The position numbers and the translations under genes were made by a program. Of a DNA stretch of 64,000 nucleotides, positions 1 to 64,000 are shown in pieces; positions within the stretch are counted from its first letter, which is position 1; each line of letters starts with the position of its first letter. The notes below the pieces were generated by a model that saw only the letters and a program-made list of their open reading frames with translations, had not been told where the DNA came from and made no database searches. Source of the DNA: Candidatus Methanoperedentaceae archaeon GB37. Its GTDB lineage: Archaea; Halobacteriota; Methanosarcinia; Methanosarcinales; EX4572-44. The DNA is taken from assembly GCA_905171695.1 (NCBI GenBank), contig LR991653.1, forward strand, positions 1,588,150 through 1,652,149, written 5' to 3'.

Positions 1-1691
1 AGCAGTACACGCTTCGAAATACTGCAAAAGAGCTTTTAGAGATGGAAAAACATGATGTCAGTCCTGATATGATGGCAGAGTACTGGGAGGACGACTCACT
101 TCTCCCGATCTTCATCGAGTACTCTCGCAACGACTCCCATCTTGCAATGGAGCTTATGATGCGCTATCGATTGCTTGACAAATACATCGCTCTTGCAAAG
201 ATCAGTGGCTCACTGCTCCAAGAGATCCTTGACAGCGGACAGACAGCGATGGTTGAGAATATACTCCTCAGTGAGTATCACGCCAACGATCGTGTTGTGC
301 CGCCAAAACCCAGTGAGAAGCTCTCATCGAGGCGCAAGCAGGTTGAAGAGCTCAAAGGCGGGGAAGTGCTGGAGCCAGAGCACGGCTTGCTCGAGGACAT
401 AGTGATACTCGATTATCGCTCACTCTACCCAAGCATAATGATGGCACACAACCTCTGTTACACAACAGAGATCATAGCTGACGAACCAGACGATCCAGCC
501 GACGTTATTACAACACCCTCGGGAGCGCGTTTCGTATCAAGGAGCGTGTCTCGTGGGATCGTGCCGCAGATCCTGGAGAGATTACTTGAAGAGCGGGTCG
601 AGATAAAGAGACGGATGAAAGAGTCTGATATGGGGTCGGATGAGTTGCACGTGCTTGATGCCACACAGCTTGCGCTGAAGATCCTCCTGAACAGCTTCTA
701 TGGATACGCTGGTTATGCTCGTGCACGACTATACAGCCTCAACCTTGCAAACTCGGTTACGAGCTATGGACGTGAGAACATACTCCGCACCAAGAAGCTG
801 ATCGAAGAAGAACTTGAAAGCATGCCACGAATCGAGAACGCTTCTGAGAGAGTCTTCTTTAAAGTGGTCTATGGCGATACTGACAGTGTCTTTGTGAGAC
901 TGAAGACCGATGGTAAGAATGCTCTCCCACCCAACTCAAACTCAACGAAAGAGCCCCCCATCTTCAACATAGGGCTTGACGAAGCTGGGCGTATTGGCGA
1001 AGAGATTGCAAGAAGCGTTACTTCTTCACTTGAAGACCCAATGGAACTCGTCTTCGAATCATTTGCACGCAGAGCCATATTTCTCGCAAAGAAGCGATAT
1101 GCAATATGGGTTTTTGAAAAAAGTGGAGACGGTTGGAGAGACAGCATAAAGGTGAAAGGGATGGAGACGGTGCGGCGTGACTGGTGCGAACTTGCATCAG
1201 AGACGCTTGAACAGGTGCTCGAGATCGTGCTCAAGAAGGGCGATATCGACGAAGCAGTAGAGTACGTACGCGGCGTAGTTAAGGACATCCGCAGGCTGAT
1301 GGTTGAACACGATCCAGAGATAATAAGAAAGCTCGTTATAACGAGACGCTACACCAAGAAGGCCGAGAGCTACAATAGCAAACAACCACACATCACAGTG
1401 GTCGAAAAGATCAGGAAGCGAGGCGGAAAAGTACCTGAAGTCGGAGATCGCGTCCCATTCATAATAACAGCTGGAAGCGGCTTACTTGTAGATAGAGCAG
1501 AGGACGCTGAGTACGTGATGGCACACAACGTGCCTGTTGACACAGACTATTACATCCACAAGCAAGTACTTCCACCAGTCGAGAGAATCTTCAAATCCCT
1601 CGGAGTTAACAGAAAACGCCTCAACACACACGCAATCGGTCTCAGTGAACTCGCTGAGAGAGGAACACAGAGGTCACTCATGGACTTTTAG
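1..1691 (+). CDS. polB: Family B DNA polymerase, C-terminal part (5' end outside window)
   Basis: Replicative or repair DNA polymerase of the archaeal B family. The reading frame is open from base 3, so the start and most of the exonuclease domain lie upstream of the window; about 560 residues are visible. All three polymerase motifs are present: motif A DYRSLYPSI near base 411, motif B NSFYGYAGY near base 690, and motif C YGDTDSVF near base 870, whose two aspartates bind catalytic metal. A KKRYAIW thumb-proximal motif follows near 1095. The C-terminus ends normally in a TAG. The next gene is on the same strand about 110 bases on, with its own promoter-like sequence, so co-transcription is not obvious. 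Identification is secure; whether it is the main replicase cannot be told from sequence alone. Confidence 0.96.
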   Translation, partial: QYTLRNTAKELLEMEKHDVSPDMMAEYWEDDSLLPIFIEYSRNDSHLAMELMMRYRLLDKYIALAKISGSLLQEILDSGQTAMVENILLSEYHANDRVVPPKPSEKLSSRRKQVEELKGGEVLEPEHGLLEDIVILDYRSLYPSIMMAHNLCYTTEIIADEPDDPADVITTPSGARFVSRSVSRGIVPQILERLLEERVEIKRRMKESDMGSDELHVLDATQLALKILLNSFYGYAGYARARLYSLNLANSVTSYGRENILRTKKLIEEELESMPRIENASERVFFKVVYGDTDSVFVRLKTDGKNALPPNSNSTKEPPIFNIGLDEAGRIGEEIARSVTSSLEDPMELVFESFARRAIFLAKKRYAIWVFEKSGDGWRDSIKVKGMETVRRDWCELASETLEQVLEIVLKKGDIDEAVEYVRGVVKDIRRLMVEHDPEIIRKLVITRRYTKKAESYNSKQPHITVVEKIRKRGGKVPEVGDRVPFIITAGSGLLVDRAEDAEYVMAHNVPVDTDYYIHKQVLPPVERIFKSLGVNRKRLNTHAIGLSELAERGTQRSLMDF

Positions 1692-1717
1692 ATGCGTCGC
1701 AGGAAAAAACCGTTTAG

Positions 1718-1764
1718 TTTATATTGCGAGTCTGTGTATCTGTTTTGCTGAGATATGTCTCAGC
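1718..1764 (+). promoter_or_regulatory. Promoter and leader hairpin of the frhB-like gene
   Basis: A TATA-like TTTATATT lies at 1718-1725. It is followed at 1747-1764 by a perfect dyad, GCTGAGA-TATG-TCTCAGC. The dyad lies about 22 bases downstream of the TATA box, near the expected transcription start, so it could be an operator or an mRNA 5' hairpin. The protein start is at 1806. Function is inferred only from position. Confidence 0.45.
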
Positions 1765-1805
1765 CTTGTAGATGTGGTCCAAGAATGTCTCAGGGATGAT
1801 AATGT

Positions 1806-2876
1806 ATGATGAATGGCTATGATCAACTGGTAGAAGAGGTTATTGATGCTGGAATATGTGTCTCTTGTGGAAACTGTGCTGCGGTCTGCCCACTCCAGTA
1901 CATCTCCATGGAAGAGAAGAAACCAGTGCAAGATAGAGAGAAGAGAGATGAGATTGAGAAGAGAAGCGGGCTTGCGTGCAACGATTGTAATCTCTGTGCA
2001 ATGTCCTGTCCCAGAATAGAGCCAACGTACTTCTGGCAGAAGAGAGAGCTCAAAAGGATGGAGCACGAGGGTGAGGTCAAGGCGGCACGCACCACCTACA
2101 AGCCGATACAGGACGTATGCCAGGACGGCGGGATTGTAACAACTCTCTTCAAGTACCTTCTCGATAGTGGACGTGTCGACGGGGTCGTTGTCTCACAGTA
2201 CAATGGGGACTATAATCCTATTCCTGTCTTGGCAAAGACAGAGGATGATCTCCTTAGGGCAGCAGGCACGCGCTACACTGTCTCTCCAGCCTACTCGCCA
2301 CTCACAGATATTAAACAGTTAAAGGATGATGGCTACGAGAGGATCGCTATAGTCGGAACACCCTGCCAGATATACGCACTCCGCAAGACACAGGCGATAT
2401 ATAACAGCCAGAGGTTGCTGATACCGCACAACATCATCACCTTTGCAGTAGGACTATTCTGTGCAGAAGAATTTGATGACAGGATACTTCAAGACCTTGA
2501 AGTGGATATAGCAGATGTAACAGGCTTCGACGTCAAGAAAGAGGGACTGATAATCTCACTCAAGAGTGGTGAGAAGAAGATAATACCCCATGAAGACCTC
2601 GAAGAGTACGTAAGAGAGGGATGCAAGATCTGTTCTGACTTCAACTCACCATACGCAGACATATCGGTCGGCAGCGTGGGATCGCCCCCTGGATGGTCAA
2701 CAGTCATCGTGCGCACAGAGACCGGGAGAGAGATATACCAGAAACTCTTGGAGAAGGGGCTTATAGAAGAGACGACCGTGGACGAAAAAGGCTTGAAACT
2801 GATAGATAAAATGGCACAGAAGAAGATAAATAACGCACAAACAAAAATAAAAGAGCGGAGCAATAAAGAATCATAG
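1806..2876 (+). CDS. FrhB/FpoF-type F420-linked iron-sulfur flavoprotein
   Basis: Coenzyme F420 hydrogenase/dehydrogenase beta-subunit family (FrhB/FpoF/FdhB type), 356 residues, cytosolic. The N-terminus carries two ferredoxin-like [4Fe-4S] motifs, C18-x2-C21-x2-C24-x3-C28-P and C58-x2-C61-x2-C64-x3-C68-P, followed by the family's flavin/F420-binding domain. Such proteins pass electrons between F420H2 and a partner complex or ferredoxin; the partner is not encoded next to it here. A rubredoxin-like gene follows and could be an electron partner. A shortened copy of its 3' region lies at 3238-3350, a sign of past local duplication. Family is clear; the exact substrate, for example FpoF versus a stand-alone F420:ferredoxin oxidoreductase, is not. 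Confidence 0.88.
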   Translation: MMNGYDQLVEEVIDAGICVSCGNCAAVCPLQYISMEEKKPVQDREKRDEIEKRSGLACNDCNLCAMSCPRIEPTYFWQKRELKRMEHEGEVKAARTTYKPIQDVCQDGGIVTTLFKYLLDSGRVDGVVVSQYNGDYNPIPVLAKTEDDLLRAAGTRYTVSPAYSPLTDIKQLKDDGYERIAIVGTPCQIYALRKTQAIYNSQRLLIPHNIITFAVGLFCAEEFDDRILQDLEVDIADVTGFDVKKEGLIISLKSGEKKIIPHEDLEEYVREGCKICSDFNSPYADISVGSVGSPPGWSTVIVRTETGREIYQKLLEKGLIEETTVDEKGLKLIDKMAQKKINNAQTKIKERSNKES

Positions 2877-2954
2877 GAAGAATGAAAGCATTACCAAAAA
2901 AACTATTTTTATTTGTATTTATTCAAAATAAATAAGTGGAAAGATGTGATTGGA

Positions 2955-3206
2955 ATGGAAGAGAAAGAAGAGAAAGAGATTTCGAGATGTGCACTATGTG
3001 GCTATACAGCCTCTGGCAAATTCGTCGGAGACATCTGTCCAGAATGTGGACTGACTTACTGGAAATGTATCAATTGTGGTTACATCATAACCGCGGCAGC
3101 TCCACCAGACGTCTGTCCAAGTTGTGGGGATAAAAGCGGGTTTATAAACATCACCTGCTATACTCCAGAGTGTGGTGGGCCTGAACACATCGATCCCCGA
3201 TTGTAG
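2955..3206 (+). CDS. Double rubredoxin/zinc-ribbon-like small protein
   Basis: An 83-residue protein with two CxxC...CxxC knuckle sets: C12/C15 with C28/C31, and C38/C41 with C54/C57. The second set resembles a rubredoxin Fe(Cys)4 site. It ends in a YTPECGGPEHIDPRL tail. The ATG at 2955 is preferred because GTGATT sits just upstream; the frame also allows a TTG at 2913. It lies 78 bases after the F420 flavoprotein on the same strand, so an electron-transfer role is reasonable but inferred. It could instead be a structural zinc ribbon. Confidence 0.72.
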   Translation: MEEKEEKEISRCALCGYTASGKFVGDICPECGLTYWKCINCGYIITAAAPPDVCPSCGDKSGFINITCYTPECGGPEHIDPRL

Positions 3207-3237
3207 CAGAACGAATTGCAGCAAAAGACAGAGATGA

Positions 3238-3350
3238 GATATTGGTCGGCAGCGTGGGATCGCCCCTTAGATGGTCAACAGTCATCGTGCGCACAGAGAC
3301 CAGGAGAGAAATGATAGAAGAAGCCAAAATAAAAGAATGCAATAAAAGAA
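3238..3350 (+). pseudogene. Duplicated fragment of the frhB-like gene
   Basis: Bases 3238-3315 repeat 2659-2735 of the upstream flavoprotein gene almost exactly, including the stretch TGGTCAACAGTCATCGTGCG. The following bases match the gene's final codons (AAAATAAAAGA...) with about 90 internal bases missing. No start or full reading frame remains. It is most simply the remnant of a tandem second copy deleted between the two 3' ends. Confidence 0.8.
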
Positions 3351-3375
3351 ACAGAGAAATGAAAAGCGTGAACCA

Positions 3376-3397
3376 CCAGTTCCCCTGAAGGGGCTGG
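3376..3397. terminator. Hairpin between convergent genes
   Basis: CCAG-TT-CCCC-TGAA-GGGG-CTGG forms a compact stem-loop in the gap between the plus-strand frhB-like region and the minus-strand oapC. Position suggests a terminator or an RNA end. A transposon-end hairpin is an alternative. Confidence 0.4.
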
Positions 3398-3439
3398 AAT
3401 CCTTCTCCTGTATGTATTCGTATTACTTGTCAGTCTCTT

Positions 3440-3820
3440 TTAGTGTGATTCTTTGGTCTCCTTCTTTTTTTCTTTTTTGTCTTTCTTTTTTGAGTGTGTT
3501 TTGAAGACTGTTGTGAGTGGTACTATGTATCTCTCTCCATCTCTTATCCCGAGTATGATCTCTTCTTTTTTGAGGAGTGAGTCGAGGTTCAGTTCGTATT
3601 CGCCTGGTGTTACTATTCGCACTGATTCTACGCTTTCTGGGGTTATTTTTCTCTTCTCTTCTCTGGCTTGTGTCTCTTCTATTATTTTATCTATGCTGGG
3701 TTCATCTTTCTCTTCTTTGATGTACTCGAATTTGTTGTTTCCACATTTTGGGCAGCCGTTCAGTATTTCGGCAGTGCCTTCTCTGTAGATGGTGTGGCAT
3801 TTGATGCATCTGTGTGGCAT
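3440..3820 (-). CDS. oapC: Origin-associated protein OapC-like zinc-ribbon protein
   Basis: A 126-residue protein beginning with a zinc ribbon (C5-x2-C8 and C23-x2-C26) followed by a charged linker and a beta-rich segment (VRIVTPGEYELNLDSLL) and ending in a lysine-rich tail. This matches the archaeal family formerly called DUF2072. It is the last gene of a tight minus-strand trio with the DUF2073-like and Era-like GTPase genes (14 and 7 bases apart). In haloarchaea this trio lies beside a replication origin and was named oapABC; its molecular role is unknown. The symbol rests on family and synteny. Confidence 0.75.
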   Translation of the reverse strand: MPHRCIKCHTIYREGTAEILNGCPKCGNNKFEYIKEEKDEPSIDKIIEETQAREEKRKITPESVESVRIVTPGEYELNLDSLLKKEEIILGIRDGERYIVPLTTVFKTHSKKKDKKEKKKETKESH

Positions 3821-3834
3821 GGTGGTATTCTCTT

Positions 3835-4227
3835 TTATTGTTTTGTTACGATGGCTGTGATCATGTCTCTATCTTTTTTGATTGTTTTCAGTTTGTCTGC
3901 TGGTCCGATCACGGTTAGTCGTGTTCTTGTTGTGTTTTTTCCAAAGATTTTTCCAAATATGCTTGTGTTTTGTTTTGTGGGGTAGCTTTCTATCTCTATT
4001 CCGCTGAATCCGTCTGGTGTTATCTCGATCATTGTGAGTTCTATCAGTTTTGCTTCTTCTTCGGGTGTGAGCCCGCGTTCCAGTACGAGTATCTTGCTTG
4101 ACCGTACTTCGTCGAGTATGAAGCGTATCTTCTCTATTGCTGTCATGGTTGCAAGCTTGTCTTCTGATATGAAGTCAAGCTCTACGCCCTGGACTCTGGT
4201 TGTGGTCTGGTTCTTCTTTCGTGTCAT
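3835..4227 (-). CDS. oapB: Origin-associated protein OapB-like (DUF2073)
   Basis: A 130-residue cytosolic protein of the DUF2073 family, without membrane segments. Visible features are the acidic helix around LERGLTPEEEAKLIELTM and a C-terminal beta-strand region with LTVIGPADKLKTIKK. It is always linked in archaea to the adjacent Era-like GTPase, which it may assist. Seven bases separate its start from the GTPase stop, consistent with one transcript. No catalytic motif is visible. Confidence 0.75.
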   Translation of the reverse strand: MTRKKNQTTTRVQGVELDFISEDKLATMTAIEKIRFILDEVRSSKILVLERGLTPEEEAKLIELTMIEITPDGFSGIEIESYPTKQNTSIFGKIFGKNTTRTRLTVIGPADKLKTIKKDRDMITAIVTKQ

Positions 4228-4234
4228 CGTCTAT

Positions 4235-4855
4235 TCACCCGAATCGGTTTGCTATCTCGTCGTATAGTGTTTCTATGTTCTCTCCCTCGAGCGCTGATAT
4301 TGGGACGAGTGTGTGTTGTGGGAAAGCGCTTCTGATGCGTGTTGGTGATGCTTCTGGTAGGTCTATCTTGTTTGCTGCAATCAGCATTGGCAGGTGTCTT
4401 GCTTCCATGTTGCCTATGACTGTGACGTTTACCTGTGTGAACGGGTCTTCTGTTGCGTCCATGACAAGAATTACGCCGTCCAGGTCTTCAAGCCATTTCA
4501 CCGCTTCTATCACCCCTTCTGTCGCTTCTTTTGCGCGTCGTTTAGCTTCGTCTTCCTCCAATCCATATCTCATGAATTCGTGGAAGTCTATCTTGGTTGC
4601 AAGCCCCGGAGTGTCAACGATGTCGAGCGTTATGGTTCTCCCGTTCGCCTCTATTGTGATATCTTCTCGCCTGCGCGCTCTGCGTGTCTCGTGTGGTATG
4701 TGTGAGACGGGTCCCACTGCGTCTCCTGTCCAGTCACGCACTATTCGGTTTGCAAGTGTCGTTTTTCCTGCGTTTGGCGGGCCATAGATACCGATCCTCG
4801 CCATCCTTTTCTTCTTAAACAGTTTCTTTATCCATGAAAATAATTTGATTGGCAT
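4235..4855 (-). CDS. oapA: Era-like GTPase OapA
   Basis: A 206-residue GTPase of the Era/Obg-like superfamily. G1 is GPPNAGKT at residues 25-32, G3 is DTPG, G4 is NKID and G5 is SAL. A short basic, amphipathic N-terminal segment (IKLFSWIKKLFKKKR) precedes the G domain and could bind membrane or nucleic acid. It is the first gene of the oapA-oapB-oapC transcript. No KH RNA-binding domain is present, unlike bacterial Era. GTP binding is certain from motifs; the cellular role is not known. Confidence 0.85.
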   Translation of the reverse strand: MPIKLFSWIKKLFKKKRMARIGIYGPPNAGKTTLANRIVRDWTGDAVGPVSHIPHETRRARRREDITIEANGRTITLDIVDTPGLATKIDFHEFMRYGLEEDEAKRRAKEATEGVIEAVKWLEDLDGVILVMDATEDPFTQVNVTVIGNMEARHLPMLIAANKIDLPEASPTRIRSAFPQHTLVPISALEGENIETLYDEIANRFG

Positions 4856-4923
4856 CTCTTCATCACACCCTATACAGGTTCTTGTTCATCTATTTTTCTA
4901 TTATTCTACTCATGATATAGATC

Positions 4924-6825
4924 TTATTTCAGAACTCTATTTAGCTGGTGCAGAACCTCGATGAAGAGTGCAGCACTCCACCCGAGTGGTATTGCCCATG
5001 CTGGATCTCCTGTGTACTTGTCGACCTGCTCAGGGAGTAGTTTGGTGCTTGTGGCACCACCTGTAACAAAGCCCACGTGGGTCTCTGTCTTCTTCACCCA
5101 TGATCTGTATGCTTCATCATCTCTTCCCTTGAAGTACTCGGCAAGGTCGAGTTCTGCTCTCATCAACCAGAGGGTTGTTACGACCCATGGGTTTCCACCC
5201 ACGTATTCGTCGTTCTCGTATCGTCGTATCCCTCTCCTGCCGTCTACCCAGTAGTTGAGCCGATCCTCAACGGTGTTGAGTGTCATTATTATCTTCTCGC
5301 GCTCATCTTCTACCACTGGGTTGAGCACCCTGAAGGGTGTTAGCACTCCGACCACACTTGCGTCAATCACAGGATAGATCTCTCCGTCTATTATGCCTTT
5401 GGCAAAGCATCCTGTGTCAGGCACCCAGAGTCTCTCGATTATGGATTTCTTTATCCATTTTGCACGTGATCCGTAGCGAAGAGAGGTGCTCTTTGAGAGG
5501 TCTTCTGCAAGTATCGATGCTTCCCTAAGTGCTGCAGAGATTGCTGCGTTTGTGTAGGTGAAGCATCCATAGTATGTCTCCCAGAGGTCGAGGCATGAAT
5601 CATGCAGTCCTTCTCCTGTTCGCCTCATCAGATACTCTGCGCCGCGCTCGATTACATCCCAGTACTCATCGATGTACTTCTCTCTCAGATCGCCGCTGAG
5701 TGTGTTGCCGTGTCTTGCCATTGCATAGATTGTGGAGGCGGTCTCATCTATCTGGGTTGAGTGCTCGAAGTTTCCCCACGAGGGTGCCAGTGTTCCGTCA
5801 AGCCAGTATCGCTGGAACCACGAGCCGTCCCGCAGTTGTGTCTTCTTGCACCATTCGATGAAACGCGGGAGGTACTCTGGGTATCCGGCGGTCTGAAGTG
5901 CAAAGACTGCTTCGACTGTGTCCCGATTCCAGCAGAACCCGTAGCCTCCACACTCTTCGTATGCATGGTCGAACTCTGGTGCAGCTATCATCGAGCCAAG
6001 CTTCTCATCGAAGAGCAGTCTTAAGACGTGCAGGCTTCGATAGTAGTATTCTCTGAGCGTATCTGATAGGTCTATCTCTTTTCCACGCAGAATCCATTTA
6101 TTCCATGCGTCACACGTCTCAATTACGAGTTGTTTTGGGGGGATGCTTGTTATTTCGTCTTTCAGTCTGTAGAGTTCTTCTCTATTATCTGCAAAGATGA
6201 TATACTCTATTATCTCTTTCTCTTCGAGTGGGAAGCGTGCTGCCATGTTCACGTTTCCGATCTCTTCTCTGTTCTTCTGGAGTTCGCCGCGCTCGATTCC
6301 CCATTTGGCACTCGTCCACCATGCGGTGTCAAGTGCTTTTCCAAGCTGCCAGTCGTCGAATAACGGGATTGTAGTAACTCCCACATAGTTGTTCTGCCAG
6401 TACTGAACGAGGATTCCGTTCTCTTCATCGTAGAATCCTGCATTCTTCTCCCGCATCCCCCCAACATCGAGGTCAAAGTATGTGTAAAAGGAGCCTTCAA
6501 TCTCGTTGTTATTTATCCTGAAGTGTCGCATAATGACCGGGTATCTGGGCGGTATGGTGTCCGTTATTGAGACGGTGATTCCGCTGAAGTGGGAGAGGTC
6601 TGTCTGGAGTATTCCGTTAGATTCTGGGTGGTACTGTTTTGACTGCCAGTCGATCGTGTTCAACCAGTGATAGTTTCCATAGGTGTTGATTGCAAGGAGC
6701 GCGTCTGTTACATACTGGGCATGGTCTCTTCTCGGATAGTAGATGTTGAATATCTCGCCCTTCATTCCGAGTGTTACGAGGAGGTGCTCGTTTCCAATGA
6801 TCGAGTTTGGCTGTTTTATCGCCAA
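4924..6825 (-). CDS. GH15 glucoamylase-type glycoside hydrolase
   Basis: A 633-residue family 15 glycoside hydrolase, expected to release glucose from alpha-glucan ends in the cytosol (no signal peptide). An N-terminal beta-sandwich domain of about 250 residues is followed by the (alpha/alpha)6 barrel. The general acid is the glutamate in DLWET and the general base the glutamate in LLPEQVD near the C-terminus; both are present. It is the last gene of a minus-strand glucan cluster (DUF2111, GH57, GH57, V4R, GH15) and its start overlaps the V4R gene by 10 bases, implying translational coupling. The context fits glycogen mobilisation. Trehalase-type GH15 activity cannot be excluded. Confidence 0.9.
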   Translation of the reverse strand: MAIKQPNSIIGNEHLLVTLGMKGEIFNIYYPRRDHAQYVTDALLAINTYGNYHWLNTIDWQSKQYHPESNGILQTDLSHFSGITVSITDTIPPRYPVIMRHFRINNNEIEGSFYTYFDLDVGGMREKNAGFYDEENGILVQYWQNNYVGVTTIPLFDDWQLGKALDTAWWTSAKWGIERGELQKNREEIGNVNMAARFPLEEKEIIEYIIFADNREELYRLKDEITSIPPKQLVIETCDAWNKWILRGKEIDLSDTLREYYYRSLHVLRLLFDEKLGSMIAAPEFDHAYEECGGYGFCWNRDTVEAVFALQTAGYPEYLPRFIEWCKKTQLRDGSWFQRYWLDGTLAPSWGNFEHSTQIDETASTIYAMARHGNTLSGDLREKYIDEYWDVIERGAEYLMRRTGEGLHDSCLDLWETYYGCFTYTNAAISAALREASILAEDLSKSTSLRYGSRAKWIKKSIIERLWVPDTGCFAKGIIDGEIYPVIDASVVGVLTPFRVLNPVVEDEREKIIMTLNTVEDRLNYWVDGRRGIRRYENDEYVGGNPWVVTTLWLMRAELDLAEYFKGRDDEAYRSWVKKTETHVGFVTGGATSTKLLPEQVDKYTGDPAWAIPLGWSAALFIEVLHQLNRVLK

Positions 6826-7628
6826 TGACCTGTCACCTCACCCCTTGACTCTGAATCGTCTTCTGGGGCTGGGAGGAGGACGAATTCACACCTATCGGCA
6901 CCCATACTCTTACATCGTGCCTCGTGCACGCTCATATCCCTCTCAAGTATCTCTGTGAAGAAGCCTGCAAAGTAACCGCTCAGGTATCCGCACTGGTTCG
7001 CTCCATCCTCTCGGCGGGGGATCTCTGCGAGAAAGGAGTCTTTCACATAGATTCTTCCTTTGCACGATTTAAAGTCAAAGGTTATCTCCACGACTCCCCA
7101 GCCTGCAGAGAAGAGTACACCCTTGAGTAGTGTGATGAAGTCGTTCTTCTTTATCCCTGCAACCTCCTTGAAGTAGCGTGCATCATCCATTCCGCCCTTC
7201 AAACCACAGTGAAATATCAGCGCATTTGCATTTGGACTTAACTCCTCTATTTTTTCGATTATATCGTTAAAAATTGTGTTTTTCAAGAGTATAGCCCTTG
7301 ATTTGAATATTTCAAGTGGAAACTCGGCTGTTTGAATAAGTATCTTCTCTGTAACACAGTATTCTACGTCAAGTACTTCATCAAGGCTCCGGAGATCTGC
7401 TACCAGCTTCTCAACATCGACTCCTGGAAGCTCTGTGAAGGTTACGTACTTGCCCTTGACTCCACGCTCGATAAGGCTGAAATAGCCGAACAACTGATCA
7501 ACACCGTTCTCCCTGAAGACGAGAGGTATCTGTGCAAGCGATCCCACTCTATCGACAAGTGTTACCTTGAACCATCCAAGCAGGGTCTCGTCATCCCCAA
7601 CGTAGAAGATGCATGCATCTCTCGGCAT
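6816..7628 (-). CDS. V4R-domain protein with N-terminal ACT-like region
   Basis: A 270-residue protein. Residues 1-100 (LLGWFKVTLVDRVGSLAQIP) look like an ACT/regulatory fold, and residues 120-260 match the V4R (4-vinyl reductase) small-molecule or metal-binding domain, with the conserved C-terminal CKSMGADRCEFVL. V4R domains act as ligand sensors in archaea. Its start lies 67 bases inside the 3' end of the upstream GH57 gene in another frame, and its end overlaps the GH15 gene by 10 bases. This tight coupling suggests it senses a metabolite controlling glucan turnover, which is inference. No DNA-binding motif is seen. Confidence 0.72.
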   Translation of the reverse strand: MPRDACIFYVGDDETLLGWFKVTLVDRVGSLAQIPLVFRENGVDQLFGYFSLIERGVKGKYVTFTELPGVDVEKLVADLRSLDEVLDVEYCVTEKILIQTAEFPLEIFKSRAILLKNTIFNDIIEKIEELSPNANALIFHCGLKGGMDDARYFKEVAGIKKNDFITLLKGVLFSAGWGVVEITFDFKSCKGRIYVKDSFLAEIPRREDGANQCGYLSGYFAGFFTEILERDMSVHEARCKSMGADRCEFVLLPAPEDDSESRGEVTGHWR

Positions 7629-8830
7629 AATCCCATATTCACCTCTTTCAATCTCTTGAATACCATGAGCTTGAAATCCACCACCACCGCCATGAAGTTC
7701 ACTGCAGCGTCAAAAGGAGAGGTGTGGATACTGAAGTATGAGTGAACGTCTCCATCTGCAAGCCACTTGGTGCACATATAATAGTAGTGATCAGATGTTT
7801 GAAGAGAGCGCCAGATCCTGAGAAGCTCCCTATCCCCGGTCTCTTTCACATACGGCTCAAGGAGCTTTATCTCTTCAAAACACCTCTGCTGCATGTAATT
7901 TCCAAGCCAGGCGCTGGTATCCCGCTCCATATCTGCCCACGAGATAGTTGAGAGATCAAAGAGATCGATCTCGCCAACAGGTGAATACCTCTCGACCACT
8001 TCAGACGGCGTCCTGAACTCCAGTCCCCTCGAGAGCACCTCGCCTGGAAGGTGTCTCAAGAACTCGAATATCCCGGTACTCTCCCACTGGTGTTCTCCAA
8101 AGGTCTCGTAATCCATGAATATATTGACTACCTCACCCTCTGCCGACGCTGCCCATTGAGCCCATTTATCCGCGGTGAGAGGGTAACCGTTCCACCACTG
8201 CGAGGAGAAACGATATGCAATATCATCACTCAACCTGTAGTTTCGAAAGAGGATAGGGAGATTGCTGCCACTTGCAGTGTAGACGTGGTTTGCCGAGCGG
8301 GTGCCAAGCACGTGCTCGGTTCCCTCAGTAAGGATTGCCTTGTACCCGAGACCTGCTATCGTTGACGCGATCGAGTTGTTGTAGAGAAGCTCTGTGTTCC
8401 TGAAGACCTTTGGTGTGTAGTGTATCTCATCCCTCATAACGGCGTTGTGCTCACGTATCTGTTCCACAAACTCATCCTTTGACGGGAAGAGGCTTGCAAG
8501 GGAGTGGTGGTAGGTCTCATCGAGAAACTCCACAGACCCGGACTCTCCCATCTGGGAGAACGTATCGAGAAGGTCGCGATCCCACTCCCGGCACTGATCG
8601 ATGAAGGTGCCTGTGATGGAATAGCTCACCCTGAACCGCCCCCTGTGCTCATCGATCAACTCCAGGATCAATCGGTTGGTGGGCCAGTAGCACTTGGACG
8701 CAACCTTGTGAAACGTCTTCTCGTTGATGTGAGAATCAAAGTATCGATCAAAGCTCACACGGTCATCTGGCCAGAACCACCTGAGCCTGTGCGGCTGATG
8801 CACCTGAAAGTAGAAGCAGAGTGAGCGCAA
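7562..8830 (-). CDS. GH57 alpha-amylase-family glycoside hydrolase
   Basis: A 422-residue family 57 enzyme acting on alpha-glucans, cytosolic. Region 1 is HQPHR at residues 11-15. The nucleophile is expected at E147 in RNTELLYNN and the acid/base at D240 in MDYETFGEHQW; both motifs are intact. The C-terminal helical part continues to residue 422. It follows its shorter paralogue by 5 bases and overlaps the V4R gene, all on the minus strand. Amylase or 4-alpha-glucanotransferase activity is equally possible from sequence. Part of an apparent glycogen-degradation operon. Confidence 0.9.
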   Translation of the reverse strand: MRSLCFYFQVHQPHRLRWFWPDDRVSFDRYFDSHINEKTFHKVASKCYWPTNRLILELIDEHRGRFRVSYSITGTFIDQCREWDRDLLDTFSQMGESGSVEFLDETYHHSLASLFPSKDEFVEQIREHNAVMRDEIHYTPKVFRNTELLYNNSIASTIAGLGYKAILTEGTEHVLGTRSANHVYTASGSNLPILFRNYRLSDDIAYRFSSQWWNGYPLTADKWAQWAASAEGEVVNIFMDYETFGEHQWESTGIFEFLRHLPGEVLSRGLEFRTPSEVVERYSPVGEIDLFDLSTISWADMERDTSAWLGNYMQQRCFEEIKLLEPYVKETGDRELLRIWRSLQTSDHYYYMCTKWLADGDVHSYFSIHTSPFDAAVNFMAVVVDFKLMVFKRLKEVNMGLCREMHASSTLGMTRPCLDGSR

Positions 8831-8835
8831 AAGGA

Positions 8836-9879
8836 CTACACCCTCCTTCGTGCATAATCTGAAAGAATTGAGAGGGCGTTCACCGCATAATCGAATGGAT
8901 ATGGCTTCCCATCGCCCATCTCGAAGAATATATCTGCCTGCTGAAGGTAGCCGAAGATCTTATCACCACCCGCGCCCATCCGAGAGAGCCGCTCAAGCTC
9001 GTGGAGGTAGAGATGCTGCATATGGTTTGAGAGGCAGTGTTTAAGGTTCAGACGTGAAAGCTCAAGAGCACCGTCATAGAAGGAAGGATCAAACTCAGAG
9101 ATTGCTTCACTCACGGTCAAGAGATCAATACCACGTAAACCAAGCTCGTCCACCAGATCTCCGAGAAACTCATCTGAAACACTTCCATAATCAACGTAGA
9201 GTGTTAACAGATCCCCAGCGATCTCTGCAATCCACCCAGCGAACTTGGAAGCAGTGAGCGGATACTCACACCACGTCGTATCATGCGCCCGGAATTCAAG
9301 ATCTTCAGATAGAACTGGATGGCGGAATAATGTGAAGAGTGCATCATCATCGAAAAGGGAACAACGCTCCCCAAGCCCAAACCCACCCTCTGAAAGAACG
9401 GCTGAAAAACCAAGCTCTCTTAGAAGCCGCGCAATCGCACTATTGTGGATAAGCTCGGTGTTGACAAAGACAGTGCTCCTGACACCGAGAAGATCATAGA
9501 GTGCATCCCTCTGCATCCGCACCTGACGTACAAACTCATCCTTCTCTTCAAAGAGTGACGCAAGTGAATTGTAGTAGGGTGATGAGAGAAACTCAACCAC
9601 ACCCCTGAGTTTCCTGAAAGATCTGATCAGTTCAGGATTCCAACTGGACTGGTCCAAGAGAGTGCCTGAAAGATTAAAGGTACACCCCAACCCTCTATCC
9701 TGAATCACCCTGTTTAACCGAATGTACGCCTCAGACATCTCCTCAAAGACCGAGCGGTTTAAGCCCTGATCAAAGTATAGATCAAGAGAAGCAGAATCAC
9801 TCTCATATCCTTCAATCGGCCAGAACCACCTGAGCCTGAATGGCTGATGCACCTGAAAACAGAGACAAACCGCCCTCAT
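8836..9879 (-). CDS. Second, divergent GH57 protein
   Basis: A 347-residue paralogue of the next gene, sharing the N-terminal HQPFRLRWFW and the nucleophile motif VNTELI (E142). The acid/base region reads YVDYGSVSDEFL: D230 is kept, but the surrounding ETFGEHQW of the paralogue is lost. It is also about 75 residues shorter. It may be a catalytically altered or regulatory subunit, or may have another linkage specificity. It is the first glycosidase gene of the minus-strand cluster, 29 bases after the DUF2111 gene. Confidence 0.82.
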   Translation of the reverse strand: MRAVCLCFQVHQPFRLRWFWPIEGYESDSASLDLYFDQGLNRSVFEEMSEAYIRLNRVIQDRGLGCTFNLSGTLLDQSSWNPELIRSFRKLRGVVEFLSSPYYNSLASLFEEKDEFVRQVRMQRDALYDLLGVRSTVFVNTELIHNSAIARLLRELGFSAVLSEGGFGLGERCSLFDDDALFTLFRHPVLSEDLEFRAHDTTWCEYPLTASKFAGWIAEIAGDLLTLYVDYGSVSDEFLGDLVDELGLRGIDLLTVSEAISEFDPSFYDGALELSRLNLKHCLSNHMQHLYLHELERLSRMGAGGDKIFGYLQQADIFFEMGDGKPYPFDYAVNALSILSDYARRRV

Positions 9880-9908
9880 GATCCACTACAGAGAACCATC
9901 AAAATCCC

Positions 9909-10349
9909 TCATAGAGAAGATGCTCGATCATCCAAGATCTTTTTGATGCACTCTCTAACACGATCAACGATATCAGGATGTCCCTTAAAGAGATCTAACA
10001 GATTGATCTCCTCCCCAAGCTCAGCAATGGTCATATAAGCCACAACACCAACCACGCCAACAAGCTCACCAGTATAGTCAAATATTGGAACGGCAGAGAC
10101 AGGCACACCCTCATACAGACCACTCGTCGGAACGGTCTTAACAGCACGCCCAGACGAGAGCACCTCCTCAAGAACGGGTCCTGTAAACTCATAATCCACC
10201 ACCTTCCCATTTATCACATGAACACCTTTCTTGGTGACACTGCGCACAGCAACAGGAAGACCGGTCAAGTGGTGAACCGTCATAGCAATAGGTTCCAACT
10301 CCCTTGCAGAAGAGTCCTTCGAGATCCGCAATCCAATCATACATACCAC
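9909..10349 (-). CDS. DUF2111 family protein
   Basis: A 146-residue protein resembling DUF2111, a small family known mainly from methanogenic archaea. A GAF/PAS-like sensor fold is suggested by the repeated beta-strand pattern in residues 20-105 (HHLTGLPVAVRSVTKKGVHV, GVPVSAVPIFDYTGELVGVV). The C-terminal 35 residues are helical and charged. It precedes the GH57 genes on the same strand with a 29-base gap, so it may regulate glucan metabolism. Start could be the ATG at 10349 or 10340. Function is unknown. Confidence 0.7.
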   Translation of the reverse strand: MVCMIGLRISKDSSARELEPIAMTVHHLTGLPVAVRSVTKKGVHVINGKVVDYEFTGPVLEEVLSSGRAVKTVPTSGLYEGVPVSAVPIFDYTGELVGVVGVVAYMTIAELGEEINLLDLFKGHPDIVDRVRECIKKILDDRASSL

Positions 10350-10814
10350 AACACAGAGCAGAGCGCCAGAAAACCTTCAACCTCGGTCAGATCTTTCCAA
10401 GACGCACAAGAAAACTCATACGCGAAGAAGAACCAAGAAGATCACATCATCCAAACAACATCATATTATATTATCTATCTCCACTAAAATAAACCTTTCG
10501 TGCCAGAGAAGAAGTACCAAAAGAGTTGAAAAAGAGCTCGAAAAACCACCTGAAGAAGGTGCAGACGAAGAAATGAACCACCCGCCTCGACGTGAGGTGT
10601 AGCGTCGTACTCCACTCCACAATCTTCCACCCTTCATTTCTTCATCTCTCTTTCAAAAGTCGAAGTGCTTTGTGTTAATTGTCTGGCAAGCCAGATACGA
10701 TCTGACACAAAGGAGGAACTTGCATAAAGAATTAGCTCAGAAAATTTTAAAATTTTTTGAAATTTTAGTATCAGACAAAATATTTTTAACTAGCAAGTGC
10801 GATTTACCTGTGTG
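10350..10814. other. Non-coding stretch with two dyad structures
   Basis: No gene is seen. An inverted repeat GAAGAAATGAA/TTCATTTCTTC spans 10567-10643 and encloses a small stem CCTC-GACGT-GAGG at 10585-10597. A nested dyad follows at 10668-10712. The remainder becomes very AT-rich up to the IS630 remnant. A structured RNA or transposon end is possible. Confidence 0.4.
10668..10712. repeat. Nested dyad CTTTGTGT...TCTGGC-AA-GCCAGA...ACACAAAG
   Basis: Outer arms CTTTGTGT (10668-10675) and ACACAAAG (10705-10712) flank an inner perfect stem TCTGGC/GCCAGA at 10682-10695. It lies about 100 bases before the decayed IS630 transposase. It may be the left end of that element, an operator, or a short structured RNA. 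Confidence 0.5.
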
Positions 10815-11845
10815 GGGCGAAGGCCTGAAAGAGAGGCTGTTAAGTGGCTGACCCTGGAAGAGTTGAATGAAGAGATTTAAAAGAGAAAAGTGTGCGTAGA
10901 AGTCCTGAGAAAGCTTTTCTTCGTCAAAGAACTATACAAAGTGGCAACAGTTCCTCAAGGTAGCCAGATGAAGTGGGAGTGAGCAAAGTTATCGGGTATG
11001 TATGGCTTGAAAGGTGGAATAAACAGGGTATGGAAGGCTTGAAACCGAACTATGGAGGGGGAAGACCTTCAGAGTTAAGCGAAGAGCAGAAAGCAGAAGG
11101 AGGAGTTGAAGGCAATCCTGAAGGAGAGAGATGACTGGAGAACAAAAGAAGTCATCAAAAGTATATTTGGAGTTGAATACAGCTTAAGAGATGTGAACAG
11201 AATCTTGATTACTATGTAATTAAGAGTTGCTTACAGGCAAGTAACATACTAAAATCATCTGGAATGGAATACGCTAAGCCCTACCAGAGAGACTACAGAA
11301 GGCCTGGGAATGCAGAGCTTCATCATAGGATCTCTTGATGAGAGTTCACTTTAGCTCGATCGCAAACACTCAAAACGCCTGTGGTCATTCTGCCTGTGGT
11401 CATTCAATAAACCAGTTGTTAAGAAGAACACCACAAAGATGAGGGCAAATACCTTCGGTTTCTATGCGATAAATGGGGAGAGCGTTGTGGACTTTAAAGG
11501 AGATTCGAAGAAGGAGTCTGTCTGTGAGTTTCTGGAGAAGATAAGAGAGAAGAATCTGGAGAAGACCATAGTCATTATTCTGGATAACTTCAGATCGCAC
11601 AGAGGACAAGAAAGACAAGAAGAAAATCAAGAAAGCTGAACACGGTTCTGGTTCATCTCCCACCTTACTCTCCAGATCTGAATCCGATCGAAGAGATCTG
11701 GAGAGCTACAAAGAGAATACTGTTTCCTCTCTTCATCAAAACCTTAGATGAGCTTAAAGAGGCCATCTCTAGCAGCTTTTATGAGCTAACACAGAGAATA
11801 AGCTTCGCAGAAAAGTGGATAGAAAAACTCTTAAACCATGGTTAA
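10815..11845 (+). pseudogene. Decayed IS630-family transposase
   Basis: Several frames together give an IS630/Tc1-type transposase. They read the N-terminal helix LTLEELNEEI, the HTH with RWNKQGMEGLKPNYGGGRP, the linker ERDDWRTKEVIKSIFGVEYS, SLDES with the first catalytic aspartate, VIILDNFRSH with the second, and the PYSPDLNPIE-like region in frame near 11670-11690, followed by the tail FAEKWIEKLL. At least four frameshifts or stops and some missing codons break it, so it is inactive. Its 3' end sequence recurs at 50440-50500. It lies in the gene-poor region after the glucan cluster. Confidence 0.88.
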
Positions 11846-11862
11846 GTGAGTTATGTTGGATA

Positions 11863-12033
11863 CTATGATTGCCAATCATCAATCATTTGAGAAAAATACT
11901 GAGCCAAAGTATCGAATGTTTCTTCTTCTTTTGCAGGGTCTATTTGTGATTGAGGCATCTTTGCGTGCTCAACGAGCCATTTTAAATAAAATTTTTTCAA
12001 CTCCATTTCTTTTTCAGGTTTGTTATCAGACAT
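11863..12033 (-). CDS. Small hypothetical protein
   Basis: A 56-residue acidic protein starting MSDNKPEKEMELKKFY and ending in QMIDDWQS. The start at 12033 is supported by TAGGAGA seven bases upstream. The stop lies about 20 bases from the end of the IS630 remnant. No family is recognised. It has no membrane segment or metal motif. Coding status is moderately likely because of the good ribosome site. Confidence 0.5.
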   Translation of the reverse strand: MSDNKPEKEMELKKFYLKWLVEHAKMPQSQIDPAKEEETFDTLAQYFSQMIDDWQS

Positions 12034-12063
12034 TTTTCGTCTCCTAAAGCCCCATCCTCGCCA

Positions 12064-12083
12064 CCCCGCAATGAATTGCGGGG
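12064..12083. repeat. Perfect hairpin CCCCGCAA-TGAA-TTGCGGGG
   Basis: An 8-bp perfect stem with a TGAA loop, just upstream of the small minus-strand gene. Such tetraloop hairpins mark IS200/IS605 ends and also rho-independent-like RNA ends. A decayed IS200 tnpA lies 1 kb away, so a transposon-end origin is plausible. Confidence 0.5.
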
Positions 12084-12299
12084 CATCCACGGGGATGGAG
12101 GTCGGGCGATAGGATGAGCGCGGACAGATGTGGGGTGTGTCATTGTCGGCTTTACGTTTGGTATCAGATCTCTTGCACGTCCCCCGGCTGCCAGTTCGAG
12201 AGATACAACACCCACGTTCGCTTGCGCACAGGCACGCTGCCGCCTGATTTTGTGATGAATGCGCCTGTCATCGAGAGCGTTCAGTACTACAAGCTACTA

Positions 12300-12760
12300 T
12301 TACGATTGTGAGATAGCGCCATTTTTACAAATCAGATGAGGATTTACAAAATAATTATGGAAGCCTACAAAGAGTGGAGAACAAAATAGTAAAACCGCTA
12401 AGATTATAAATATAATTTGTCCTTTATTAAAAATTTCTGCTTTATTGGTTTGAACATTTTTATTTTCAAGATCATTGGAAATATCTCGTTTAATCTTTCC
12501 AGGATTTTTAGACGAATAAATTACAAGAAAAGTAACTATGCTTATAATTATACCTATCCAACCAAAATCTTCAATCATAGATTTTGTATATACAATGAGC
12601 ATCAAAATATAAACGAAAAATTCCAATTTTGTTTTTTTATGTGATCATTTATTATTTCTAAAGATTTATCTTTTACATCTAAAGATTTATCTTTTACATC
12701 TTTTATAGCTTGTAGTGATTTATCATAAAAATCTTTCTCGTTTGCTTTATCAGTTGTCAT
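12300..12760 (-). pseudogene. Frameshifted small membrane protein gene
   Basis: Two overlapping minus-strand frames look like halves of one gene. The first (12602-12760) begins MTTDKANEKDFYDKSLQAIK and has a tandem VKDKSLD/VKDKSLE repeat from an exact 21-bp duplication at 12659-12700. It stops at 12602. The second (12300-12626) encodes two hydrophobic segments (IGIIISIVTFLVIY and IIFIILAVLLFCSPLFVGF). A single-base shift near 12610-12625 would join them into a coiled, membrane-anchored protein of about 150 residues. It could also be two coupled genes. The stretch is AT-rich, unlike its neighbours. Confidence 0.5.
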
Positions 12761-13089
12761 ATCTTATCCATGAAAAATGTACTAGTTTAATATATAACTC
12801 GTACCATGCGCTTCGGCGGATCTGCCTGTGGTTGAGTCAACAAACGATGTTTTAAACCGGCCATAGGGATTACATAATCTCATGCATTATGATCGGCAAC
12901 GCCACGATACTTAAACCTAACCGACCTCTATCCACCCCACAAAACACTTCCGATCCCACACGACCCGTCCCGACCTACCTCTATGCTTGTTGTGATAATC
13001 TCCCGGAGTCACTATACCCCGTACTTAATAAGTACAGGGTTTGTTAGCGTTTTTGGCATATGAATGTTTCGTTTTTATTTATTCTGTAT
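12761..13089. other. Gene-free stretch before the IS200 remnant
   Basis: No coding frame is convincing. It contains the palindrome GTACTTAATAAGTAC at 13021-13035, within CCCC...GGG, a possible subterminal hairpin of the adjacent IS200-like element. Nothing else is seen. Confidence 0.4.
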
Positions 13090-13513
13090 AGAGATACATT
13101 TCTCAACTATGCTGCGTACTTCGTATGCCAGCAGCCTCGATGTAATCGAGGCTTATCCTATCCCTGTCCTACTGAACCGTGGTAACATCCCGGGTGACCC
13201 TATATGGGCGGGACACCACTCTTTTAAGTGTGGGAGGCGTTGTCTTAATATTCTACTGTTTCTCCCTCTTTTACTTTCTTGGCTATATAGCTCACGGAAT
13301 ACTTTGGTGGATATTTTATGAAGAGGTGGACGTGATCTACATTCACAGCAATATCTATGATCTGAATATCCCTTTCACTGCATGTTTTTCGGATAATGCC
13401 TTCGGTAACCAGAGCAACATCGAAAATTTTACCGCGGTATTTGGCGTTATCACCATGTGATCGGTGAGCAGCAAGACCATATGCCGGTCATGGCGAAGAT
13501 CGTTCCATGTCAT
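13090..13513 (-). pseudogene. tnpA: Decayed IS200/IS605-type TnpA (Y1 HUH transposase)
   Basis: Reading the minus strand across at least two frameshifts gives a Y1 transposase: KYRGKIFDVALVTEGIIRKT, then ERDIQIIDIAVNVDHVHLF (HUH motif HVH encoded at 13320-13337), then IKYPPKYSVSYIAKKVKEG and a broken region with LRQRLPHLKEWCPAHIG. The catalytic tyrosine part is lost. An ATG at 13513 may be the old start. A palindrome at 13021-13035 lies on its 3' side, where IS200 elements carry a recognition hairpin. No intact tnpB accompanies it. Confidence 0.85.
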
Positions 13514-13519
13514 CATGTT

Positions 13520-13612
13520 AATTCTCATTCTTGCATCACATTAATCCCACATAAGCCATTTAATTCTCAAATACCAAACGAAAAAGCTTCAGTTTAAAAA
13601 AGAATGAGAATT
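13520..13612. repeat. 13-bp perfect inverted repeat pair
   Basis: AATTCTCATTCTT at 13520-13532 and AAGAATGAGAATT at 13600-13612 enclose 67 AT-rich bases with no gene. It lies between the IS200 remnant and the methyltransferase stop, so it may be a miniature transposon or a long terminator stem. Confidence 0.55.
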
Positions 13613-13715
13613 TTTCTGAATCTGTGAAAAGAAAGTTGTACAATAGAATCTGAAAAGAAGAAGCTTATTTCGGTAAAGTTGCAGAAAGCGAAGAGGAGGT
13701 GAGATAACCAGATCT

Positions 13716-14255
13716 TCATCTGAACAGTACATAAACCTCCATCAGCGTCCCGGAATATCTCTCAACCCTCCCAAGCAGGTTCAATTCATGCTCAAGCCAG
13801 TCAAGATCGACCGCTTTCAATGTGCTGGATGATCCGTGAAACTTATCAAATCCCTCTTCGTTCAACTCGGCTATAATGACCTTCTCTCCTGCAATTCGAT
13901 ACGCTTCCTGAATGAACTTGCCTCGCTTTGCAGGCTCAATGTGATGCAGGGCTCCGTAGCTTATCACCACATCGAAGCTTCCTGTCGGATAGCCAGGTGA
14001 GGTTGCATCTCTCCTTTCAAATTTGATTTTTCCTGTAAGCCCTTCCTTTGCTGCATCCTGCTCTGCATCCTTTATTGCATCCTCAGAGATCTCTATCGTT
14101 GTGACCCTGCAGTTGAAATCTCTTGCTGCAATGATCGCAAGAGGTCCTGCTCCAACATCAAGAAGCGTTTTATCACACACATTCCATCTTCTCAGGATCT
14201 CAGCTCTCTCTATCAACCCTTCCGAACCTTCTCTCAACACATTACCCTCTATCAT
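13716..14255 (-). CDS. Class I SAM-dependent methyltransferase
   Basis: About 179 residues with a Rossmann methyltransferase fold. Motif I is LLDVGAGPLAII, motif II TIEISEDAI, motif III near FERRDATSP, and the post-III region is SFDVVISYGALHH. The ATG at 14255 is chosen because GAGGTGGTG lies directly before it. It follows the membrane-anchored HTH gene on the same strand, 42 bases on, and may share its transcript. Substrate is unknown. Confidence 0.85.
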   Translation of the reverse strand: MIEGNVLREGSEGLIERAEILRRWNVCDKTLLDVGAGPLAIIAARDFNCRVTTIEISEDAIKDAEQDAAKEGLTGKIKFERRDATSPGYPTGSFDVVISYGALHHIEPAKRGKFIQEAYRIAGEKVIIAELNEEGFDKFHGSSSTLKAVDLDWLEHELNLLGRVERYSGTLMEVYVLFR

Positions 14256-14296
14256 TAACACCACCTCTCTTAACTAAACCTGTACCTCCATAAAAC

Positions 14297-14974
14297 TCAC
14301 CTCAGCTTCACCATCTTGCTCATCCCTTCATCGTATCTTATGATGACCTCTCTTCTTTCCAGATCCTGAAGTGTCCTTGATAGCGTGGACTTCGGTATCC
14401 CGGTTCTCACACCGAGCTCGGTCTGGTTCATCTCGCCGTAGGTTGTAGCAGTTCCATTCCTGATCATCACACCGCTTGCACCAAGTGGCGGGCTGATCCG
14501 TGTAACCTCGCCCTTCTCAAGATCGATGTGCACATGGTAGATCATCCCCTCCACGAGAAGCTCAAGGGATGCAAATCTCATCTCTGATCTCTGACCATCA
14601 CCTTCCACGCGCACACCGTATCCCTCGCCGATGTGTCCAATCTCATAGTCCTTTCCGTCTATGAGTTTCTGAACCTCTGGGTCAGCGAGTGCGATCTGCT
14701 TTGCCTCTTCCCGTTCTTCATCGCTCAGTGGCTTAACATCTTCTGGGTTCAGGTGCATGGTCTCAAACTCGCCATCTCTTGAGATGGTTATAGCCCCAGC
14801 CCCTGTCATGTTATTGTCGTCTCCGCTTATGCTTATCTCCGGGATCCAGAGCATCTGCACTCCACTTCGCATGTTCATACCTGCAGGCGATGCCATCACG
14901 ACATATCCTGCTGCCATACCTATACCGACCATCGCCAGTATGCCCAATATCAATACTTTCTTCACTTTCTTCAT
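14297..14974 (-). CDS. Membrane-anchored winged-helix protein
   Basis: A 225-residue protein with one N-terminal membrane segment after MKKVKKV (about residues 8-28), a middle region of about 130 residues with acidic and beta-rich stretches, and a C-terminal winged helix (NQTELGVRTGIPKSTLSRTL then RREVIIRYDEGMSKMVKLR). GGAGGAAAT supports the start. The wHTH resembles those of archaeal MarR/ArsR-type regulators. The lysine-rich N-terminus would by the positive-inside rule place the HTH outside the cell, which conflicts with DNA binding unless the anchor is cleaved or inserted the other way. Methyltransferase gene downstream is probably co-transcribed. Confidence 0.78.
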   Translation of the reverse strand: MKKVKKVLILGILAMVGIGMAAGYVVMASPAGMNMRSGVQMLWIPEISISGDDNNMTGAGAITISRDGEFETMHLNPEDVKPLSDEEREEAKQIALADPEVQKLIDGKDYEIGHIGEGYGVRVEGDGQRSEMRFASLELLVEGMIYHVHIDLEKGEVTRISPPLGASGVMIRNGTATTYGEMNQTELGVRTGIPKSTLSRTLQDLERREVIIRYDEGMSKMVKLR

Positions 14975-15325
14975 ATCCTATTTCCTCCATATCTTTCTGG
15001 AGTATTTATGCCATCGCACCCTCCGCCGGTGCTCACGCAATACTGGGATGGAAGAGCGGATGTATGTGATCTGGAACAGGGTATTCCGAAAGATGGAACA
15101 GGTATGAAAAGGCTTTACATCCAGTCCCACCATGATATACGCTCTAAGAATGCGAAAGATTGCTTGATTGAAAATGGCGATTTTGTTCACATCAAAACCA
15201 GGCGTGGGGTTGTTGGCATGTCGTCATGGCGTGTGAAGAGCGAATCTGCGTGACAAAAAGGATATGCAACCAAAAGCCTTAAAGGAGTCAAATTCGTATG
15301 GCTTTCAGGAGGAGGTCTTTTAGAT
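14975..15325. other. Divergent intergenic region
   Basis: It lies between the minus-strand HTH gene and the plus-strand rubrerythrin gene. No convincing coding frame is seen. Promoters for both must lie here; AGGAGGAGGTC at 15308-15318 is the rubrerythrin ribosome site. No repeat is visible. Confidence 0.4.
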
Positions 15326-15913
15326 ATGAAGCAGACGATTGAAAATTTAACGAAGGCATTCATCGGTGAGAGTCAGGCTCGAAACAGGTACACTTTCTAT
15401 GCCAAGATTGCAAAGAATGAGGGGTTTGTGCAGATCTCAGAACTCTTTCTTGTAACCGCAGAGAACGAGAAGGAGCATGCAAGCCAGTTGTTCAAGTTGA
15501 TTAGCGAGCTGAAGAAAGAGATGAAAGAAGAGTCCCTTGACGAGATAACGGTTGAGGCAGCAGCTCCCACGACGCTTGGCACAACTGCCGAGAATCTTAA
15601 ATCCGCGATTGCAGGTGAACACTATGAAACAACCGAGATGTACCCGGAGTTTGCTAAGGTGGCAGACGAGGAAGGTCTTAAGGAGATAGGGGCAAGGCTC
15701 AGAGCGATTGCAAAGGCTGAAGCACACCATGAAGAGCGGTACAGAAAACTCCTGAAAGAGGTTGAGGCAGGAACCGTCTTCAAGAAGGAGAGAGAGGTGG
15801 AGTGGGTATGTCTCGAATGCGGATATGTCCATTACGGGAGAGAACCCCCGGAAAAATGCCCGTCATGCAACCACGACCGCGGTTACTTCATGGTAAGATG
15901 CGAGGAGTATTGA
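15326..15913 (+). CDS. rbr: Rubrerythrin
   Basis: A 195-residue rubrerythrin, which reduces hydrogen peroxide in the cytosol of anaerobes. The ferritin-like four-helix domain carries the di-iron ligands in [30 protein letters not shown] and [10 protein letters not shown]. The C-terminal rubredoxin domain has CLECGYVH and [11 protein letters not shown] for the Fe(Cys)4 site. A very strong ribosome site precedes the ATG. Length and domain order are typical. NrpR-like regulator follows 51 bases later. Confidence 0.97.
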
Positions 15914-15964
15914 GATTTGATATGTAACAAAGCTTAAAATGATAAGAGGATTATATGGGTTCGG

Positions 15965-16936
15965 ATGCCTGCCACCACGAGAGATCCGCATCTTCAGCGA
16001 AAACTCGTCGAGATCCTGCGCATAATTAAAGAGAGCAAGAGTGCAATCGGAGCTAGGCTGATAGCCGATCGCTTAAACGAGCGAGGATACCAGATCGGAG
16101 AGCGAGGTGTGAGGTATCATCTTCGAGTACTCGATGAGCGTGGGTTTACCAGGAAGCAGGGCTACGAGGGTAGAGTATTAACTCTTTCAGGTTTAAAAGA
16201 GCTCGAACGTGCCCTCGTCTCAGACCGGCTCGGGTTCGTGATAATCACGATTGAAAAGATGATGTACAACACAACATTCGATCAAAGTACCAGAAAAGGC
16301 AATATCGTGGTCAACACTTCCATAATAGACCTCGACCACTTTGATCCTGTTATGGACATAATCGAAGAGGTGAACAGAAGCGGTTACACGGTCAGTCCAT
16401 ACATCGGACTGATCGAGGAGAGCACCCCTGAGGTCAGAATCCCGGCGGGTAAGATCGGGATTGCAACGATATGCAGTATCACGATCGATGGAATACTTTT
16501 AAAGAACGGAATTCCAGTGAACACCAAGTACGGTGGGTTAATCGAGATAAAAAATAGAAAACCACATAAATTCACAGATTTAATCGCATATCGAGCCACA
16601 ACCATCGATCCAATGAAGATATTCCTATCCAGAAAGATGACGTCCATAACCACTGCGATCAGAGATGGGAACGGGAAAGTCCTTGCAAGCATCCGTGAAA
16701 TACCGCTCTCGGCAGAAAAAGACGTGGAAGAGATACTGAAAACCGTAGAAAAAGCAGGGATTGGTGGATTAATAGAGAGCAATGAGGAAATACTCCTGCA
16801 AACCACGCCCAACAGAGCAATTATACCGATCTACGCAGGTATCAACGCAGTCGGAGCGGTGAAGGAGGAGGGAATACCTATCATCAACCACCCGGTCTCA
16901 CAGCTCATGAAGTTCGAGGATATGAAACGGATATAA
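15965..16936 (+). CDS. nrpR: NrpR-like transcriptional regulator (HTH plus one NrpR domain)
   Basis: A 323-residue protein with an N-terminal winged helix (SAIGARLIADRLNERGYQIG, then GVRYHLRVLDERGFTRK) and one DUF128/NrpR effector domain. NrpR represses nitrogen-fixation and glutamine synthetase genes in methanogens and is released by 2-oxoglutarate. The known archaeal forms have either one or two such domains; this is the single-domain type and would need a partner or homodimer. No GGAA-N6-TTCC operator is seen beside it. No nif or amt genes are in the window, so its targets lie elsewhere. Confidence 0.88.
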   Translation: MPATTRDPHLQRKLVEILRIIKESKSAIGARLIADRLNERGYQIGERGVRYHLRVLDERGFTRKQGYEGRVLTLSGLKELERALVSDRLGFVIITIEKMMYNTTFDQSTRKGNIVVNTSIIDLDHFDPVMDIIEEVNRSGYTVSPYIGLIEESTPEVRIPAGKIGIATICSITIDGILLKNGIPVNTKYGGLIEIKNRKPHKFTDLIAYRATTIDPMKIFLSRKMTSITTAIRDGNGKVLASIREIPLSAEKDVEEILKTVEKAGIGGLIESNEEILLQTTPNRAIIPIYAGINAVGAVKEEGIPIINHPVSQLMKFEDMKRI

Positions 16937-16986
16937 CAAGACCGAGTCGATATCCGAATCGATATGGATCTGGGTGGATCTGGGTC

Positions 16987-18087
16987 TCAGGCACCTTTCA
17001 GTATCTTGAGCGGTAGTGTTGCTGCTGTGAAGAGGAGTATACCGTTTGCTATGATTATGGACTCTTCGCTTGTTATGGATAGTGCTATTCCGCTGAGGAT
17101 TGGTAGTGCTGCAAGCCCGGTGTATGTGCAGGTGTTGAAGATGCCCATCGTGGTTCCACGTTCTGTGGTGAGGTTTGCAACTCCGCTCACAAGTCCCAGC
17201 AGCCCGAGTCCTGTGCCTGCGCCGATCAATGCAAATCCTATCGGGTGAAGTATGGTTATGAGTGCTCCGATCCCTGCCATCAGTATACCTCTTCTCGCGA
17301 CTCTCTCGTGTTCTATCTTCAGGTGTCCTCCGATTATCGAGGTTATCATTGCACCTATGTAGAGAGTTGATAGGTAGATTCCGAGTTCGTTCTTTCCGAT
17401 CTCTTCTGCTGCGTACTCTGGATAGATTGAGATGATCGCACCTGTAGCTCCAAAGAGTATAAAGGCGGTGACCCACACACTTGGAAGTCCTGGTCTTGTG
17501 AGGAGTTCGATCGTTCTCCTCACTTCTCCTCGTGGCCTCTTCTCTGCGCTGTCTCTCTTCTCTCGTTCTTCCGGGAGCTTCCATGTGAGCAGCAGGGGTA
17601 TTATGGAGATGACCGTGAATACTACGATCCCGTTCTTTATGCTCGTCTCTGCAGAGATGCCTGCCACAAAGACGCCTCCTCCAAGCCCGAGGTTCAGGAG
17701 GAAGTTCAGTTCTCCTATGTACTGCTCCTTCTTTTCAAACTCTGCGAGGATTGCGAAGGCAGCCGGGAAGAACGCGGCCGCTCCAAATCCTTCTGTGAAC
17801 CGTGCGAGAAGTATCATCCAGAGGTTATTCGATAGTGTGAGGATGATGCCTGCTGTGAGCGTGAGGACTGCAGCTGTGCGGATGAGCGTGTTGTTACCGC
17901 AGCGGTCTGCAAGGATCCCTGACGGGAGCATGGCGATGAGTGCACCTGTGAAGTAGGCTGAGAAGATCAGACTTGCTGCAATGCTCTCACCCCTTGAGAG
18001 TTCCGGGAGTATCGGGATTGCCGCGTTTGAGAGCGCCATTATGGCGAAGACGAGTGTGTAAAGAGAGAGTCTCTGGAGCAAAACCAC
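16987..18087 (-). CDS. MFS transporter
   Basis: A 366-residue membrane protein of the major facilitator superfamily with about 11-12 hydrophobic helices. The loop 2-3 signature is present as SGILADRCGNN, and helix 4-5 carries RFTEGFGAAAFFPAAFAIL. It lies three bases after surE on the minus strand, so the two are probably co-transcribed. Substrate cannot be told; drug/sugar efflux-type members look similar. Confidence 0.88.
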   Translation of the reverse strand: MVLLQRLSLYTLVFAIMALSNAAIPILPELSRGESIAASLIFSAYFTGALIAMLPSGILADRCGNNTLIRTAAVLTLTAGIILTLSNNLWMILLARFTEGFGAAAFFPAAFAILAEFEKKEQYIGELNFLLNLGLGGGVFVAGISAETSIKNGIVVFTVISIIPLLLTWKLPEEREKRDSAEKRPRGEVRRTIELLTRPGLPSVWVTAFILFGATGAIISIYPEYAAEEIGKNELGIYLSTLYIGAMITSIIGGHLKIEHERVARRGILMAGIGALITILHPIGFALIGAGTGLGLLGLVSGVANLTTERGTTMGIFNTCTYTGLAALPILSGIALSITSEESIIIANGILLFTAATLPLKILKGA

Positions 18088-18090
18088 TAC

Positions 18091-18879
18091 TCACTCTATG
18101 TATCTCTTAAGTTTATCTTTCTCGACTCTCGCTGTTGCATCAAGAGAGAGCGGCGTTACTGAGATGTGCTCGGAGTTGAAGACCGCATTGATATCGGTTC
18201 CAGCTTCATCATCCACGATCAAATCCCCGTTTATCCAGTAGTATGGTCGTCCCCTCGGATCATGGCGCTCCTCAACACCCGTTCGGAATATCTTGCGTGA
18301 GAGCCGTGTAATCTCGATCGGAGTTTCCATCGTCGCATGACGCGGCAGGTTGATATTCAGGAGATCCACACCATCTGGAAGCCCATACGCTAGCACACGT
18401 TTCGCTATCCTCCTCAGTATCTTTATCCCCTCATCAAAGTCATAGTGGTAGCTTCGCAGATCATCGAACTTCTCCCCTTCATCCAGAACCTGAATCGAGA
18501 TCGCGATCGCAGGCACACCATAGCTTGCAGCCTCAAGAGCCGCTCCGATCGTGCCAGAGGTCGTGAGCGCGTCAGTACTGATATTCTCGCCAACATTGAA
18601 TCCCGAGACTACGAGGTCTGGCATCGTCTTCATTATAGAGAATATTCCGATTATCACAGCATCGGTTGGAGTGCCACCGACAGCATACGCTTCAAAGCCA
18701 TCCATCACCGTGTGTGATACCCGCAAGGGCTCGAATATCGATATTGACCTGCCAACACCACTCATCTGCTTGGCAGGTGCAACAACCGTGAGATCTCCTA
18801 ACCCAGAGACTGCCTCAGACGCAGCCCTGAGCCCGACAGCGTACACACCATCATCATTGGTAACGAGAATCCTGGGCAT
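18091..18879 (-). CDS. surE: 5'/3'-nucleotidase SurE
   Basis: SurE, a metal-dependent nucleoside monophosphate phosphatase. The start MPRILVTNDDG at 18879 is chosen because SurE proteins begin exactly there with the metal-binding NDDG; a longer frame to 18933 exists. The second active-site segment is TSGTIGAALEA and the conserved loop GFNVGENIS is present. At 262 residues the length is typical. The hemD gene runs divergently about 100 bases away. Confidence 0.94.
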   Translation of the reverse strand: MPRILVTNDDGVYAVGLRAASEAVSGLGDLTVVAPAKQMSGVGRSISIFEPLRVSHTVMDGFEAYAVGGTPTDAVIIGIFSIMKTMPDLVVSGFNVGENISTDALTTSGTIGAALEAASYGVPAIAISIQVLDEGEKFDDLRSYHYDFDEGIKILRRIAKRVLAYGLPDGVDLLNINLPRHATMETPIEITRLSRKIFRTGVEERHDPRGRPYYWINGDLIVDDEAGTDINAVFNSEHISVTPLSLDATARVEKDKLKRYIE

Positions 18880-18981
18880 CGTCACAAGGAGAGTAGTCCT
18901 CCAATGGATAAAAGCTTGCCCATCTTCTCTCACCCTCTCTATGGAAAGGCTTAACAGTCTCTCGGTTCATCATCTCTCTTT

Positions 18982-19764
18982 ATGTGCGGTGTTGTTGGGA
19001 TTATGCGTCCATCGCGTTATGCTCGTGAGTCGCTTCTCTTTGCAGAGTCTATCGGGCTTGATGCACTCTTGGTTCCGATGATAGAGGTAGAGGAGTATCT
19101 GGACGAGGGTTTTGAGGGTTTTCTTGGGCGGGTCTTCAGGGGGGACTCGGATTATGTGATCTTCACCAGTGTGAATGGTGTTGAGTTCACCTTGAAGAGA
19201 GTAGGTGATGGGATGGAGTTTGTCAGGGCTTTGAATGATCACTCTATGGTTGCAGCGATTGGTCCACGCACGGCAGAGGCACTTGAGAGGGTAGGGGTTC
19301 GCGTCGCTCTGCTCCCGAAGGTCTACAGTTCGAGTGGGCTGCTTGATCTCTTTGAGAGGAGGGTTTCTGGTGGGTGTGTGGAGATTCTTCGGAGCACGCA
19401 CGGTGCGCCCATGCTTGTGGACGAGCTTCTCGCGCGTGGTGCAGAGGTTCATGAGACCTGTGTCTACACGCTCACACGTCCGGTAGGTGAGGAGCAGTAC
19501 GGTCTTCTCAAGAAGGTGCTTGAGGGTGGTGTGGACGGGCTTGCATTCACAAGCACCATGATGGTCCACAACTTCATGAAGACCGCTCTTGAGATCGGGA
19601 TCCTTGATGGGGTTGTGGAACGGATGGGTGAGATATCGGTTGGTGCGATCGGTACTCCAACGGCGAGGACACTTGAGGGCTATGGTGTGAAGGGGATAAT
19701 AGTTCCTGAGAGGTCTCTCTTCAAGGATCTTCTGATGGCACTTAAAGAGAGCATCTCTCGATGA
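18982..19764 (+). CDS. hemD: Uroporphyrinogen-III synthase
   Basis: A 260-residue HemD, which cyclises hydroxymethylbilane to uroporphyrinogen III for siroheme, F430, heme and cobamide synthesis. Recognisable stretches are DYVIFTSVNGVEF, AIGPRTAEALERVGVRV, GLAFTSTMMVHNF and GAIGTPTARTLEGYG. The alternative start MRPSRYARESL lies 7 codons on. It is convergent with the moeA gene, leaving 13 bases between stops. Confidence 0.92.
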   Translation: MCGVVGIMRPSRYARESLLFAESIGLDALLVPMIEVEEYLDEGFEGFLGRVFRGDSDYVIFTSVNGVEFTLKRVGDGMEFVRALNDHSMVAAIGPRTAEALERVGVRVALLPKVYSSSGLLDLFERRVSGGCVEILRSTHGAPMLVDELLARGAEVHETCVYTLTRPVGEEQYGLLKKVLEGGVDGLAFTSTMMVHNFMKTALEIGILDGVVERMGEISVGAIGTPTARTLEGYGVKGIIVPERSLFKDLLMALKESISR

Positions 19765-19777
19765 AGAAGGAGAGTTG

Positions 19778-21685
19778 TCATAGCTCTATCACTTCTCCGC
19801 TTCTCTTGTATGTGGTTATCCCTTCTGGCAGTCTCTTTTTGAGCTTTCTTGATTTCAGGGTTTGGATGATCGAGTCTGCCTGTGGGGTGTTGATGAACTT
19901 CTTTGTTGTGAGGAGGTCGTACTCTTCATCCGCTACTTTGATGAATCGGAGGTTGTTCTTGATCGCTGCTGGTCTTATCCCGATTCCTGCATCTGCCCTA
20001 CCGAGTTTCACCGCTGATGCAACGGCGCTGTGGGTCTTTGCCTGGGTGTGGTAGCCTTTTATCTCTCTTCTTATCTCTTCTGGTTCTCTTCCGTCTTCGA
20101 GTGCTATCTTCTTTATCAGGAGGTCGAGGAGTAGGCGGGTGCCTGAGCCGTTGTTTCGGTTCATTATGGTTCTTCCAATGAGGTCTCTTACGCCTCTAAT
20201 TCCTTCATCCTTTGTGATTATTCCCTGTTCGCGCAGGTATCCTTTGATCAATACTGCGTCTTTTATTCGGTATCGTCTGATCTCTCCTTCGTTGTAGTTT
20301 CCGTCGTGGTCGAGGAGGTGCGTGCCTGCAATGTCGGCGTGATTGTTTCTGATGGCTATGATGCCGCCTGTGGATCCTGTGTTTATGATGCGCATGGTGT
20401 AGGGTATCAGGTCCTCAACGACGTCGAGTCCTGGGCAGTGGCTGCCGATGAAGAGAATGTCTGGTGTTTTGATCTGCGAGAAGAGTTGTACTTCCACGCT
20501 CGTTCCAGCCTCGATAATCTCGGTCGTGGATGGTATGTGGATGAAACCGTCTGCGTGGGCGAGGCTTGTGATCGCACCTGATCCTTTGTCTGCCAGATAA
20601 GCGTTCTCTCGTGCGATTATCACTGGGAGGAGTTCTTCTCTCCCGCTTGTTTGAATCGTCGTTGCGAGTCGAGCTCTTGTCGTATTCTGGGCTCTGGTCT
20701 CTGCGAGGCTTCTCTGGATTGTCTCTGCGATGAAGTGGTTGAAGATTGTGAGGGCTGATGTTGGATATCCTGGAAGCCCGATTATCGGTGTTTCGTTGAT
20801 GATTCCGAGCATTGCGGGTTTCCCTGGTCTTATGTTTATCCCGTGGAAGATGAGTTCTCCTTCATCTGCTATTATCTGGTAGATGATGTCACCGCTTCCT
20901 GCCGAGGTGCTTCCTGATGTGAGCACGAGATCGCACTCATCTGCCGCCTCTCTGATGGCTTCTCTCATAATCTCGTGGTTGTCAGGTATGATCGGGTAGA
21001 CCCGTGGTGTTGCGCCGCACTCCAAGAGGGCTGCTCTGATGGTGTAGGTGTTGGTGTCATATATATGTGCCTCTGGGAGTGTTTCTCCTGGTGGTGTGAG
21101 CTCGTCTCCTGTTGAGATCAGACCCGCGACCAGACTCTTTACCATGACCTCTCTCTTTCCGATCGCTGCAAGCACACCGATCTCGCGTGGCGTAAGCCGT
21201 GTACCGGCTCGCAATACTCGCTCTCCCACCATCATGTCTGTTCCTGCATGCATCGTGTTCTCGTTGACTGCAACGGGTCTTTTGATCGCTACAAACCCGT
21301 CCTCGATAGCCTCCTCTGTATCCTCGACCATCACAACAGCGTCTGCGCCTCTCGGCATTGGAGCCCCTGTTCCAACCTCGATTGCCTCTCCCTTCCTGAT
21401 CTCTCTCTTGGATACTCTGCCGGGGTGTATGGCATCGATCACACGGAGTTTCACAGGGATGTCTTCGCGTGCTCGGTAGGTCTCTTCTGCCTTGAGAGCG
21501 TATCCGTCCACGCTTGCACGGTCGAATGGCGGGACGTCTATCATGGTTGTGATATCCTCTGCAAGGACTCTTCCACTGGCTTCTTCAAGTGGGACTCTCG
21601 TGGTTCTCGTCTTGAGCTGGATTTTTGATAGTATCTCTCTTGCCTCTCTCGCACTTATGAGTCCTCTGAACTCTTTTCTCATCAC
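19778..21685 (-). CDS. moeA: MoeA-type molybdopterin biosynthesis protein with PBP domain
   Basis: A 635-residue fusion. Residues 1-405 are MoeA (molybdate/tungstate insertion into molybdopterin), with GTGAPMPRGADAVVMVEDT, LTSGSTSAGSGDIIYQ and LPGYPTSALTIFNHF. Residues 410-635 are a periplasmic-binding-protein-like domain (GSHCPGLDVVEDLIP, STGGIIAIRNNHADIAGTHL, NRNNGSGTRLLLD), which probably binds molybdate, tungstate or a related effector. This fusion is known in archaea. The product serves formylmethanofuran and other Mo/W dehydrogenases. Confidence 0.94.
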   Translation of the reverse strand: MMRKEFRGLISAREAREILSKIQLKTRTTRVPLEEASGRVLAEDITTMIDVPPFDRASVDGYALKAEETYRAREDIPVKLRVIDAIHPGRVSKREIRKGEAIEVGTGAPMPRGADAVVMVEDTEEAIEDGFVAIKRPVAVNENTMHAGTDMMVGERVLRAGTRLTPREIGVLAAIGKREVMVKSLVAGLISTGDELTPPGETLPEAHIYDTNTYTIRAALLECGATPRVYPIIPDNHEIMREAIREAADECDLVLTSGSTSAGSGDIIYQIIADEGELIFHGINIRPGKPAMLGIINETPIIGLPGYPTSALTIFNHFIAETIQRSLAETRAQNTTRARLATTIQTSGREELLPVIIARENAYLADKGSGAITSLAHADGFIHIPSTTEIIEAGTSVEVQLFSQIKTPDILFIGSHCPGLDVVEDLIPYTMRIINTGSTGGIIAIRNNHADIAGTHLLDHDGNYNEGEIRRYRIKDAVLIKGYLREQGIITKDEGIRGVRDLIGRTIMNRNNGSGTRLLLDLLIKKIALEDGREPEEIRREIKGYHTQAKTHSAVASAVKLGRADAGIGIRPAAIKNNLRFIKVADEEYDLLTTKKFINTPQADSIIQTLKSRKLKKRLPEGITTYKRSGEVIEL

Positions 21686-21753
21686 TCGATCCTCTCAACG
21701 GTCGATGGTTTATCCTTTTAGGAAGAGTTCTTCTGGTTAAAAAGCTTCTCTTT

Positions 21754-22209
21754 TTATCGTTGTTTGTAGGGTGAGGTCAGTCTGGTGAGTGTTGGTTCAA
21801 GTGTTGTTCTGATTCTATGGATGAATGTTGGTTTTCGTGCGCTCTGCGGTCTATCCACTGCTGTGAGGATGGGTTTTAGGCTTACTTTGTGTGTCCTTCT
21901 GGTATTCTCTTCTCGATCTTTTTGTGTTGTTATCTTCCCTACTTTTACTTTTTTCCCACTCTGTTTGATGGTTTTTTTACCAATGCCTCTTGTTATGTCG
22001 TGTTGTTTTCTGTATGCTCCTTCGCTTTTGCCTTTTTCATAACATTCTTTGATGATCTTGAGTGCTATTCCGAGTTTCTCTCCCTCTGTTTGTATCCTTC
22101 TATATTCTCGATGTACCCATCCAACCTCTGAATGGCTGAAGTACCCTACCTCCTGACCGAGTTTGTACACCTTTTCGAGTAGTTTCTTCTTCCCATCTCT
22201 GGATGACAT
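21754..22209 (-). CDS. Basic hypothetical protein
   Basis: A 151-residue, strongly basic protein. An N-terminal helical region (KKLLEKVYKLGQEVGYFSHSE) is followed by a lysine/arginine-rich, low-hydrophobicity C-terminal half (RKQHDITRGIGKKTIKQSGK and KPTFIHRIRTTLEPTLTRLT). No family is recognised; nucleic-acid binding is possible from charge alone. It follows the KaiC-like gene by 26 bases on the minus strand. Confidence 0.6.
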   Translation of the reverse strand: MSSRDGKKKLLEKVYKLGQEVGYFSHSEVGWVHREYRRIQTEGEKLGIALKIIKECYEKGKSEGAYRKQHDITRGIGKKTIKQSGKKVKVGKITTQKDREENTRRTHKVSLKPILTAVDRPQSARKPTFIHRIRTTLEPTLTRLTSPYKQR

Positions 22210-22235
22210 GGCACATTTATAATATTTTTATAATA

Positions 22236-23000
22236 TTACATCTTGTTCAGTACACTCAAGCCTGCGTCGCCGAACTCGATTCGTCGCATGTCGCAGTCAT
22301 GTTTGGTGCCACGCATCTTTATCACCTGGATTGCACGCTTCATCGTGTTCGACTCTTCATCAAGGAAGTTGTGCAGGAATATTACACCGTTTGAGACGAA
22401 CTGTTCCACTGTGTAGGAGTGTGGGTTTGTCATCTCTGAGAGGATGATGGTTGTGCATCCCAGGTTTTTGATGTTTCGTATGAAGTGGGTTATCGATTTC
22501 TCTTCTGCTGCGGGGTGTTCTGCTGTGAAGCGGATGGATGAGAGAGAGTCGATGACGAGCCGTTTTGCCTTGTACTTCGTCACGTACTTGTGGATCTCTT
22601 TGAAGACCGATGCTGGTGTCGGCGGCTCTGGCTCAGAGCTTAACTCTATTTGCGCCTGATAATCTGTTGTGATTATATTCTGCCCACTCTCGAGGTAGTT
22701 GTATGCCATTGTTGGGCCAAGATCGACGAACTGCAGCTTTTCGAGCTTCATAAGCCCGAAGATGTTGAAGGAGTAGTTTGACATGTCGTCCATGATCGTC
22801 TCTGCAGGCTCGCTCAGTGTGATGTATAGCCCTGGTTCGCCCTTTATGCCACCGTGTGCCAGGAACTGAACCCCGAAGGTGGTCTTGCCAGATCCTGGCG
22901 GTCCTGATACCAGATAGACGCGTCCAGGGAGAAAACCCCCTTGGATCAATCCATCGAAGCCGTGAATCCCGGTTGTCACTCTCTTCCTCTGTTCCACCAT
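22236..23000 (-). CDS. KaiC-like single-domain RecA ATPase
   Basis: A 254-residue KaiC/GvpD-family ATPase. Walker A is SGPPGSGKTT, Walker B is RLVIDSLSSI and the core continues with GCTTIILSEM. The start MVEQRKRVTTGIHGFD at 23000 is chosen because the longer frame would run into cofD. Archaeal single-domain members are linked to signalling and taxis, but no motility genes are nearby. It lies 37 bases after cofD on the same strand. Confidence 0.87.
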   Translation of the reverse strand: MVEQRKRVTTGIHGFDGLIQGGFLPGRVYLVSGPPGSGKTTFGVQFLAHGGIKGEPGLYITLSEPAETIMDDMSNYSFNIFGLMKLEKLQFVDLGPTMAYNYLESGQNIITTDYQAQIELSSEPEPPTPASVFKEIHKYVTKYKAKRLVIDSLSSIRFTAEHPAAEEKSITHFIRNIKNLGCTTIILSEMTNPHSYTVEQFVSNGVIFLHNFLDEESNTMKRAIQVIKMRGTKHDCDMRRIEFGDAGLSVLNKM

Positions 23001-23037
23001 ACCAAATCCATCATTACTATTATCACCACATAGATAT

Positions 23038-23952
23038 TTAAACGTTCCTATCAATCTCACAGATGATCCTTCTCCCAAGCTCCACACTCACTTCAAGAGA
23101 CGTCATCAGCGTATCAGCCACAACCACCGGGAGATCGAACTCGTCAGGAGAGACTCCATCCCGCAGATCGACCACGAAGAGATCGAGGATATCACCATAA
23201 TACTCTGCAACACCACGACTCGATACACTATAGCCCTCAGAAGAGAGGAGCTTTCCTGCTGGACCGCTCACAGGCTCACAACCAACGATCGGACTCACAG
23301 CCAGAACAAACCTTTCACGAAGGAGAGACCTGACGCCCCGCAGACTCAGGATCGGACCGATGCTTGTTACAGGATTGCTCGGGCCTATAACGACCGAATC
23401 GGAAGATCTGATCGCATCCATCACCTCTGCTGTCGGACTGGCATCATCCAGTCCCTTGATCAGAACACCATCGACCCGTGGAGTCCCGTGCCTCACAACC
23501 CAGAACTCCTGAAAGTGGATGAGACCCGAGTCGGTCGCAATCATGGTGGCGAGAGGGTCGTTACTCATCGGAAGGACTCTTGCTCTCACACCCATCCGTG
23601 ATGCAAGTATCTCTGTAGCCTCGGTCAGGCTCTTACCCTCACGGATCAGGTTGCTTCGCAGCACATGGGTGGCACGGTCGATGTCACCGATCATCATCCT
23701 CTCATCACAACCGAGCCGCATAAGAGCATCGTGCGTATGATAAGTATCATTCTTAACACCCCACCACCGTTCATCATCGATGATCCCGGAGAATAGGTAG
23801 AGCAGGGTGTCGATGTCAGGGCAGATTAGATTTCCTGAAACCCATGTATCCTCTGCAGTATTAACGATTACAGTAATATCCTCATCAGGTATCAGCTTCC
23901 TTACGCCCTGAATGAGCTTCGGAGTCCCGGTACCGCCAGAAAGAAAGAGCAC
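23038..23952 (-). CDS. cofD: 2-phospho-L-lactate transferase
   Basis: CofD, which joins the lactyl-2-phospho group to FO to form F420-0. At 304 residues it is of usual length. Signatures are LSGGTGTPKLIQG at the N-terminus, VNTAEDTWVSGNLICPDIDT, and GPSNPVTSIGPIL in the nucleotide-binding region. F420 is the main hydride carrier of methanogens, ANME archaea and relatives, in keeping with the F420 flavoprotein at 1.8 kb. Confidence 0.95.
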   Translation of the reverse strand: MLFLSGGTGTPKLIQGVRKLIPDEDITVIVNTAEDTWVSGNLICPDIDTLLYLFSGIIDDERWWGVKNDTYHTHDALMRLGCDERMMIGDIDRATHVLRSNLIREGKSLTEATEILASRMGVRARVLPMSNDPLATMIATDSGLIHFQEFWVVRHGTPRVDGVLIKGLDDASPTAEVMDAIRSSDSVVIGPSNPVTSIGPILSLRGVRSLLRERFVLAVSPIVGCEPVSGPAGKLLSSEGYSVSSRGVAEYYGDILDLFVVDLRDGVSPDEFDLPVVVADTLMTSLEVSVELGRRIICEIDRNV

Positions 23953-24019
23953 ACTACCCCCTAACTAAAGTTATTGTGATATGTTGTGCGATTTAAGACT
24001 CGCAGGAAAGTTTAAAGAT

Positions 24020-24274
24020 CTATTCAAGGACCGCCCACTGAAGATGCGCAAACCTGTCCCTCTGATCCTCTTCAACCTTCTTTGCTTCGTCCTTTATCTT
24101 GATATTCTTCTCTTCAAGAGCTTTTTTAAGCTCATCCATCCGCTCATCGTCCATATTCAGATGTATAACACTTCTATCGTTTATAACCTTAACCCTGCCT
24201 TCATTGATTGTTATCTCTCGCACGCTTGAGATTGTGGTTGAGGCACGTTCACAGAACTGATTGTAATAACTCAA
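24020..24274 (-). CDS. Small hypothetical protein after the pst genes
   Basis: An 84-residue protein from a TTG start that overlaps the end of the preceding 55-residue gene by 26 bases. The C-terminal half is a charged helix (DERMDELKKALEEKNIKIKD). The beta-strand-rich N-terminal half reads SVREITINEGRVKVIND. No family is recognised. Position suggests translational coupling in the phosphate-transport transcript. Confidence 0.5.
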   Translation of the reverse strand: MSYYNQFCERASTTISSVREITINEGRVKVINDRSVIHLNMDDERMDELKKALEEKNIKIKDEAKKVEEDQRDRFAHLQWAVLE

Positions 24275-24416
24275 TTCCCGCCCTGATCCTCATCTCTACA
24301 TCGGTTATGATCTGGTCAAAGACCGGGAGCGCTCTTTCTATCCAGAGCGGTGTAGTGATCACGACAAACCCTAAGATAAAGACGATCATTGCGAGAATTG
24401 CATGCTTCGACCTCAC
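24249..24416 (-). CDS. Small single-pass membrane peptide in the pst operon
   Basis: A 55-residue reading frame from GTG at 24416, 7 bases after the pstA stop. It encodes VRSKH, one membrane segment (AILAMIVFILGFVVITTPL) and a short amphipathic tail. The next gene starts inside its 3' end. The tight spacing and clean hydrophobic helix argue that it is real. Its role is unknown; a small regulator or assembly factor of the phosphate transporter is a guess. Confidence 0.55.
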   Translation of the reverse strand: MRSKHAILAMIVFILGFVVITTPLWIERALPVFDQIITDVEMRIRAGIELLQSVL

Positions 24417-24423
24417 TTCCTAG

Positions 24424-25296
24424 TCACCACTCCAATCTCCTCTGATATCTGTTGCGCAGGATGATAGCTGTTGCGTTCATCGTCAAGAGGAACGCCATGA
24501 GGACGATGATACCTGCTGCTGCAAGGCTCGCAAACTCTTCCTGCGGTCTTCCCACCCAGCTGAATATCTGGATCGGGAGGGCTGTGAACGGATCGAGAGG
24601 CGTCCGTGGTACGAACGCCACGAAGCTGAGAGCGCCGACCATTATCAGTGGCGCCGTCTCTCCAAGCGCACGCGAGAGCGCGAGAATGTTCCCTGTGAGA
24701 ATCCATGGGCGTGCTGCCGGGAGTACCTGATGGCGAATCGTCTGCCAGCGGGTTGCACCAAGCGCATACGATGCCTCTCTGATCGATTTCGGAACTGCCC
24801 TCAACGCTTCCTGGCTTGAGATTATTATTATTGGAAGTATCAGGAGTGCCATTGTGAGAGCACCTGCCAAAAGGCTTCTGCCGAGAAGGAGAGTCCGAAC
24901 AAAGAGCGTCAGACCGAGTATGCCGTAGACGATGCTCGGAACACCTGCCAGATTGGATATGTTGATCTCAATGATCTTCGTAAGACGGTTTTTCGGAGCA
25001 TACTCCTCGAGATATATCGCTGCGCCAACACCAATCGGCACCGCAAAAGCGGCTGTTAGAAGTATTAACCAGATCGAACCAAAGAGCGCTGATTTTATCC
25101 CGGCACGCTCTGGAAAGCGCGAGGGAAAACTTGTGAGGAAGTCCCAGCTCAGCCATGGAAGACCTCTCGTGAAGACGTCCCAAAGCAGGAGAAAGAGGAG
25201 GAGAACACCCACCATCGTCGAGATGAAGCAGACGATCGTGAAGAGCCGATCCTTCAACCACCGCCCATCCTGCAGCTTCCACGACTCAACTCTCAA
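24424..25296 (-). CDS. pstA: Phosphate ABC transporter permease PstA
   Basis: A 290-residue inner-membrane permease with six hydrophobic segments. The EAA-type cytoplasmic loop that contacts the ATPase is seen around [20 protein letters not shown]. The N-terminus overlaps the pstC stop by 4 bases. With PstC it forms the phosphate channel. The genes for PstS and PstB are not in the window. Confidence 0.92.
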
Positions 25297-26183
25297 TCAT
25301 ACACCTCCTGATAGCGCGACCGTATCCACTGACTGAAGATGTTCATCACAAGCGTCATGGTGAAGAGCACCATGCCTATCACAAAGATCGTCTTGTAAGC
25401 GACACTCCCGGCAGGCGTGTCACCAAGACTCACCTGAACGATGTAAGCCGTCATCGTCTGGATGCTCTCAAAGAAGTTCAGCGTCATAACAGGTGTTGCA
25501 CCTGCGGCAAGCGTCACAGCCATCGTCTCCCCAATAGCCCTTGAGACTGCGAGGATGAAAGAGGCGAGTATGCCTGAGAGCGCAGACGGCACAACCACCT
25601 TCGTTGTCACCTCGTACTTGGTCGAACCGAGCGCGTAAGCACCCTCTCGAAGAGAACGCGGCACACTCCTGAGAGCGTCCTCGCTCAGGCTAGAAACCAT
25701 CGGCAGGATCATTATCCCAACCACGATACACGCACTCGCCGCATTGAAGATATCAGTCTCAGGAAGAACTCTCCTGATGAGCGGTGTTACGAACGTCACA
25801 GCAAAGTACCCATAGACTATCGTTGGCACGCCTGCAAGAATCTCCAGAAGAGGCTTCAAGAGACTGCGTACACGCTCGTGAGCATACTCACTTAAATATA
25901 CAGCACTTGAAATGCCGAGTGGGAGCGCAATGATACTTGAACCGATGGCTACAAGGAGCGTGCCATTGACGAGCGGAAGCACGCCAAACCGCGGCGGCGT
26001 GAACATGGGAGACCACCGTGTCCCAAAGAGAAACTCGAAGACACTCACATCCCTAAAGAACGAAAGAGTCTCAGAGAGAAGTATGAAGACGATACCGATC
26101 GTAACAAAGATGGAGAGGGCTGCATAGAGAAAGAGAATGTGCTCGATCAATCGCTCCTTCAGCTTACTATAGCCATTCACCAT
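25293..26183 (-). CDS. pstC: Phosphate ABC transporter permease PstC
   Basis: About 296 residues from the ATG at 26183 ([20 protein letters not shown]); a longer frame to 26237 exists. Six membrane segments and the EAA loop [20 protein letters not shown] identify PstC. It is the first gene of the minus-strand pstC-pstA-small-gene group and diverges from pheT. A pstS gene would normally come just before it but is absent here. Confidence 0.92.
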
Positions 26184-26322
26184 TCGTGCACACAACCAGC
26201 CCAACAACTCTACCTCCCTGCACAAATACGTTTTCAAAAGCCACTCTCTCTGTGGGGGTAGGCTTATCTGGGGTGGGCGTCTTTTACTGGTTTAAAGAGA
26301 TACTCTTTGAAGAGGGGTTCTT

Positions 26323-27939
26323 ATGCCGGTTGTCTCGCTTTATCTTGATGATCTGGAGAAGCTTCTTGGAGTCGATCCAAGGCTTGTGGTTGAGCGTTTA
26401 CCGATGATCGGTTCTGACGTGGAGCGGGTCTTGGACGATCGTGTGGATGTTGAGTTCTTCCCAAACAGGCCCGACCTCTACAGTGTTGAGGGTGTGGCAC
26501 GGGCTATGCGCAGCTTTCTTGGATTGGAGAGAGTGCCGCGAAGGTATGATGTGACGAGGTCGAGGACTTCGATCACACTCGGTGGAAAGATCGATCTGAT
26601 CAGGCCATGCATCGGGTGCGCGGTCGTGAGAGGTGTCTCACTCACGTCTCGCAGTATCGAGTCTCTCATGAGCCTGCAGGAGTCTCTCCACTGGAGCATT
26701 GGCAGGGATCGGAAGAAGGCGTCGATCGGTCTTCACGATCTCTCGACCCTCAACCCTCCATTCACGTATACCACGGTCTCACCCGAGTTTGCATTCACAC
26801 CTCTCGACTTTGAAGAACCGATCTCTCTCTCTGAGATCCTGAAGGTCCATCCGAAGGGTCGGAGGTACGCACACCTCTTGAGTGATGTTAGCGAGTATCC
26901 ATTGATCCATGACTCCACTGGTCATGTCTTATCATTCCCCCCAATAATCAATAGCAACCTGACAAGGGTTAGTCTCAACACAACAGACCTCTTCCTCGAG
27001 GTCACAGGACTTGAGACTCCTGCTGTCAATCGTGCCCTGAATATCGTTGTGACCGCACTTGCAGAACGGGGAGGCACAATCGAAGCAGTGGAGATAAGAG
27101 ACAATGACCAGGGTTTTCTCACGCCAGACCTCTCCTATCAGACAAGGAGACTTGAGACGACTGAAGTAAACGAACTCCTCGGGATCACCCTCACAGCAGA
27201 AGATGTTGCAGAGAGACTTGTGAGGATGGGCTTTGACGCACACTCCGAGGGCGAGGTGGTGGTGGTCGAGGTCCCACCCTATCGCTGCGATATACTCCAT
27301 CACTGGGATCTCGTTGAAGATGTTGCAATCGGGCATGGATACGAGAACCTTCCAGCGAAGCGTCCTCACACCTTCACCATCGGCTCAGAACACGAGCGCT
27401 CAACTCTCCAGAGTCTCGTGCGAGAGATCATGATCGGATTCGGATATCTTGAGGTTATGCCGTTCACACTCACAAGTGAGAAGGTTCACTTCGAGTGGAT
27501 GCGACGGCAACGAAGCGAGGACGCTCTCTCTCTTGAGAATCCGATCAGTGAAGAGTATACGATGCTTCGCACCTCCCTACTACCAGGACTCCTGAAGATT
27601 CTCGGAGCAAACAAGCACCACGAGTTGCCACAGAAGGTATTCGAGGTCGGTGAAGTGGTTGCAGGCGAGAAGAACCATCTCCATCTCGCTTCCCTCTCCA
27701 TACATCCCAAGGCGAATTATACAGAGGTTAGATCTCTTGTTGATGCTGTTATGCGAGAACTTGGTTATGAGTATGTGATCACCGATTCGGACGATCCTGC
27801 CTACATCCCACACCGCTCTGCAGAGATCAGCGTGAACAGTATAGTGGTCGGTGGCTTCGGGGAAGTGCACCCTGAAGTGATCCAGAACTTTGATCTTGAG
27901 AACCCTATCGTTGGAATGGAGATCAAGATCGATCTATAG
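26323..27939 (+). CDS. pheT: Phenylalanine-tRNA ligase beta subunit
   Basis: A 538-residue archaeal-type PheT, shorter than the bacterial form because it lacks the N-terminal EMAP and C-terminal anticodon domains. The B3/B4 editing region and B5 domain (TTEVNELLGITLTAEDVAER, VEVPPYRCDILHHWDLVEDV) are followed by the catalytic-like core with MLRTSLLPGLLKIL and VGGFGEVHPEV. It works with PheS, not in the window, to charge tRNA-Phe. It is convergent with the GT39 gene. Confidence 0.95.
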   Translation: MPVVSLYLDDLEKLLGVDPRLVVERLPMIGSDVERVLDDRVDVEFFPNRPDLYSVEGVARAMRSFLGLERVPRRYDVTRSRTSITLGGKIDLIRPCIGCAVVRGVSLTSRSIESLMSLQESLHWSIGRDRKKASIGLHDLSTLNPPFTYTTVSPEFAFTPLDFEEPISLSEILKVHPKGRRYAHLLSDVSEYPLIHDSTGHVLSFPPIINSNLTRVSLNTTDLFLEVTGLETPAVNRALNIVVTALAERGGTIEAVEIRDNDQGFLTPDLSYQTRRLETTEVNELLGITLTAEDVAERLVRMGFDAHSEGEVVVVEVPPYRCDILHHWDLVEDVAIGHGYENLPAKRPHTFTIGSEHERSTLQSLVREIMIGFGYLEVMPFTLTSEKVHFEWMRRQRSEDALSLENPISEEYTMLRTSLLPGLLKILGANKHHELPQKVFEVGEVVAGEKNHLHLASLSIHPKANYTEVRSLVDAVMRELGYEYVITDSDDPAYIPHRSAEISVNSIVVGGFGEVHPEVIQNFDLENPIVGMEIKIDL

Positions 27940-27963
27940 CGCTCTAACACGTCTTTCACGAGA

Positions 27964-29664
27964 TCATTCACGCATGTAAACGAAAAGAGTGGTGTTGTCA
28001 GGGAGAGTGAACGCACCCACCTCTGAGAACTCATCCTCGTGCTCATAGAAGAGCTGGTAGAGCCTCGCCTCAACACTTCCAAAGCTGTCATGATGCTCGC
28101 GCGGTTCTATAACGAGGAAGAACTTTATCTTATCAAAGTTCTTTGCAACAGCATCATACCCGACGTATACCCCATTGTACACCCTGAAGTTATACCCGTC
28201 TTTCAGCCTGTAGAACTCAAGTGACTGCCCGTTCAGGTAAGCATGGTCAGGGAGTACGAGAACGAGATTTCCCGAGCCACCATTGGACTCTATAGTCTCC
28301 ATAACTTCGTCGATCTTCCAGTCAGAAGTATCAGGTCTGCGAGCGCTCGGATAGATCCAACCCTTGTCTGTGAGATCAGGAACGCCTATTGTGACTGTGA
28401 GTAGCTGGAGTGTCCCAACGAGAACGACGACGCCGAGCAGAGCCTTCTCAAGAGATCCCCAGTCAATCTTCTTGAGCCGCTTTGAAAGCCTCGAGAGACT
28501 CTCTAACTGAGTTAACATGAGTGCTGTTGAGAGTGCGAGGATCGGCATGATCGGCATGATATACCTGCCATTCTTGTTGCTCACAACTGTAAATACGACG
28601 TAAGGGACAACAACCGAGACGAGTACGAATGGCGCGTCTCTATCCCTCTTCCATAGAAGAAAGATGATTGAGAATACTGCAAGTAAGAAGAGAACAATTC
28701 CCATATTCTCGCTGAGTGCACGGGTATAGTATATCCAGCCCTGCAGCGTGAGATATGTGGGATCGCCTTCAAGCTCGCCACGGGTCGAGGCAAAGTGTGT
28801 GAGACGCATAATCACAACCTCAAGGTTTGGCAGATACCACCACGCACACGAGACGAATGCAAGGATGGAAGCGATGAAGAGAGAGGGAAGAGTGCTCTCA
28901 CTGGCTCCAGCATTGCCATCACCAGCCACCTGAAACCTCTTCACACAGCGGTCTGAGCAGAACCTGCGACGAAGTCCTTGAGAGACAAAACGCTCTCCAA
29001 TCGGCTTTCCACAGAATGCACAGAACCGCATACCATCAAGCACACCCCTCGCGTAGAGCATAATGATTGCTGGCAGAAGATAGATGAACGCTGTCCACTT
29101 CATGAGCTCACACAAGCCCAGCGAGATCCCAAAGAATGCTGAGTATTTAACGTTCTTCAGATTTTCAGACTTTATAAAAAGATAGATCGTGAAGATACAG
29201 ATCGATGTCAGCCCCACATCGATCATGTACTCACGCTGAAGTACGATCATCATCGGGTAAAAAGAGACAAGCACTGCCGCAATAACACCCGTTCGCCTAT
29301 CCCTCAGATACTCACCGACCCTGTAGATCGAGAAGACTATAAGGAGATAAAAGAAGAGGTTCGTGGCAATAGCAGTATCCTCGTGGAAACCAAATACGAA
29401 GTAGAGCGGAATTGAGACGAGGTGCAAGAACGGCGGATAATAGTTGCTGACGTGCACGATAGACCCAAGTTCAAGACTCTTTATGAGATTAAAGTAAATG
29501 AACGAAAAGTACATATGAAGCGCTTGATCCCAAGCCTGAGGAGTTTTATCAATAATTATGAAGACAAAGCTTGAAACAACCACGAAAAATGCTACTATAA
29601 AGAGCAAAACCAGGTACCTATCCCTGAATGCTCCAGCAAGCCTACCACAACCACCAGATACCAT
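27964..29664 (-). CDS. GT39/PMT-type membrane glycosyltransferase with an inserted zinc knuckle
   Basis: A 566-residue membrane protein with about 10-12 helices, resembling dolichyl-phosphate mannosyltransferase/ArnT-like GT39 enzymes that transfer sugars from lipid carriers outside the membrane. The first loop has the acidic DQALHMYFSF motif and NYYPPFLH. Unusually, a cytoplasmic loop carries a zinc-knuckle insert, C215-x2-C218 and C236-x3-C240 (FCAFCGKPIG ... RRRFCSDRCVKRF). The C-terminal 150 residues form a soluble domain. It may serve N-glycosylation together with the DUF2298 protein at 35.4-37.5 kb, now separated from it by an island. Confidence 0.8.
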   Translation of the reverse strand: MVSGGCGRLAGAFRDRYLVLLFIVAFFVVVSSFVFIIIDKTPQAWDQALHMYFSFIYFNLIKSLELGSIVHVSNYYPPFLHLVSIPLYFVFGFHEDTAIATNLFFYLLIVFSIYRVGEYLRDRRTGVIAAVLVSFYPMMIVLQREYMIDVGLTSICIFTIYLFIKSENLKNVKYSAFFGISLGLCELMKWTAFIYLLPAIIMLYARGVLDGMRFCAFCGKPIGERFVSQGLRRRFCSDRCVKRFQVAGDGNAGASESTLPSLFIASILAFVSCAWWYLPNLEVVIMRLTHFASTRGELEGDPTYLTLQGWIYYTRALSENMGIVLFLLAVFSIIFLLWKRDRDAPFVLVSVVVPYVVFTVVSNKNGRYIMPIMPILALSTALMLTQLESLSRLSKRLKKIDWGSLEKALLGVVVLVGTLQLLTVTIGVPDLTDKGWIYPSARRPDTSDWKIDEVMETIESNGGSGNLVLVLPDHAYLNGQSLEFYRLKDGYNFRVYNGVYVGYDAVAKNFDKIKFFLVIEPREHHDSFGSVEARLYQLFYEHEDEFSEVGAFTLPDNTTLFVYMRE

Positions 29665-29816
29665 CTATTACTCTGAAATAAAAAATAATAATATAAATAG
29701 ATGGTGGGCTTCCATGCACTGAAACAGAGTCACGCGTCAGGGTTTAGCAGATTCTCCCAGAGGTCAGATGGATCTCCTGATGTAATAAAATTTCCAATAT
29801 CTCTCTGCCTCGGCGA

Positions 29817-30463
29817 GACCCGTCCACATAAAATTATAAATACAAGAGACTATTTTTTATTTATGCTGAGGGTAAGGGAGATTGTTGAAGAGTTGAGGTT
29901 GTGAGTGTTTGAGAGGAGTAAGGTGCCTTTTATAGGTTGAGATTCCCGGTGTTGCAACCTGTATTCAGACGTCTTCTCTCGGGAGGACTGCCAGAATTCT
30001 CTCTGGCTTCATCCAGTATCTAAAACCTCTCTTTGGAAAGAGGGAATGTTTGAAGAGAGATTGCCTGCTTGTATCAGAGAAGAAGAGAAGATACCTGATA
30101 GCATTAGACGAAAGAGTTGTTAAAGCAAGATAAAAAGGCGTATTATGTCTATTCTGCTGTGGATGTGGAAAGAAATGAGTTAATTCTGATGAGAATTTAT
30201 ACAAACAGGAATTATCTTGTTACAAGGTCCTTCAGAGAAGGGCTAAGAGTTCTGTAAGAAGAAGCCAAGATTTATCGTTGATAAAGCTCCCTGGCTCTAT
30301 AGATGCGCTGAAGAGCCTGGATCTGGAATTTGAGCGGTCAGTCCTTTCGGAGAGAGAAGCCTGGTTGAATCAGTGTTCTCCTTGTTTCAGATTGGAGATC
30401 TGAAACTCGCATGAAATCCACCCAAAAGATTTCATGCAAGACTAAAACAGAGAATAAAGATAT
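29817..30463 (+). mobile_element. IS6-like transposase remnant, copy A
   Basis: Decayed copy of the element better preserved at 34688-35335, in the opposite orientation. It starts with GACCCGTCCACATAAAAT and a TATA-like TTATAAATAC, then MLRVREIVEELR, and later broken pieces of YVYSAVDVE, ILMRIYTNRNYLVTR, FIVDKAPWL and GLNQCS-type codons. Several frameshifts and stops are present. A foreign double hairpin sits near its 3' end at 30381-30442. Confidence 0.78.
30381..30442. repeat. Double-hairpin insertion in the IS6-like remnant
   Basis: Copy B of the IS reads straight through this point, but copy A has about 50-60 extra bases. They form two consecutive stems: GTTTCAGAT/ATCTGAAAC at 30384-30406 and GCATGAAATC/GATTTCATGC at 30409-30437. 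It looks like a miniature palindromic repeat that inserted into the IS. Confidence 0.65.
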
Positions 30464-30980
30464 TAGGGTCTCTTTTTAGGGTTGGTTCTGTAGTGTTTTG
30501 TAACAGTTAGGCTGTATCCGGTTCCATCTCCTGTAAATTCGCCTGAAATGCCTTCACTCTTGAGTAAAGAGAATGAAGAGGTTGTGCAGAGCGAGCTTGA
30601 GTTCTTCATCTGCAATACAGTCTTTCTATCGTTTTGTAGCTGACTTTGAAACCAAACAAAGGCTCAAACAACTCCAATAATTCTTCTACATCCCTGTTTG
30701 ATCTGTTCATTAGCCTTGCAAAGAGGAATGGCATAATTCTCTTCTCCAGATCAATTTCCTTTGGTTTGCCAGCTTTTTTCTGAATTCTGATCATTGCAAC
30801 GGCTTCCCTAACATATTCTGGAAGCTTTCTCAGTCTTTTCTTAACAAGTTCTCTCTTCCTTTCCCATTCAGCACATGGGTACTTCTTTTTCTTTTCTCTC
30901 CTTGTCTCCTTGACCAGTTCGTCTAAAATATCCAGTAACTCATTAACAAACTTCTTTGTTACTCTAAATTCCAGGTTCAT
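30464..30980 (-). pseudogene. N-terminal remnant of a DUF2080-linked transposase
   Basis: An intact 124-residue N-terminal part (30606-30980), MNLEFRVTKKFVNELLDILD to VSYKTIERLYCR, is followed after a frameshift by ALHNLFIL and GEFTGDGTGYSLTVTKHYR, which holds the first catalytic aspartate of a DDE transposase. The rest is deleted up to a 13-bp TTAGGGTCTCTTT end at 30462. It runs divergently from the DUF2080 gene at 31034, the usual pairing for this archaeal IS type. Confidence 0.72.
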
Positions 30981-31033
30981 ATTCAGATTTTAACCAAAAA
31001 GTATTTAAGTATTTCTATAGATATACTAAAAAT

Positions 31034-31192
31034 ATGAGAAAGATTGAAGTGAAGAAAGGTGATTTTGTCCTGAAAGAAGAAGTCGAAGTTGTTTTCGAGA
31101 AGAAAGTCACTCCTTTCGGTAATTCAGCAAAAGTTGATGTACCAAAGAGGTATATTGGGTGGAGAGCATATGTGATCATTGTCAAGGATTAA
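31034..31192 (+). CDS. DUF2080 transposon-associated small protein
   Basis: A 52-residue protein, MRKIEVKKGDFVLKEEVEVV followed by KKVTPFGNSAKVDVPKRYIG. The PFGNSA...VP pattern is that of DUF2080 proteins, small AbrB/SpoVT-like factors found with archaeal transposases. It diverges from the transposase remnant, with a shared AT-rich promoter region between 30981 and 31033. It may regulate or assist transposition. The frame is intact although its partner is not. Confidence 0.75.
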   Translation: MRKIEVKKGDFVLKEEVEVVFEKKVTPFGNSAKVDVPKRYIGWRAYVIIVKD

Positions 31193-31199
31193 AAGATTT

Positions 31200-31690
31200 T
31201 GTCCCAAAACCATTCTAAAAACACCTTACAAAGGAAAAACTGGAAGAAAAATACAGAGAAGAAAAGAAGAGATCCAGATCAATGCTTGGTTTCATATCCC
31301 TAAATGGTAATGATCTGGTAATGCTCTCAGATTTCTACAAATCTGATGATATGATAGCTTTCCTTGAACTCATAAGAAAGCAAAATCCAGACAAGCCATT
31401 GTGTATCTTACTGGACAATGCAAGAATTTACCATGCAAGGGTTGTAGCAGCTAAAACAGAATGGCAGAAGGACTTGATATCCATTTTATTTACCTTCCGC
31501 CTTATTCTCCCGACTTAAATACTATTGAGTTTGGTTGGAAGGATTTGAAGAGAGAAAACAGGGCTATTCGAGGCATTGGGTGGAAGAGTTTATTGGTGCA
31601 GAAGATTAGAAGAATGACTATTATAGTGGAGGTGGTGGGGGGATTAAGAAGCACCTGCAGAGTTGTGTTCTGTCACTTGGGGGTATGAGT
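31200..31690 (+). pseudogene. Internally deleted IS630-family transposase
   Basis: About 20 codons of the N-terminus (KHLTKEKLEEKYREEKKR) are joined directly to the C-terminal half: MLGFISLNGND, LCILLDNARIYHA with the second catalytic aspartate, then after a frameshift near 31470 IHFIYLPPYSPDLNTIEFGW with the final glutamate. The HTH domain and first aspartate are deleted. The matching N-terminus occurs at 50210-50362. Confidence 0.82.
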
Positions 31691-31841
31691 GCAGCGCTGG
31701 GGCTCTTAAAGATAACAGAGGGTGTCTATAATGGGTAAAAAGATGTTCTTAGTATAAAAATTGAAATATAAAGATAAAATTGATTTTATATCTGAATTGG
31801 CGGGGAATTTAGAATTGTTTCATATAGTTTGAAATTTATCT

Positions 31842-32849
31842 GCTGTGTTGAACAATTAGCTGGATGGGGTATATCTTCAGGTAATTGTTTCTCTGAGAAT
31901 GTAGGCTTAAACACTTATGAGCATGTTGTAGAAGATGAATTTCATCTTTACTTCTTGAAATAAAGCTTCTGGAGATCTTGCTCTGCATGTCTCTCCAAAT
32001 ACTCTTTTAACACCAGAGAAGAAACTCTCTGTTGTCCATCTGCAGCCATACCTGTATTTATCTTTCCATCTTTCATGACCTAACTCTTTTGGGTTCTCTT
32101 ACTCTCTTAGCTCTGGATGGAGAGCCTCTTGACTTAGTTGAAGAGTTACTTCTTATCTTGATCACTGGTTCTACATCATTTTCAGCAAGATAATTGAAAT
32201 TCTCTCTGCTATCATAACCTCCATCACCATATACCCTACTTATCTCTCCACCTCTTCCTTTAATTTGCTTTACCAGAGGTTTTAACATCTTTCCATCACC
32301 TGTTCTTTCATCTGTTATCTTTAAGGCTAAGAGTTTCCTTGTTTTAACGTCTATAGCAATATGAACCTTAATCCAACCCTTTCTCGTTTTCCATTTATCT
32401 CTGATCCACTCTCCTCTATTCGTTATCTTCATACCAGACGAATCTATTGCAACTACAAGATCTTCTCCAAGATTACTAGAGAGTTCAAAGTCTAGTTTCC
32501 TCAACCTCTTACAAACAGTGGAATAATCAGCTACCTTTAACTCAGGTATATATTCTGATAATTTCCTCAAAAATCCTTCCATTTGTCTTAATGGAAGGAA
32601 AGCTACATGCAAGAAAGCTAGAAAACACATAAAGGTTCGAGGAAACCTGAAAGGTCTGCCAACCTTCCCCTCATTCATCCTATTTAATTCTTCATCCCAG
32701 TTCTCAAGGAAATCCAATGAGATATAGAGTTCTCCCCTCCGCACAAGTTTTTCATTATATTCCTTCCAATTTCTCTTACTCTGCATCCCAATCATCCCTC
32801 CTGCAAATGAGAAATACAGGAAGAAAACTTAAGAGTTATTCAACACAGC
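31842..32849 (-). mobile_element. IS5-type insertion sequence, copy 1
   Basis: A 1008-bp element with terminal inverted repeats GCTGTGTTGAA at both ends. A second copy of 1009 bp is at 49133-50141 and almost identical, which fixes the boundaries. No clear target duplication is visible at either copy. The near identity implies recent movement. It lies in the AT-rich island, just before the small gene/HD pair. Confidence 0.92.
31907..32795 (-). CDS. IS5-family transposase in two frames (+1 shift)
   Basis: Frame 1 (32073-32795, 240 residues) holds the DDE aspartates in LVVAIDSSGMK and VYGDGGYDSREN. It ends soon after AKRVREPKRVRS. A +1 shift at CCC-AAA-A (about 32084-32093) would continue as ELGHERWKDKYRYGCRW then TTESFFSGVKRVFGE, giving the catalytic glutamate, and stop at 31907. 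Both copies share this arrangement, so it is either programmed frameshifting or a common inherited lesion with mobilisation in trans. AGGAGGG precedes the ATG. Confidence 0.8.
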
Positions 32850-32895
32850 AGCATTTTAGAAAAACTTTTTAACTATTAGAACGACAAAATGAAGG

Positions 32896-33285
32896 GTGGT
32901 AATTATGATTTTTCCAGATGATAAAATACGAGTTATATTAAAAGAGATGGCAATTGAAAATGAACCTGTGAAGTTTGATGATAAAATCTTTCAGATAACT
33001 TTATACGAATACAAAAATAGATTTCCAGATCTTTTAAATGAAATTACTTTTTCTAGATCTGGCACACATCCATATTCAGACTTATTAGAGAGAGTTTTAA
33101 CAAGAGCCAAGATTTCAAGAGTTTTGGAAACTGTTAACCCTGACTTTGAGTATGTTAAATTGAAAAATGGAGCAAGTGAATATATCGATGAAAAAATAAT
33201 ACCTAAATTTAATGATAGAGATTATCAAAGATTAAAAGAAATTGGAATAGAATTAAATAAAAGATTAAAAGAAACACAATCTTAA
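32896..33285 (+). CDS. Hypothetical partner of the HD phosphohydrolase
   Basis: A 129-residue acidic/basic mixed protein, MVIMIFPDDKIRVILKEMAI to ELNKRLKETQS. No family is recognised. It could start at M4. It is 23 bases before the HD-domain gene, on the same strand and of the same AT-rich composition, so the two were probably acquired as one unit. The C-terminal half is predicted helical (NDRDYQRLKEIGIELNKRLK). No transmembrane segment or zinc motif is visible. Confidence 0.65.
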   Translation: MVIMIFPDDKIRVILKEMAIENEPVKFDDKIFQITLYEYKNRFPDLLNEITFSRSGTHPYSDLLERVLTRAKISRVLETVNPDFEYVKLKNGASEYIDEKIIPKFNDRDYQRLKEIGIELNKRLKETQS

Positions 33286-33308
33286 AATATTGGATATTTT
33301 AGGTTAAT

Positions 33309-34650
33309 ATGAGCTTAGAAGCTGATATAAATAGGTTCATGGAAGAGTTTTATGGAGAACTTCCGCTTTATGATATTAGAGAATCTAAAATAATTAATTT
33401 AGCTAACCTTGGAACTCATCACTTTTTTGAACATGAAATGGCAGTAATCGATACGCATGTAGTCCAACGCCTTAAATATATCTCACAGTTAGGACCTGTT
33501 TACAATGTTTTTCCTACTGCACGTCATACAAGATTTGAACATACACTTGGCGTAACTATTACTCTGAATAAGATGTGGAATTCACTTTCAGAGAATGGGT
33601 CTCTTTCATTCTTAGGTACTGGTAGTAAACCAAGAAAAATTCTATCAGATTTAAGAATGAGTGCTATTCTACACGATATTGGTCATTGTCCTTTCTCACA
33701 TGTTTCAGAAGTCGTTCTGATGGATTTTCCACAGATAGAAAGTGAAATTATAAAGTTAGGTGCTAAACCTCATGAAATATTTGGACATTATATGTTAAAA
33801 AGTGGTATTTTTCGTGATTTTTTCGATGACCTGAATAAGGAGTATGATGTTCAAATAGACATTGGTAAAATATCAGGTTATATCCTTGGTGTTGTGGAAA
33901 ATCCAACTGATGAACAGTTTATTGCAGACTTAATCAACGGGCAGTATGATGCTGATAAATTGGATTACATAACTAGGGATAGTGATTTTAGTGGAGTACC
34001 TTTAGCACTTGGGATAGATCGTCTATTATTATCGTTAGGTATTGAGGATATTGAAACATATGAAGGCAAACATAAGAAGTTGATAATTTATGAAAAAGGA
34101 ATAATGTCACTTGAACAACTATTGCTCGCAAAGATAATGCTTTACTCATCGATATACCATCATCAGAAAGTCAGAGCATTAGACCATATGATAGTATCTA
34201 TTTTAAGAATGATAATTGATCAAGAAATTGAAATTAATGGATATGAAATAAACTCGCCTATTGATTTATTAAAGTTAGATGAAGTTAGATGATTTTGATC
34301 TATTAAAATTATCTAGTGGCAATTCAAAAATCAATGAATTATGCAAGCAATTAAAAACCCGTCGAACTTTTAAAAGATGTCTTGTAATATCTTCAAAAAC
34401 AATAGAAGATAACTATCAAAATCAATTTTTTGATATTTTAGGATATGCAGATCATACTAGTTCTTTAAGAGGTTTAAATAGAGTATTAGCTGAAAGAATA
34501 GGTAATGGTTGTACTGAGTTTAATGTTACAATAGACTTGCCAACTACACCTAAGATAGGTGAAACGCAACAAGAAATTATTAAAATTGGTAACGAATTTG
34601 TTCCTTTAACAAAAATTTTTCCACAGAAAGGATGGGACGTGTCCACTTAA
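33309..34650 (+). pseudogene. HD-domain (dGTPase/SAMHD1-like) phosphohydrolase split by a 10-bp duplication
   Basis: Residues 1-327 (33309-34292) carry the full HD motif of the YwfO/SAMHD1-like family: HTRFEHTLG (H73, H78), LHDIGHCPFSH (H122-D123, H126, H131) and YDADKLDYITRD. Such enzymes hydrolyse dNTPs or related nucleotides. The frame ends abruptly because AAGTTAGATG is duplicated in tandem at 34272-34291. Removing one copy joins it to the 34279-34650 frame (FDLLKLSSGNSKINELCKQL), giving about 443 residues. The catalytic part may still be made as a shortened protein. It sits in an IS-rich island with a small partner gene, a context seen for anti-phage dNTPases. Confidence 0.78.
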
Positions 34651-34687
34651 CATAAACACCACCTCAACCGATTATAATAAAGCATAA

Positions 34688-35335
34688 ATAGCTTACAGAA
34701 TAAATTCCAGTTTTTAACAGGATTAAAAGAGTTAATTGAGTAAAAGAATATCTTTATTCTCTGCTTTAGCGAAGAAAACACTGATTCAACCAGGCTTCTC
34801 TCTCCGAAAGGTTTGATGCTCAAATTCCAGATCCAGGCTTTTCAGTGCATCTATAAGCCAGGGAGCTTTATCAACGATGAATCTTGGCTTGTTCTCGCAG
34901 AACTTTAGCACTTCTTTGAGAAAAGACCTTGTAACAAGATAATTTCTGTTTGTATAAACTCTCATCAGAATTAACTCGTTCTTCTCAACATCTACCGCAG
35001 AATAGACATAGTACGCCTTTTTATTTGATTTAACAACTGTTTTGTCCAATGCTATAGAGTATCTTCTCTTCTTCTCTGATACAACAGGCAATTTCTCTTC
35101 AAACTTCCGTATCCAGTTCCAAACAGAGGTTTTGGAGACCGGATGAAGCCAGAGAGAGAATTCCGGCAGTCCTCCCCCAGAGAAGATGTCTGAATACAGG
35201 TCGCAACACCGAGAATCTCAACATAGAAAAGGCACCTTATTCCTCTCAAACACCTTCAACTCTTCGACAATTTCCCTTACCCTCAGCATAAATAAAAGAT
35301 GGTCTCCCGTATTTATAATTTTATGTGGACGGGTC
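34688..35335 (-). mobile_element. IS6-like transposase remnant, copy B
   Basis: The better-preserved copy. From its promoter end (GACCCGTCCACATAAAAT) it reads MLRVREIVEELKVFERN, a broken zinc/HTH region, KTSVWNWIRKFEEKLP, VVSEKKRRYSIALDKTVVKS, KKAYYVYSAVDVEKNELILM, FIVDKAPWLIDALKSLDLEF and, after a frameshift, SLVESVFSSLKQRIK with the last catalytic residue. The intact middle frame is 34786-35091. At least three frameshifts disable it. It is inverted relative to copy A and bounds the island. Confidence 0.85.
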
Positions 35336-35380
35336 CTGCCTGAGCGGAAGAAAGATCGAGACCGCAATCAACGAGACCTG

Positions 35381-37498
35381 TCAACCGTTGCCATCGTTCA
35401 CTTGGTAGATCGCTGTTGAGTTGCGCCTGTCCTCATATACCAGATCGAGAGTCTCATCAAGCTTCAGTGCCAGATCACCGTACTTCTCGCGCTCAAGCTT
35501 GCCTACGTAGATATGGGTTATCCTGTACTTTCTTAAGAGCTCACGGATTCTGGTCGTGTTCTCTGTCGTGTATATTGTATCCACATCGCGAAGCCGCTGG
35601 TTTACCAGTGTCTGGTTTGAACGCCATATGATCTCATGCCCGGCCCAACCAAGTGGTGTTGGAATGCCCGTGTTTGCTGATACTCGCCCTGTGAGGGTGT
35701 AGCTCTCACCCCACCGTTCAAGAACTATATCGTTCTCCCTGAGATTTGCCCGCATCCATCTGATCGCATGATAATCGCCAGGGTGCCACTCCTTGAGATA
35801 TCTCATGCCATCGAGGCTCGGTTCGCCTGAAAACCCGCCTGAAAACCCATTGGTAAGGACGATCGCCGTTGTAGCTGGAAAGATGATGCCTGATATAAGT
35901 AAGAACGTAATCATCAAAACGTACAGACTTCGAACGGAGCCCTCGAGTCTCCCGGAGATCTGAGATAATGCAAAGGATGCCGAGACTGCAAATAAGATCC
36001 AGACCTGAAGATACAGCTTAAAAACGGTGTTGAATCTCTCGAGTGGATGGGCGAAAGAGTCTCTGACGTAAAAAAGTTCACAGAAAATCGATACAAGTAA
36101 ACCAGATATGATGAGAATCATAACAAAGGGCGTATCCCCTGAGGGTTCACCCTCACGCGCCCTATAAAGATACCGGATGCAGATAGCAAGCATAACGATC
36201 AAGAGGAAGGGCAACTCCACCCCTCTGAGGTACGAGAGTGTTAATAGTGCTAACAGTGTTGTGAGAGAGAGTGCTCCAGAGAGAAGCTTGCCTCTCCCCA
36301 TCTGCCCCAATGGTTGAATGTGATGCTGATGCGCCACGAAGAGTGTGAGCGGGAGAAGCATAAGTCCAAAGACGAGTATATAATCGATGACACGTGTGTG
36401 CACACCGACCAGCCCAACTCCGCTGACACCACTTGGATGGAAGGATGCGTGAAACGGGATGAAGAAGATCAGACTCGATCCAATGATTATAAAGAGCACT
36501 TTTAAGATCTGCCCGCCTCTACCGAGCAGATAAACTGTTATCATCACAGTTATGAAGAGATACGTTGGATAATCCCACGAATTGACCGGGAAGAGGAATC
36601 CGAGTACGAAACCTGTCAGAATGCCTGTGCCAATCCCAAACCTGCCGCGTTGGAGAGAACGATACAGATTCAAAAGCAGAAGAAGAAAGAGGAGTTGTAA
36701 TGGAATTGCTGCAAGATGCGCATGCAGATCACCATGTAGAAACGTGAAAGAAGGAAATTCGTTAACGGTGTTAGGTATAACCCGAGAAGAACTCCAGTAA
36801 TAAGAAATACTTGGCATAAATCCATGGTACGCCGTCTCAAGCGCAAGTACAACCGACCTGAGATTGCCAGAGAGAACGACAAGAAACGCTGCAAGCAACC
36901 CATAACTCTTCCTACCTGTGAGATTATACCCAAGCGATACAGCAGTCGTGATCGAAAGAGCAAAGAATAATGAGAGCCCCAGATTGTATGCAACCTCAGG
37001 CGGCGTTCCAGTGAGCTTCCCAATGGTTGCCACCATCAAATGCCCGAAGTAATAATAAAAATCAAGATACTTGCCTGAAAGCCATGGATCAAACGGTGGA
37101 AAACTTTCAGCCCTGAAGAGAGTATTCAGAATGGCAAAATCCATGAACTTCTCAGCCCCATAGATCTCAGGATAAAACGAGCGAACCAGTGCGAAAGAAA
37201 GAAACGAAAGAGCAAATAAAAACTCATAAAAACCGAAAAGAGAGAAGTCCAACCTTTTATAAAGAGATAATATCGCACCTCCGGTGATCAACACAACAAA
37301 GATCGGCAGCACACCAATCCCAATAAAAGAAGAGAGCCAGGCAAGATACGTGAATAGCACCACCCCGCAGATCTTCGAGAGACCATACGAATCAGCCAAC
37401 CCCGAGAGAGACCTGCGAGTAAAGGGATAAGCAGCGATTCCCAGGAGGAGAACCAGAGAGAGCCATGCCAGGAGATAAAGAGAAGCTGACACGATCAC
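35381..37498 (-). CDS. DUF2298 (YYY) polytopic membrane protein
   Basis: A 705-residue protein with roughly 14-16 hydrophobic segments, matching the archaeal/chloroflexal DUF2298 family of glycosyltransferase-like membrane proteins. Typical stretches are FMDFAILNTLFRAESFPPFD, WLSGKYLDFYYYFGHLMVA and FLHGDLHAHLAAIPLQL. A soluble C-terminal part starts near residue 555 (LKEWHPGDYHAIRWMR). Function is unproven; similarity to GT39 suggests lipid-linked sugar transfer. It lies on the same strand as the GT39 gene at 28-29.7 kb, with the mobile island between them. Confidence 0.88.
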   Translation of the reverse strand: MIVSASLYLLAWLSLVLLLGIAAYPFTRRSLSGLADSYGLSKICGVVLFTYLAWLSSFIGIGVLPIFVVLITGGAILSLYKRLDFSLFGFYEFLFALSFLSFALVRSFYPEIYGAEKFMDFAILNTLFRAESFPPFDPWLSGKYLDFYYYFGHLMVATIGKLTGTPPEVAYNLGLSLFFALSITTAVSLGYNLTGRKSYGLLAAFLVVLSGNLRSVVLALETAYHGFMPSISYYWSSSRVIPNTVNEFPSFTFLHGDLHAHLAAIPLQLLFLLLLLNLYRSLQRGRFGIGTGILTGFVLGFLFPVNSWDYPTYLFITVMITVYLLGRGGQILKVLFIIIGSSLIFFIPFHASFHPSGVSGVGLVGVHTRVIDYILVFGLMLLPLTLFVAHQHHIQPLGQMGRGKLLSGALSLTTLLALLTLSYLRGVELPFLLIVMLAICIRYLYRAREGEPSGDTPFVMILIISGLLVSIFCELFYVRDSFAHPLERFNTVFKLYLQVWILFAVSASFALSQISGRLEGSVRSLYVLMITFLLISGIIFPATTAIVLTNGFSGGFSGEPSLDGMRYLKEWHPGDYHAIRWMRANLRENDIVLERWGESYTLTGRVSANTGIPTPLGWAGHEIIWRSNQTLVNQRLRDVDTIYTTENTTRIRELLRKYRITHIYVGKLEREKYGDLALKLDETLDLVYEDRRNSTAIYQVNDGNG

Positions 37499-37561
37499 CA
37501 GTCAACCCTCACTACCAGTAGAAATAAATAATCGAAGATCCTTATAGACGTCTCAAATCTC

Positions 37562-38566
37562 TCAAGATGCCTCTTCGATGTACTTCAGCATCGCCGCTCC
37601 CACATCCCCTGTTCTCTTGTCACAACCGAGATCTGGTGTCAGAACTCTCTTCTCTATCACATGCTCAACCGCTCCATCAAGGAGGGCAGCACTCTCACTC
37701 CTACCAAGCCAGTCAAGCATCATCTTCGCGCTGAGCACTGAACCAATAGGATTTGCAATACCCTTCCCTGCAATATCAGGAGCACTCCCATGCACAGGCT
37801 CAAAGAGACCATAATCATCACCAAGATTGGCACTGGGACACATCCCAAGCCCCCCAACAAGCGCTGCTGCAAGATCGCTCAGAATATCCCCAAAGAGATT
37901 GGTGGTAACAATCACACGGTAATTCTCTGGACTGCAGATGAGATGATACGCCATAGCATCGATATAAACCTCGCCATGAGCTATGTTTTCTCTCTCTGCT
38001 ATTTGAAGTGCGATATTTTTGAAGAAAAGATCAGATTTCAGCACATTTGCCTTGTGCACAATCGTTATCCCAGATCCTTCTCGTTTCGCAATCTCACACG
38101 CCGCCCTCACTATTCTCTCACAACCCTTCCGTGTGAGCACTCGCACCGTTCTCGCCCCCTCTTCCGTTATCTCTTCTACACCGCTATAGAGCCCCTCTGT
38201 ATTCTCCCGCACTATCGTGAAACTGAAAGGCTTAAGTGGCCTGTACTGTGGAATATGCACCCCCATGTATCGGTAAGGTCTGATATTCGCATAGAGATCA
38301 AACTCTCTTCGCAACCTCACCAACACACTCCTATAACGAGGATCAGGCGGAGTAGTTATAGCACCAAAGAGCGCACAATCACACCCCTTCATCAACTCAA
38401 GATCATCATCATCCACTGCCACACCCACACGTCTCCACTTCCCATACCCAACTTCAACCGGAACAAACTCAAACTCAGGTTCGAGATGCTTCAGGAGATC
38501 CACAGCCACAGGGACGACCTCACGCCCCACACCATCCCCCTCGATCACTGCAACACTAACACCCAT
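37562..38566 (-). CDS. Isocitrate/isopropylmalate/homoisocitrate dehydrogenase family
   Basis: About 334 residues of the LeuB/Icd/AksF family of NAD(P)-dependent beta-decarboxylating dehydrogenases. The start at 38566 (MGVSVAVIEGDGVG) is favoured since AGGAG lies 7 bases before it. Substrate and metal sites include RYRSVLVRLRREFDLYANIR, FTIVRENTEGLYSG and the aspartates in TNLFGDILSDLAAALVGG; the nucleotide region has PVHGSAPDIAGKGIANP. It could serve leucine synthesis, the TCA cycle or the 2-oxosuberate pathway for coenzyme B. The synthase-family gene at 63.2 kb could belong to the same pathway. Confidence 0.88.
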   Translation of the reverse strand: MGVSVAVIEGDGVGREVVPVAVDLLKHLEPEFEFVPVEVGYGKWRRVGVAVDDDDLELMKGCDCALFGAITTPPDPRYRSVLVRLRREFDLYANIRPYRYMGVHIPQYRPLKPFSFTIVRENTEGLYSGVEEITEEGARTVRVLTRKGCERIVRAACEIAKREGSGITIVHKANVLKSDLFFKNIALQIAERENIAHGEVYIDAMAYHLICSPENYRVIVTTNLFGDILSDLAAALVGGLGMCPSANLGDDYGLFEPVHGSAPDIAGKGIANPIGSVLSAKMMLDWLGRSESAALLDGAVEHVIEKRVLTPDLGCDKRTGDVGAAMLKYIEEAS

Positions 38567-38643
38567 CTTCATGCTCCTACTTCCTTGCCATCGTAGACGC
38601 TCGTATTTATCATTTTTTCCAGAAAACACCCGAACAAAAAACA

Positions 38644-41600
38644 TCACCACCTTCTCCCCACGAAACCAACCAAAATCAACAGACCAACCATGATGAGAAA
38701 TGCACCCGGAAGCTCTGGGACAGGATAGGGAGGCGCATTATCAAGCAACACGAGATAACTCTGTGTGCCTCCGGTCTTCACCTCGATACCGGTGGTGGTA
38801 TCTGTTATATTGACCGCTAAATAATCATCCTTCACTATCTCGAACGAGTCTGCTGTGATCTGGAAGTCAAATGCTCTGCTTCCATCGCCATTTATCACAG
38901 CACTGCCGCTTCCTGTGAAGATGTCACCGGAACAGTTCCCAACCGCAACCGAGAAACTCTCCCCAGATGCAAGTGGCGTTTCAAGCGTTATCCTCCCAGT
39001 CCAGACGCCCGGTGGGAACGTAAGGTCTCTCTGCGCAGGCTCGTCTGCGATCCAGAGATTGGAACTACCGCCTTCTATAGTCAGGTTGCCAGTCGGGTTG
39101 GTTGTGGTTCTGCACATGGTGCTGTCGTTGTGGAGGTACCATGCAGGGGCTGAGCTGGTGGTAGGCTCTGTTATGGTCAATGCGATATGCTGGGTGGCGG
39201 TCAGTCCTGTGCTGTCATTAACCATGAGTGTGATCCTGTGCGCTCCTGCGGAGAGGTTTTCCGTGCTGAATCGTTCGCCAGCGCCTATTACTCCATTGAT
39301 ATCCGAATACCAGACCAGTGAGAAGTTTGTCAGGATGCCGTCTTCAGGGTCTCTACCAGTGCCGTTGAACTCTACTGGCTCGCTCACATTGTATATTGAG
39401 CCGGTCTCAGGGGTATTGATACTTGCAGTTGGCGCATAGTTTGTAACGGTAAAATCCGGGTCTTCTGTTTCATCTGTTGCGCCGTCGCCGTCATGATCGA
39501 TCTCCATTGTGTACGCTGTTGTGGTCAGATTGATCGGGAGGGTTGCGGTTGTGTTCTCTGTGAGCGGGACTCTCAAATGGGCTATTGTTGTACGTGTGTC
39601 ATCTGTCTGCTGTTCGACTGTGAAGTTGAAGGATTCATTTCCAGTGATTTCTTCTGTGAGGTTTGCAACGATCTCGAATCGGTACTCTTCGGTTGTGTTG
39701 TAGAGCAGAATCGTCTCGGTTTCGTTTGGATCGGAGTAGTTGTACCTGCCGATGTAGAACGAGTCTGGTATGCCCGTCTCGACTCCGCCTGACGCGTTCA
39801 AGCCGGTGTGTCTGCCCTGCGAGTCGTAGGCGTGGAGGTGTGCTGGACATTCGAGCTCTCCTTTAACATTCGAATGCGCTCCTGTTGTGTAGAGCTGGGG
39901 GTATGCTTTACCGCTTTTTATGTAGATTATTCTGTATCCATGTTTGCATATTACCACATCTGGCACTAATGGACAAGCCCATTTCGTGTCTTTAGTAGCG
40001 CTCGGAGTTTGGATAAAACGAGTATTCGAAATCTGAACGTTATACGATTTATGAGTATGGCCGGTGAGCACCAGTTGCACACCATGATCAATACAGTAAT
40101 TTATTAAACCACATCGAAATGCCCCAATGCACATATCGTTTCCACCTTTTTCAGGACATCTATTCTCGATGCCCCCAAATCCATCGTCTCCTTCATTGAT
40201 TACTGGGTGGTGCATGAAAATGATTTTTTTAGGGTGATCCTTTATATCAGATTCAAGCAAGCGCATGTATTGATCATCTTCAAGACCAGAGCCTTCTGGA
40301 GTTAGAAAATCCACTACACTCCAATCATGTCCAGAATCCAATCCGATAAATCGGTATCCACCCTCATCGAAGTAATAATCGCCATAACCGTCATTGAGTG
40401 AAGTGTGTGGACCGTTATTCGGTTTAACAATAGCGTTGTATTTACTGAGGTCAGTTGTCTCAAAAAATTTGTTGCGTCTATCATGATTCCCTGGCGTGTG
40501 ATATATTTTAATGTCTTTGTCAATATATCGATCAAGGGTTTCCATATATCTTTTAAAAAGCTCCTCATCATCATATTCTACACAATCTCCGGTATCGAGG
40601 ATAAACGCGGGTTTTTTACTGTTCACTTCATAGAGTGTGCTACTAAATTTTTCTTGTGACTCACAATACTTTTCATATTTCAGGTTATTCCAACTCCACT
40701 TGGTTTCACAGTCGTCGTCGATGTGTGCATCCGTTATATGAGCAAAACTGAAGTCTGGTGGATTGCAATACACAGTTATTGTTTTTTCTGTTGGATTATG
40801 TTTATTATCCACTGCAAAAACTCTGATTACGTTATCACCATGCGCAAGTGGGATGTTAGTTTCCCATTTATCTGTTTCAGGATCCCACTTTGCAGTTCTT
40901 CGGTCATCTGAATTATCGAATCCACTCGAAGCAATCACAACCTTACCATAAAGGATACCACTATCGTCAGATGCAGTGCCGGATATGTCGATTCTGTATT
41001 CATCGGTATGAAAACCATCTTCAGGAGATGTAATTTCGAGTGCCGGTCCTTCAGCATCATCGTTCATGTACACATAATAATTCACCCCATCGGTTGTCGT
41101 TATGTACCCGCCCTCAAAGTCACTCTGCGGGTATCCTGATGGATTCACATACTCATCTGACACCGGAAACCCGAGGTCGCCGCCGCTTCCGCCTTCCGCG
41201 CAGTAGACCGCATCGATCGCCCCGTGCGTCTCGTAAGACTTCCCGGCATGCCCGCCGGTGCGATGCCAGTGGATGTGCCCGCCCTCGAAATCGCTGACCC
41301 TTCCTTCAGTTCTGATAGGAGACTGAGCCGCCTCTCGTTCATCGCTCGTTACCAGTCCTAGCTCATCATCGGCATAGCCAAGTTCTCTCCATTTGGCAAA
41401 TATTGCGCCGTGCACTTCAAAGACTTCTCCAGTATCAACATTGTGCTCCAGTGCCCCGCCCTCGAAGTTCTGGTACCTGAATTGCGTCCCGTGGCTTGAG
41501 ACTTCCGGAGGATGGGTGTGAATGTACGGCTCGATGTCACTTACCGGTGGACCAAGCTCAAATTCTATATCGGTTGTTGCCCTCGGACCGCCCAGATCGT

Positions 41601-42192
41601 AATATCGCTCCCAGATTGCGCCGTGAATATAATAAGCATAATTTTTATACGGGTTGTACATGATGATCCCGCCAGCGTAACCAGTTGCCCCAGGGAAATC
41701 CTGCACCAAGTAGCCCCATGCCCTGTGTACCTCTGTCGTCGGGCTGCCGAGTACATCGGCGCCGCCATTTCGATTGTAGGCGTCGGTGAAATGATTCTTG
41801 GTCGCCAAATCCGGGGCGCCCTGACCGACAGAGTAGCCGGCGGGTGGAGAATTTGAAAAATCAAAATCCCGCATCGCATCCACATCGTTCACAAAAACGT
41901 CAATAAACGTTTCCTGCTCCGAAGCATCAGTAGAATTAAGAGCATCATCTGAAGCACCGATCAAATTAAAATCCCGTGCTGCATCTGCATCGTTCACAAA
42001 AACGTCAATAAACGTTTCCTGCTGAGGAACATCAGTAGAATTAATGGCATCGCTTGGAGCGGTGTTCAACGTAAAATTCCGAACAGCATCTGCATCCTCA
42101 ACAGAAATGCTGCCGCTGGCTATTCCTGTTTGCAACTGCAATACTACTACTCCTAATATCCCCAGCAACAGGATTATTTTGTGAAGTCTCAT
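38644..42192 (-). CDS. Large exported protein: LGFP repeats, metallophosphoesterase, Ig-like domains, PEF-CTERM-like anchor
   Basis: A 1182-residue surface protein. A signal peptide (MRLHKIILLLGILGVVVLQL) is followed by two-and-a-half copies of a DADA-RDFNL/ETFIDVFVND repeat and by LGFP-like repeats (residues 130-370, for example FEGGHIHWHRTGG). A bacterial-type Ig strand region comes next. A calcineurin-like phosphoesterase follows with DAHIDD, DTGDCVEYDDE, TPGNHDRR, MHHP and LTGHTHKS. Two more Ig/PKD-like domains precede the C-terminal PVPELPGAFLIMVGLLI-VGRRW, like a PEF-CTERM archaeosortase signal. It probably acts on cell-surface phosphoesters. AAGGAGTG precedes the start. Confidence 0.88.
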   Translation of the reverse strand: MRLHKIILLLGILGVVVLQLQTGIASGSISVEDADAVRNFTLNTAPSDAINSTDVPQQETFIDVFVNDADAARDFNLIGASDDALNSTDASEQETFIDVFVNDVDAMRDFDFSNSPPAGYSVGQGAPDLATKNHFTDAYNRNGGADVLGSPTTEVHRAWGYLVQDFPGATGYAGGIIMYNPYKNYAYYIHGAIWERYYDLGGPRATTDIEFELGPPVSDIEPYIHTHPPEVSSHGTQFRYQNFEGGALEHNVDTGEVFEVHGAIFAKWRELGYADDELGLVTSDEREAAQSPIRTEGRVSDFEGGHIHWHRTGGHAGKSYETHGAIDAVYCAEGGSGGDLGFPVSDEYVNPSGYPQSDFEGGYITTTDGVNYYVYMNDDAEGPALEITSPEDGFHTDEYRIDISGTASDDSGILYGKVVIASSGFDNSDDRRTAKWDPETDKWETNIPLAHGDNVIRVFAVDNKHNPTEKTITVYCNPPDFSFAHITDAHIDDDCETKWSWNNLKYEKYCESQEKFSSTLYEVNSKKPAFILDTGDCVEYDDEELFKRYMETLDRYIDKDIKIYHTPGNHDRRNKFFETTDLSKYNAIVKPNNGPHTSLNDGYGDYYFDEGGYRFIGLDSGHDWSVVDFLTPEGSGLEDDQYMRLLESDIKDHPKKIIFMHHPVINEGDDGFGGIENRCPEKGGNDMCIGAFRCGLINYCIDHGVQLVLTGHTHKSYNVQISNTRFIQTPSATKDTKWACPLVPDVVICKHGYRIIYIKSGKAYPQLYTTGAHSNVKGELECPAHLHAYDSQGRHTGLNASGGVETGIPDSFYIGRYNYSDPNETETILLYNTTEEYRFEIVANLTEEITGNESFNFTVEQQTDDTRTTIAHLRVPLTENTTATLPINLTTTAYTMEIDHDGDGATDETEDPDFTVTNYAPTASINTPETGSIYNVSEPVEFNGTGRDPEDGILTNFSLVWYSDINGVIGAGERFSTENLSAGAHRITLMVNDSTGLTATQHIALTITEPTTSSAPAWYLHNDSTMCRTTTNPTGNLTIEGGSSNLWIADEPAQRDLTFPPGVWTGRITLETPLASGESFSVAVGNCSGDIFTGSGSAVINGDGSRAFDFQITADSFEIVKDDYLAVNITDTTTGIEVKTGGTQSYLVLLDNAPPYPVPELPGAFLIMVGLLILVGFVGRRW

Positions 42193-42257
42193 GAAATTCC
42201 ACTCCTTCGATTCAGTGGATGCATCATTGTACTCCTTTTAAAGTGGTTTGTTCAGTT

Positions 42258-43052
42258 TCATGCTCGGTACACGAGCACCCAGCCGACACCAGTTGTGTAA
42301 GCGTAATTACCACTCACGAGTTTTATTGTGTTTTTTTGATCGAGAGTTAGGTCGTAATTGTGATAGATTACACCTTCGCGAGTGCGTATATGGTTTAAGA
42401 TACATGCACCATTTACGTATATGCAAGTATTACAGAACCATGTGCCACCCATCTTGTTATAATAATGCGAATATGAACTCTCTTTTACTGTAACCACGGA
42501 CGGTATCGCCATGTAAAACGAGTTGGACCCGCTTCCGCTCACCATGTCGACAACAACCATCATTCTGTTGGCATCAGGATGCTCAAAGTCATAAAACTTT
42601 ATGTCTGACCTGATTGTTTCGTAATCAACGCCAGTAGCAGCACATGTCTTAGATATCACTTCTTCAAGAGTTGTCATACTGCTCACATTTTCCGGCGTAG
42701 GATCCTGGATTGAGGTTATGTTCCAGCGCACGACTTTGCTCACGTTCTCTGTTCTGAGGTAGTAAGGTATGACCCACCCGTCTGCGCCGACATAGAGATG
42801 CGTGATCTGGTTATCGTCGTTTGTGATATTCACGATGAAGTAAGTGGGATTGACCTCTATTACATCTTCGATGTGCGGCAGCAGATTGTTCATTGTCGCC
42901 TGCAGGTCTATGCTTCCGCTCAACTGCACATACGCTGCTATTCCGGCATCGTCAACCGGAAACGTTGTTCCGTCCGTTGCTGATACATTCCCAGCCATAA
43001 ACAAGCACAGGAATACAGCTGTCAATACCAATACATATCTACTTTCTTCCAT
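42258..43052 (-). CDS. Exported hypothetical protein
   Basis: A 264-residue protein with a cleavable signal peptide (VLVLTAVFLCLFMAGNVSA). The mature part has many potential N-glycosylation sites (NIT, NVS) and a domain around NPTYFIVNITNDDNQITHLY and GADGWVIPYYLRTENVSKVV, then IRSDIKFYDFEHPDANRMMV. A CNTC pair could form a disulfide. An AGGAGGT lies 13 bases upstream. It is one of a run of minus-strand exported proteins. No enzymatic motif is seen. Confidence 0.75.
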   Translation of the reverse strand: MEESRYVLVLTAVFLCLFMAGNVSATDGTTFPVDDAGIAAYVQLSGSIDLQATMNNLLPHIEDVIEVNPTYFIVNITNDDNQITHLYVGADGWVIPYYLRTENVSKVVRWNITSIQDPTPENVSSMTTLEEVISKTCAATGVDYETIRSDIKFYDFEHPDANRMMVVVDMVSGSGSNSFYMAIPSVVTVKESSYSHYYNKMGGTWFCNTCIYVNGACILNHIRTREGVIYHNYDLTLDQKNTIKLVSGNYAYTTGVGWVLVYRA

Positions 43053-43092
43053 ATTTTCATATACCTCCTGTATTTTAGTTCTTAGTCCTCTT

Positions 43093-43293
43093 TTAATCTA
43101 TGAAAGGCGGCTTCTGAAGCGGTATCGAAACACTCTGGCTACCCGCCTGCTCCGACGCATTCAATGTGTCATTGGTTGCATTCGCGGGCGCATCTGTGAT
43201 ATTATCATCGGATGGTCGAACGTCCTGTTCGGTGCAGCCGGACATCATAAGCCCAATGAGCACAGTCGCCATCAACAGAATCTTCCTCGTCAT
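43093..43293 (-). CDS. Small lipoprotein
   Basis: A 66-residue protein with a lipobox: MTRKILLMATVLIGLMMSGC, cysteine at residue 20. The mature 46 residues are asparagine-, aspartate- and serine-rich without recognised domain. It ends 40 bases before the start of the exported protein gene downstream, so co-transcription is likely. A surface accessory role is only inferred. Confidence 0.65.
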   Translation of the reverse strand: MTRKILLMATVLIGLMMSGCTEQDVRPSDDNITDAPANATNDTLNASEQAGSQSVSIPLQKPPFID

Positions 43294-43300
43294 GTTATGC

Positions 43301-43528
43301 CTACCATTGGTCTATAGCTCTCGGTGTGATTATGGTGTATAAATCGTTCTGTGCGTGATAATCTGTCAGTCGTGCCGCCTGTATGCTCGTGAAATCTGCG
43401 CCGCCAGAATCTTCCACAACCCACGTCGCACCCGCCGCTGTGCCAGCGCACGCGAGCAGCAATGGTATTGCCAGCGTGGTCATTCCAACTGTGATTCTAA
43501 AGACACACCTTCTGCTCTCTGCAATCAT
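43301..43528 (-). pseudogene. Truncated secreted beta-helix-type protein
   Basis: A 75-residue frame with a signal peptide (TLAIPLLLACAGTAAGA) and the start of a mature protein, TWVVEDSGGADFTSIQAA. That opening is typical of archaeal right-handed beta-helix (NosD-like) surface proteins, which continue for hundreds of residues; here it runs into unrelated codons (RLTDYHAQNDLYTIITPRAI) and stops. It is best read as a 3'-truncated gene. Its 5' region is duplicated at 44532-44736. Confidence 0.6.
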
Positions 43529-43637
43529 CTATTTTTTCCTCCTCTCTCCTGCTCTCGTGGAACTGCCTTTATCTATTGATGTGGCAGTCTGTTTTTCAAA
43601 CAGTTCCACTGGTTCATCTAGAGACGTGAACGTGTTG
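43432..43637. repeat. 205-bp duplication, copy 1 (signal peptide plus upstream region)
   Basis: Bases 43432-43637 and 44532-44736 are about 93-95 % identical by eye, sharing CCGCCGCTGTGCCAGCGCAC, the whole signal-peptide coding part, the TTTTTCCTCC ribosome-site region and the upstream TAGACGTGAACGTGTT. The copies carry the 5' ends of two paralogous truncated genes. Confidence 0.85.
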
Positions 43638-43726
43638 GAATAAAAATCTTTCGAAATTATTTGACGCAGAATAATTATACTTATCTGTGAAAGATTATGA
43701 AATAGTGAGATTTTATCACGGATCTG

Positions 43727-44452
43727 TTATCCCTGCATCCGTGCCAGTGTTGCTTTTATCTCGGCGATCTCGCCTCGAAGATCCTTCACTTCCTGCATGA
43801 AGAGTTCTCTGAAATCATCCCGCAGCAGATGAACTTCTTCCTTTACTTCCATAAAGCCTGTTTTCATCTCTTGTTTCACTTCTGCAAATCCTCTTCCCAT
43901 CTCTTGTTTTACTTCGCTAAAGCCTGTTTTCATCTCGCTTTTCACGTCACTGAATCCTTCTTCAGTTAATCTTATCAAAGAGTCCTGTTTCTCAAGCATT
44001 GAGTCCTGTTTCTCAAGCATTGAGTCCTGTTTCTCAAGCATCTTCTCTTGTCCCTCTGCCAATCTATTAAAGCCTGCTCTCACTGTGGTGTTCAGACTCT
44101 TGAAACCATCTTTTGTGGTATCGATCAATTCTTTCAAGAGATCTGCTGCAGTATCAAGCCGTTCATCGGTCTCGCCCTCACTGACAAGCTTGAAGAAGCC
44201 AGAGAACTCGCCTGTCGCCTCGCTGAAACTGCTCTCTATTCTCTCCACGTTTATCAGCGCATTCCTGATATCAGCATACTCTCTTAAAAGCTCAAGTCTC
44301 TCTTCTTCCCCTTCGGCAACCACCCTGACCCTGCCATCAGCCAGATTGGAGGCATACCCACTCAAACCAAGATTCCTGCCAAGCTCGATCACCCGGTCAC
44401 GATATCCTGCTCGCTGCACATCGCCTGAGACTATAAGAGTCAAACGCTTCAT
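43727..44452 (-). CDS. Acylphosphatase-domain protein with long coiled coil
   Basis: About 241 residues from MKRLTLIVSGDVQRAGYRDR. The first 90 residues are an acylphosphatase domain: the catalytic arginine is in VQRAGYRDRV (usual VQGVGFR) and the asparagine in GYASNLADGRVRVVAEG. The remainder is coiled coil, with three exact 7-residue repeats MLEKQDS encoded by a 21-bp tandem repeat (43975-44041) and several EVKQEMK/FSEVK heptads. The fusion suggests oligomerisation or tethering of an acyl-phosphate- or carbamoyl-binding domain. A canonical acylphosphatase is encoded at 53.9 kb. A longer frame to 44551 exists but runs into the duplicated region. Confidence 0.8.
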   Translation of the reverse strand: MKRLTLIVSGDVQRAGYRDRVIELGRNLGLSGYASNLADGRVRVVAEGEEERLELLREYADIRNALINVERIESSFSEATGEFSGFFKLVSEGETDERLDTAADLLKELIDTTKDGFKSLNTTVRAGFNRLAEGQEKMLEKQDSMLEKQDSMLEKQDSLIRLTEEGFSDVKSEMKTGFSEVKQEMGRGFAEVKQEMKTGFMEVKEEVHLLRDDFRELFMQEVKDLRGEIAEIKATLARMQG

Positions 44453-44466
44453 ATAGGCACTATACT

Positions 44467-44628
44467 TCAACTGAAAGCTGATAAAGGTTGGCATCGAGCC
44501 AGCGCATCCACAGCCGCCTCTATAGTCCGCGCCGCCGCTGTGCCAGCGCACGCAAGCAGCAATGGTATTGCCAGCGTGGTCATTCCAACTGCGATTCTAA
44601 AGACACACCTTCTGCTCTCCCCAATCAT
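44467..44628 (-). pseudogene. Remnant of a second secreted gene (signal peptide only)
   Basis: A 53-codon frame opening MIGESRRCVFRIAVGMTTLA, nearly identical to the signal peptide at 43301-43528, then TAAARTIEAAVDALARCQ and a stop. The body of the gene has been deleted. It lies 14 bases before the acylphosphatase-coiled-coil start and may now only supply its promoter and leader. Confidence 0.65.
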
Positions 44629-44736
44629 CTATTTTTCCTCCTTTCTCCTGCTCTTGTGGAACTGCCTTTATGTATTGATGTGGCAGTCTGTTTTTCAAGC
44701 AGTTCCACTTAGGTCATCTATAGACGTGAACGTGTT
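44532..44736. repeat. 205-bp duplication, copy 2
   Basis: Second copy of the signal-peptide/upstream segment at 43432-43637. It stops exactly where the IS end TTAGGGTCTCTTT begins at about 44736, so the IS probably inserted at or near its upstream border. Confidence 0.85.
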
Positions 44737-46081
44737 TAGGGTCTCTTTCATCTGAATCCATAATAAATTTAGATAAGCACTAAAACATCTCCATATTTTT
44801 ATCTCTAATTTCCAGCAAAGTGTGATTCAAAAATAACAAAGGAAACAATTCAAATCAAGAATTAAGTGTTAAAAATAGAAAAAGACTTATTTAATTAGTT
44901 TTCATGATTTTGAGAAGTGTGGTGGAGAGGATCAGCAGTGGAGTGATGAAAGAAGATGAATTTTGGTTTGTAGCTTTAGAGTTTGCTGAGGTTGTTGTGG
45001 AGAGAGCAAGAGGGATGTTCAAGGCGAAAGAGAAGTGTGACGACTATATCAATGGAATATTGTATTGTTGAGATTATGAGGTTCTTCTTTGGGTTATCTC
45101 TGATTCTCTTTTACGCATTTCTGAGAGACCACGGGGAGTTGAGATACATTTTAAAGCTTAAAGGTGCTTAAATCATTCTCAGATTGCGAAGATTTCAGGA
45201 AGAAATCACACAGGACAAAAGTAAGGATAGACAATATAATAAAAAGGAATGTTAAAGAAGAAGCAGACGAGATCTATGGACTGGAGACCACGGTTGTAAC
45301 AATAGTGGATTTAAACAGGCTTAGGAAAGGGAAAAAGATGATAAAGGATGGATTTTTTGATGCAGAATTCTGCCATGATTCTCTTAGAGGTTCTGAAGTA
45401 GGCTATATTGTCTGCACACTCTGATAAATCTCACGAATTTCTCGGTTGTTGAAGAACGAACCAAAGAAGGAAATCTGGGAAGAGATAGTAATATCAAATC
45501 TGGAAACTCAAAATGGGAAAATAAAGGTTATCATGGCTGATGCTGGATTCTTAGCCTACAATAATATTCTGTTACCTCTTAACTGCAGAACAATTCCTCT
45601 AATAAAAGTGAAAAGTAACATAGATGTAAAAAAGCTTAAAAAGAGAATTGAGAATTATCCAGCAAACCTATTCTGGCTTGACAGCAAATACAACAAGAAT
45701 CTATCAAGCTTACTTAAAGATTTCAGTTACGCAATAAAACAAACAGTGGAAGGGATTAACAAATACGAAAAATTCACTGAAACAAGAAGCAGAATAGAAT
45801 CTTTCTTCAAAATAGCATAAGGCAATATTTAGTTTGAAAGACTCGCATCTCTATTACCGCAAACATGCGATTACAGAAATAAAAACGATCTCCTATGCTA
45901 CACAATTGTTCTGTCAGTTCTACTTGAAGAATAGAATAAACATGGAAAGATTTATTGAAAGAATCAAGAGAAAAAACTCTAATACTGATTACACTTTACT
46001 AAGATTCTTTAATTTCTATAATGAACCGTCCCAGTGGTCATTTAATTTTACAGAGAAACTGAAAAAAAGAGACCCTATATT
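44737..46081 (+). mobile_element. Decayed DDE insertion sequence with AGGGTCTCTTT ends
   Basis: Inverted ends AGGGTCTCTTT (44739) and AAAGAGACCCT (46070-46080) bound about 1.34 kb. Inside, plus-strand frames from 44904 read MILRSVVERISSGVMKEDEF, a short membrane-like frame, KGRKMIKDGFFDAEF-type sequence, KVIMADAGFLAYNNILLPLN with a catalytic aspartate, TETRSRIESFFKIA with the glutamate, and CQFYLKNRINMERF. At least four frameshifts or stops interrupt it. IS4-superfamily affiliation is likely but the exact family is not resolved. Confidence 0.72.
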
Positions 46082-46105
46082 AGAACCTGCAGCAACCTTC
46101 AAATA

Positions 46106-46119
46106 TTAGGTTATCCTAA
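46106..46119. promoter_or_regulatory. Putative DtxR/MntR operator
   Basis: The perfect dyad TTAGG-TTAT-CCTAA, continuing TAA, closely resembles the DtxR/IdeR box. It lies 8 bases before the start codon of a DtxR-family gene, so autoregulation is likely. Binding near the ribosome site or the start of a leaderless mRNA would block expression. Confidence 0.65.
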
Positions 46120-46127
46120 TAACGGTT

Positions 46128-46652
46128 ATGCTCTCGAGAAAGGCAGAGGACTACCTCGAAGCGATCCTTAACATAAAAGACGAACAGGGCTATGTCAGGG
46201 TGAAGAATATCTCAGCATCCCTGAACGTTAAGCCACCGAGCGTGGTGGAGATGCTGAAAAGACTGGATCGAGAGGGACTTGTCAGATACGAGAAACACAA
46301 CGGTGTGGAACTCACAGAGAAGGGGTATAGACTGGCAATAGCGGTGAAAGAGAAACACGACGCAATAAAAGCGTTTTTGAAGATCATACGAGTTCCTGAG
46401 AAGATAGCTGAGAAGGACGCATGCACCATTGAACATGGTCTGGATCCGAAGACCATAACACAGATAAAGGCACTGGTCGAGTTCGTGGAGAGATCACCCA
46501 TCTTCCCAGACTGGCTCAAACACTTCGAGACATTCTGCAAAACCGGAAAACACTTCTGTGAGAAAAGATCGATGAGACGAACAGAATCGCTCCAAACGAT
46601 AGAGAGCGATAGAGAGCAATGGGGGGAGAAAAGAGAGCAGTCGAGCGCATGA
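46128..46652 (+). CDS. DtxR/MntR-family metal-dependent repressor
   Basis: A 174-residue regulator. The N-terminal winged helix (EDYLEAILNIKDEQGYVRVK, then NVKPPSVVEMLKRLDREGLV) is followed by the metal-binding/dimer domain with HDAIKAFLKIIRV and DACTIEHGLDP (Cys, Glu, His ligands as in DtxR-type site 1). The C-terminal tail is short and hydrophilic, without an SH3-like FeoA domain. A dyad operator overlaps its leader. No metal transporter is adjacent; the neighbouring DNA is IS remnant and TA genes, so any target lies elsewhere. Confidence 0.88.
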   Translation: MLSRKAEDYLEAILNIKDEQGYVRVKNISASLNVKPPSVVEMLKRLDREGLVRYEKHNGVELTEKGYRLAIAVKEKHDAIKAFLKIIRVPEKIAEKDACTIEHGLDPKTITQIKALVEFVERSPIFPDWLKHFETFCKTGKHFCEKRSMRRTESLQTIESDREQWGEKREQSSA

Positions 46653-46724
46653 AACTCTTCAAGACCTGAAAACCCTCCCAAGAGGAGAATAGTGGGAGTC
46701 CGTCACCTAATTGACGACTCTCTC

Positions 46725-46790
46725 TCATATGAACAGGCTCGCTTTGAGAGACTCAAGAAAAGTGTCCGTTCGCTTGACCGTCCAAGTCAT
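46725..46790 (-). pseudogene. Truncated RelE-type toxin
   Basis: An ATG at 46790 overlaps the antitoxin stop as ATGA and opens a frame MTWTVKRTDTFLESLKASLF, the typical start of a RelE-family mRNA interferase, but it stops after 21 codons with no continuation in any frame. The catalytic part is gone. The antitoxin upstream is intact. Confidence 0.7.
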
Positions 46791-46960
46791 GTTTGCAGTT
46801 CGTCAAGCAAATCTGCAACAGAATTGACTTCCCTAACCCTACCAGCTTTAATATCCTGATCGCTTTTACGGAGAGCTTCCATCGTTTTTGAGTTGCTGAG
46901 AATTTCAACTGAATCAATGAGCGCTTCGATATCCTCTCGTGTAACCATCTTCTCTTCCAT
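46787..46960 (-). CDS. RelB-type antitoxin
   Basis: A 57-residue acidic protein, MEEKMVTREDIEALIDSVEI continuing to GRVREVNSVADLLDELQT. The SVEILSN...EALRKSDQDIKAGR pattern and C-terminal DLLDEL are characteristic of archaeal antitoxins paired with RelE-like toxins. It follows hicB by 26 bases and overlaps the truncated toxin by 4 bases. With the toxin lost it is an orphan antitoxin. The start could be a few codons earlier. Confidence 0.72.
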   Translation of the reverse strand: MEEKMVTREDIEALIDSVEILSNSKTMEALRKSDQDIKAGRVREVNSVADLLDELQT

Positions 46961-46986
46961 TCTCTTTAACTCTTGATACCGCTCTG

Positions 46987-47253
46987 TTATACGCCAGCCT
47001 CTTGTGGGCGTGTAGGGCAAAAGGCAATCTTTTCTTCGACAAATGCTTTCAGCAGTTCTTTTCCTGCTGGCTGCGGGATCTCTCTCCCCTCCTTTTCGGC
47101 AGTTTCCAGCCATAGCTCCGTTGCAGCCATGACTTCCTTCAGTGCCTCCTCTTCGGTCTCGCCAAATGCTGAACATCCCGCCAACTCTGGAACCACTTCA
47201 ATATAGCCCATATCCTCCTCGCTATAAAATATCTCTATTGCGTATTTATACAT
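46987..47253 (-). CDS. hicB: HicB-family antitoxin
   Basis: An 88-residue HicB-like protein with the partial RNase-H-fold signature: YAIEIFYSEEDMGYIEVVPE, then LAGCSAFGETEEEALKEV and a helix AATELWLETAEKEGREIP. It neutralises HicA toxins. Its ATG overlaps the hicA stop (GATGTATAA), the usual toxin-first order. The hicA copy upstream is frameshifted, so HicB may be without active partner. No C-terminal DNA-binding domain is visible. Confidence 0.85.
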   Translation of the reverse strand: MYKYAIEIFYSEEDMGYIEVVPELAGCSAFGETEEEALKEVMAATELWLETAEKEGREIPQPAGKELLKAFVEEKIAFCPTRPQEAGV

Positions 47254-47508
47254 CTTCTCCCTCCAGTAGTAACTTATATCTCTCTATAATCTTTAAAAAT
47301 TGTTTGACTTGATAAGGTTTTGCCTTTCCTTTAACATTCTGAAAATTCAACATTTCTCTTACACCATCTTGACGTATATCCTATGGCTTCCTTTACCTAC
47401 TCTAAATATGAATCCAAACAATTCCGCTGTTCTACAAAGCACATCAAATCTAACATTTTTTGGATTCCTCTTGAGTTCTTCGTATATTTCTCTCTTGTTC
47501 ATTTGCAT
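47246..47508 (-). pseudogene. hicA: Frameshifted HicA-type toxin
   Basis: From ATG at 47508 or 47502 the frame reads MNKREIYEELKRNPKNVRFD, then AELFGFIFRVGKGSHRIYVK, carrying the catalytic histidine of the dsRBD-like mRNA interferase. A one-base loss near 47370 ends the frame (VKMV stop). In the next frame the family's tail continues intact: DGVREMLNFQNVKGKAKPYQ, VKQFLKIIERYKLLLEGEDV, stop at 47246. The toxin is thus probably inactive through a single lesion. Confidence 0.83.
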
Positions 47509-47552
47509 GCTTATCCATCATTATCATGATTTAAAGTCTTTCGCCTTATGGC

Positions 47553-47640
47553 GTACTAACGTATTCGGGCTATACGAAGTTCGGCTTGCCGAATTTGTAC
47601 GTAAGTGCGAAGCACCGAAACCGTATGTCCATTGTTAGGC
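47553..47640 (-). repeat. attC-like palindromic site A
   Basis: An 88-bp imperfect palindrome directly 3' of the nuclease-like gene at 47662-48222. On the minus strand it opens GCCTAACAATGGACATACGG, matching the RYYYAAC core of integron attC sites, contains a stem TTCGGC/GCCGAA, and ends near CGTTAGTAC, a degenerate GTTRRRY. It shares ACCGTATGTC (47620-47629), CTAACG and GCGAAGC blocks with site B, but the central stems differ, as attC sites do. Confidence 0.6.
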
Positions 47641-47661
47641 GATGTTGCAATCGTATTTAAT

Positions 47662-48222
47662 TTACTGCTCCTCTGTTGTCCAAGTTTCTATATCGAATTT
47701 CACAATTATTATCCTTTTTCCATTGTTGGTGGATATCCTTTCTATGCGTTCTCTTGCATTTTCTAATTCTCTTGCATTTTCTAAGGAAGAGCTGTCACCA
47801 ATGATAACTTGAATGAGATACTTGTAATCTAACTTTTGTTTGAACTCTACGAGTTTTTTGAAATCTTCCTCTATATCCCTTAGATTAGAAGCCAATTTAA
47901 ATTCTATAACTGCAAGATTTTTATTTGTATTCGGGATATGAATAATAAAATCTGGAATTTTTCCATTTTCAAAACAATGTTGGTAGCGTTTATCTACTTC
48001 CGCTTGAATTATTGGCCCACTAAAATCTACTCTTCCACTGTCTATCAATTTTCGAAGTTGATGATAAAATTCATACGCAAAAGGTCTTTCCAAATACTTC
48101 TCTTTTGAAAGATTTTCTCTATTCGATTCGTTCACTTCCAACATACGATAGTCTATCTGTGAGAGCATACAATATTCTCTGTCCATTTCTTCCAAAGCCA
48201 TTTTTATAGCATCAATTACCAT
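47662..48222 (-). CDS. PD-(D/E)XK nuclease-like protein
   Basis: A 186-residue protein with a PD-(D/E)XK endonuclease core: an N-terminal glutamate in FAYEFYHQLRKLID, then KIPDFIIHIPNTNKNL and AVIEFKLASNL, giving PD-x(n)-E-x-K. A 15-bp repeat encodes ENAREL-ENARER near the C-terminus. It is AT-rich compared with core genes. It lies between two attC-like sites, as a single-gene cassette would. Target, and any role in defence, are unknown. Confidence 0.75.
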   Translation of the reverse strand: MVIDAIKMALEEMDREYCMLSQIDYRMLEVNESNRENLSKEKYLERPFAYEFYHQLRKLIDSGRVDFSGPIIQAEVDKRYQHCFENGKIPDFIIHIPNTNKNLAVIEFKLASNLRDIEEDFKKLVEFKQKLDYKYLIQVIIGDSSSLENARELENARERIERISTNNGKRIIIVKFDIETWTTEEQ

Positions 48223-48248
48223 TTATTATCACCTCTCCTAGCAATGTC

Positions 48249-48345
48249 GCCTAACGGTTTGCGGACATGCGAAGTCCAGCCATTAGGCTGGATTTGGGCG
48301 GAGCGAAGCGTAACCGTATGTCTGCTATTGTGCGAAAGGCCTAAC
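48249..48345 (-). repeat. attC-like palindromic site B
   Basis: A 97-bp imperfect palindrome 3' of the gene at 48366-49205. On the minus strand it ends with a perfect GTTAGGC at 48255-48249. The central stem is TCCAGCC-ATTA-GGCTGGA, and GCGGACAT pairs with ATGTCTGC across about 55 bases. It shares ACCGTATGTC (48313-48322) with site A. Its upstream core is degenerate (CGCACAA) with a GTTAGGC just outside. Confidence 0.6.
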
Positions 48346-48365
48346 AATGCCATTTTCCTCCACCT

Positions 48366-49205
48366 TTACCCTTCTGAAGGGATTGTAAATTTATAAACTG
48401 TATGTTCACCCAATGGATAACATTCATTAAGAAAATTCAATAATGTTTCGTCTATGTTTTTATTGTCTATTCGAGTATATACAGATTCAAATCTATTTAA
48501 ATCTTTATTTAGAATATAGATAAACAGAGTGACATTTCCGAATTGTGTATGTTCCAAAACATTTTTAACATATTCTCTTATTTCGTCTCTTTTTATCAAA
48601 ATTTCATTTATTAAGCTGTTGTAGTAGATATTTGTGGTGTCAATAAACAAGGCAGTAGTGGGACTGCAATATGGTTTGCTTGATTTTTTATTAATCACTG
48701 AACATATTTTATATTTAATATCTCCAAGTTTTGGTTTAGATAAGTGTGCACTTCCACATTCTATAAAAATGTTCTTGTTTTCTTTATGAATGGTAAAATC
48801 AGGGGATTCTGATTTTGTAAATTTTATGTTTTTTCTAATTAGTGATGCAGCAATATTAATTTCGAATCTGACACCAAAATATTTGTCACGGGTGCCACTT
48901 CTATATATCTGTTTTTTAAATGCATTTAGCAAATTAATATCATATTTTGCAATTTCTTTTAGATGTTTTACTAACATAGTCATCTTGCTGAATTCGTAAT
49001 CTCTCCGAAGATATTCACCTTGATTGTGATATTCTATAATTCTTTTAAGAGATTGTCCTATTGGACTTTTACTGCTGACATTTCCATTAATAAATCGCAT
49101 TCCAAGTAGTTTATTCAGTTCTATTACAAGGTGCTGTGTTGAACAATTAGCTGGATGGGGTATATCTTCAGGTAATTGTTTCTCTGAGAATGTAGGCTTA
49201 AACAC
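48366..49205 (-). CDS. Nuclease-like protein with IS-derived N-terminus
   Basis: A 279-residue frame. Residues 1-24 (MFKPTFSEKQLPEDIPHPAN) are encoded inside the right part of IS5-type copy 2, which ends at 49133. The native gene therefore lost its 5' end and now has a chimeric start. The body contains YFGVRFEINIAASLIRK, SPDFTIHKENKNIFIECGSA, a PD...E pattern of the PD-(D/E)XK type but with a glycine where the lysine is expected. An attC-like site follows its stop. It is AT-rich. Expression from the IS end is possible but unproven. Confidence 0.65.
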   Translation of the reverse strand: MFKPTFSEKQLPEDIPHPANCSTQHLVIELNKLLGMRFINGNVSSKSPIGQSLKRIIEYHNQGEYLRRDYEFSKMTMLVKHLKEIAKYDINLLNAFKKQIYRSGTRDKYFGVRFEINIAASLIRKNIKFTKSESPDFTIHKENKNIFIECGSAHLSKPKLGDIKYKICSVINKKSSKPYCSPTTALFIDTTNIYYNSLINEILIKRDEIREYVKNVLEHTQFGNVTLFIYILNKDLNRFESVYTRIDNKNIDETLLNFLNECYPLGEHTVYKFTIPSEG

Positions 49206-50141
49206 TTATGAGCATGTTGTAGAAGATGAATTTCATCTTTACTTCTTGAAATAAAGCTTCTGGAGATCTTGCTCTGCATGTCTCTCCAAATACTCTTTTA
49301 ACACCAGAGAAGAAACTCTCTGTTGTCCATCTGCAGCCATACCTGTATTTATCTTTCCATCTTTCATGACCTAACTCTTTTGGGTTCTCTTACTCTCTTA
49401 GCTCTGGATGGAGAGCCTCTTGACTTAGTTGAAGAGTTACTTCTTATCTTGATCACTGGTTCTACATCATTTTCAGCAAGATAATTGAAATTCTCTCTGC
49501 TATCATAACCTCCATCACCATATACCCTACTTATCTCTCCACCTCTTCCTTTAATTTGCTTTACCAGAGGTTTTAACATCTTTCCATCACCTGTTCTTTC
49601 ATCTGTTATCTTTAAGGCTAAGAGTTTCCTTGTTTTAACGTCTATAGCAATATGAACCTTAATCCAACCCTTTCTCGTCTTTCCATTTATCTCTGATCCA
49701 CTCTCCTCTATTCGTTATCTTCATACCAGACGAATCTATTGCAACTACAAGATCTTCTCCAAGATTACTAGAGAGTTCAAAGTCTAGTTTCCTCAACCTC
49801 TTACAAACAGTGGAATAATCAGCTACCTTTAACTCAGGTATATATTCTGATAATTTCCTCAAAAATCCTTCCATTTGTCTTAATGGAAGGAAAGCTACAT
49901 GCAAGAAAGCTAGAAAACACATAAAGGTTCGAGTAAACCTGAAAGGTCTGCCAACCTTCCCCTCATTCATCCTATTTAATTCTTCATCCCAGTTCTCAAG
50001 GAAATCCAATGAGATATAGAGTTCTCCCCTCCGCACAAGTTTTTCATTATATTCCTTCCAATTTCTCTTACTCTGCATCCCAATCATCCCTCCTGTAAAT
50101 GAGAAATACAGGAAGGAAACTTAAGAGTTATTCAACACAGC
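49133..50141 (-). mobile_element. IS5-type insertion sequence, copy 2
   Basis: A 1009-bp copy of the element at 31842-32849, same orientation and ends GCTGTGTTGAA. It differs by a few bases, including one extra base near 49678, which adds a frameshift splitting the transposase into 49659-50087 and 49364-49579. It is therefore inactive alone. It interrupted the gene at 48366-49132. Confidence 0.92.
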
Positions 50142-50209
50142 ACCGTAATACAATACTTGCTTTTTCCTGGAAAAAGAGAGCTTATGGGGAGAGTTTATTT
50201 TTCTAGTGC

Positions 50210-50362
50210 CTAATTATTTGGGAATATTGGAATTTCTGACGCTTTGTATATGTTCTTTCCGTCATACAAAAGCAGTATTGCAAGCAATCTCTCCTTTACT
50301 CTTGGGTCTCTTTCTTTTCTGTATCTCTCTTTCAGTTCTTCCTTTGTAAGGTGTTTTAGCAT
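50210..50362 (-). pseudogene. IS630 N-terminal remnant
   Basis: Fifty codons from ATG at 50362: MLKHLTKEELKERYRKERDP, then VKERLLAILLLYDGKNIYKA, the start of an IS630-type transposase, ending at a TAG. The same N-terminus is fused to a C-terminal half at 31200. The rest is lost. Confidence 0.72.
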
Positions 50363-50439
50363 GAAGAATATTATATATCTGGAGGATATCTGGGGGTGAA
50401 GTTATTTTAGGGATGAACTATAGTTTTCTATAGTTTTGC

Positions 50440-50500
50440 AGAAAAGTGGATAGAAAAGTTCTTAAATTTTGGTTAAGTGGGTTATGTTGGATACTATACT
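50440..50500 (+). mobile_element. IS630 3'-end remnant
   Basis: GCAGAAAAGTGGATAGAAAA and GGTTAAGTGGGTTATGTTGG repeat the last codons and end of the IS630 remnant at 11800-11860 (GGTTAAGTGAGTTATGTTGG). Only the terminal 60 bases remain, immediately before the thpR stop. Confidence 0.75.
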
Positions 50501-50519
50501 TGAAGTAGCAAACGTTTCT

Positions 50520-51068
50520 TCAGTTTTGTTTTTTGAGTGGAATCTTACATACCGTGTTGTAGATTGGACCTTGTGGTGTGAGCGTGCTACTCTTAACAGA
50601 GATCGAATCGACTGTAAACTCTCCAATCATTGTCTCCGCGAGTTTCGAAGCCTCTGCACCTAATTCTATTCTCGTTTCACGACTCACTCGCTTCACTCTG
50701 GCGATGGTTGCATGAGCTACAAAAGTGTCTTCAGGCGCAAAACCAAAAGGCTCGAGGATCCTCTCTACCTCACTATGGAGTGGATCGAAATTACCAGTAA
50801 CACCAAGCCATATCACCCGGATATGACTGGGCTTTGGAAAGACGCCAACACCTTTGAGACGTGCATCGAAAGGTTGGGTGGTTACCTGGGATAATGCAGT
50901 GCAGATCTCTTTAACCACACGTTCTTCAACCTCTCCAAGAAACTTTATAGTTACATGCACAAGCTCAGGTTTAACGAGTTTCACACCAGTGCGGTTGAAG
51001 TTGGCTGCAACCTCTCCAATCCTCTCTCTCATCTCGTCGGGTAGATCCACAGCAACAAAAGTCCTCAT
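50520..51068 (-). CDS. thpR: RNA 2',3'-cyclic phosphodiesterase
   Basis: A 182-residue member of the 2H phosphoesterase (LigT/ThpR) family. The two HxT motifs are HVTIKFLGE and HATIARVKR. It opens 2',3'-cyclic phosphates of RNA ends, and in vitro shows RNA ligase-like activity. The start MRTFVAVDLP at 51068 is preferred over a GTG/ATG two codons upstream. It lies downstream of tRNA-Ile on the same strand, about 150 bases away. Confidence 0.93.
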   Translation of the reverse strand: MRTFVAVDLPDEMRERIGEVAANFNRTGVKLVKPELVHVTIKFLGEVEERVVKEICTALSQVTTQPFDARLKGVGVFPKPSHIRVIWLGVTGNFDPLHSEVERILEPFGFAPEDTFVAHATIARVKRVSRETRIELGAEASKLAETMIGEFTVDSISVKSSTLTPQGPIYNTVCKIPLKKQN

Positions 51069-51215
51069 GATCACTCACATCAAACGAGTATCAGATTTAA
51101 CCCTTCCCACTCAAATCTTACAGTACTGCAAAAGAGAACTATAGTAGTGTAGTAGTGTAGTAAAATAGTGCTGGTGGACGTATCGTCAGGAAATGAAAAA
51201 CTCAAATTTTAAAGC

Positions 51216-51292
51216 TGGTGGGCCCGCTGCGGTTCGAACGCAGGACCTTACGGTTATCAGCCGTACGCTCCACCTGGCTAAGCTACGGGCCC
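51216..51292 (-). tRNA. tRNA-Ile (GAU)
   Basis: On the minus strand a full cloverleaf is seen: acceptor GGGCCCG pairs with CGGGCCC, anticodon loop CTGATAA with GAU flanked by the TACGG/CCGTA stem, and T arm CTGCG-TTCGAAC-GCAG. Discriminator A and an encoded CCA follow at 51219-51216. No intron is present. Confidence 0.96.
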
Positions 51293-51319
51293 TCAACGAC
51301 CGTCAAAAAATGGATGGTG

Positions 51320-51333
51320 ACCTATATTAAACT
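51320..51333 (-). promoter_or_regulatory. tRNA-Ile promoter
   Basis: On the minus strand GTTTAATATAGG gives a TATA box centred about 33 bases before the tRNA 5' end, the expected archaeal spacing. A T-rich stretch after the tRNA (about 51190-51213) may terminate transcription. Confidence 0.6.
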
Positions 51334-51505
51334 TTCTCACTCTATGAAAAATCAAGAAAATCCTCGCTTTCCTCGAATTTTACTTGAAGTATAGGATGCG
51401 TTTATGCTTTCCTATACATCGAGAAGAATACTGAAAAAGAAGAGCTTGGAGCCTCGTTTCTTCGACTACTCTCTCCCACAGGTGATTCAGGTCATAGGTT
51501 ATGTT

Positions 51506-51766
51506 TCAGGTAAATTCTTCCGCAGGGAGTGGTTTCTTGATGATGGGGACTTTCCGGGGGCGTATCTCAACGCCGCCGATGAGCTTCACGCCTGGCATTG
51601 CTCTGAGTTCGTCGATTAAGGTGTGGTCGATGCTTATGATGAATGCGCCTCTGGTCGCTGCAAGCTCGATTCTGCCGCCGCGGTCAACCACTGCTCGTGT
51701 GAATGCCTCAACCTTTTTTCCTGTGAGAGGCTCGTTCAGCCAGACGATACATGTTTCAAGGCTCAT
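51506..51766 (-). CDS. Small protein of the PASTA operon
   Basis: An 86-residue cytosolic protein, MSLETCIVWLNEPLTGKKVE continuing to LIDELRAMPGVKLIGGVEIR. Alternating strand/helix pattern suggests a small ferredoxin-like alpha/beta fold. Its start overlaps the PASTA gene stop (ATGA), so it is translationally coupled as last gene of the four-gene operon. No family is recognised. Confidence 0.68.
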   Translation of the reverse strand: MSLETCIVWLNEPLTGKKVEAFTRAVVDRGGRIELAATRGAFIISIDHTLIDELRAMPGVKLIGGVEIRPRKVPIIKKPLPAEEFT

Positions 51767-52644
51767 TTTACAACTTTCAGATCTCTGCTGATCCGTCTCT
51801 CTGGATGTATCTGATGTTTCTTATATCGGGAGATATTCCTTCTTCTTTTTGCCGAGATCACAAGATCGATCGCAGATCCAGCCTCAATCTCTTTACCGGC
51901 TTCGATGCTCTGGCTTATCACGGTCCCGGGTGGTGATTCGCTCTTTTCCTCTGTCACCCTGCCTTTTTCCAGATTAACTGATTTTAAGAGTTTTTCTGCA
52001 TCATCGAGTGGGACTCCGATGAGGTTCGGGACCTTTGTCAGCTTTAGAGCGGGCTCTGAAACCGTTATGTCAACAGGACTTTCTGGGGGTGCAAGCGAGA
52101 ACGGAGATGGGATCTGGGAGAGAACAGTTCCCGGTTCAACCTGGTCATTTCTTCTGTAGCTGATTTCACCAACCGTGAAATTCCTTGAGGTTATCTGGTG
52201 CTTTGCTGCATCGAGTGTGAGACCTATGAGGTTCGGGACCTCGTCATAACCAAAGACCTCTTCGCCAGATACTTCCTCTCCTGGGAGCATCTTTACCCTG
52301 AATCGGATCGTGCTCAGGTTTTCAGGGGGCAGGGTATCATCGAGCTTTGGAAGCTGATAGGCTATCTCGTTCTTATCCTCGTTGAATGCCACATTTGCCT
52401 TCAGCTCAACCTCCATATCACTGACAAGATACTTAACACGCGTGCGCTTCTCTGATAGTGCAACCTGCATCTTCTCAAGTGCATCTCCAAAGCTTGAAAC
52501 GAGGCGATCTGGCGGGATCTTCGGACGCTCAAGTTGAAGTCTTTTTATCTGGGTTTTAAGCTCGCTAATCTCTGCTTCCTTTGCGGTGAAATCCCTGTGA
52601 AGCTGTTCATATTTTTTCCTGTAGTCCTCTGCCATCCTAACCAC
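51763..52644 (-). CDS. Coiled-coil protein with two PASTA domains and a DUF2589-like core
   Basis: A 293-residue protein. Residues 1-40 are a coiled coil (EAEISELKTQIKRLQLER). Residues 50-120 contain a beta-rich core, VSDMEVELKANVAFNEDKNE then LSTIRFRVKMLP, resembling the two neighbouring gene products. Two PASTA domains follow: VPNLIGLTLDAAKHQI and VPNLIGVPLDDAEKLL. There is no signal peptide or membrane anchor, although PASTA domains are normally extracellular and bind cell-wall precursors, absent in archaea. One base separates it from the preceding gene. Confidence 0.82.
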   Translation of the reverse strand: MVRMAEDYRKKYEQLHRDFTAKEAEISELKTQIKRLQLERPKIPPDRLVSSFGDALEKMQVALSEKRTRVKYLVSDMEVELKANVAFNEDKNEIAYQLPKLDDTLPPENLSTIRFRVKMLPGEEVSGEEVFGYDEVPNLIGLTLDAAKHQITSRNFTVGEISYRRNDQVEPGTVLSQIPSPFSLAPPESPVDITVSEPALKLTKVPNLIGVPLDDAEKLLKSVNLEKGRVTEEKSESPPGTVISQSIEAGKEIEAGSAIDLVISAKRRRNISRYKKHQIHPERRISRDLKVVK

Positions 52645-52645
52645 G

Positions 52646-53062
52646 TCATTCTTCCTTAGTCTTTGATGCAGGCGGTATCGAGACGATCTTTGCCGTTATC
52701 TGGCTTGAACCTCTGACATCATAGTCATAGGTGTTCTTGTAAGCCGCATTTATCGGTGCAGATATTAGAATTGGCCTGTATCCTCGCACCCTCCCTTTTT
52801 TATCGACCTCTGCCTCCGCCTTCATTGAGAGTGCCATCTTGAGTTCGAGATTGACCTCGGGAAAGTGATACCATGGCGCCTCTATATCATACTCAAGCTC
52901 ACCACTCTTAACTGCAAGATCGATCGCCTTCTGTGTTGCAATCGAGTTCTCATCAAGTGCATGCTGCGCATCTGCAAGCGAGATCCCAACAGACCTGAGG
53001 ATACTGCCAAGTGGAGCTACAAGCGCCTCAACGATCACCTTCTTCTCGTCCTTATCTACCAT
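52646..53062 (-). CDS. DUF2589-like beta-rich protein, short paralogue
   Basis: A 138-residue protein with an N-terminal helix pair (GISLADAQHALDENSIATQK) and a strand-rich core, VNLELKMALSMKAEAEVDKK and NAAYKNTYDYDVRGSSQITA. The arrangement parallels the larger paralogue next door. It resembles the poorly known DUF2589 family. GAGGAGCGGG precedes the ATG. Cytosolic by sequence. Function unknown. Confidence 0.7.
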   Translation of the reverse strand: MVDKDEKKVIVEALVAPLGSILRSVGISLADAQHALDENSIATQKAIDLAVKSGELEYDIEAPWYHFPEVNLELKMALSMKAEAEVDKKGRVRGYRPILISAPINAAYKNTYDYDVRGSSQITAKIVSIPPASKTKEE

Positions 53063-53097
53063 AGATCCCGCTCCTCAGGGATGTAAAAAAGGGGTGA

Positions 53098-53706
53098 TTA
53101 CGAAGGTGGTGAACTCGAAGCTTCCTGTATCTTGATCGTTGGCACAGCCCGATCTGGTGGAGGCACTGGCTTCAAGGTCGTCCTGAGGAGGCTCGTTCCT
53201 GTCTCAGAGAACGTGTACTTGGATTTGTACTTTGCATTAAAGGTTGAAGCATATGCAACAGTGGTCTCTGACTTGAGCTTGGCAGAAGCCTTTCCAAATA
53301 AGAAACTTGCCGAGGCACTTCCCTCGAATGTGGTCTTATTCTTGATGTTGAACTCCTTCTTGTGCTCTATCTCGGTTGATCGCTCAATTTTCATCGATAT
53401 TGTCATCTTAACCTCAATGATCGACTCTGTGAACTCATAAAATCGTGGTTGGAGCCCATACGTCAACAAGTTCATCGGCTGATCGTTTGTTACAAGCGTG
53501 GGCGACCCGGTGGGATTTCCCTCCTCATCAGTAGGTTGCTCGATCGCAAGAATAACACTACCAACCGGTAGTTCTGTCTCGGCAAGTGCCTGGGCCACCT
53601 CAATCGAGTTCATATCCAGTGCTTGCTGACTCTTTGCGATAGCAAGCGCCATCTCTTTTATCATCTCGCCAAATGGAACATTCAGCAATTCCTGTCCAAC
53701 ACTCAT
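53098..53706 (-). CDS. DUF2589-like beta-rich protein, long paralogue
   Basis: About 202 residues from MSVGQELLNVPFGEMIKEMA (start supported by AGAGGATGAT). The helix IAKSQQALDMNSIEVAQALA is followed by strands EVKMTISMKIERSTEIEHKK, a serine/alanine-rich segment (FEGSASASFLFGKASAKLKS) and NAKYKSKYTFSETGTSLLRT, ending in a proline-rich tail. It shares the core with the two following genes and is the first gene of the operon. No enzyme motif is seen; a structural or complex-forming role is inferred. Confidence 0.7.
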   Translation of the reverse strand: MSVGQELLNVPFGEMIKEMALAIAKSQQALDMNSIEVAQALAETELPVGSVILAIEQPTDEEGNPTGSPTLVTNDQPMNLLTYGLQPRFYEFTESIIEVKMTISMKIERSTEIEHKKEFNIKNKTTFEGSASASFLFGKASAKLKSETTVAYASTFNAKYKSKYTFSETGTSLLRTTLKPVPPPDRAVPTIKIQEASSSPPS

Positions 53707-53913
53707 ACTTATCATCCTCTAATAATGACGTGTGTCGGTTAACTTGCAAACTACTTAAAGATTCCTCTCGATTATGTGTTATAAATCCGCTGGATAACAG
53801 CACCATCTCATGCGAAGCACGGGTTGAACGTACTGGAAGCTTTTCTTTTTCAGGCATGGGTCTTCTGCCCCGAAACAGGTTTATCTGGAAACGTGATATA
53901 ATGCTCTCTGTGT

Positions 53914-54195
53914 ATGAAGAAGTGTGTACACATATTCGTTTCCGGTCTTGTGCAGGGAGTCTATTTCAGATCATATGCCAAGAGCAAAGCTACAGAGCTT
54001 AACCTTACAGGCTGGGTGCGGAATCGGAGGGACGGACGCGTTGAGATGATGGCTGCAGGCAGTGAATCAGATCTTAAGGAGTTCATAGACTGGTGCAGAG
54101 TTGGCTCTCCCCATTCACATGTTGAGCGTGTCGATACATCATGGGTTTCGTACGAGGAAGACTTTAACTCGTTCGATGTGATTCAAACAGAGTAG
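53914..54195 (+). CDS. acyP: Acylphosphatase
   Basis: A canonical 93-residue acylphosphatase. The catalytic arginine is in SGLVQGVYFRSYA and the asparagine in GWVRNRRDGRVEMMAAG. It hydrolyses small acyl phosphates such as acetyl or carbamoyl phosphate. It diverges from the PASTA operon and is convergent with the DUF190 gene. Confidence 0.95.
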   Translation: MKKCVHIFVSGLVQGVYFRSYAKSKATELNLTGWVRNRRDGRVEMMAAGSESDLKEFIDWCRVGSPHSHVERVDTSWVSYEEDFNSFDVIQTE

Positions 54196-54216
54196 GGCTG
54201 AAGAGCAGGAGAGTAA

Positions 54217-54236
54217 GGCTGATATATCTCTCAGCC
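54217..54236. terminator. Hairpin between acyP and DUF190 gene
   Basis: GGCTGA-TATATCTC-TCAGCC forms a 6-bp stem in the gap between the convergent genes. It probably marks transcript ends. Confidence 0.4.
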
Positions 54237-54289
54237 ACGTGGACGAACCTGGTGGCACGGATAATAACTTGAATAGTGATCTCTAAAGA

Positions 54290-54622
54290 TCAGACCGTTT
54301 TTTTGAATTTGTGCCCCATCAAGACCTCAACATCCATCAGAATAACAAGCTCGTCCTTCACAATCTCAAGAAGCTCTGGTAGAATCGGGTTCAACCGGTC
54401 TTCTGTTTCAACCACCTCAACGACGATAGGCAGATCCTCACTTAGCCTGAGTATGCTTGCAGTATGAAGGATGCTGCGCACACCATATCCCTCAATGCCT
54501 CGAAAGACCGTGGCACCACTGACACCGCTTCGTCTCAGGTATTCAACGACTGCGTGGTATGCAGATCTGCCTTCAAACCTGTCAGACTCTCCAAAATATA
54601 TTCGAAGCAACTTAGCCTTCAC
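54290..54622 (-). CDS. DUF190 PII-like protein
   Basis: A 110-residue DUF190 protein, a PII-like trimeric fold: LLRIYFGESDRFEGRSAYHA, then GVSGATVFRGIEGYGVRSIL and LPIVVEVVETEDRL. In bacteria and archaea it is commonly encoded with fluoride channels and may sense a nucleotide or fluoride. Here it follows two crcB genes on the same strand after a 69-base gap. Confidence 0.9.
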   Translation of the reverse strand: MKAKLLRIYFGESDRFEGRSAYHAVVEYLRRSGVSGATVFRGIEGYGVRSILHTASILRLSEDLPIVVEVVETEDRLNPILPELLEIVKDELVILMDVEVLMGHKFKKTV

Positions 54623-54691
54623 ACCTTCACCCTCATGAAATCATAGCCACACAAACATTCTATACGCACCAAGCGATATATACCCATCCTT

Positions 54692-55066
54692 TCACATGCC
54701 GAAAACGATCGTTGTCACAAACCACCTGCCAACAAAGACCCCTGTAACGCAGAACCCAAGATTCGCCAGCACATTGAATATAGCCAGCAACCATCTCCCT
54801 GTCTCAATCAACCTGAACGTCTCATAGCTGAAGGTCGAAAACGTGGTGAAAGCACCAAGCATACCGATGTTAAAGAAATAGATAAGAGACGTGGTTTGTT
54901 GGAGAGAGACTGCCGCAGACAAGAGCGTGCTGCCGATAACATTCACAACAAGCGTCCCAGATGGAAGATCACCCCACCGCGATGCAAAACCAGAGACAAC
55001 ATACCGTAGCACTGCACCACAACCACCACCCAGACCCGTCAGCACCATGAGCAACATCAACTCCAA
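54692..55066 (-). CDS. crcB: CrcB/FluC fluoride channel 1
   Basis: A 124-residue, four-helix membrane protein. Signatures are GGGCGAVLRYVVSG, GTLVVNVIGSTLL and AFTTFSTFSYETF, the pore phenylalanines and threonines. It exports fluoride. Its start overlaps the second crcB by 10 bases. Paired genes often encode oppositely oriented subunits of a heterodimer. Confidence 0.92.
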   Translation of the reverse strand: MELMLLMVLTGLGGGCGAVLRYVVSGFASRWGDLPSGTLVVNVIGSTLLSAAVSLQQTTSLIYFFNIGMLGAFTTFSTFSYETFRLIETGRWLLAIFNVLANLGFCVTGVFVGRWFVTTIVFGM

Positions 55067-55488
55067 CCAGCACCCCTTCTCAGTAAGAGTATTGAGAGCG
55101 CACGCCCAGCGAAAACAGCAAGCATACAGCAGAACACATTCAACAAGACATTAACAAAAAAACCAGTGAAACCGAGATTAGCACTCTGAAGAGCAAAAGT
55201 AGAAAAAGTAGTAAAACTACCACAAAAACCAATAGCTACAAAAAAACGCATGTCTCTACTGAAAAAATCACCATAAACCAACGAATACATGAAAAATCCA
55301 AGAAAGAAACTCCCAACCACGTTCACAACAAGCGTGCCACCAACACCCGAGAACACCCCACAGATCAGAACGCGCAGCACACTGCCTACAAACCCACCCC
55401 CGGCTATTAAGAGAACCGTACCCAAACCAAAATCCACAGCAGACCGCACACACCACACCCAGAATCCCGCAATACAACCCTCGCACAC
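55057..55488 (-). CDS. crcB: CrcB/FluC fluoride channel 2
   Basis: A 143-residue CrcB with AGGGFVGSVLRVLICG, GTLVVNVVGSFFLGF and GSFTTFSTFALQ. The N-terminal 20 residues are unusually long and cysteine-containing, so the true start may be a later GTG (VDFGLGTVLL). It overlaps crcB 1 by 10 bases. Together they form the fluoride-export unit with DUF190. No fluoride riboswitch was recognised upstream. Confidence 0.9.
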   Translation of the reverse strand: MCEGCIAGFWVWCVRSAVDFGLGTVLLIAGGGFVGSVLRVLICGVFSGVGGTLVVNVVGSFFLGFFMYSLVYGDFFSRDMRFFVAIGFCGSFTTFSTFALQSANLGFTGFFVNVLLNVFCCMLAVFAGRALSILLLRRGAGWS

Positions 55489-55511
55489 TCACTCAAAACT
55501 CGAACACTCAC

Positions 55512-56255
55512 TCAAAAGAAGATCTTCACACGCCCTCCCACGGGATGGTTCCTAACCTCAACCGATGTAGTCACATAAGAAAGATGCCTCTCTGCAAGAG
55601 CCACCGCTATCTCAAGCTCTTCCACGGTCGGACGCCGCGAAAAACCATTCACAGGCACATATCTGATAATCCGAAGAGATATATCACGGCTGATAGACGA
55701 TAAAAACTCTGCAACTCGTTCAATCTCCGAAGAATCAACCACTCCAGGTATAAGAACCGTTTCAACCTCGAAATCAACAGAATACCAATGCAAACGCTCA
55801 ACAGCTTCCAGCACAGGCAAATTACTCCGCCCAGTATACTCCATGTGAATACTCTCAGTATACGCCTTCAGGTCAAGATGCACCTCAGAACCGGAAAGAC
55901 CCTCCACCACCCGATCGCTCAAAAAATACCCATTGGTAGAAAGAATAACACGCCGCCCACGCAACAGAGAAAGAAGCTCCAACAACTCCCGAACCTGCAA
56001 CGTAGGCTCGCCACCAGCAATAAGAACACGCCTACCCAGAGGCATGCGCTCCACAATATCCTCAACAGAGACATCCCTACCAGCCCCAGCCCTTGCAGAA
56101 CTGAAACAACCCTTACAACTAAAATTACACCCTGCCAACTGAAGAGTGCACTGAGACTTCGACAACGCAAGATAACAGACGTTCACAACCCCACATAAAC
56201 CACAGAGATCATTCAAGAGACTATCGGAGAAAGACCAAAATTTTTTATTTTCCAT
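55512..56255 (-). CDS. Radical SAM enzyme
   Basis: A 247-residue radical SAM protein. The cluster motif is C43-NFS-C47-KG-C50, and SAM binding is seen in LIAGGEPTLQ. Extra cysteines C18, C21 and C27 before it could hold an auxiliary site. It resembles archaeal activating-enzyme-like members of unknown substrate. It precedes the crcB genes by 23 bases on the minus strand, so they may be co-transcribed. GGTGAG lies before the ATG. Confidence 0.85.
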   Translation of the reverse strand: MENKKFWSFSDSLLNDLCGLCGVVNVCYLALSKSQCTLQLAGCNFSCKGCFSSARAGAGRDVSVEDIVERMPLGRRVLIAGGEPTLQVRELLELLSLLRGRRVILSTNGYFLSDRVVEGLSGSEVHLDLKAYTESIHMEYTGRSNLPVLEAVERLHWYSVDFEVETVLIPGVVDSSEIERVAEFLSSISRDISLRIIRYVPVNGFSRRPTVEELEIAVALAERHLSYVTTSVEVRNHPVGGRVKIFF

Positions 56256-56292
56256 CTCACCAACAATAAGTTAACATGACCAGAAGACACAA

Positions 56293-56394
56293 GATATAAA
56301 TAAGACGACATACTTACACAAACACAGATTTTACTCTATCAAAATATTGAGGGTCTCTCGTGTTCACCCGCATTTATGATTGGAAGGAGATAAT
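56293..56394 (+). promoter_or_regulatory. Promoter and ribosome site of the S-layer-like gene
   Basis: GATATAAATAAG (TATA box, about 56293) lies 100 bases upstream of the start. AAGGAGATAAT directly precedes the ATG at 56395, which decides that start over a TTG at 56380. The leader is about 70 bases. Confidence 0.6.
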
Positions 56395-59300
56395 ATGAGG
56401 TTCTTGAAAGATGCACTCACAGGAATAACCGTACTGATAATAATCACAGCAATAATCACACTGATCGCAATGGCAGCGCCAAGTGTCATAGACATATATC
56501 CAAGGGGAGGGGAAACGGTTAATGGCACTGTCAGGGTAAGTGCGAATGCGAGTGATGATGTGGGATTCATTGTAAAGGTAAGCTTTAATTACTCAGACGA
56601 TGGCGGGTCGAATTGGTATCCCATAGGTGATAATACAACATCCGATCCTTACACGGTTCAGTGGAACACAATAGGTCTAACTGATGGCTCAAACTACCTC
56701 ATCCGCGCCACTGCCACGAACGACACAGGCTTCACCGCATCTAACACATCAGATGCCACGTTCACGGTGCAGAACACGATGAGTAGCCCAACAGCTCCTA
56801 ATGTTACAAATGTTGTTGTTACACCTGGTGTGACAAGTGCTACGGTCTCTTTTGATGTGAATCAAAGCAATGCTCCAACCCGTATTAAATATGGAACAAC
56901 TTCTTTAGATAAATGGAGCGATTGGGATAATTCCACACCATACAGCATTGATTTAACTGGTCTTACCAATGGAACAACATATTACTACAGCATCTATGCC
57001 TATAACGCATCAGACACAACGTGTTCTACCAACACAACAATCGACACGTTCACTACCATCACCCCAACAGCTCCTAATGTTACAAATGTTGTTGTTACAC
57101 CTGGTGTGACAAGTGCTACGGTCTCTTTTGATGTGAATCAAAGCAATGCTCCAACCCGTATTAAATATGGAACAACTTCTTTAGATAAATGGAGCGATTG
57201 GGATAATTCCACACCATACAGCATTGATTTAACTGGTCTTACCAATGGAACAACATATTACTACAGCATCTATGCCTATAACGCATCAGACACAACGTGT
57301 TCTACCAACACAACAATCGACACGTTCACTACCATCACCCCAACAGCTCCTAATGTTACAAATGTTGTTGTTACACCTGGTGTGACAAGTGCTACGGTCT
57401 CTTTTGATGTGAATCAAAGCAATGCTCCAACCCGTATTAAATATGGAACAACTTCTTTAGATAAATGGAGCGATTGGGATAATTCCACACCATACAGCAT
57501 TGATTTAACTGGTCTTACCAATGGAACAACATATTACTACAGCATCTATGCCTATAACGCATCAGACACAACGTGTTCTACCAACACAACAATCGACACG
57601 TTCACCACGGGCCAGCCACCACCCAATATTACAACCCCAACATCAAATCCCCAGAATACTGAAAGCGTGGAAGGCGTGCAAACGACGTTCTACATTGAGG
57701 TTGACCAGATCGTTAACATAAGCTGGAAGCTCGATGGAAACTACAAATACACGAACACCAGTGTGAAAAATGCCACTTTCATCACAACTGCGAGTGCTGG
57801 CACGCATACTGTAACTGCTAATGCGAGTAACAACAATGGTTATGTGAACCAGACTTGGAACTGGACCGTGCACCCCAGATACTACAATACTGGTTATCGT
57901 ATCTGGGCTGCTGACGAGGACATGAATACTACGTATACGTGGACTGCGCAGAGTTTCTCAGGGTTCTTCTATGATCTGGAGGAGGATGTGAGCAGTGAGA
58001 CGATGACGATTTACCTCGACTCTAAGGATGACAGGAGTATTGAGGAGGGCGATCTGGTGTATAAGTCTGTGCCTGTCAGTGTCGAGTTTGACTATGATTC
58101 ATGGGGCAGGTACAATCTTACTGGTTTCATGGCTGAGAAGTACTTTGCAGCCTACACTGATGAGACAGAGATAGAGGATGTGGACCCTGAGAATCTGCTC
58201 TCACACGGTTATCTCTCTAAGATATTGATAGATGAAGGTGGTGAGAGTTCTGAGAAGCACACGATCACAATCGGGAGCACGCTCACACTCAAAGAGGGAT
58301 ATATGTTGAAGGCTGTTGATGTCGATGCAGAGTCTGCGATCGTCCTCTTTGTCCTCCTGAAGGACGGGGAGGAGGTTGACACAGGTGAGCCTGTCGAGGC
58401 TGGTGAGGACTACATCTACACCAAGAAGATCGGGAGCGTCAGGGATGTCCCGATCATAATCGTTCACGTCGAGAATGTCTTTCACGGGCGGGAGACCGAT
58501 GCAGCGTTTATACGCGGCGTCTTCCAGATCTCAGAGAACCCACTCGAGATCGATACTGGTGATCAGTACGGGATAATGGAGGTTAAGAGCAAGAGCAGCA
58601 GTGGGATCAGGATGGAGAACGAGGACTCGTTCGACCTTGATGAGGACAGTATCGTTGATATCATGGGCGATATCAAGTTCAAGGTGGCAGATGATTCTGA
58701 TACTCTTCGATTCGCGCCCTTCGTTGAGGGGCTTGAGAAGCTCCGTGGCACAGTCTCTCTTGGTGAAGATGCTTTTGAGTGGACGCCACTCAACTTCGAG
58801 GGATTGTACTATGATTTCGATACTGGTTTTTGGAGCGAGACTTTGAACGCCACCGAGGTTGATGTGGACGGTCGCAGTATCGATGAAGGCAAACTGGTGT
58901 ATACGACTGCCCCGGTCAGTGTCGAGTTTGACTACGCTAAATGGGGGAGGTATGATCTTGTTGGTTTCATGGGTGGGGAGTACTTTGCAGCCTACACTGA
59001 TAAGACAAACATAACTGATGTGGATCCTGAGAATCTGCTCTCTCATGGCTACCTACCCGAAGTATTGATAGATGAAGGTGGTGAGAGTTCTGAGAAGCAC
59101 ACGATCACAATCGGGAGCACGCTCACACTCAAAGAGGGATATATGTTGAAGGCTGTTGATGTCGATGCAGAGTCTGCGATCGTCCTCTTTGTCCTCCTGA
59201 AGGACGGGGAGGAGGTTGACACAGGTGAGCCTGTCGAGGCTGGTGAGGACTACATCTACACCAAGAAGATCGGGAGCGTCAGGGATGTCCCGATCATAAT

Positions 59301-60534
59301 CGTTCACGTTGAGAATGTCTTTCACGGGCGGGAGACCGATGCAGCGTTTATACGCGGCGTCTTCCAGATCTCAGAGAACCCACTCGAGGTCGATACTGGT
59401 GATGAGTACGGGATAATGGAAGTAACGAGCACAAGTCATGGAATTGAGATGAAGAACAAGGAGGAGGTGGTGGACCTTGAGGCTGGTGATATAATCGATG
59501 TGATGGGCGAGATCAGGTTTGAGGTGGCAGATGATCCTGACAGCCTGCGCTGGTATCCATTCATCATGGTCGATCTTGAGGCAGAGTCGGCGAGCAAGCT
59601 CAAGATCGATGCTCCTGAGACCGCTATAGAGCGCGATCTGATAACCATAAGAGTCACAACTGGAAGAGACGAGCCTGTGCCGGGTGCGGATGTCGAGATC
59701 GATGGCGAAGCGATCGGCACAACCGATTCAAACGGCGAAGTAACCCACACGCTCACCAGAGTTGGAACCTCAACGATCAATGCCACAAAGGTGGGTTACG
59801 AGTCGGCTTCAAAGACGATAACCGTTGAGCGGTACGTTGAGACCCAGATAAGGATCGAATCTCCAAGTGAGATCCTCCAGACCGAGGAGTTTGAACTGAG
59901 AGTAACCGTTGGGGGAGAGCCGCTATCAGGCGCGAGCATACTTGTCGACAACCATTCTGTTGGCACAACCGATACAAACGGGAGTTTCAACTACACCTTC
60001 CAGACAAGCGGCACGCACACGGTGAGAGCCGAGAAGACAGGGTACCTCGCGGCTGAGAAGACGATCAATGTGATAAAACCATACTCAAAGTTTGAAGCCA
60101 CCGCGTTCAATATTACGCCCGTGAATGTGACGATGAAAGAACCCGTCTTCATAACCGCGAATATCACCAACCGAGGGAACATACGTGGTGAGGAGAGGGT
60201 CGAACTCAAGATCAATGGTACATCTGTTGACTCGCGGAATATCACGCTTGAACCTGGTGAAGAGATCAGGGTCAACTTCACGTTCGTGGAGAGAGAGTCA
60301 CCTGGGACGTATTACGCGGAGATCTTGAATAAAGGTGGAGAGTTCCATGTGGAGAAGAAGCCGATGGGTTGGCTCCTCTATGCAGGGATTGCAACGGTCA
60401 TAGGACTCGTTCTGATCTATCTTGTCACGATGCGCCCGGGCAGAGGTGAAGGAGGTGGTAGTGGCGGCTCAGGCGCCGTCAGGGGTCGGCTCGGATCGAA
60501 GCTCTCACGGCTCAAGATGAAGATCAGAAGATGA
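56395..60534 (+). CDS. Giant S-layer-like surface protein with repeat domains
   Basis: A 1379-residue surface protein. A signal peptide (LTGITVLIIITAIITLIAMA) is followed by a Big-type Ig domain and three identical 92-residue fibronectin-III-like repeats (56791-57618). Another Ig strand region follows, then two S-layer-related duplicated domains of the Methanosarcina type, each with FDYxxWGRY and FAAYTD, spaced 280 residues apart. Two carboxypeptidase-regulatory/PEGA-like domains and a CARDB-like domain come next. It ends in a membrane helix (WLLYAGIATVIGLVLIYLV) and a glycine-rich, basic tail. It probably forms or decorates the cell envelope. Many NxS/T sites suggest heavy glycosylation. Confidence 0.92.
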   Translation: MRFLKDALTGITVLIIITAIITLIAMAAPSVIDIYPRGGETVNGTVRVSANASDDVGFIVKVSFNYSDDGGSNWYPIGDNTTSDPYTVQWNTIGLTDGSNYLIRATATNDTGFTASNTSDATFTVQNTMSSPTAPNVTNVVVTPGVTSATVSFDVNQSNAPTRIKYGTTSLDKWSDWDNSTPYSIDLTGLTNGTTYYYSIYAYNASDTTCSTNTTIDTFTTITPTAPNVTNVVVTPGVTSATVSFDVNQSNAPTRIKYGTTSLDKWSDWDNSTPYSIDLTGLTNGTTYYYSIYAYNASDTTCSTNTTIDTFTTITPTAPNVTNVVVTPGVTSATVSFDVNQSNAPTRIKYGTTSLDKWSDWDNSTPYSIDLTGLTNGTTYYYSIYAYNASDTTCSTNTTIDTFTTGQPPPNITTPTSNPQNTESVEGVQTTFYIEVDQIVNISWKLDGNYKYTNTSVKNATFITTASAGTHTVTANASNNNGYVNQTWNWTVHPRYYNTGYRIWAADEDMNTTYTWTAQSFSGFFYDLEEDVSSETMTIYLDSKDDRSIEEGDLVYKSVPVSVEFDYDSWGRYNLTGFMAEKYFAAYTDETEIEDVDPENLLSHGYLSKILIDEGGESSEKHTITIGSTLTLKEGYMLKAVDVDAESAIVLFVLLKDGEEVDTGEPVEAGEDYIYTKKIGSVRDVPIIIVHVENVFHGRETDAAFIRGVFQISENPLEIDTGDQYGIMEVKSKSSSGIRMENEDSFDLDEDSIVDIMGDIKFKVADDSDTLRFAPFVEGLEKLRGTVSLGEDAFEWTPLNFEGLYYDFDTGFWSETLNATEVDVDGRSIDEGKLVYTTAPVSVEFDYAKWGRYDLVGFMGGEYFAAYTDKTNITDVDPENLLSHGYLPEVLIDEGGESSEKHTITIGSTLTLKEGYMLKAVDVDAESAIVLFVLLKDGEEVDTGEPVEAGEDYIYTKKIGSVRDVPIIIVHVENVFHGRETDAAFIRGVFQISENPLEVDTGDEYGIMEVTSTSHGIEMKNKEEVVDLEAGDIIDVMGEIRFEVADDPDSLRWYPFIMVDLEAESASKLKIDAPETAIERDLITIRVTTGRDEPVPGADVEIDGEAIGTTDSNGEVTHTLTRVGTSTINATKVGYESASKTITVERYVETQIRIESPSEILQTEEFELRVTVGGEPLSGASILVDNHSVGTTDTNGSFNYTFQTSGTHTVRAEKTGYLAAEKTINVIKPYSKFEATAFNITPVNVTMKEPVFITANITNRGNIRGEERVELKINGTSVDSRNITLEPGEEIRVNFTFVERESPGTYYAEILNKGGEFHVEKKPMGWLLYAGIATVIGLVLIYLVTMRPGRGEGGGSGGSGAVRGRLGSKLSRLKMKIRR
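56791..57618 (+). repeat. Three tandem 276-bp repeats
   Basis: Units start at 56791, 57067 and 57343, each beginning ACAGCTCCTAATGTTACAAA. They appear identical at nucleotide level except for the final bases of the last unit. Identity at silent sites points to recent expansion or gene conversion. Copy number may vary between cells. Confidence 0.95.
58223..59420 (+). repeat. Near-identical 358-bp segments with 840-bp period
   Basis: Bases 58223-58580 and 59063-59420 match almost perfectly (for example C versus T at 58470/59310), while the sequences around them diverge. They are equivalent parts of the two S-layer domains and are probably homogenised by gene conversion. Confidence 0.92.
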
Positions 60535-60554
60535 AAGAAGAGCACTAATGGATC

Positions 60555-61199
60555 ATGGATGATTGCAGGCATCGGCTGGAGACCTATCTCCTAAGAGAAG
60601 GGGCAGACCTTGTCGGCTTCACATCGGCCGCAGACTTTGCCTCTGCACTGGACGGCTCCGCCCCATCGGACCACTTGAAGGACGCGAGGAGCGTTCTCAC
60701 CATTGCGGTCAGGGTGGACGCGCCACCCGGGACAAAGAAGAAGCGTGCGATGGCTGAATGGCGTGGAAAGGTCTTCCCACTCTGTGAGCTTGCCTTCAAA
60801 GCCTCCAGACTCCTCTTCGATGAGAGCTACCATGCCCTCGTTGTACCTCCTGCCACGCGCTCTGCCTACGAGGCACTCCAGGGCGAGATATCGCACAAGC
60901 ATGCGGCTGTCAAGTCAGGGCTTGGATGCATCGGCAAGTCAAGCCTCCTTGTAACGCCAGAGTTCGGTCCGAGGGTTGCATTGATCTCAATAATAACCGA
61001 TGCAGACCTGGGAGGGGGGAGAGAGTTCAGAGAAGACCTATGTGGTGACTGTGATATCTGCGTCCAGGTATGCCCGGTCGAGGATACGGTCAACGAAGAA
61101 GAGAAAGACGGATACTACATGATAAGAAAAGAGAGGTGCATAAAGTGCTACCTCTGCTATACAGAGTGCCCGATCGGAGCAGGGAATACCGGGCACTGA
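60555..61199 (+). CDS. QueG-like double [4Fe-4S] protein
   Basis: A 214-residue protein resembling epoxyqueuosine reductase-type and related archaeal ferredoxin proteins. The N-terminal domain (GADLVGFTSAADF, RSVLTIAVRV) is followed by KSGLGCIGKSSLLVTPEFGP and two cluster motifs, CGDCDICVQVCPVE and CIKCYLCYTECPIG. It lacks the cobalamin-binding extensions of QueG proper, so it is more likely a redox protein of unknown substrate. Its ATG lies 20 bases after the S-layer gene. Confidence 0.82.
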   Translation: MDDCRHRLETYLLREGADLVGFTSAADFASALDGSAPSDHLKDARSVLTIAVRVDAPPGTKKKRAMAEWRGKVFPLCELAFKASRLLFDESYHALVVPPATRSAYEALQGEISHKHAAVKSGLGCIGKSSLLVTPEFGPRVALISIITDADLGGGREFREDLCGDCDICVQVCPVEDTVNEEEKDGYYMIRKERCIKCYLCYTECPIGAGNTGH

Positions 61200-61201
61200 G
61201 A

Positions 61202-62392
61202 CTATGATCCTTCCATCTCAGTTTTATAGGACTCGTTCACACGCCTCCCTCTCACCACTTCACCCGCTTTGATTGTCAGTTCTGGCCATATCCGAGCCCC
61301 TGAAGAGATCGTTGAGCCCCTCTCGATCCTGCACCTTGGACCTATCACGGTATCGGTCTCGAGTATGCAATCGTCCTCGACGCGGGTCTCGTTGTCGATG
61401 ATTGCGCCTGAGATGGCAACGTTCCTTCCGATATGGACGTTATCGAAGATGTCTGCCGAGAAGATGCGCGACCCTTCCTCGACAACGCAGCCGCTCCCGA
61501 TCGTTGTGTACGGTCCGATCAGCACGCTATCCATGATCTTCGTCTCCCTCCCGATCACGGTTGGACCGACGAGCGCTGAGTTCTCACCCATCGAGACGTT
61601 CTCTCGGACCTCAAAGGGTCCTATGACGCGCGCATCGCGCAGATTGAAACTACCGATTATGGTGGTGCTCTCCATGTTGGCAAGCATCCATCTGACCGCT
61701 TCTCGGTACGCGGCTGGATTGCCTATATCGGTCCACTTTCCCCTGACAAGGAAGCCGTTTATCTCTTCATCTTCTTCTATCATGCGTGGAAAGAGGTTCT
61801 TTGCAAAGTCATACTTCTCATTCTCAGGTATCCTATCGAGTATCTCAGGGTCACAGACATAGATGCCTGTGCTTGCAATATTGCTGAATATCTCACCGAG
61901 TCTAGGTTTTTCACGGAAGCGATGAATCCTGTTCTTCACATCCATGTCAACGATACCATAATCTCTGGGATCCTCGATCGGGATCAAGCCGATCGTGACA
62001 GGCGCTCTCCCAAGTATGTGAAATCGATACATCTCGCGCAGGTTCAGGTCCATGACATGGTCTCCACCGACCACCAGAAACGGCTCGTCCCGAAGATGCT
62101 CCTCTGCATTCTTAACGCTTCCAGCCGTCCCAAGCTTCTTCTTATCGTGAACGTACTCGATGTGAACACCGTATGCTCGCCCATCCCCCAGAGCATCCTG
62201 AATGGTCGTTCCTTTATACCCGAGTGTGATCACGATCTCATCTATTCCCTGGCGTGCAAGATGCTCCACCAGGTGAACGATCGAGGGCTTGTTCAGGAGA
62301 GGGATCATCGGTTTTGGACGTTCAAAGGTGAGTGGTCGAAGCCTGGTGCCCTCACCACCACACATCACACATGCCTTCAGAATAACCACCAA
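61202..62392 (-). CDS. NDP-sugar pyrophosphorylase with beta-helix domain
   Basis: A 396-residue nucleotidyltransferase that makes NDP-sugars from sugar-1-phosphates. The N-terminal Rossmann domain has VMCGGEGTRLRPLTFERPKP, VVGGDHVMD, and YVCDPEILDRIP. The C-terminal left-handed beta-helix (hexapeptide repeats from residue 250, for example GPTVIGRETKIMDSVLIGPY) is typical of GlmU/GDP-mannose-type archaeal enzymes. It could supply sugars for surface glycans. The acceptor sugar is not determined. Its stop is 2 bases from the convergent ferredoxin gene. Confidence 0.9.
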   Translation of the reverse strand: MVVILKACVMCGGEGTRLRPLTFERPKPMIPLLNKPSIVHLVEHLARQGIDEIVITLGYKGTTIQDALGDGRAYGVHIEYVHDKKKLGTAGSVKNAEEHLRDEPFLVVGGDHVMDLNLREMYRFHILGRAPVTIGLIPIEDPRDYGIVDMDVKNRIHRFREKPRLGEIFSNIASTGIYVCDPEILDRIPENEKYDFAKNLFPRMIEEDEEINGFLVRGKWTDIGNPAAYREAVRWMLANMESTTIIGSFNLRDARVIGPFEVRENVSMGENSALVGPTVIGRETKIMDSVLIGPYTTIGSGCVVEEGSRIFSADIFDNVHIGRNVAISGAIIDNETRVEDDCILETDTVIGPRCRIERGSTISSGARIWPELTIKAGEVVRGRRVNESYKTEMEGS

Positions 62393-62525
62393 GAAGAGGG
62401 TTGGATCTTTTGGTATAAAGTGTTAACTGAAAGGAATTGAAAGGTGTTTTGCAGGAGATCATAGGTCCATCCCTTTTCACTCGACCGACAGCCTATTAAC
62501 AGGAGATTCACGTATCCACTATCAA

Positions 62526-63083
62526 ATGACAGGAGAGAGAAGTAAGAGAGTCTGCCCTGTTCGACACACGAGAAGCCTTGATAACGTCTTCAGAAGATGG
62601 ATCCATAACCCAAGGAAACTCCTGAAAGAGTACGTTAAAGAAGGGATGATCGTACTTGATATTGGATGTGGCTCAGGGCTCTACTCAGTAGAGATGGCTA
62701 AGATGGTCGGAGAAAGAGGTATGGTCATTGCAGCAGATCTCCAGGAAGGAATGCTTCAAAAATTAAAAAAGAAGATTCAAGAAACGAAAATTGAGAAAAG
62801 AATCATATTACATAGATGCGAGAAAGATAGAATGGGTATAACAGAGAAAATTGATTTTGCTCTGGCTTTCTACATGGTCCACGAGGTCCCTAACCAGGAA
62901 AAATTCTTCAAAGAGATGAGATCGATACTGAAACCAGATGGAAAGTTCTTAATAATAGAACCCAAGTTCCATGTCTCAAAAGAGGCATTTGAAGAGACCA
63001 TAAAGAGAGCGATCACGATCGGATTCAAACCGAGTGAGAAGCCAAAAGTACTTCTCAGCAGGGCAATGGTTCTGAGAAGATAG
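62526..63083 (+). CDS. Class I SAM-dependent methyltransferase
   Basis: A 185-residue methyltransferase opening MTGERSKRVCPVRHTRSLDN. Motif I is VLDIGCGSGLYSVEMAKM, motif II VIAADLQEGM, and the core continues with FALAFYMVHEVPN and LKPDGKFLIIEP. The N-terminal CPVRHTRSLDN...R-NP pattern is shared by a family common in methanogens. Substrate unknown. The downstream synthase-family gene has its own promoter. Confidence 0.87.
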   Translation: MTGERSKRVCPVRHTRSLDNVFRRWIHNPRKLLKEYVKEGMIVLDIGCGSGLYSVEMAKMVGERGMVIAADLQEGMLQKLKKKIQETKIEKRIILHRCEKDRMGITEKIDFALAFYMVHEVPNQEKFFKEMRSILKPDGKFLIIEPKFHVSKEAFEETIKRAITIGFKPSEKPKVLLSRAMVLRR

Positions 63084-63174
63084 ATATTAAGTTTGAATAA
63101 GTTTGAAGATCTGAATCATTAAGCTTATTATACATGGCGCTTAATCTTCCCGTTATATTGGAGAGGTGTCTTTC

Positions 63175-64000
63175 TTGAAGGTGTATCGTTCGTATGATGA
63201 TCTGCCCAAGATCAAGCTCCCGCTCGGCCAGGACGTCTTTATCAGTGACAGTACCGTTCGTGATGGCTCTCAGATGGCTGGCGTTGTCTTGAAGAAGCGT
63301 CATAAGATCGTGATATATGAGTACCTGCACAGGATGGGAGTTGAGAAGCTTGAGGCGTTCGTCTTTAACGAGCGGGATCGTGATGCTGTCCGTGCCATGC
63401 TCGATCGTGGATACGAGTTTCCAGAGGTCACTGGCTGGGCGAGAGCCAATCCGAAGGATATCGATTTCGTCCTGAGTATGGATGGGATTAGCGAGACAGG
63501 GATCTTGATGTCGGTCTCGGACACGCACATAACTGATAAGATGGGACTCTCCGGTCGGGAGGCGGCACGGGAGAAGTATCTTGATGCTCTCCAGTATGCT
63601 GTTGATCACGGGCTTCGCACCCGGGCTCATATTGAAGATATGACTCGTTCTGACATCGAGGGCTTCGTTTTACCGCTCATCTCTGATATAATCGAGATAG
63701 ATCCTGATTGTATCGTTAGACTCTGTGACACGCTCGGATTTGGCGTGCCCTTCATAGACGTGGACGAACCCTACGGGATACCATACATCGTAAATAGGTT
63801 GAGAGAGATCGGTGTTAAGAATATCGAGTCGCATATGCATGACGACTTTGGACTTGGTGTCGCGAACACGCTCTCAGCCTTCTGGCATGGTGCCAACTGG
63901 ACGAGCGTGACATTTCTCGGTATCGGTGAGCGCGCCGGGAACGCCGAGCTTGAGAAGATACTATTATTCCTGAAACAACGTGTGGAGGGATTCGATAAGT
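63175..64000 (+). CDS. Homocitrate/isopropylmalate synthase-family protein (3' end outside window)
   Basis: The first 275 residues of a DRE-TIM acyltransferase/lyase. FISDSTVRDGSQMAGVVLKK matches the usual D-T-LRDGEQ metal/CoA motif with changes. SHMHDDFGLGVAN gives the second metal motif (HxH) and FLGIGERAGNAELEKILLF the C-terminal part of the barrel. The TTG at 63175 has GGAGAGG nine bases upstream; a GTG at 63166 is in frame. A TATA-like TTATTATAC lies near 63126. It may be AksA/homocitrate-, citramalate- or isopropylmalate-related; the altered first motif leaves the substrate open. The frame is open at the window end. Confidence 0.85.
   Translation, partial: MKVYRSYDDLPKIKLPLGQDVFISDSTVRDGSQMAGVVLKKRHKIVIYEYLHRMGVEKLEAFVFNERDRDAVRAMLDRGYEFPEVTGWARANPKDIDFVLSMDGISETGILMSVSDTHITDKMGLSGREAAREKYLDALQYAVDHGLRTRAHIEDMTRSDIEGFVLPLISDIIEIDPDCIVRLCDTLGFGVPFIDVDEPYGIPYIVNRLREIGVKNIESHMHDDFGLGVANTLSAFWHGANWTSVTFLGIGERAGNAELEKILLFLKQRVEGFDK

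Follow-up and report, generated by a model that had tools for sequence, protein, structure and literature searches.

A single gene in the archaeal DNA analysed here (a stretch of 64,000 nucleotides, referred to as the window) encodes LGFP repeats, a calcineurin-like phosphoesterase and a sorting-type tail, raising the question of where this enzyme acts and with which partners. The open reading frame (38644..42192, minus strand) is intact, starts with ATG and specifies a protein of 1182 aa; the host archaeon is placed in the ethane-oxidiser group, and its genome is represented by a single contig of 1.92 Mb and is 94% complete. Following a leader, the deduced protein consists of ~35-aa N-terminal repeats (residues 26–118; 41839..42117), homologous to those of the B genes of the A-B gene pairs described below, the LGFP repeats (residues 119–378; 41059..41838), an Ig-like domain (residues 383–476; 40765..41046; Glucodextran_B, 33.8 bits against a cut-off of 27) and the phosphoesterase domain (residues 482–715; 40048..40749). 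These are followed by a domain (residues 716–918; 39439..40047) which sequence comparison within the order showed to be common to other phosphoesterase proteins, and for which a Pfam scan gave no match better than E 0.17, and by a PKD-like domain (residues 920–1006; 39175..39435; PKD_4, 18.6 bits, under the cut-off of 27), whose PDB matches are collagenase domains. A C-terminal domain without a Pfam match (residues 1011–1150; 38743..39162) precedes a PVPELP motif, a hydrophobic stretch and RR (38647..38736), together a putative exosortase-type sorting signal. The initial annotation had proposed that LGFP repeats, phosphoesterase, Ig-like domain and sorting-type tail are joined in one protein, and the intact reading frame and Pfam scores bore this out. 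Hydropathy exceeded 1.7 at the N-terminus, from which the leader was judged, and at residues 1156–1182 only; with such a leader and a C-terminal membrane stretch, the LGFP-phosphoesterase is probably located at the cell surface.

The enzymatic part of the protein was readily recognised, with a Pfam scan matching residues 482–715 to Metallophos (PF00149) at 61.4 bits (cut-off 21.5). The motifs DAH (residue 488), GD (535), GNHD (568), MHH (660) and GHTH (711) were identified, and the metal-ligand positions are invariant in all 13 aligned sequences (the window protein and 12 relatives), confirming the complete active site that had been reported for this domain. Profile comparison placed Mre11-type nucleases and GpdQ-type phosphohydrolases (structure entries 2dxl and 2zo9, which we take to be GpdQ) closest among solved structures, and matches spanning both types do not fix the substrate. 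Structure prediction from one sequence did not yield a fold (mean pLDDT 41).

The LGFP assignment was likewise upheld, at 65.5 bits against a cut-off of 22 for PF08310 in a Pfam scan of the protein. Three places in the host genome exceeded the cut-off, one of them only together with its neighbours, and all lie within residues 119–378; the closest solved relatives of this block are chains 6swz and 6sx4 of Corynebacterium glutamicum PS1. The surprise that the initial annotation attached to archaeal LGFP repeats is weaker, as LGFP is already known in Methanosarcinales: the repeat was described in 2004 from Methanosarcina acetivorans and other genomes (PMC2447325, in excerpt), and within the order it is present in 15 of the 185 genomes, including the host. 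No paper reporting LGFP together with a phosphoesterase was found in the open-access literature.

A second gene, designated here as A (42258..43052, minus strand; 264 aa with an N-terminal leader), is located 65 nt upstream; neither this gene nor the N-terminal repeats linking the window protein with it had been noted in the initial annotation. The A family was detected in 13 of 99 genomes (host included), two of these matches (G025 and G299) being weak and left out of the A genes used for the pairing count. Fourteen of the retrieved A loci include a gene downstream of A, which in every case opens with B repeats, at a spacing of –53 to +63 nt relative to A. The window locus represents a further A-B pair beyond these 14, with A directly upstream on the same strand and B repeats after the leader. 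B repeats were found in 13 of the 99 genomes, using a model in which the window protein is one of 13 rows, and 11 of these genomes also carry A; this co-occurrence is not an independent test, since the B model was derived almost wholly from A-adjacent genes and the genomes are related. In a second set, obtained by a phylum search, 36 places in new genomes were returned, 10 of them without a locus, leaving 26 A loci; an ORF matching the B model was present in 14 of these, while the other 12 gave no B-model match.

The B repeats of the window protein are divergent, yet a profile from which both this protein and its Candidatus Argoarchaeum homologue had been excluded recovered them, at E 2.8e-6 and 24.0 bits in the set of ORFs searched. 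The repeat segment alone scored 27.1 bits, whereas 2000 shuffled versions reached 9.0 at most. Protein A itself gave no significant match in the collections searched: the best Pfam match (six members) was at E 0.0081, with every match confined to one member; nothing significant was obtained with NCBIfam (five members; best E 0.014), and PHROGs (three members) returned one entry of unknown function at E 0.04. None of 34 pattern matches to A in viral contigs was confirmed, and one genome-contig scan produced two loci, one in Candidatus Argoarchaeum and one in a contig of Moranbacteria, the latter matching at 26%. As structure prediction from two sequences gave no fold for A (mean pLDDT 36), its role is a guess. 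On balance, the protein encoded at 38644..42192 appears to be the B component in a conserved A-B pair of secreted proteins.

The enzyme borne by B was observed to differ between related loci. At the syntenic locus of Candidatus Argoarchaeum, a sister genus, a C25 peptidase (33.2 bits, cut-off 23) occupies the place of the phosphoesterase, and B is fused to LGFP and an enzyme in both cases; identity to the window is 80% for A, 82% for the LGFP part and 76% for the C-terminal domain. The start of a subtilase represents a further B payload in one genome of family f9. The phosphoesterase may be one of several exchangeable payloads, alongside the C25 peptidase and the subtilase start, and the attachment may also vary between dockerin/cohesin and a sorting tail. 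We lean, with moderate confidence, towards a module for surface display in which both the enzyme and its attachment are exchangeable.

Such recurrence of A-adjacent B repeats with different payloads in several families argues against a stand-alone, nutrient-scavenging ectophosphatase, in which the other domains would serve as a stalk and gene A would be a functionally unrelated neighbour. The complete active site fits that reading, as does the presence of the same core in genomes where A and LGFP were not found (e.g. G011, G043, G047, G079 and G094), its companions there being dockerin, DUF2341, laminin-G and carboxypeptidase-regulatory domains and a tail that appears PGF-CTERM-like by eye. 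Nine scanned window neighbours included no phosphate-uptake gene, which is weak evidence against it, and overall we consider an ectophosphatase of this kind unlikely. Similarly doubtful is a role in envelope remodelling or consortium interaction, whereby LGFP would target an archaeal or partner glycan and the enzyme would edit phosphodiester-linked glycans or lipids. The peptidase found as an alternative payload is compatible with this role, as are the reported interaction of the LGFP repeats of Corynebacterium MytA with the peptidoglycan-arabinogalactan wall (PMC11299179, in excerpt) and the assignment of the GoM-Arc I clade to anaerobic ethane degraders (PMC9012536, in excerpt); however, the nearest structures, being of the Mre11 and GpdQ types, leave the substrate unfixed.

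For the preferred module with exchangeable parts, the variable attachment is illustrated by dockerin and cohesin domains. Dockerin, which often forms the end of the B protein, was detected at E ≤0.01 in eight of 12 B proteins scanned, the other four being without dockerin at E 0.01; the window protein showed neither dockerin nor cohesin at E ≤0.01 in a Pfam scan. When 170-aa slices were scanned, cohesin exceeded the cut-off at the start of the post-B gene in three A-B loci. In the genome G071, which like G084 belongs to family f5, presumably Methanoperedens-like, the LGFP-phosphoesterase gene overlaps a dockerin-bearing B gene by 4 nt. The N-terminus of the encoded LGFP-phosphoesterase carries a borderline cohesin (25.4 bits against 24.1 in a 170-aa slice; unlisted at E 0.01 in the whole-protein scan), and we assume that this cohesin and the dockerin would bind each other. 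As these parts are encoded by separate adjacent genes in G071, with dockerin and borderline cohesin, and form one polypeptide in the window, this arrangement suggests that B repeats and LGFP-phosphoesterase act in one complex.

The tail of the window protein was compared with curated sorting signals. Known pairs of sorting enzyme and signal are ArtA/PGF, ArtB/VPXXXP and ArtC/PEF. The PEF-CTERM model TIGR03024 gave no match to the whole protein at E up to 1, nor to the isolated tail at E up to 10, so that the tail can be termed PEF-CTERM-like, as it had been, loosely at most. This model matched two of 11 tails compared, which included one PEF-type tail as control, and the window protein was not among the two (one extracted tail of 11, L141, was left out, and three more fell outside the extraction pattern). 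No curated CTERM model was reached at its cut-off, and the only match of the tail was to a PEP-CTERM family (E 0.2 and 0.14; 11–12 bits, with the cut-off at 65). The search for archaeosortases was positive, with PF09721 at three places and TIGR04178 at four. The four TIGR04178 genes comprise ArtA (229 bits, cut-off 75), ArtB (161.9, cut-off 150), an ArtB-like gene (137.3, below 150) and L004, which is of the EpsH type (TIGR02602; 154.2 bits against 105.55). A broken third exosortase gene was ruled out, as its 173-aa ORF is intact and the apparent stops lie upstream of this ORF within the match.

The host EpsH-type exosortase gene adjoins a PEP-CTERM gene different from that of the window protein; across the host genome, the PEP-CTERM model matched this exosortase-adjacent gene and one weak place, and did not match the window protein. 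The PVPELP tail family was found at 46 places in nine of 10 genomes, with one in the host genome. Among 24 exosortase places, nine proteins were classed by NCBIfam and the rest were compared with the four host genes only. Tail genes adjoin EpsH-type exosortases in two relatives (G002:C43 and G042:C81), the first of which belongs to the host's family, with tails near an exosortase amounting to three of 11 in G002 and two of six in G042, one of the latter two at E 0.001. No EpsH-type enzyme was found in G004 and G054, two tail-bearing drafts that are 61% and 78% complete. Archaeosortase C (TIGR03762) was not found in the 94%-complete host genome (best 20.4 bits against 100), and on this ground, together with the TIGR03024 miss, we reject a PEF-CTERM/ArtC pairing; the surface phosphoesterase of the initial annotation thus stands with its LGFP repeats, leader and membrane stretch, and loses that pairing. 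The version then envisaged, in which a PEF-CTERM-type archaeosortase substrate carries wall-binding LGFP, is very improbable: its hydrophobic stretch with RR and the archaeosortase A and B-like genes would fit, but TIGR03024 misses the tail, ArtC is present in G005 and G042 and not among the four host genes, and the exosortases adjoining tail genes are of the EpsH type.

In the explanation we propose for the A-B pair, the N-terminal repeats would hold protein A, the LGFP block would bind an envelope or matrix glycan much as MytA LGFP binds the cell wall, the two-metal phosphoesterase would hydrolyse an extracellular phosphodiester or phosphomonoester, and the EpsH-type exosortase of the genome would process the tail. 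More tentatively, A and B could be the central components of a surface-display system of two parts, as yet undescribed, with interchangeable enzymes or dockerin, in archaea related to methane and alkane oxidisers; LGFP would then be one targeting option, and the phosphoesterase and the C25 or S8 peptidase would be payloads. On this reading, orthologous A-B loci would swap the catalytic domain and keep both flanks, much like surface or effector proteins of the cassette type. Archaea that oxidise methane and alkanes form tight consortia, and no settled role is attached to the many dockerin and cohesin proteins that they encode. A recurring pair with a swappable enzyme and anchor would represent a concrete unit of the outer layer of these archaea, for which attachment through cohesin/dockerin contact, by fusion or by an exosortase-type tail is suggested to represent alternative solutions at related loci, and candidate archaeal substrates for bacterial-type exosortases can be named.

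Several known systems resemble parts of this locus. Calcineurin-like phosphoesterases of the Mre11/GpdQ type share the DxH, GD, GNHD, H and GHxH ligands, whereas the window protein is predicted to be exported and is multidomain. Corynebacterium MytA and PS1 and surface proteins of M. acetivorans also carry LGFP on an exported enzyme, with PS1 chains 6swz and 6sx4 the structural counterparts; MytA/PS1 is a mycoloyltransferase, in contrast to a phosphoesterase with additional N-terminal repeats, a partner gene and a sorting-type tail. Exosortase/PEP-CTERM and archaeosortase systems have in common with it the PVPELP motif, the hydrophobic stretch, the basic end and an EpsH-type exosortase in the host genome, but here the tail lacks a curated CTERM match, the bacterial-type exosortase is found in an archaeon and one such tail was found in the host genome. 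Noncellulosomal cohesin/dockerin proteins have been described from ANME archaea (PMC9012536 and PMC5244752, in excerpt), and dockerin and cohesin likewise occur in relatives of the window protein, although the latter has neither; the excerpted texts of both papers describe neither the A family nor the A-B pair.

The gene at 38644-42192 (-) was found to be a single intact frame of 1182 aa, whose product matched the Pfam models LGFP (65.5 bits) and Metallophos (residues 482-715, 61.4 bits), preceded by a Glucodextran_B Ig-like domain (residues 383-476) and accompanied by a sub-threshold PKD-like domain. All 13 sequences aligned (the window protein and 12 relatives) share the metal-ligand positions of the phosphoesterase without variation, and a profile of these sequences matched Mre11-type nucleases and phosphohydrolases in a PDB search. 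For the LGFP part, the closest solved structures are Corynebacterium PS1 chains. The proposal in the initial annotation that a complete calcineurin-like active site and LGFP repeats occur in one protein, for which an LGFP HMM scan had been suggested, is thus sound. The gene at 56380-60534 (+) encodes an S-layer protein of 1384 aa that combines two PF07752 stretches (522 bits) with carboxypeptidase-regulatory-like domains.

The genome, a single contig of 1.92 Mb (94% complete), is placed near the GoM-Arc I ethane oxidisers because it belongs to the same family as Ca. Argoarchaeum ethanivorans, the only named close relative found. All three LGFP places found in this genome fall inside the 38644-42192 gene. 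Across the order, 15 of 185 genomes (this one counted) exceeded the LGFP cut-off, with M. acetivorans, one of the genomes from which the repeat was described in 2004 (PMC2447325), being detected as positive control. Among the fetched LGFP ORFs of at least 120 aa, only that of genome G071 combined LGFP with a phosphoesterase match as in the window. Genomes of family f2 contain short LGFP ORFs, called at 152-220 aa (L091 2465-3127, L092 2528-3190 and L093 2702-3160); by eye, both 220-aa ORFs begin without an evident leader.

Directly upstream, separated by 65 nt, lies gene A (42258-43052, -; 264 aa), for whose family searches of Pfam, NCBIfam and PHROGs produced nothing significant (lowest E 0.008). 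A search with a six-member alignment detected A in 13 of 99 genomes (this one counted; G025 and G029 weakly), and neighbourhoods were taken for all matches except G025. In 14 of the 15 A ORFs therein, to which the window pair is additional, the next gene shares the strand of A at a distance of -53 to +63 nt and encodes a leader followed by repeats of the pattern I/V-x-V-x-(D/N)-A-(D/S), here termed B; the fifteenth (G029) extends to the contig end. A profile from 13 B genes, built without the window protein and its Argoarchaeum homologue, matched the N-termini of both (E 2.8e-6 and 2.5e-4, respectively), and the N-terminal repeat segment of the former scored 27.1 bits versus 9.0 for the best of 2000 shuffles. 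The same genome carries a second A-B pair (L121 1-12765; contig C1, about 1489000-1501764), around which surface-type proteins, several with dockerins, are clustered. Beside gene A, an acylphosphatase-like protein with a coiled-coil-like tail is encoded at 43727-44551 (-); two relatives occur in the vicinity of A in L118 of G084. Among the other loci searched, L101, which overlaps this stretch of the same genome, gave the sole match at E 1e-5.

B repeats, searched with a 13-row model built from the window protein and 12 B genes, were found in 13 of 99 genomes, 11 of which contain A (Fisher p 4.6e-11, a test that is not independent, as the B model was built from A neighbours and the genomes are related). 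In the other two, a contig ends 2 nt from the B match (G017) or the repeats sit in an LGFP ORF and the search detected no A (G004). For a test of greater independence, 392 genomes of the phylum were searched with a larger alignment of A, which was found in 26, three of them seen before; 26 loci from the 23 new genomes were analysed, out of 36 places there. B-model ORFs occurred in 14 of these loci (including L218, where the A ORF was not called), and 12 of the 14 lie downstream of A, within 500 nt and on the same strand; in L204 a 117-aa ORF sits between A and the B ORF, and in L227 the B ORF lies 509 nt downstream by coordinates. Among the 12 loci without a B-model match, four have no downstream ORF (L209, L210, L220 and L221), four encode downstream repeats that are alike by eye and below the model threshold (L212, L216, L223 and L228), one has A as part of a longer protein (L217), and three showed nothing B-like (L222, L224 and L225, the last a weak A match). 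In L217 (721-2340; G417), A extends into a C-terminal part ending WIPAIRLWA, whereas in other loci it is the B protein that terminates in a similar way.

The flanking parts are retained while the enzyme changes. In the syntenic Argoarchaeum locus, A (80% identity), the LGFP part (82%), the C-terminal domain (76%) and the tail resemble those of the window, and the middle of the gene encodes a C25 peptidase (33.2 bits versus a cut-off of 23). Roughly 680 nt, containing an antisense ORF (L037 6412-6849; 145 aa, transposase-like by eye), interrupt this LGFP-C25 gene. The B gene of G381 (family f9) leads into the start of a subtilase, and that of G084 extends into a payload of at least 2592 aa. Short ORFs resembling transposase fragments by eye flank the window locus on both sides (34786-35091, -; 45446-45820, +).

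ANME archaea are reported to encode many dockerin and cohesin proteins with unclear roles (PMC9012536; PMC5244752). Type I dockerins (E up to 0.01) were detected in eight of 12 B proteins scanned, from 15 B-type genes; the window protein, one of the remaining three, lacked a dockerin in a Pfam scan of the whole protein. When the first 170 aa of the gene after B were scanned, a cohesin above the cut-off of 24.1 bits was found in G013 (33.5 bits) and, borderline and absent at E 0.01 in a whole-protein scan, in G071 (25.4 bits). Both cohesin-first genes contain a phosphoesterase, and that of G071 also LGFP. Behind a second A-B pair of G071 lies a further gene with a cohesin (37.5 bits), and the L121 pair showed a weak dockerin in B (19.5 versus 22.9 bits) and only a weak cohesin match in the next gene (12.3 bits). 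Two adjacent proteins in G071, as against one fused protein in the window, provide the best clue to a joint action of the B repeats and the enzyme.

The tail of the window protein, initially regarded as PEF-CTERM-like, matched no CTERM model at its cut-off; other tails gave scattered weak matches to PEP-CTERM, PExPT-CTERM and PEF-CTERM models. A model of ten tails identified 46 places in nine of ten genomes tested, including 11 in Argoarchaeum and one, the protein itself, in the window genome. For three of the 11 Argoarchaeum tails an exosortase gene (G002:C43) is no more than about 4 kb away, and the same holds for two of six in G042 (G042:C81; one weak, E 0.001). Both exosortases are of EpsH type (134.8 and 143.1 bits versus 105.55), their ArtC scores falling far short of that model's cut-off. 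EpsH-type genes occur in seven of the nine tail-bearing genomes (this one counted), with G004 and G054, both incomplete, showing ArtA-like genes only. The window genome also encodes ArtA, ArtB and one ArtB-like protein (below its cut-off), so that the suggested archaeosortase search was positive, but the idea of an archaeosortase C was unsound. Its EpsH-type enzyme, 36-38% identical to the two above, adjoins a PEP-CTERM gene and would be the one handling the tail. At L004 668-2839 of this genome, the EpsH-type gene is joined by an EpsI-like gene and one for a VPEP-tailed protein, giving this archaeon an exosortase unit of bacterial type.

The protein would be exported and anchored, with its N-terminal repeats possibly binding A, its LGFP part binding glycan, by analogy with the reported glycan binding of MytA (PMC11299179), and its phosphoesterase presumably hydrolysing an extracellular phosphoester. 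The window protein is a variant of a known surface-enzyme architecture; of greater interest as a unit is the A-B pair, whose payload is exchangeable and which may itself be new.
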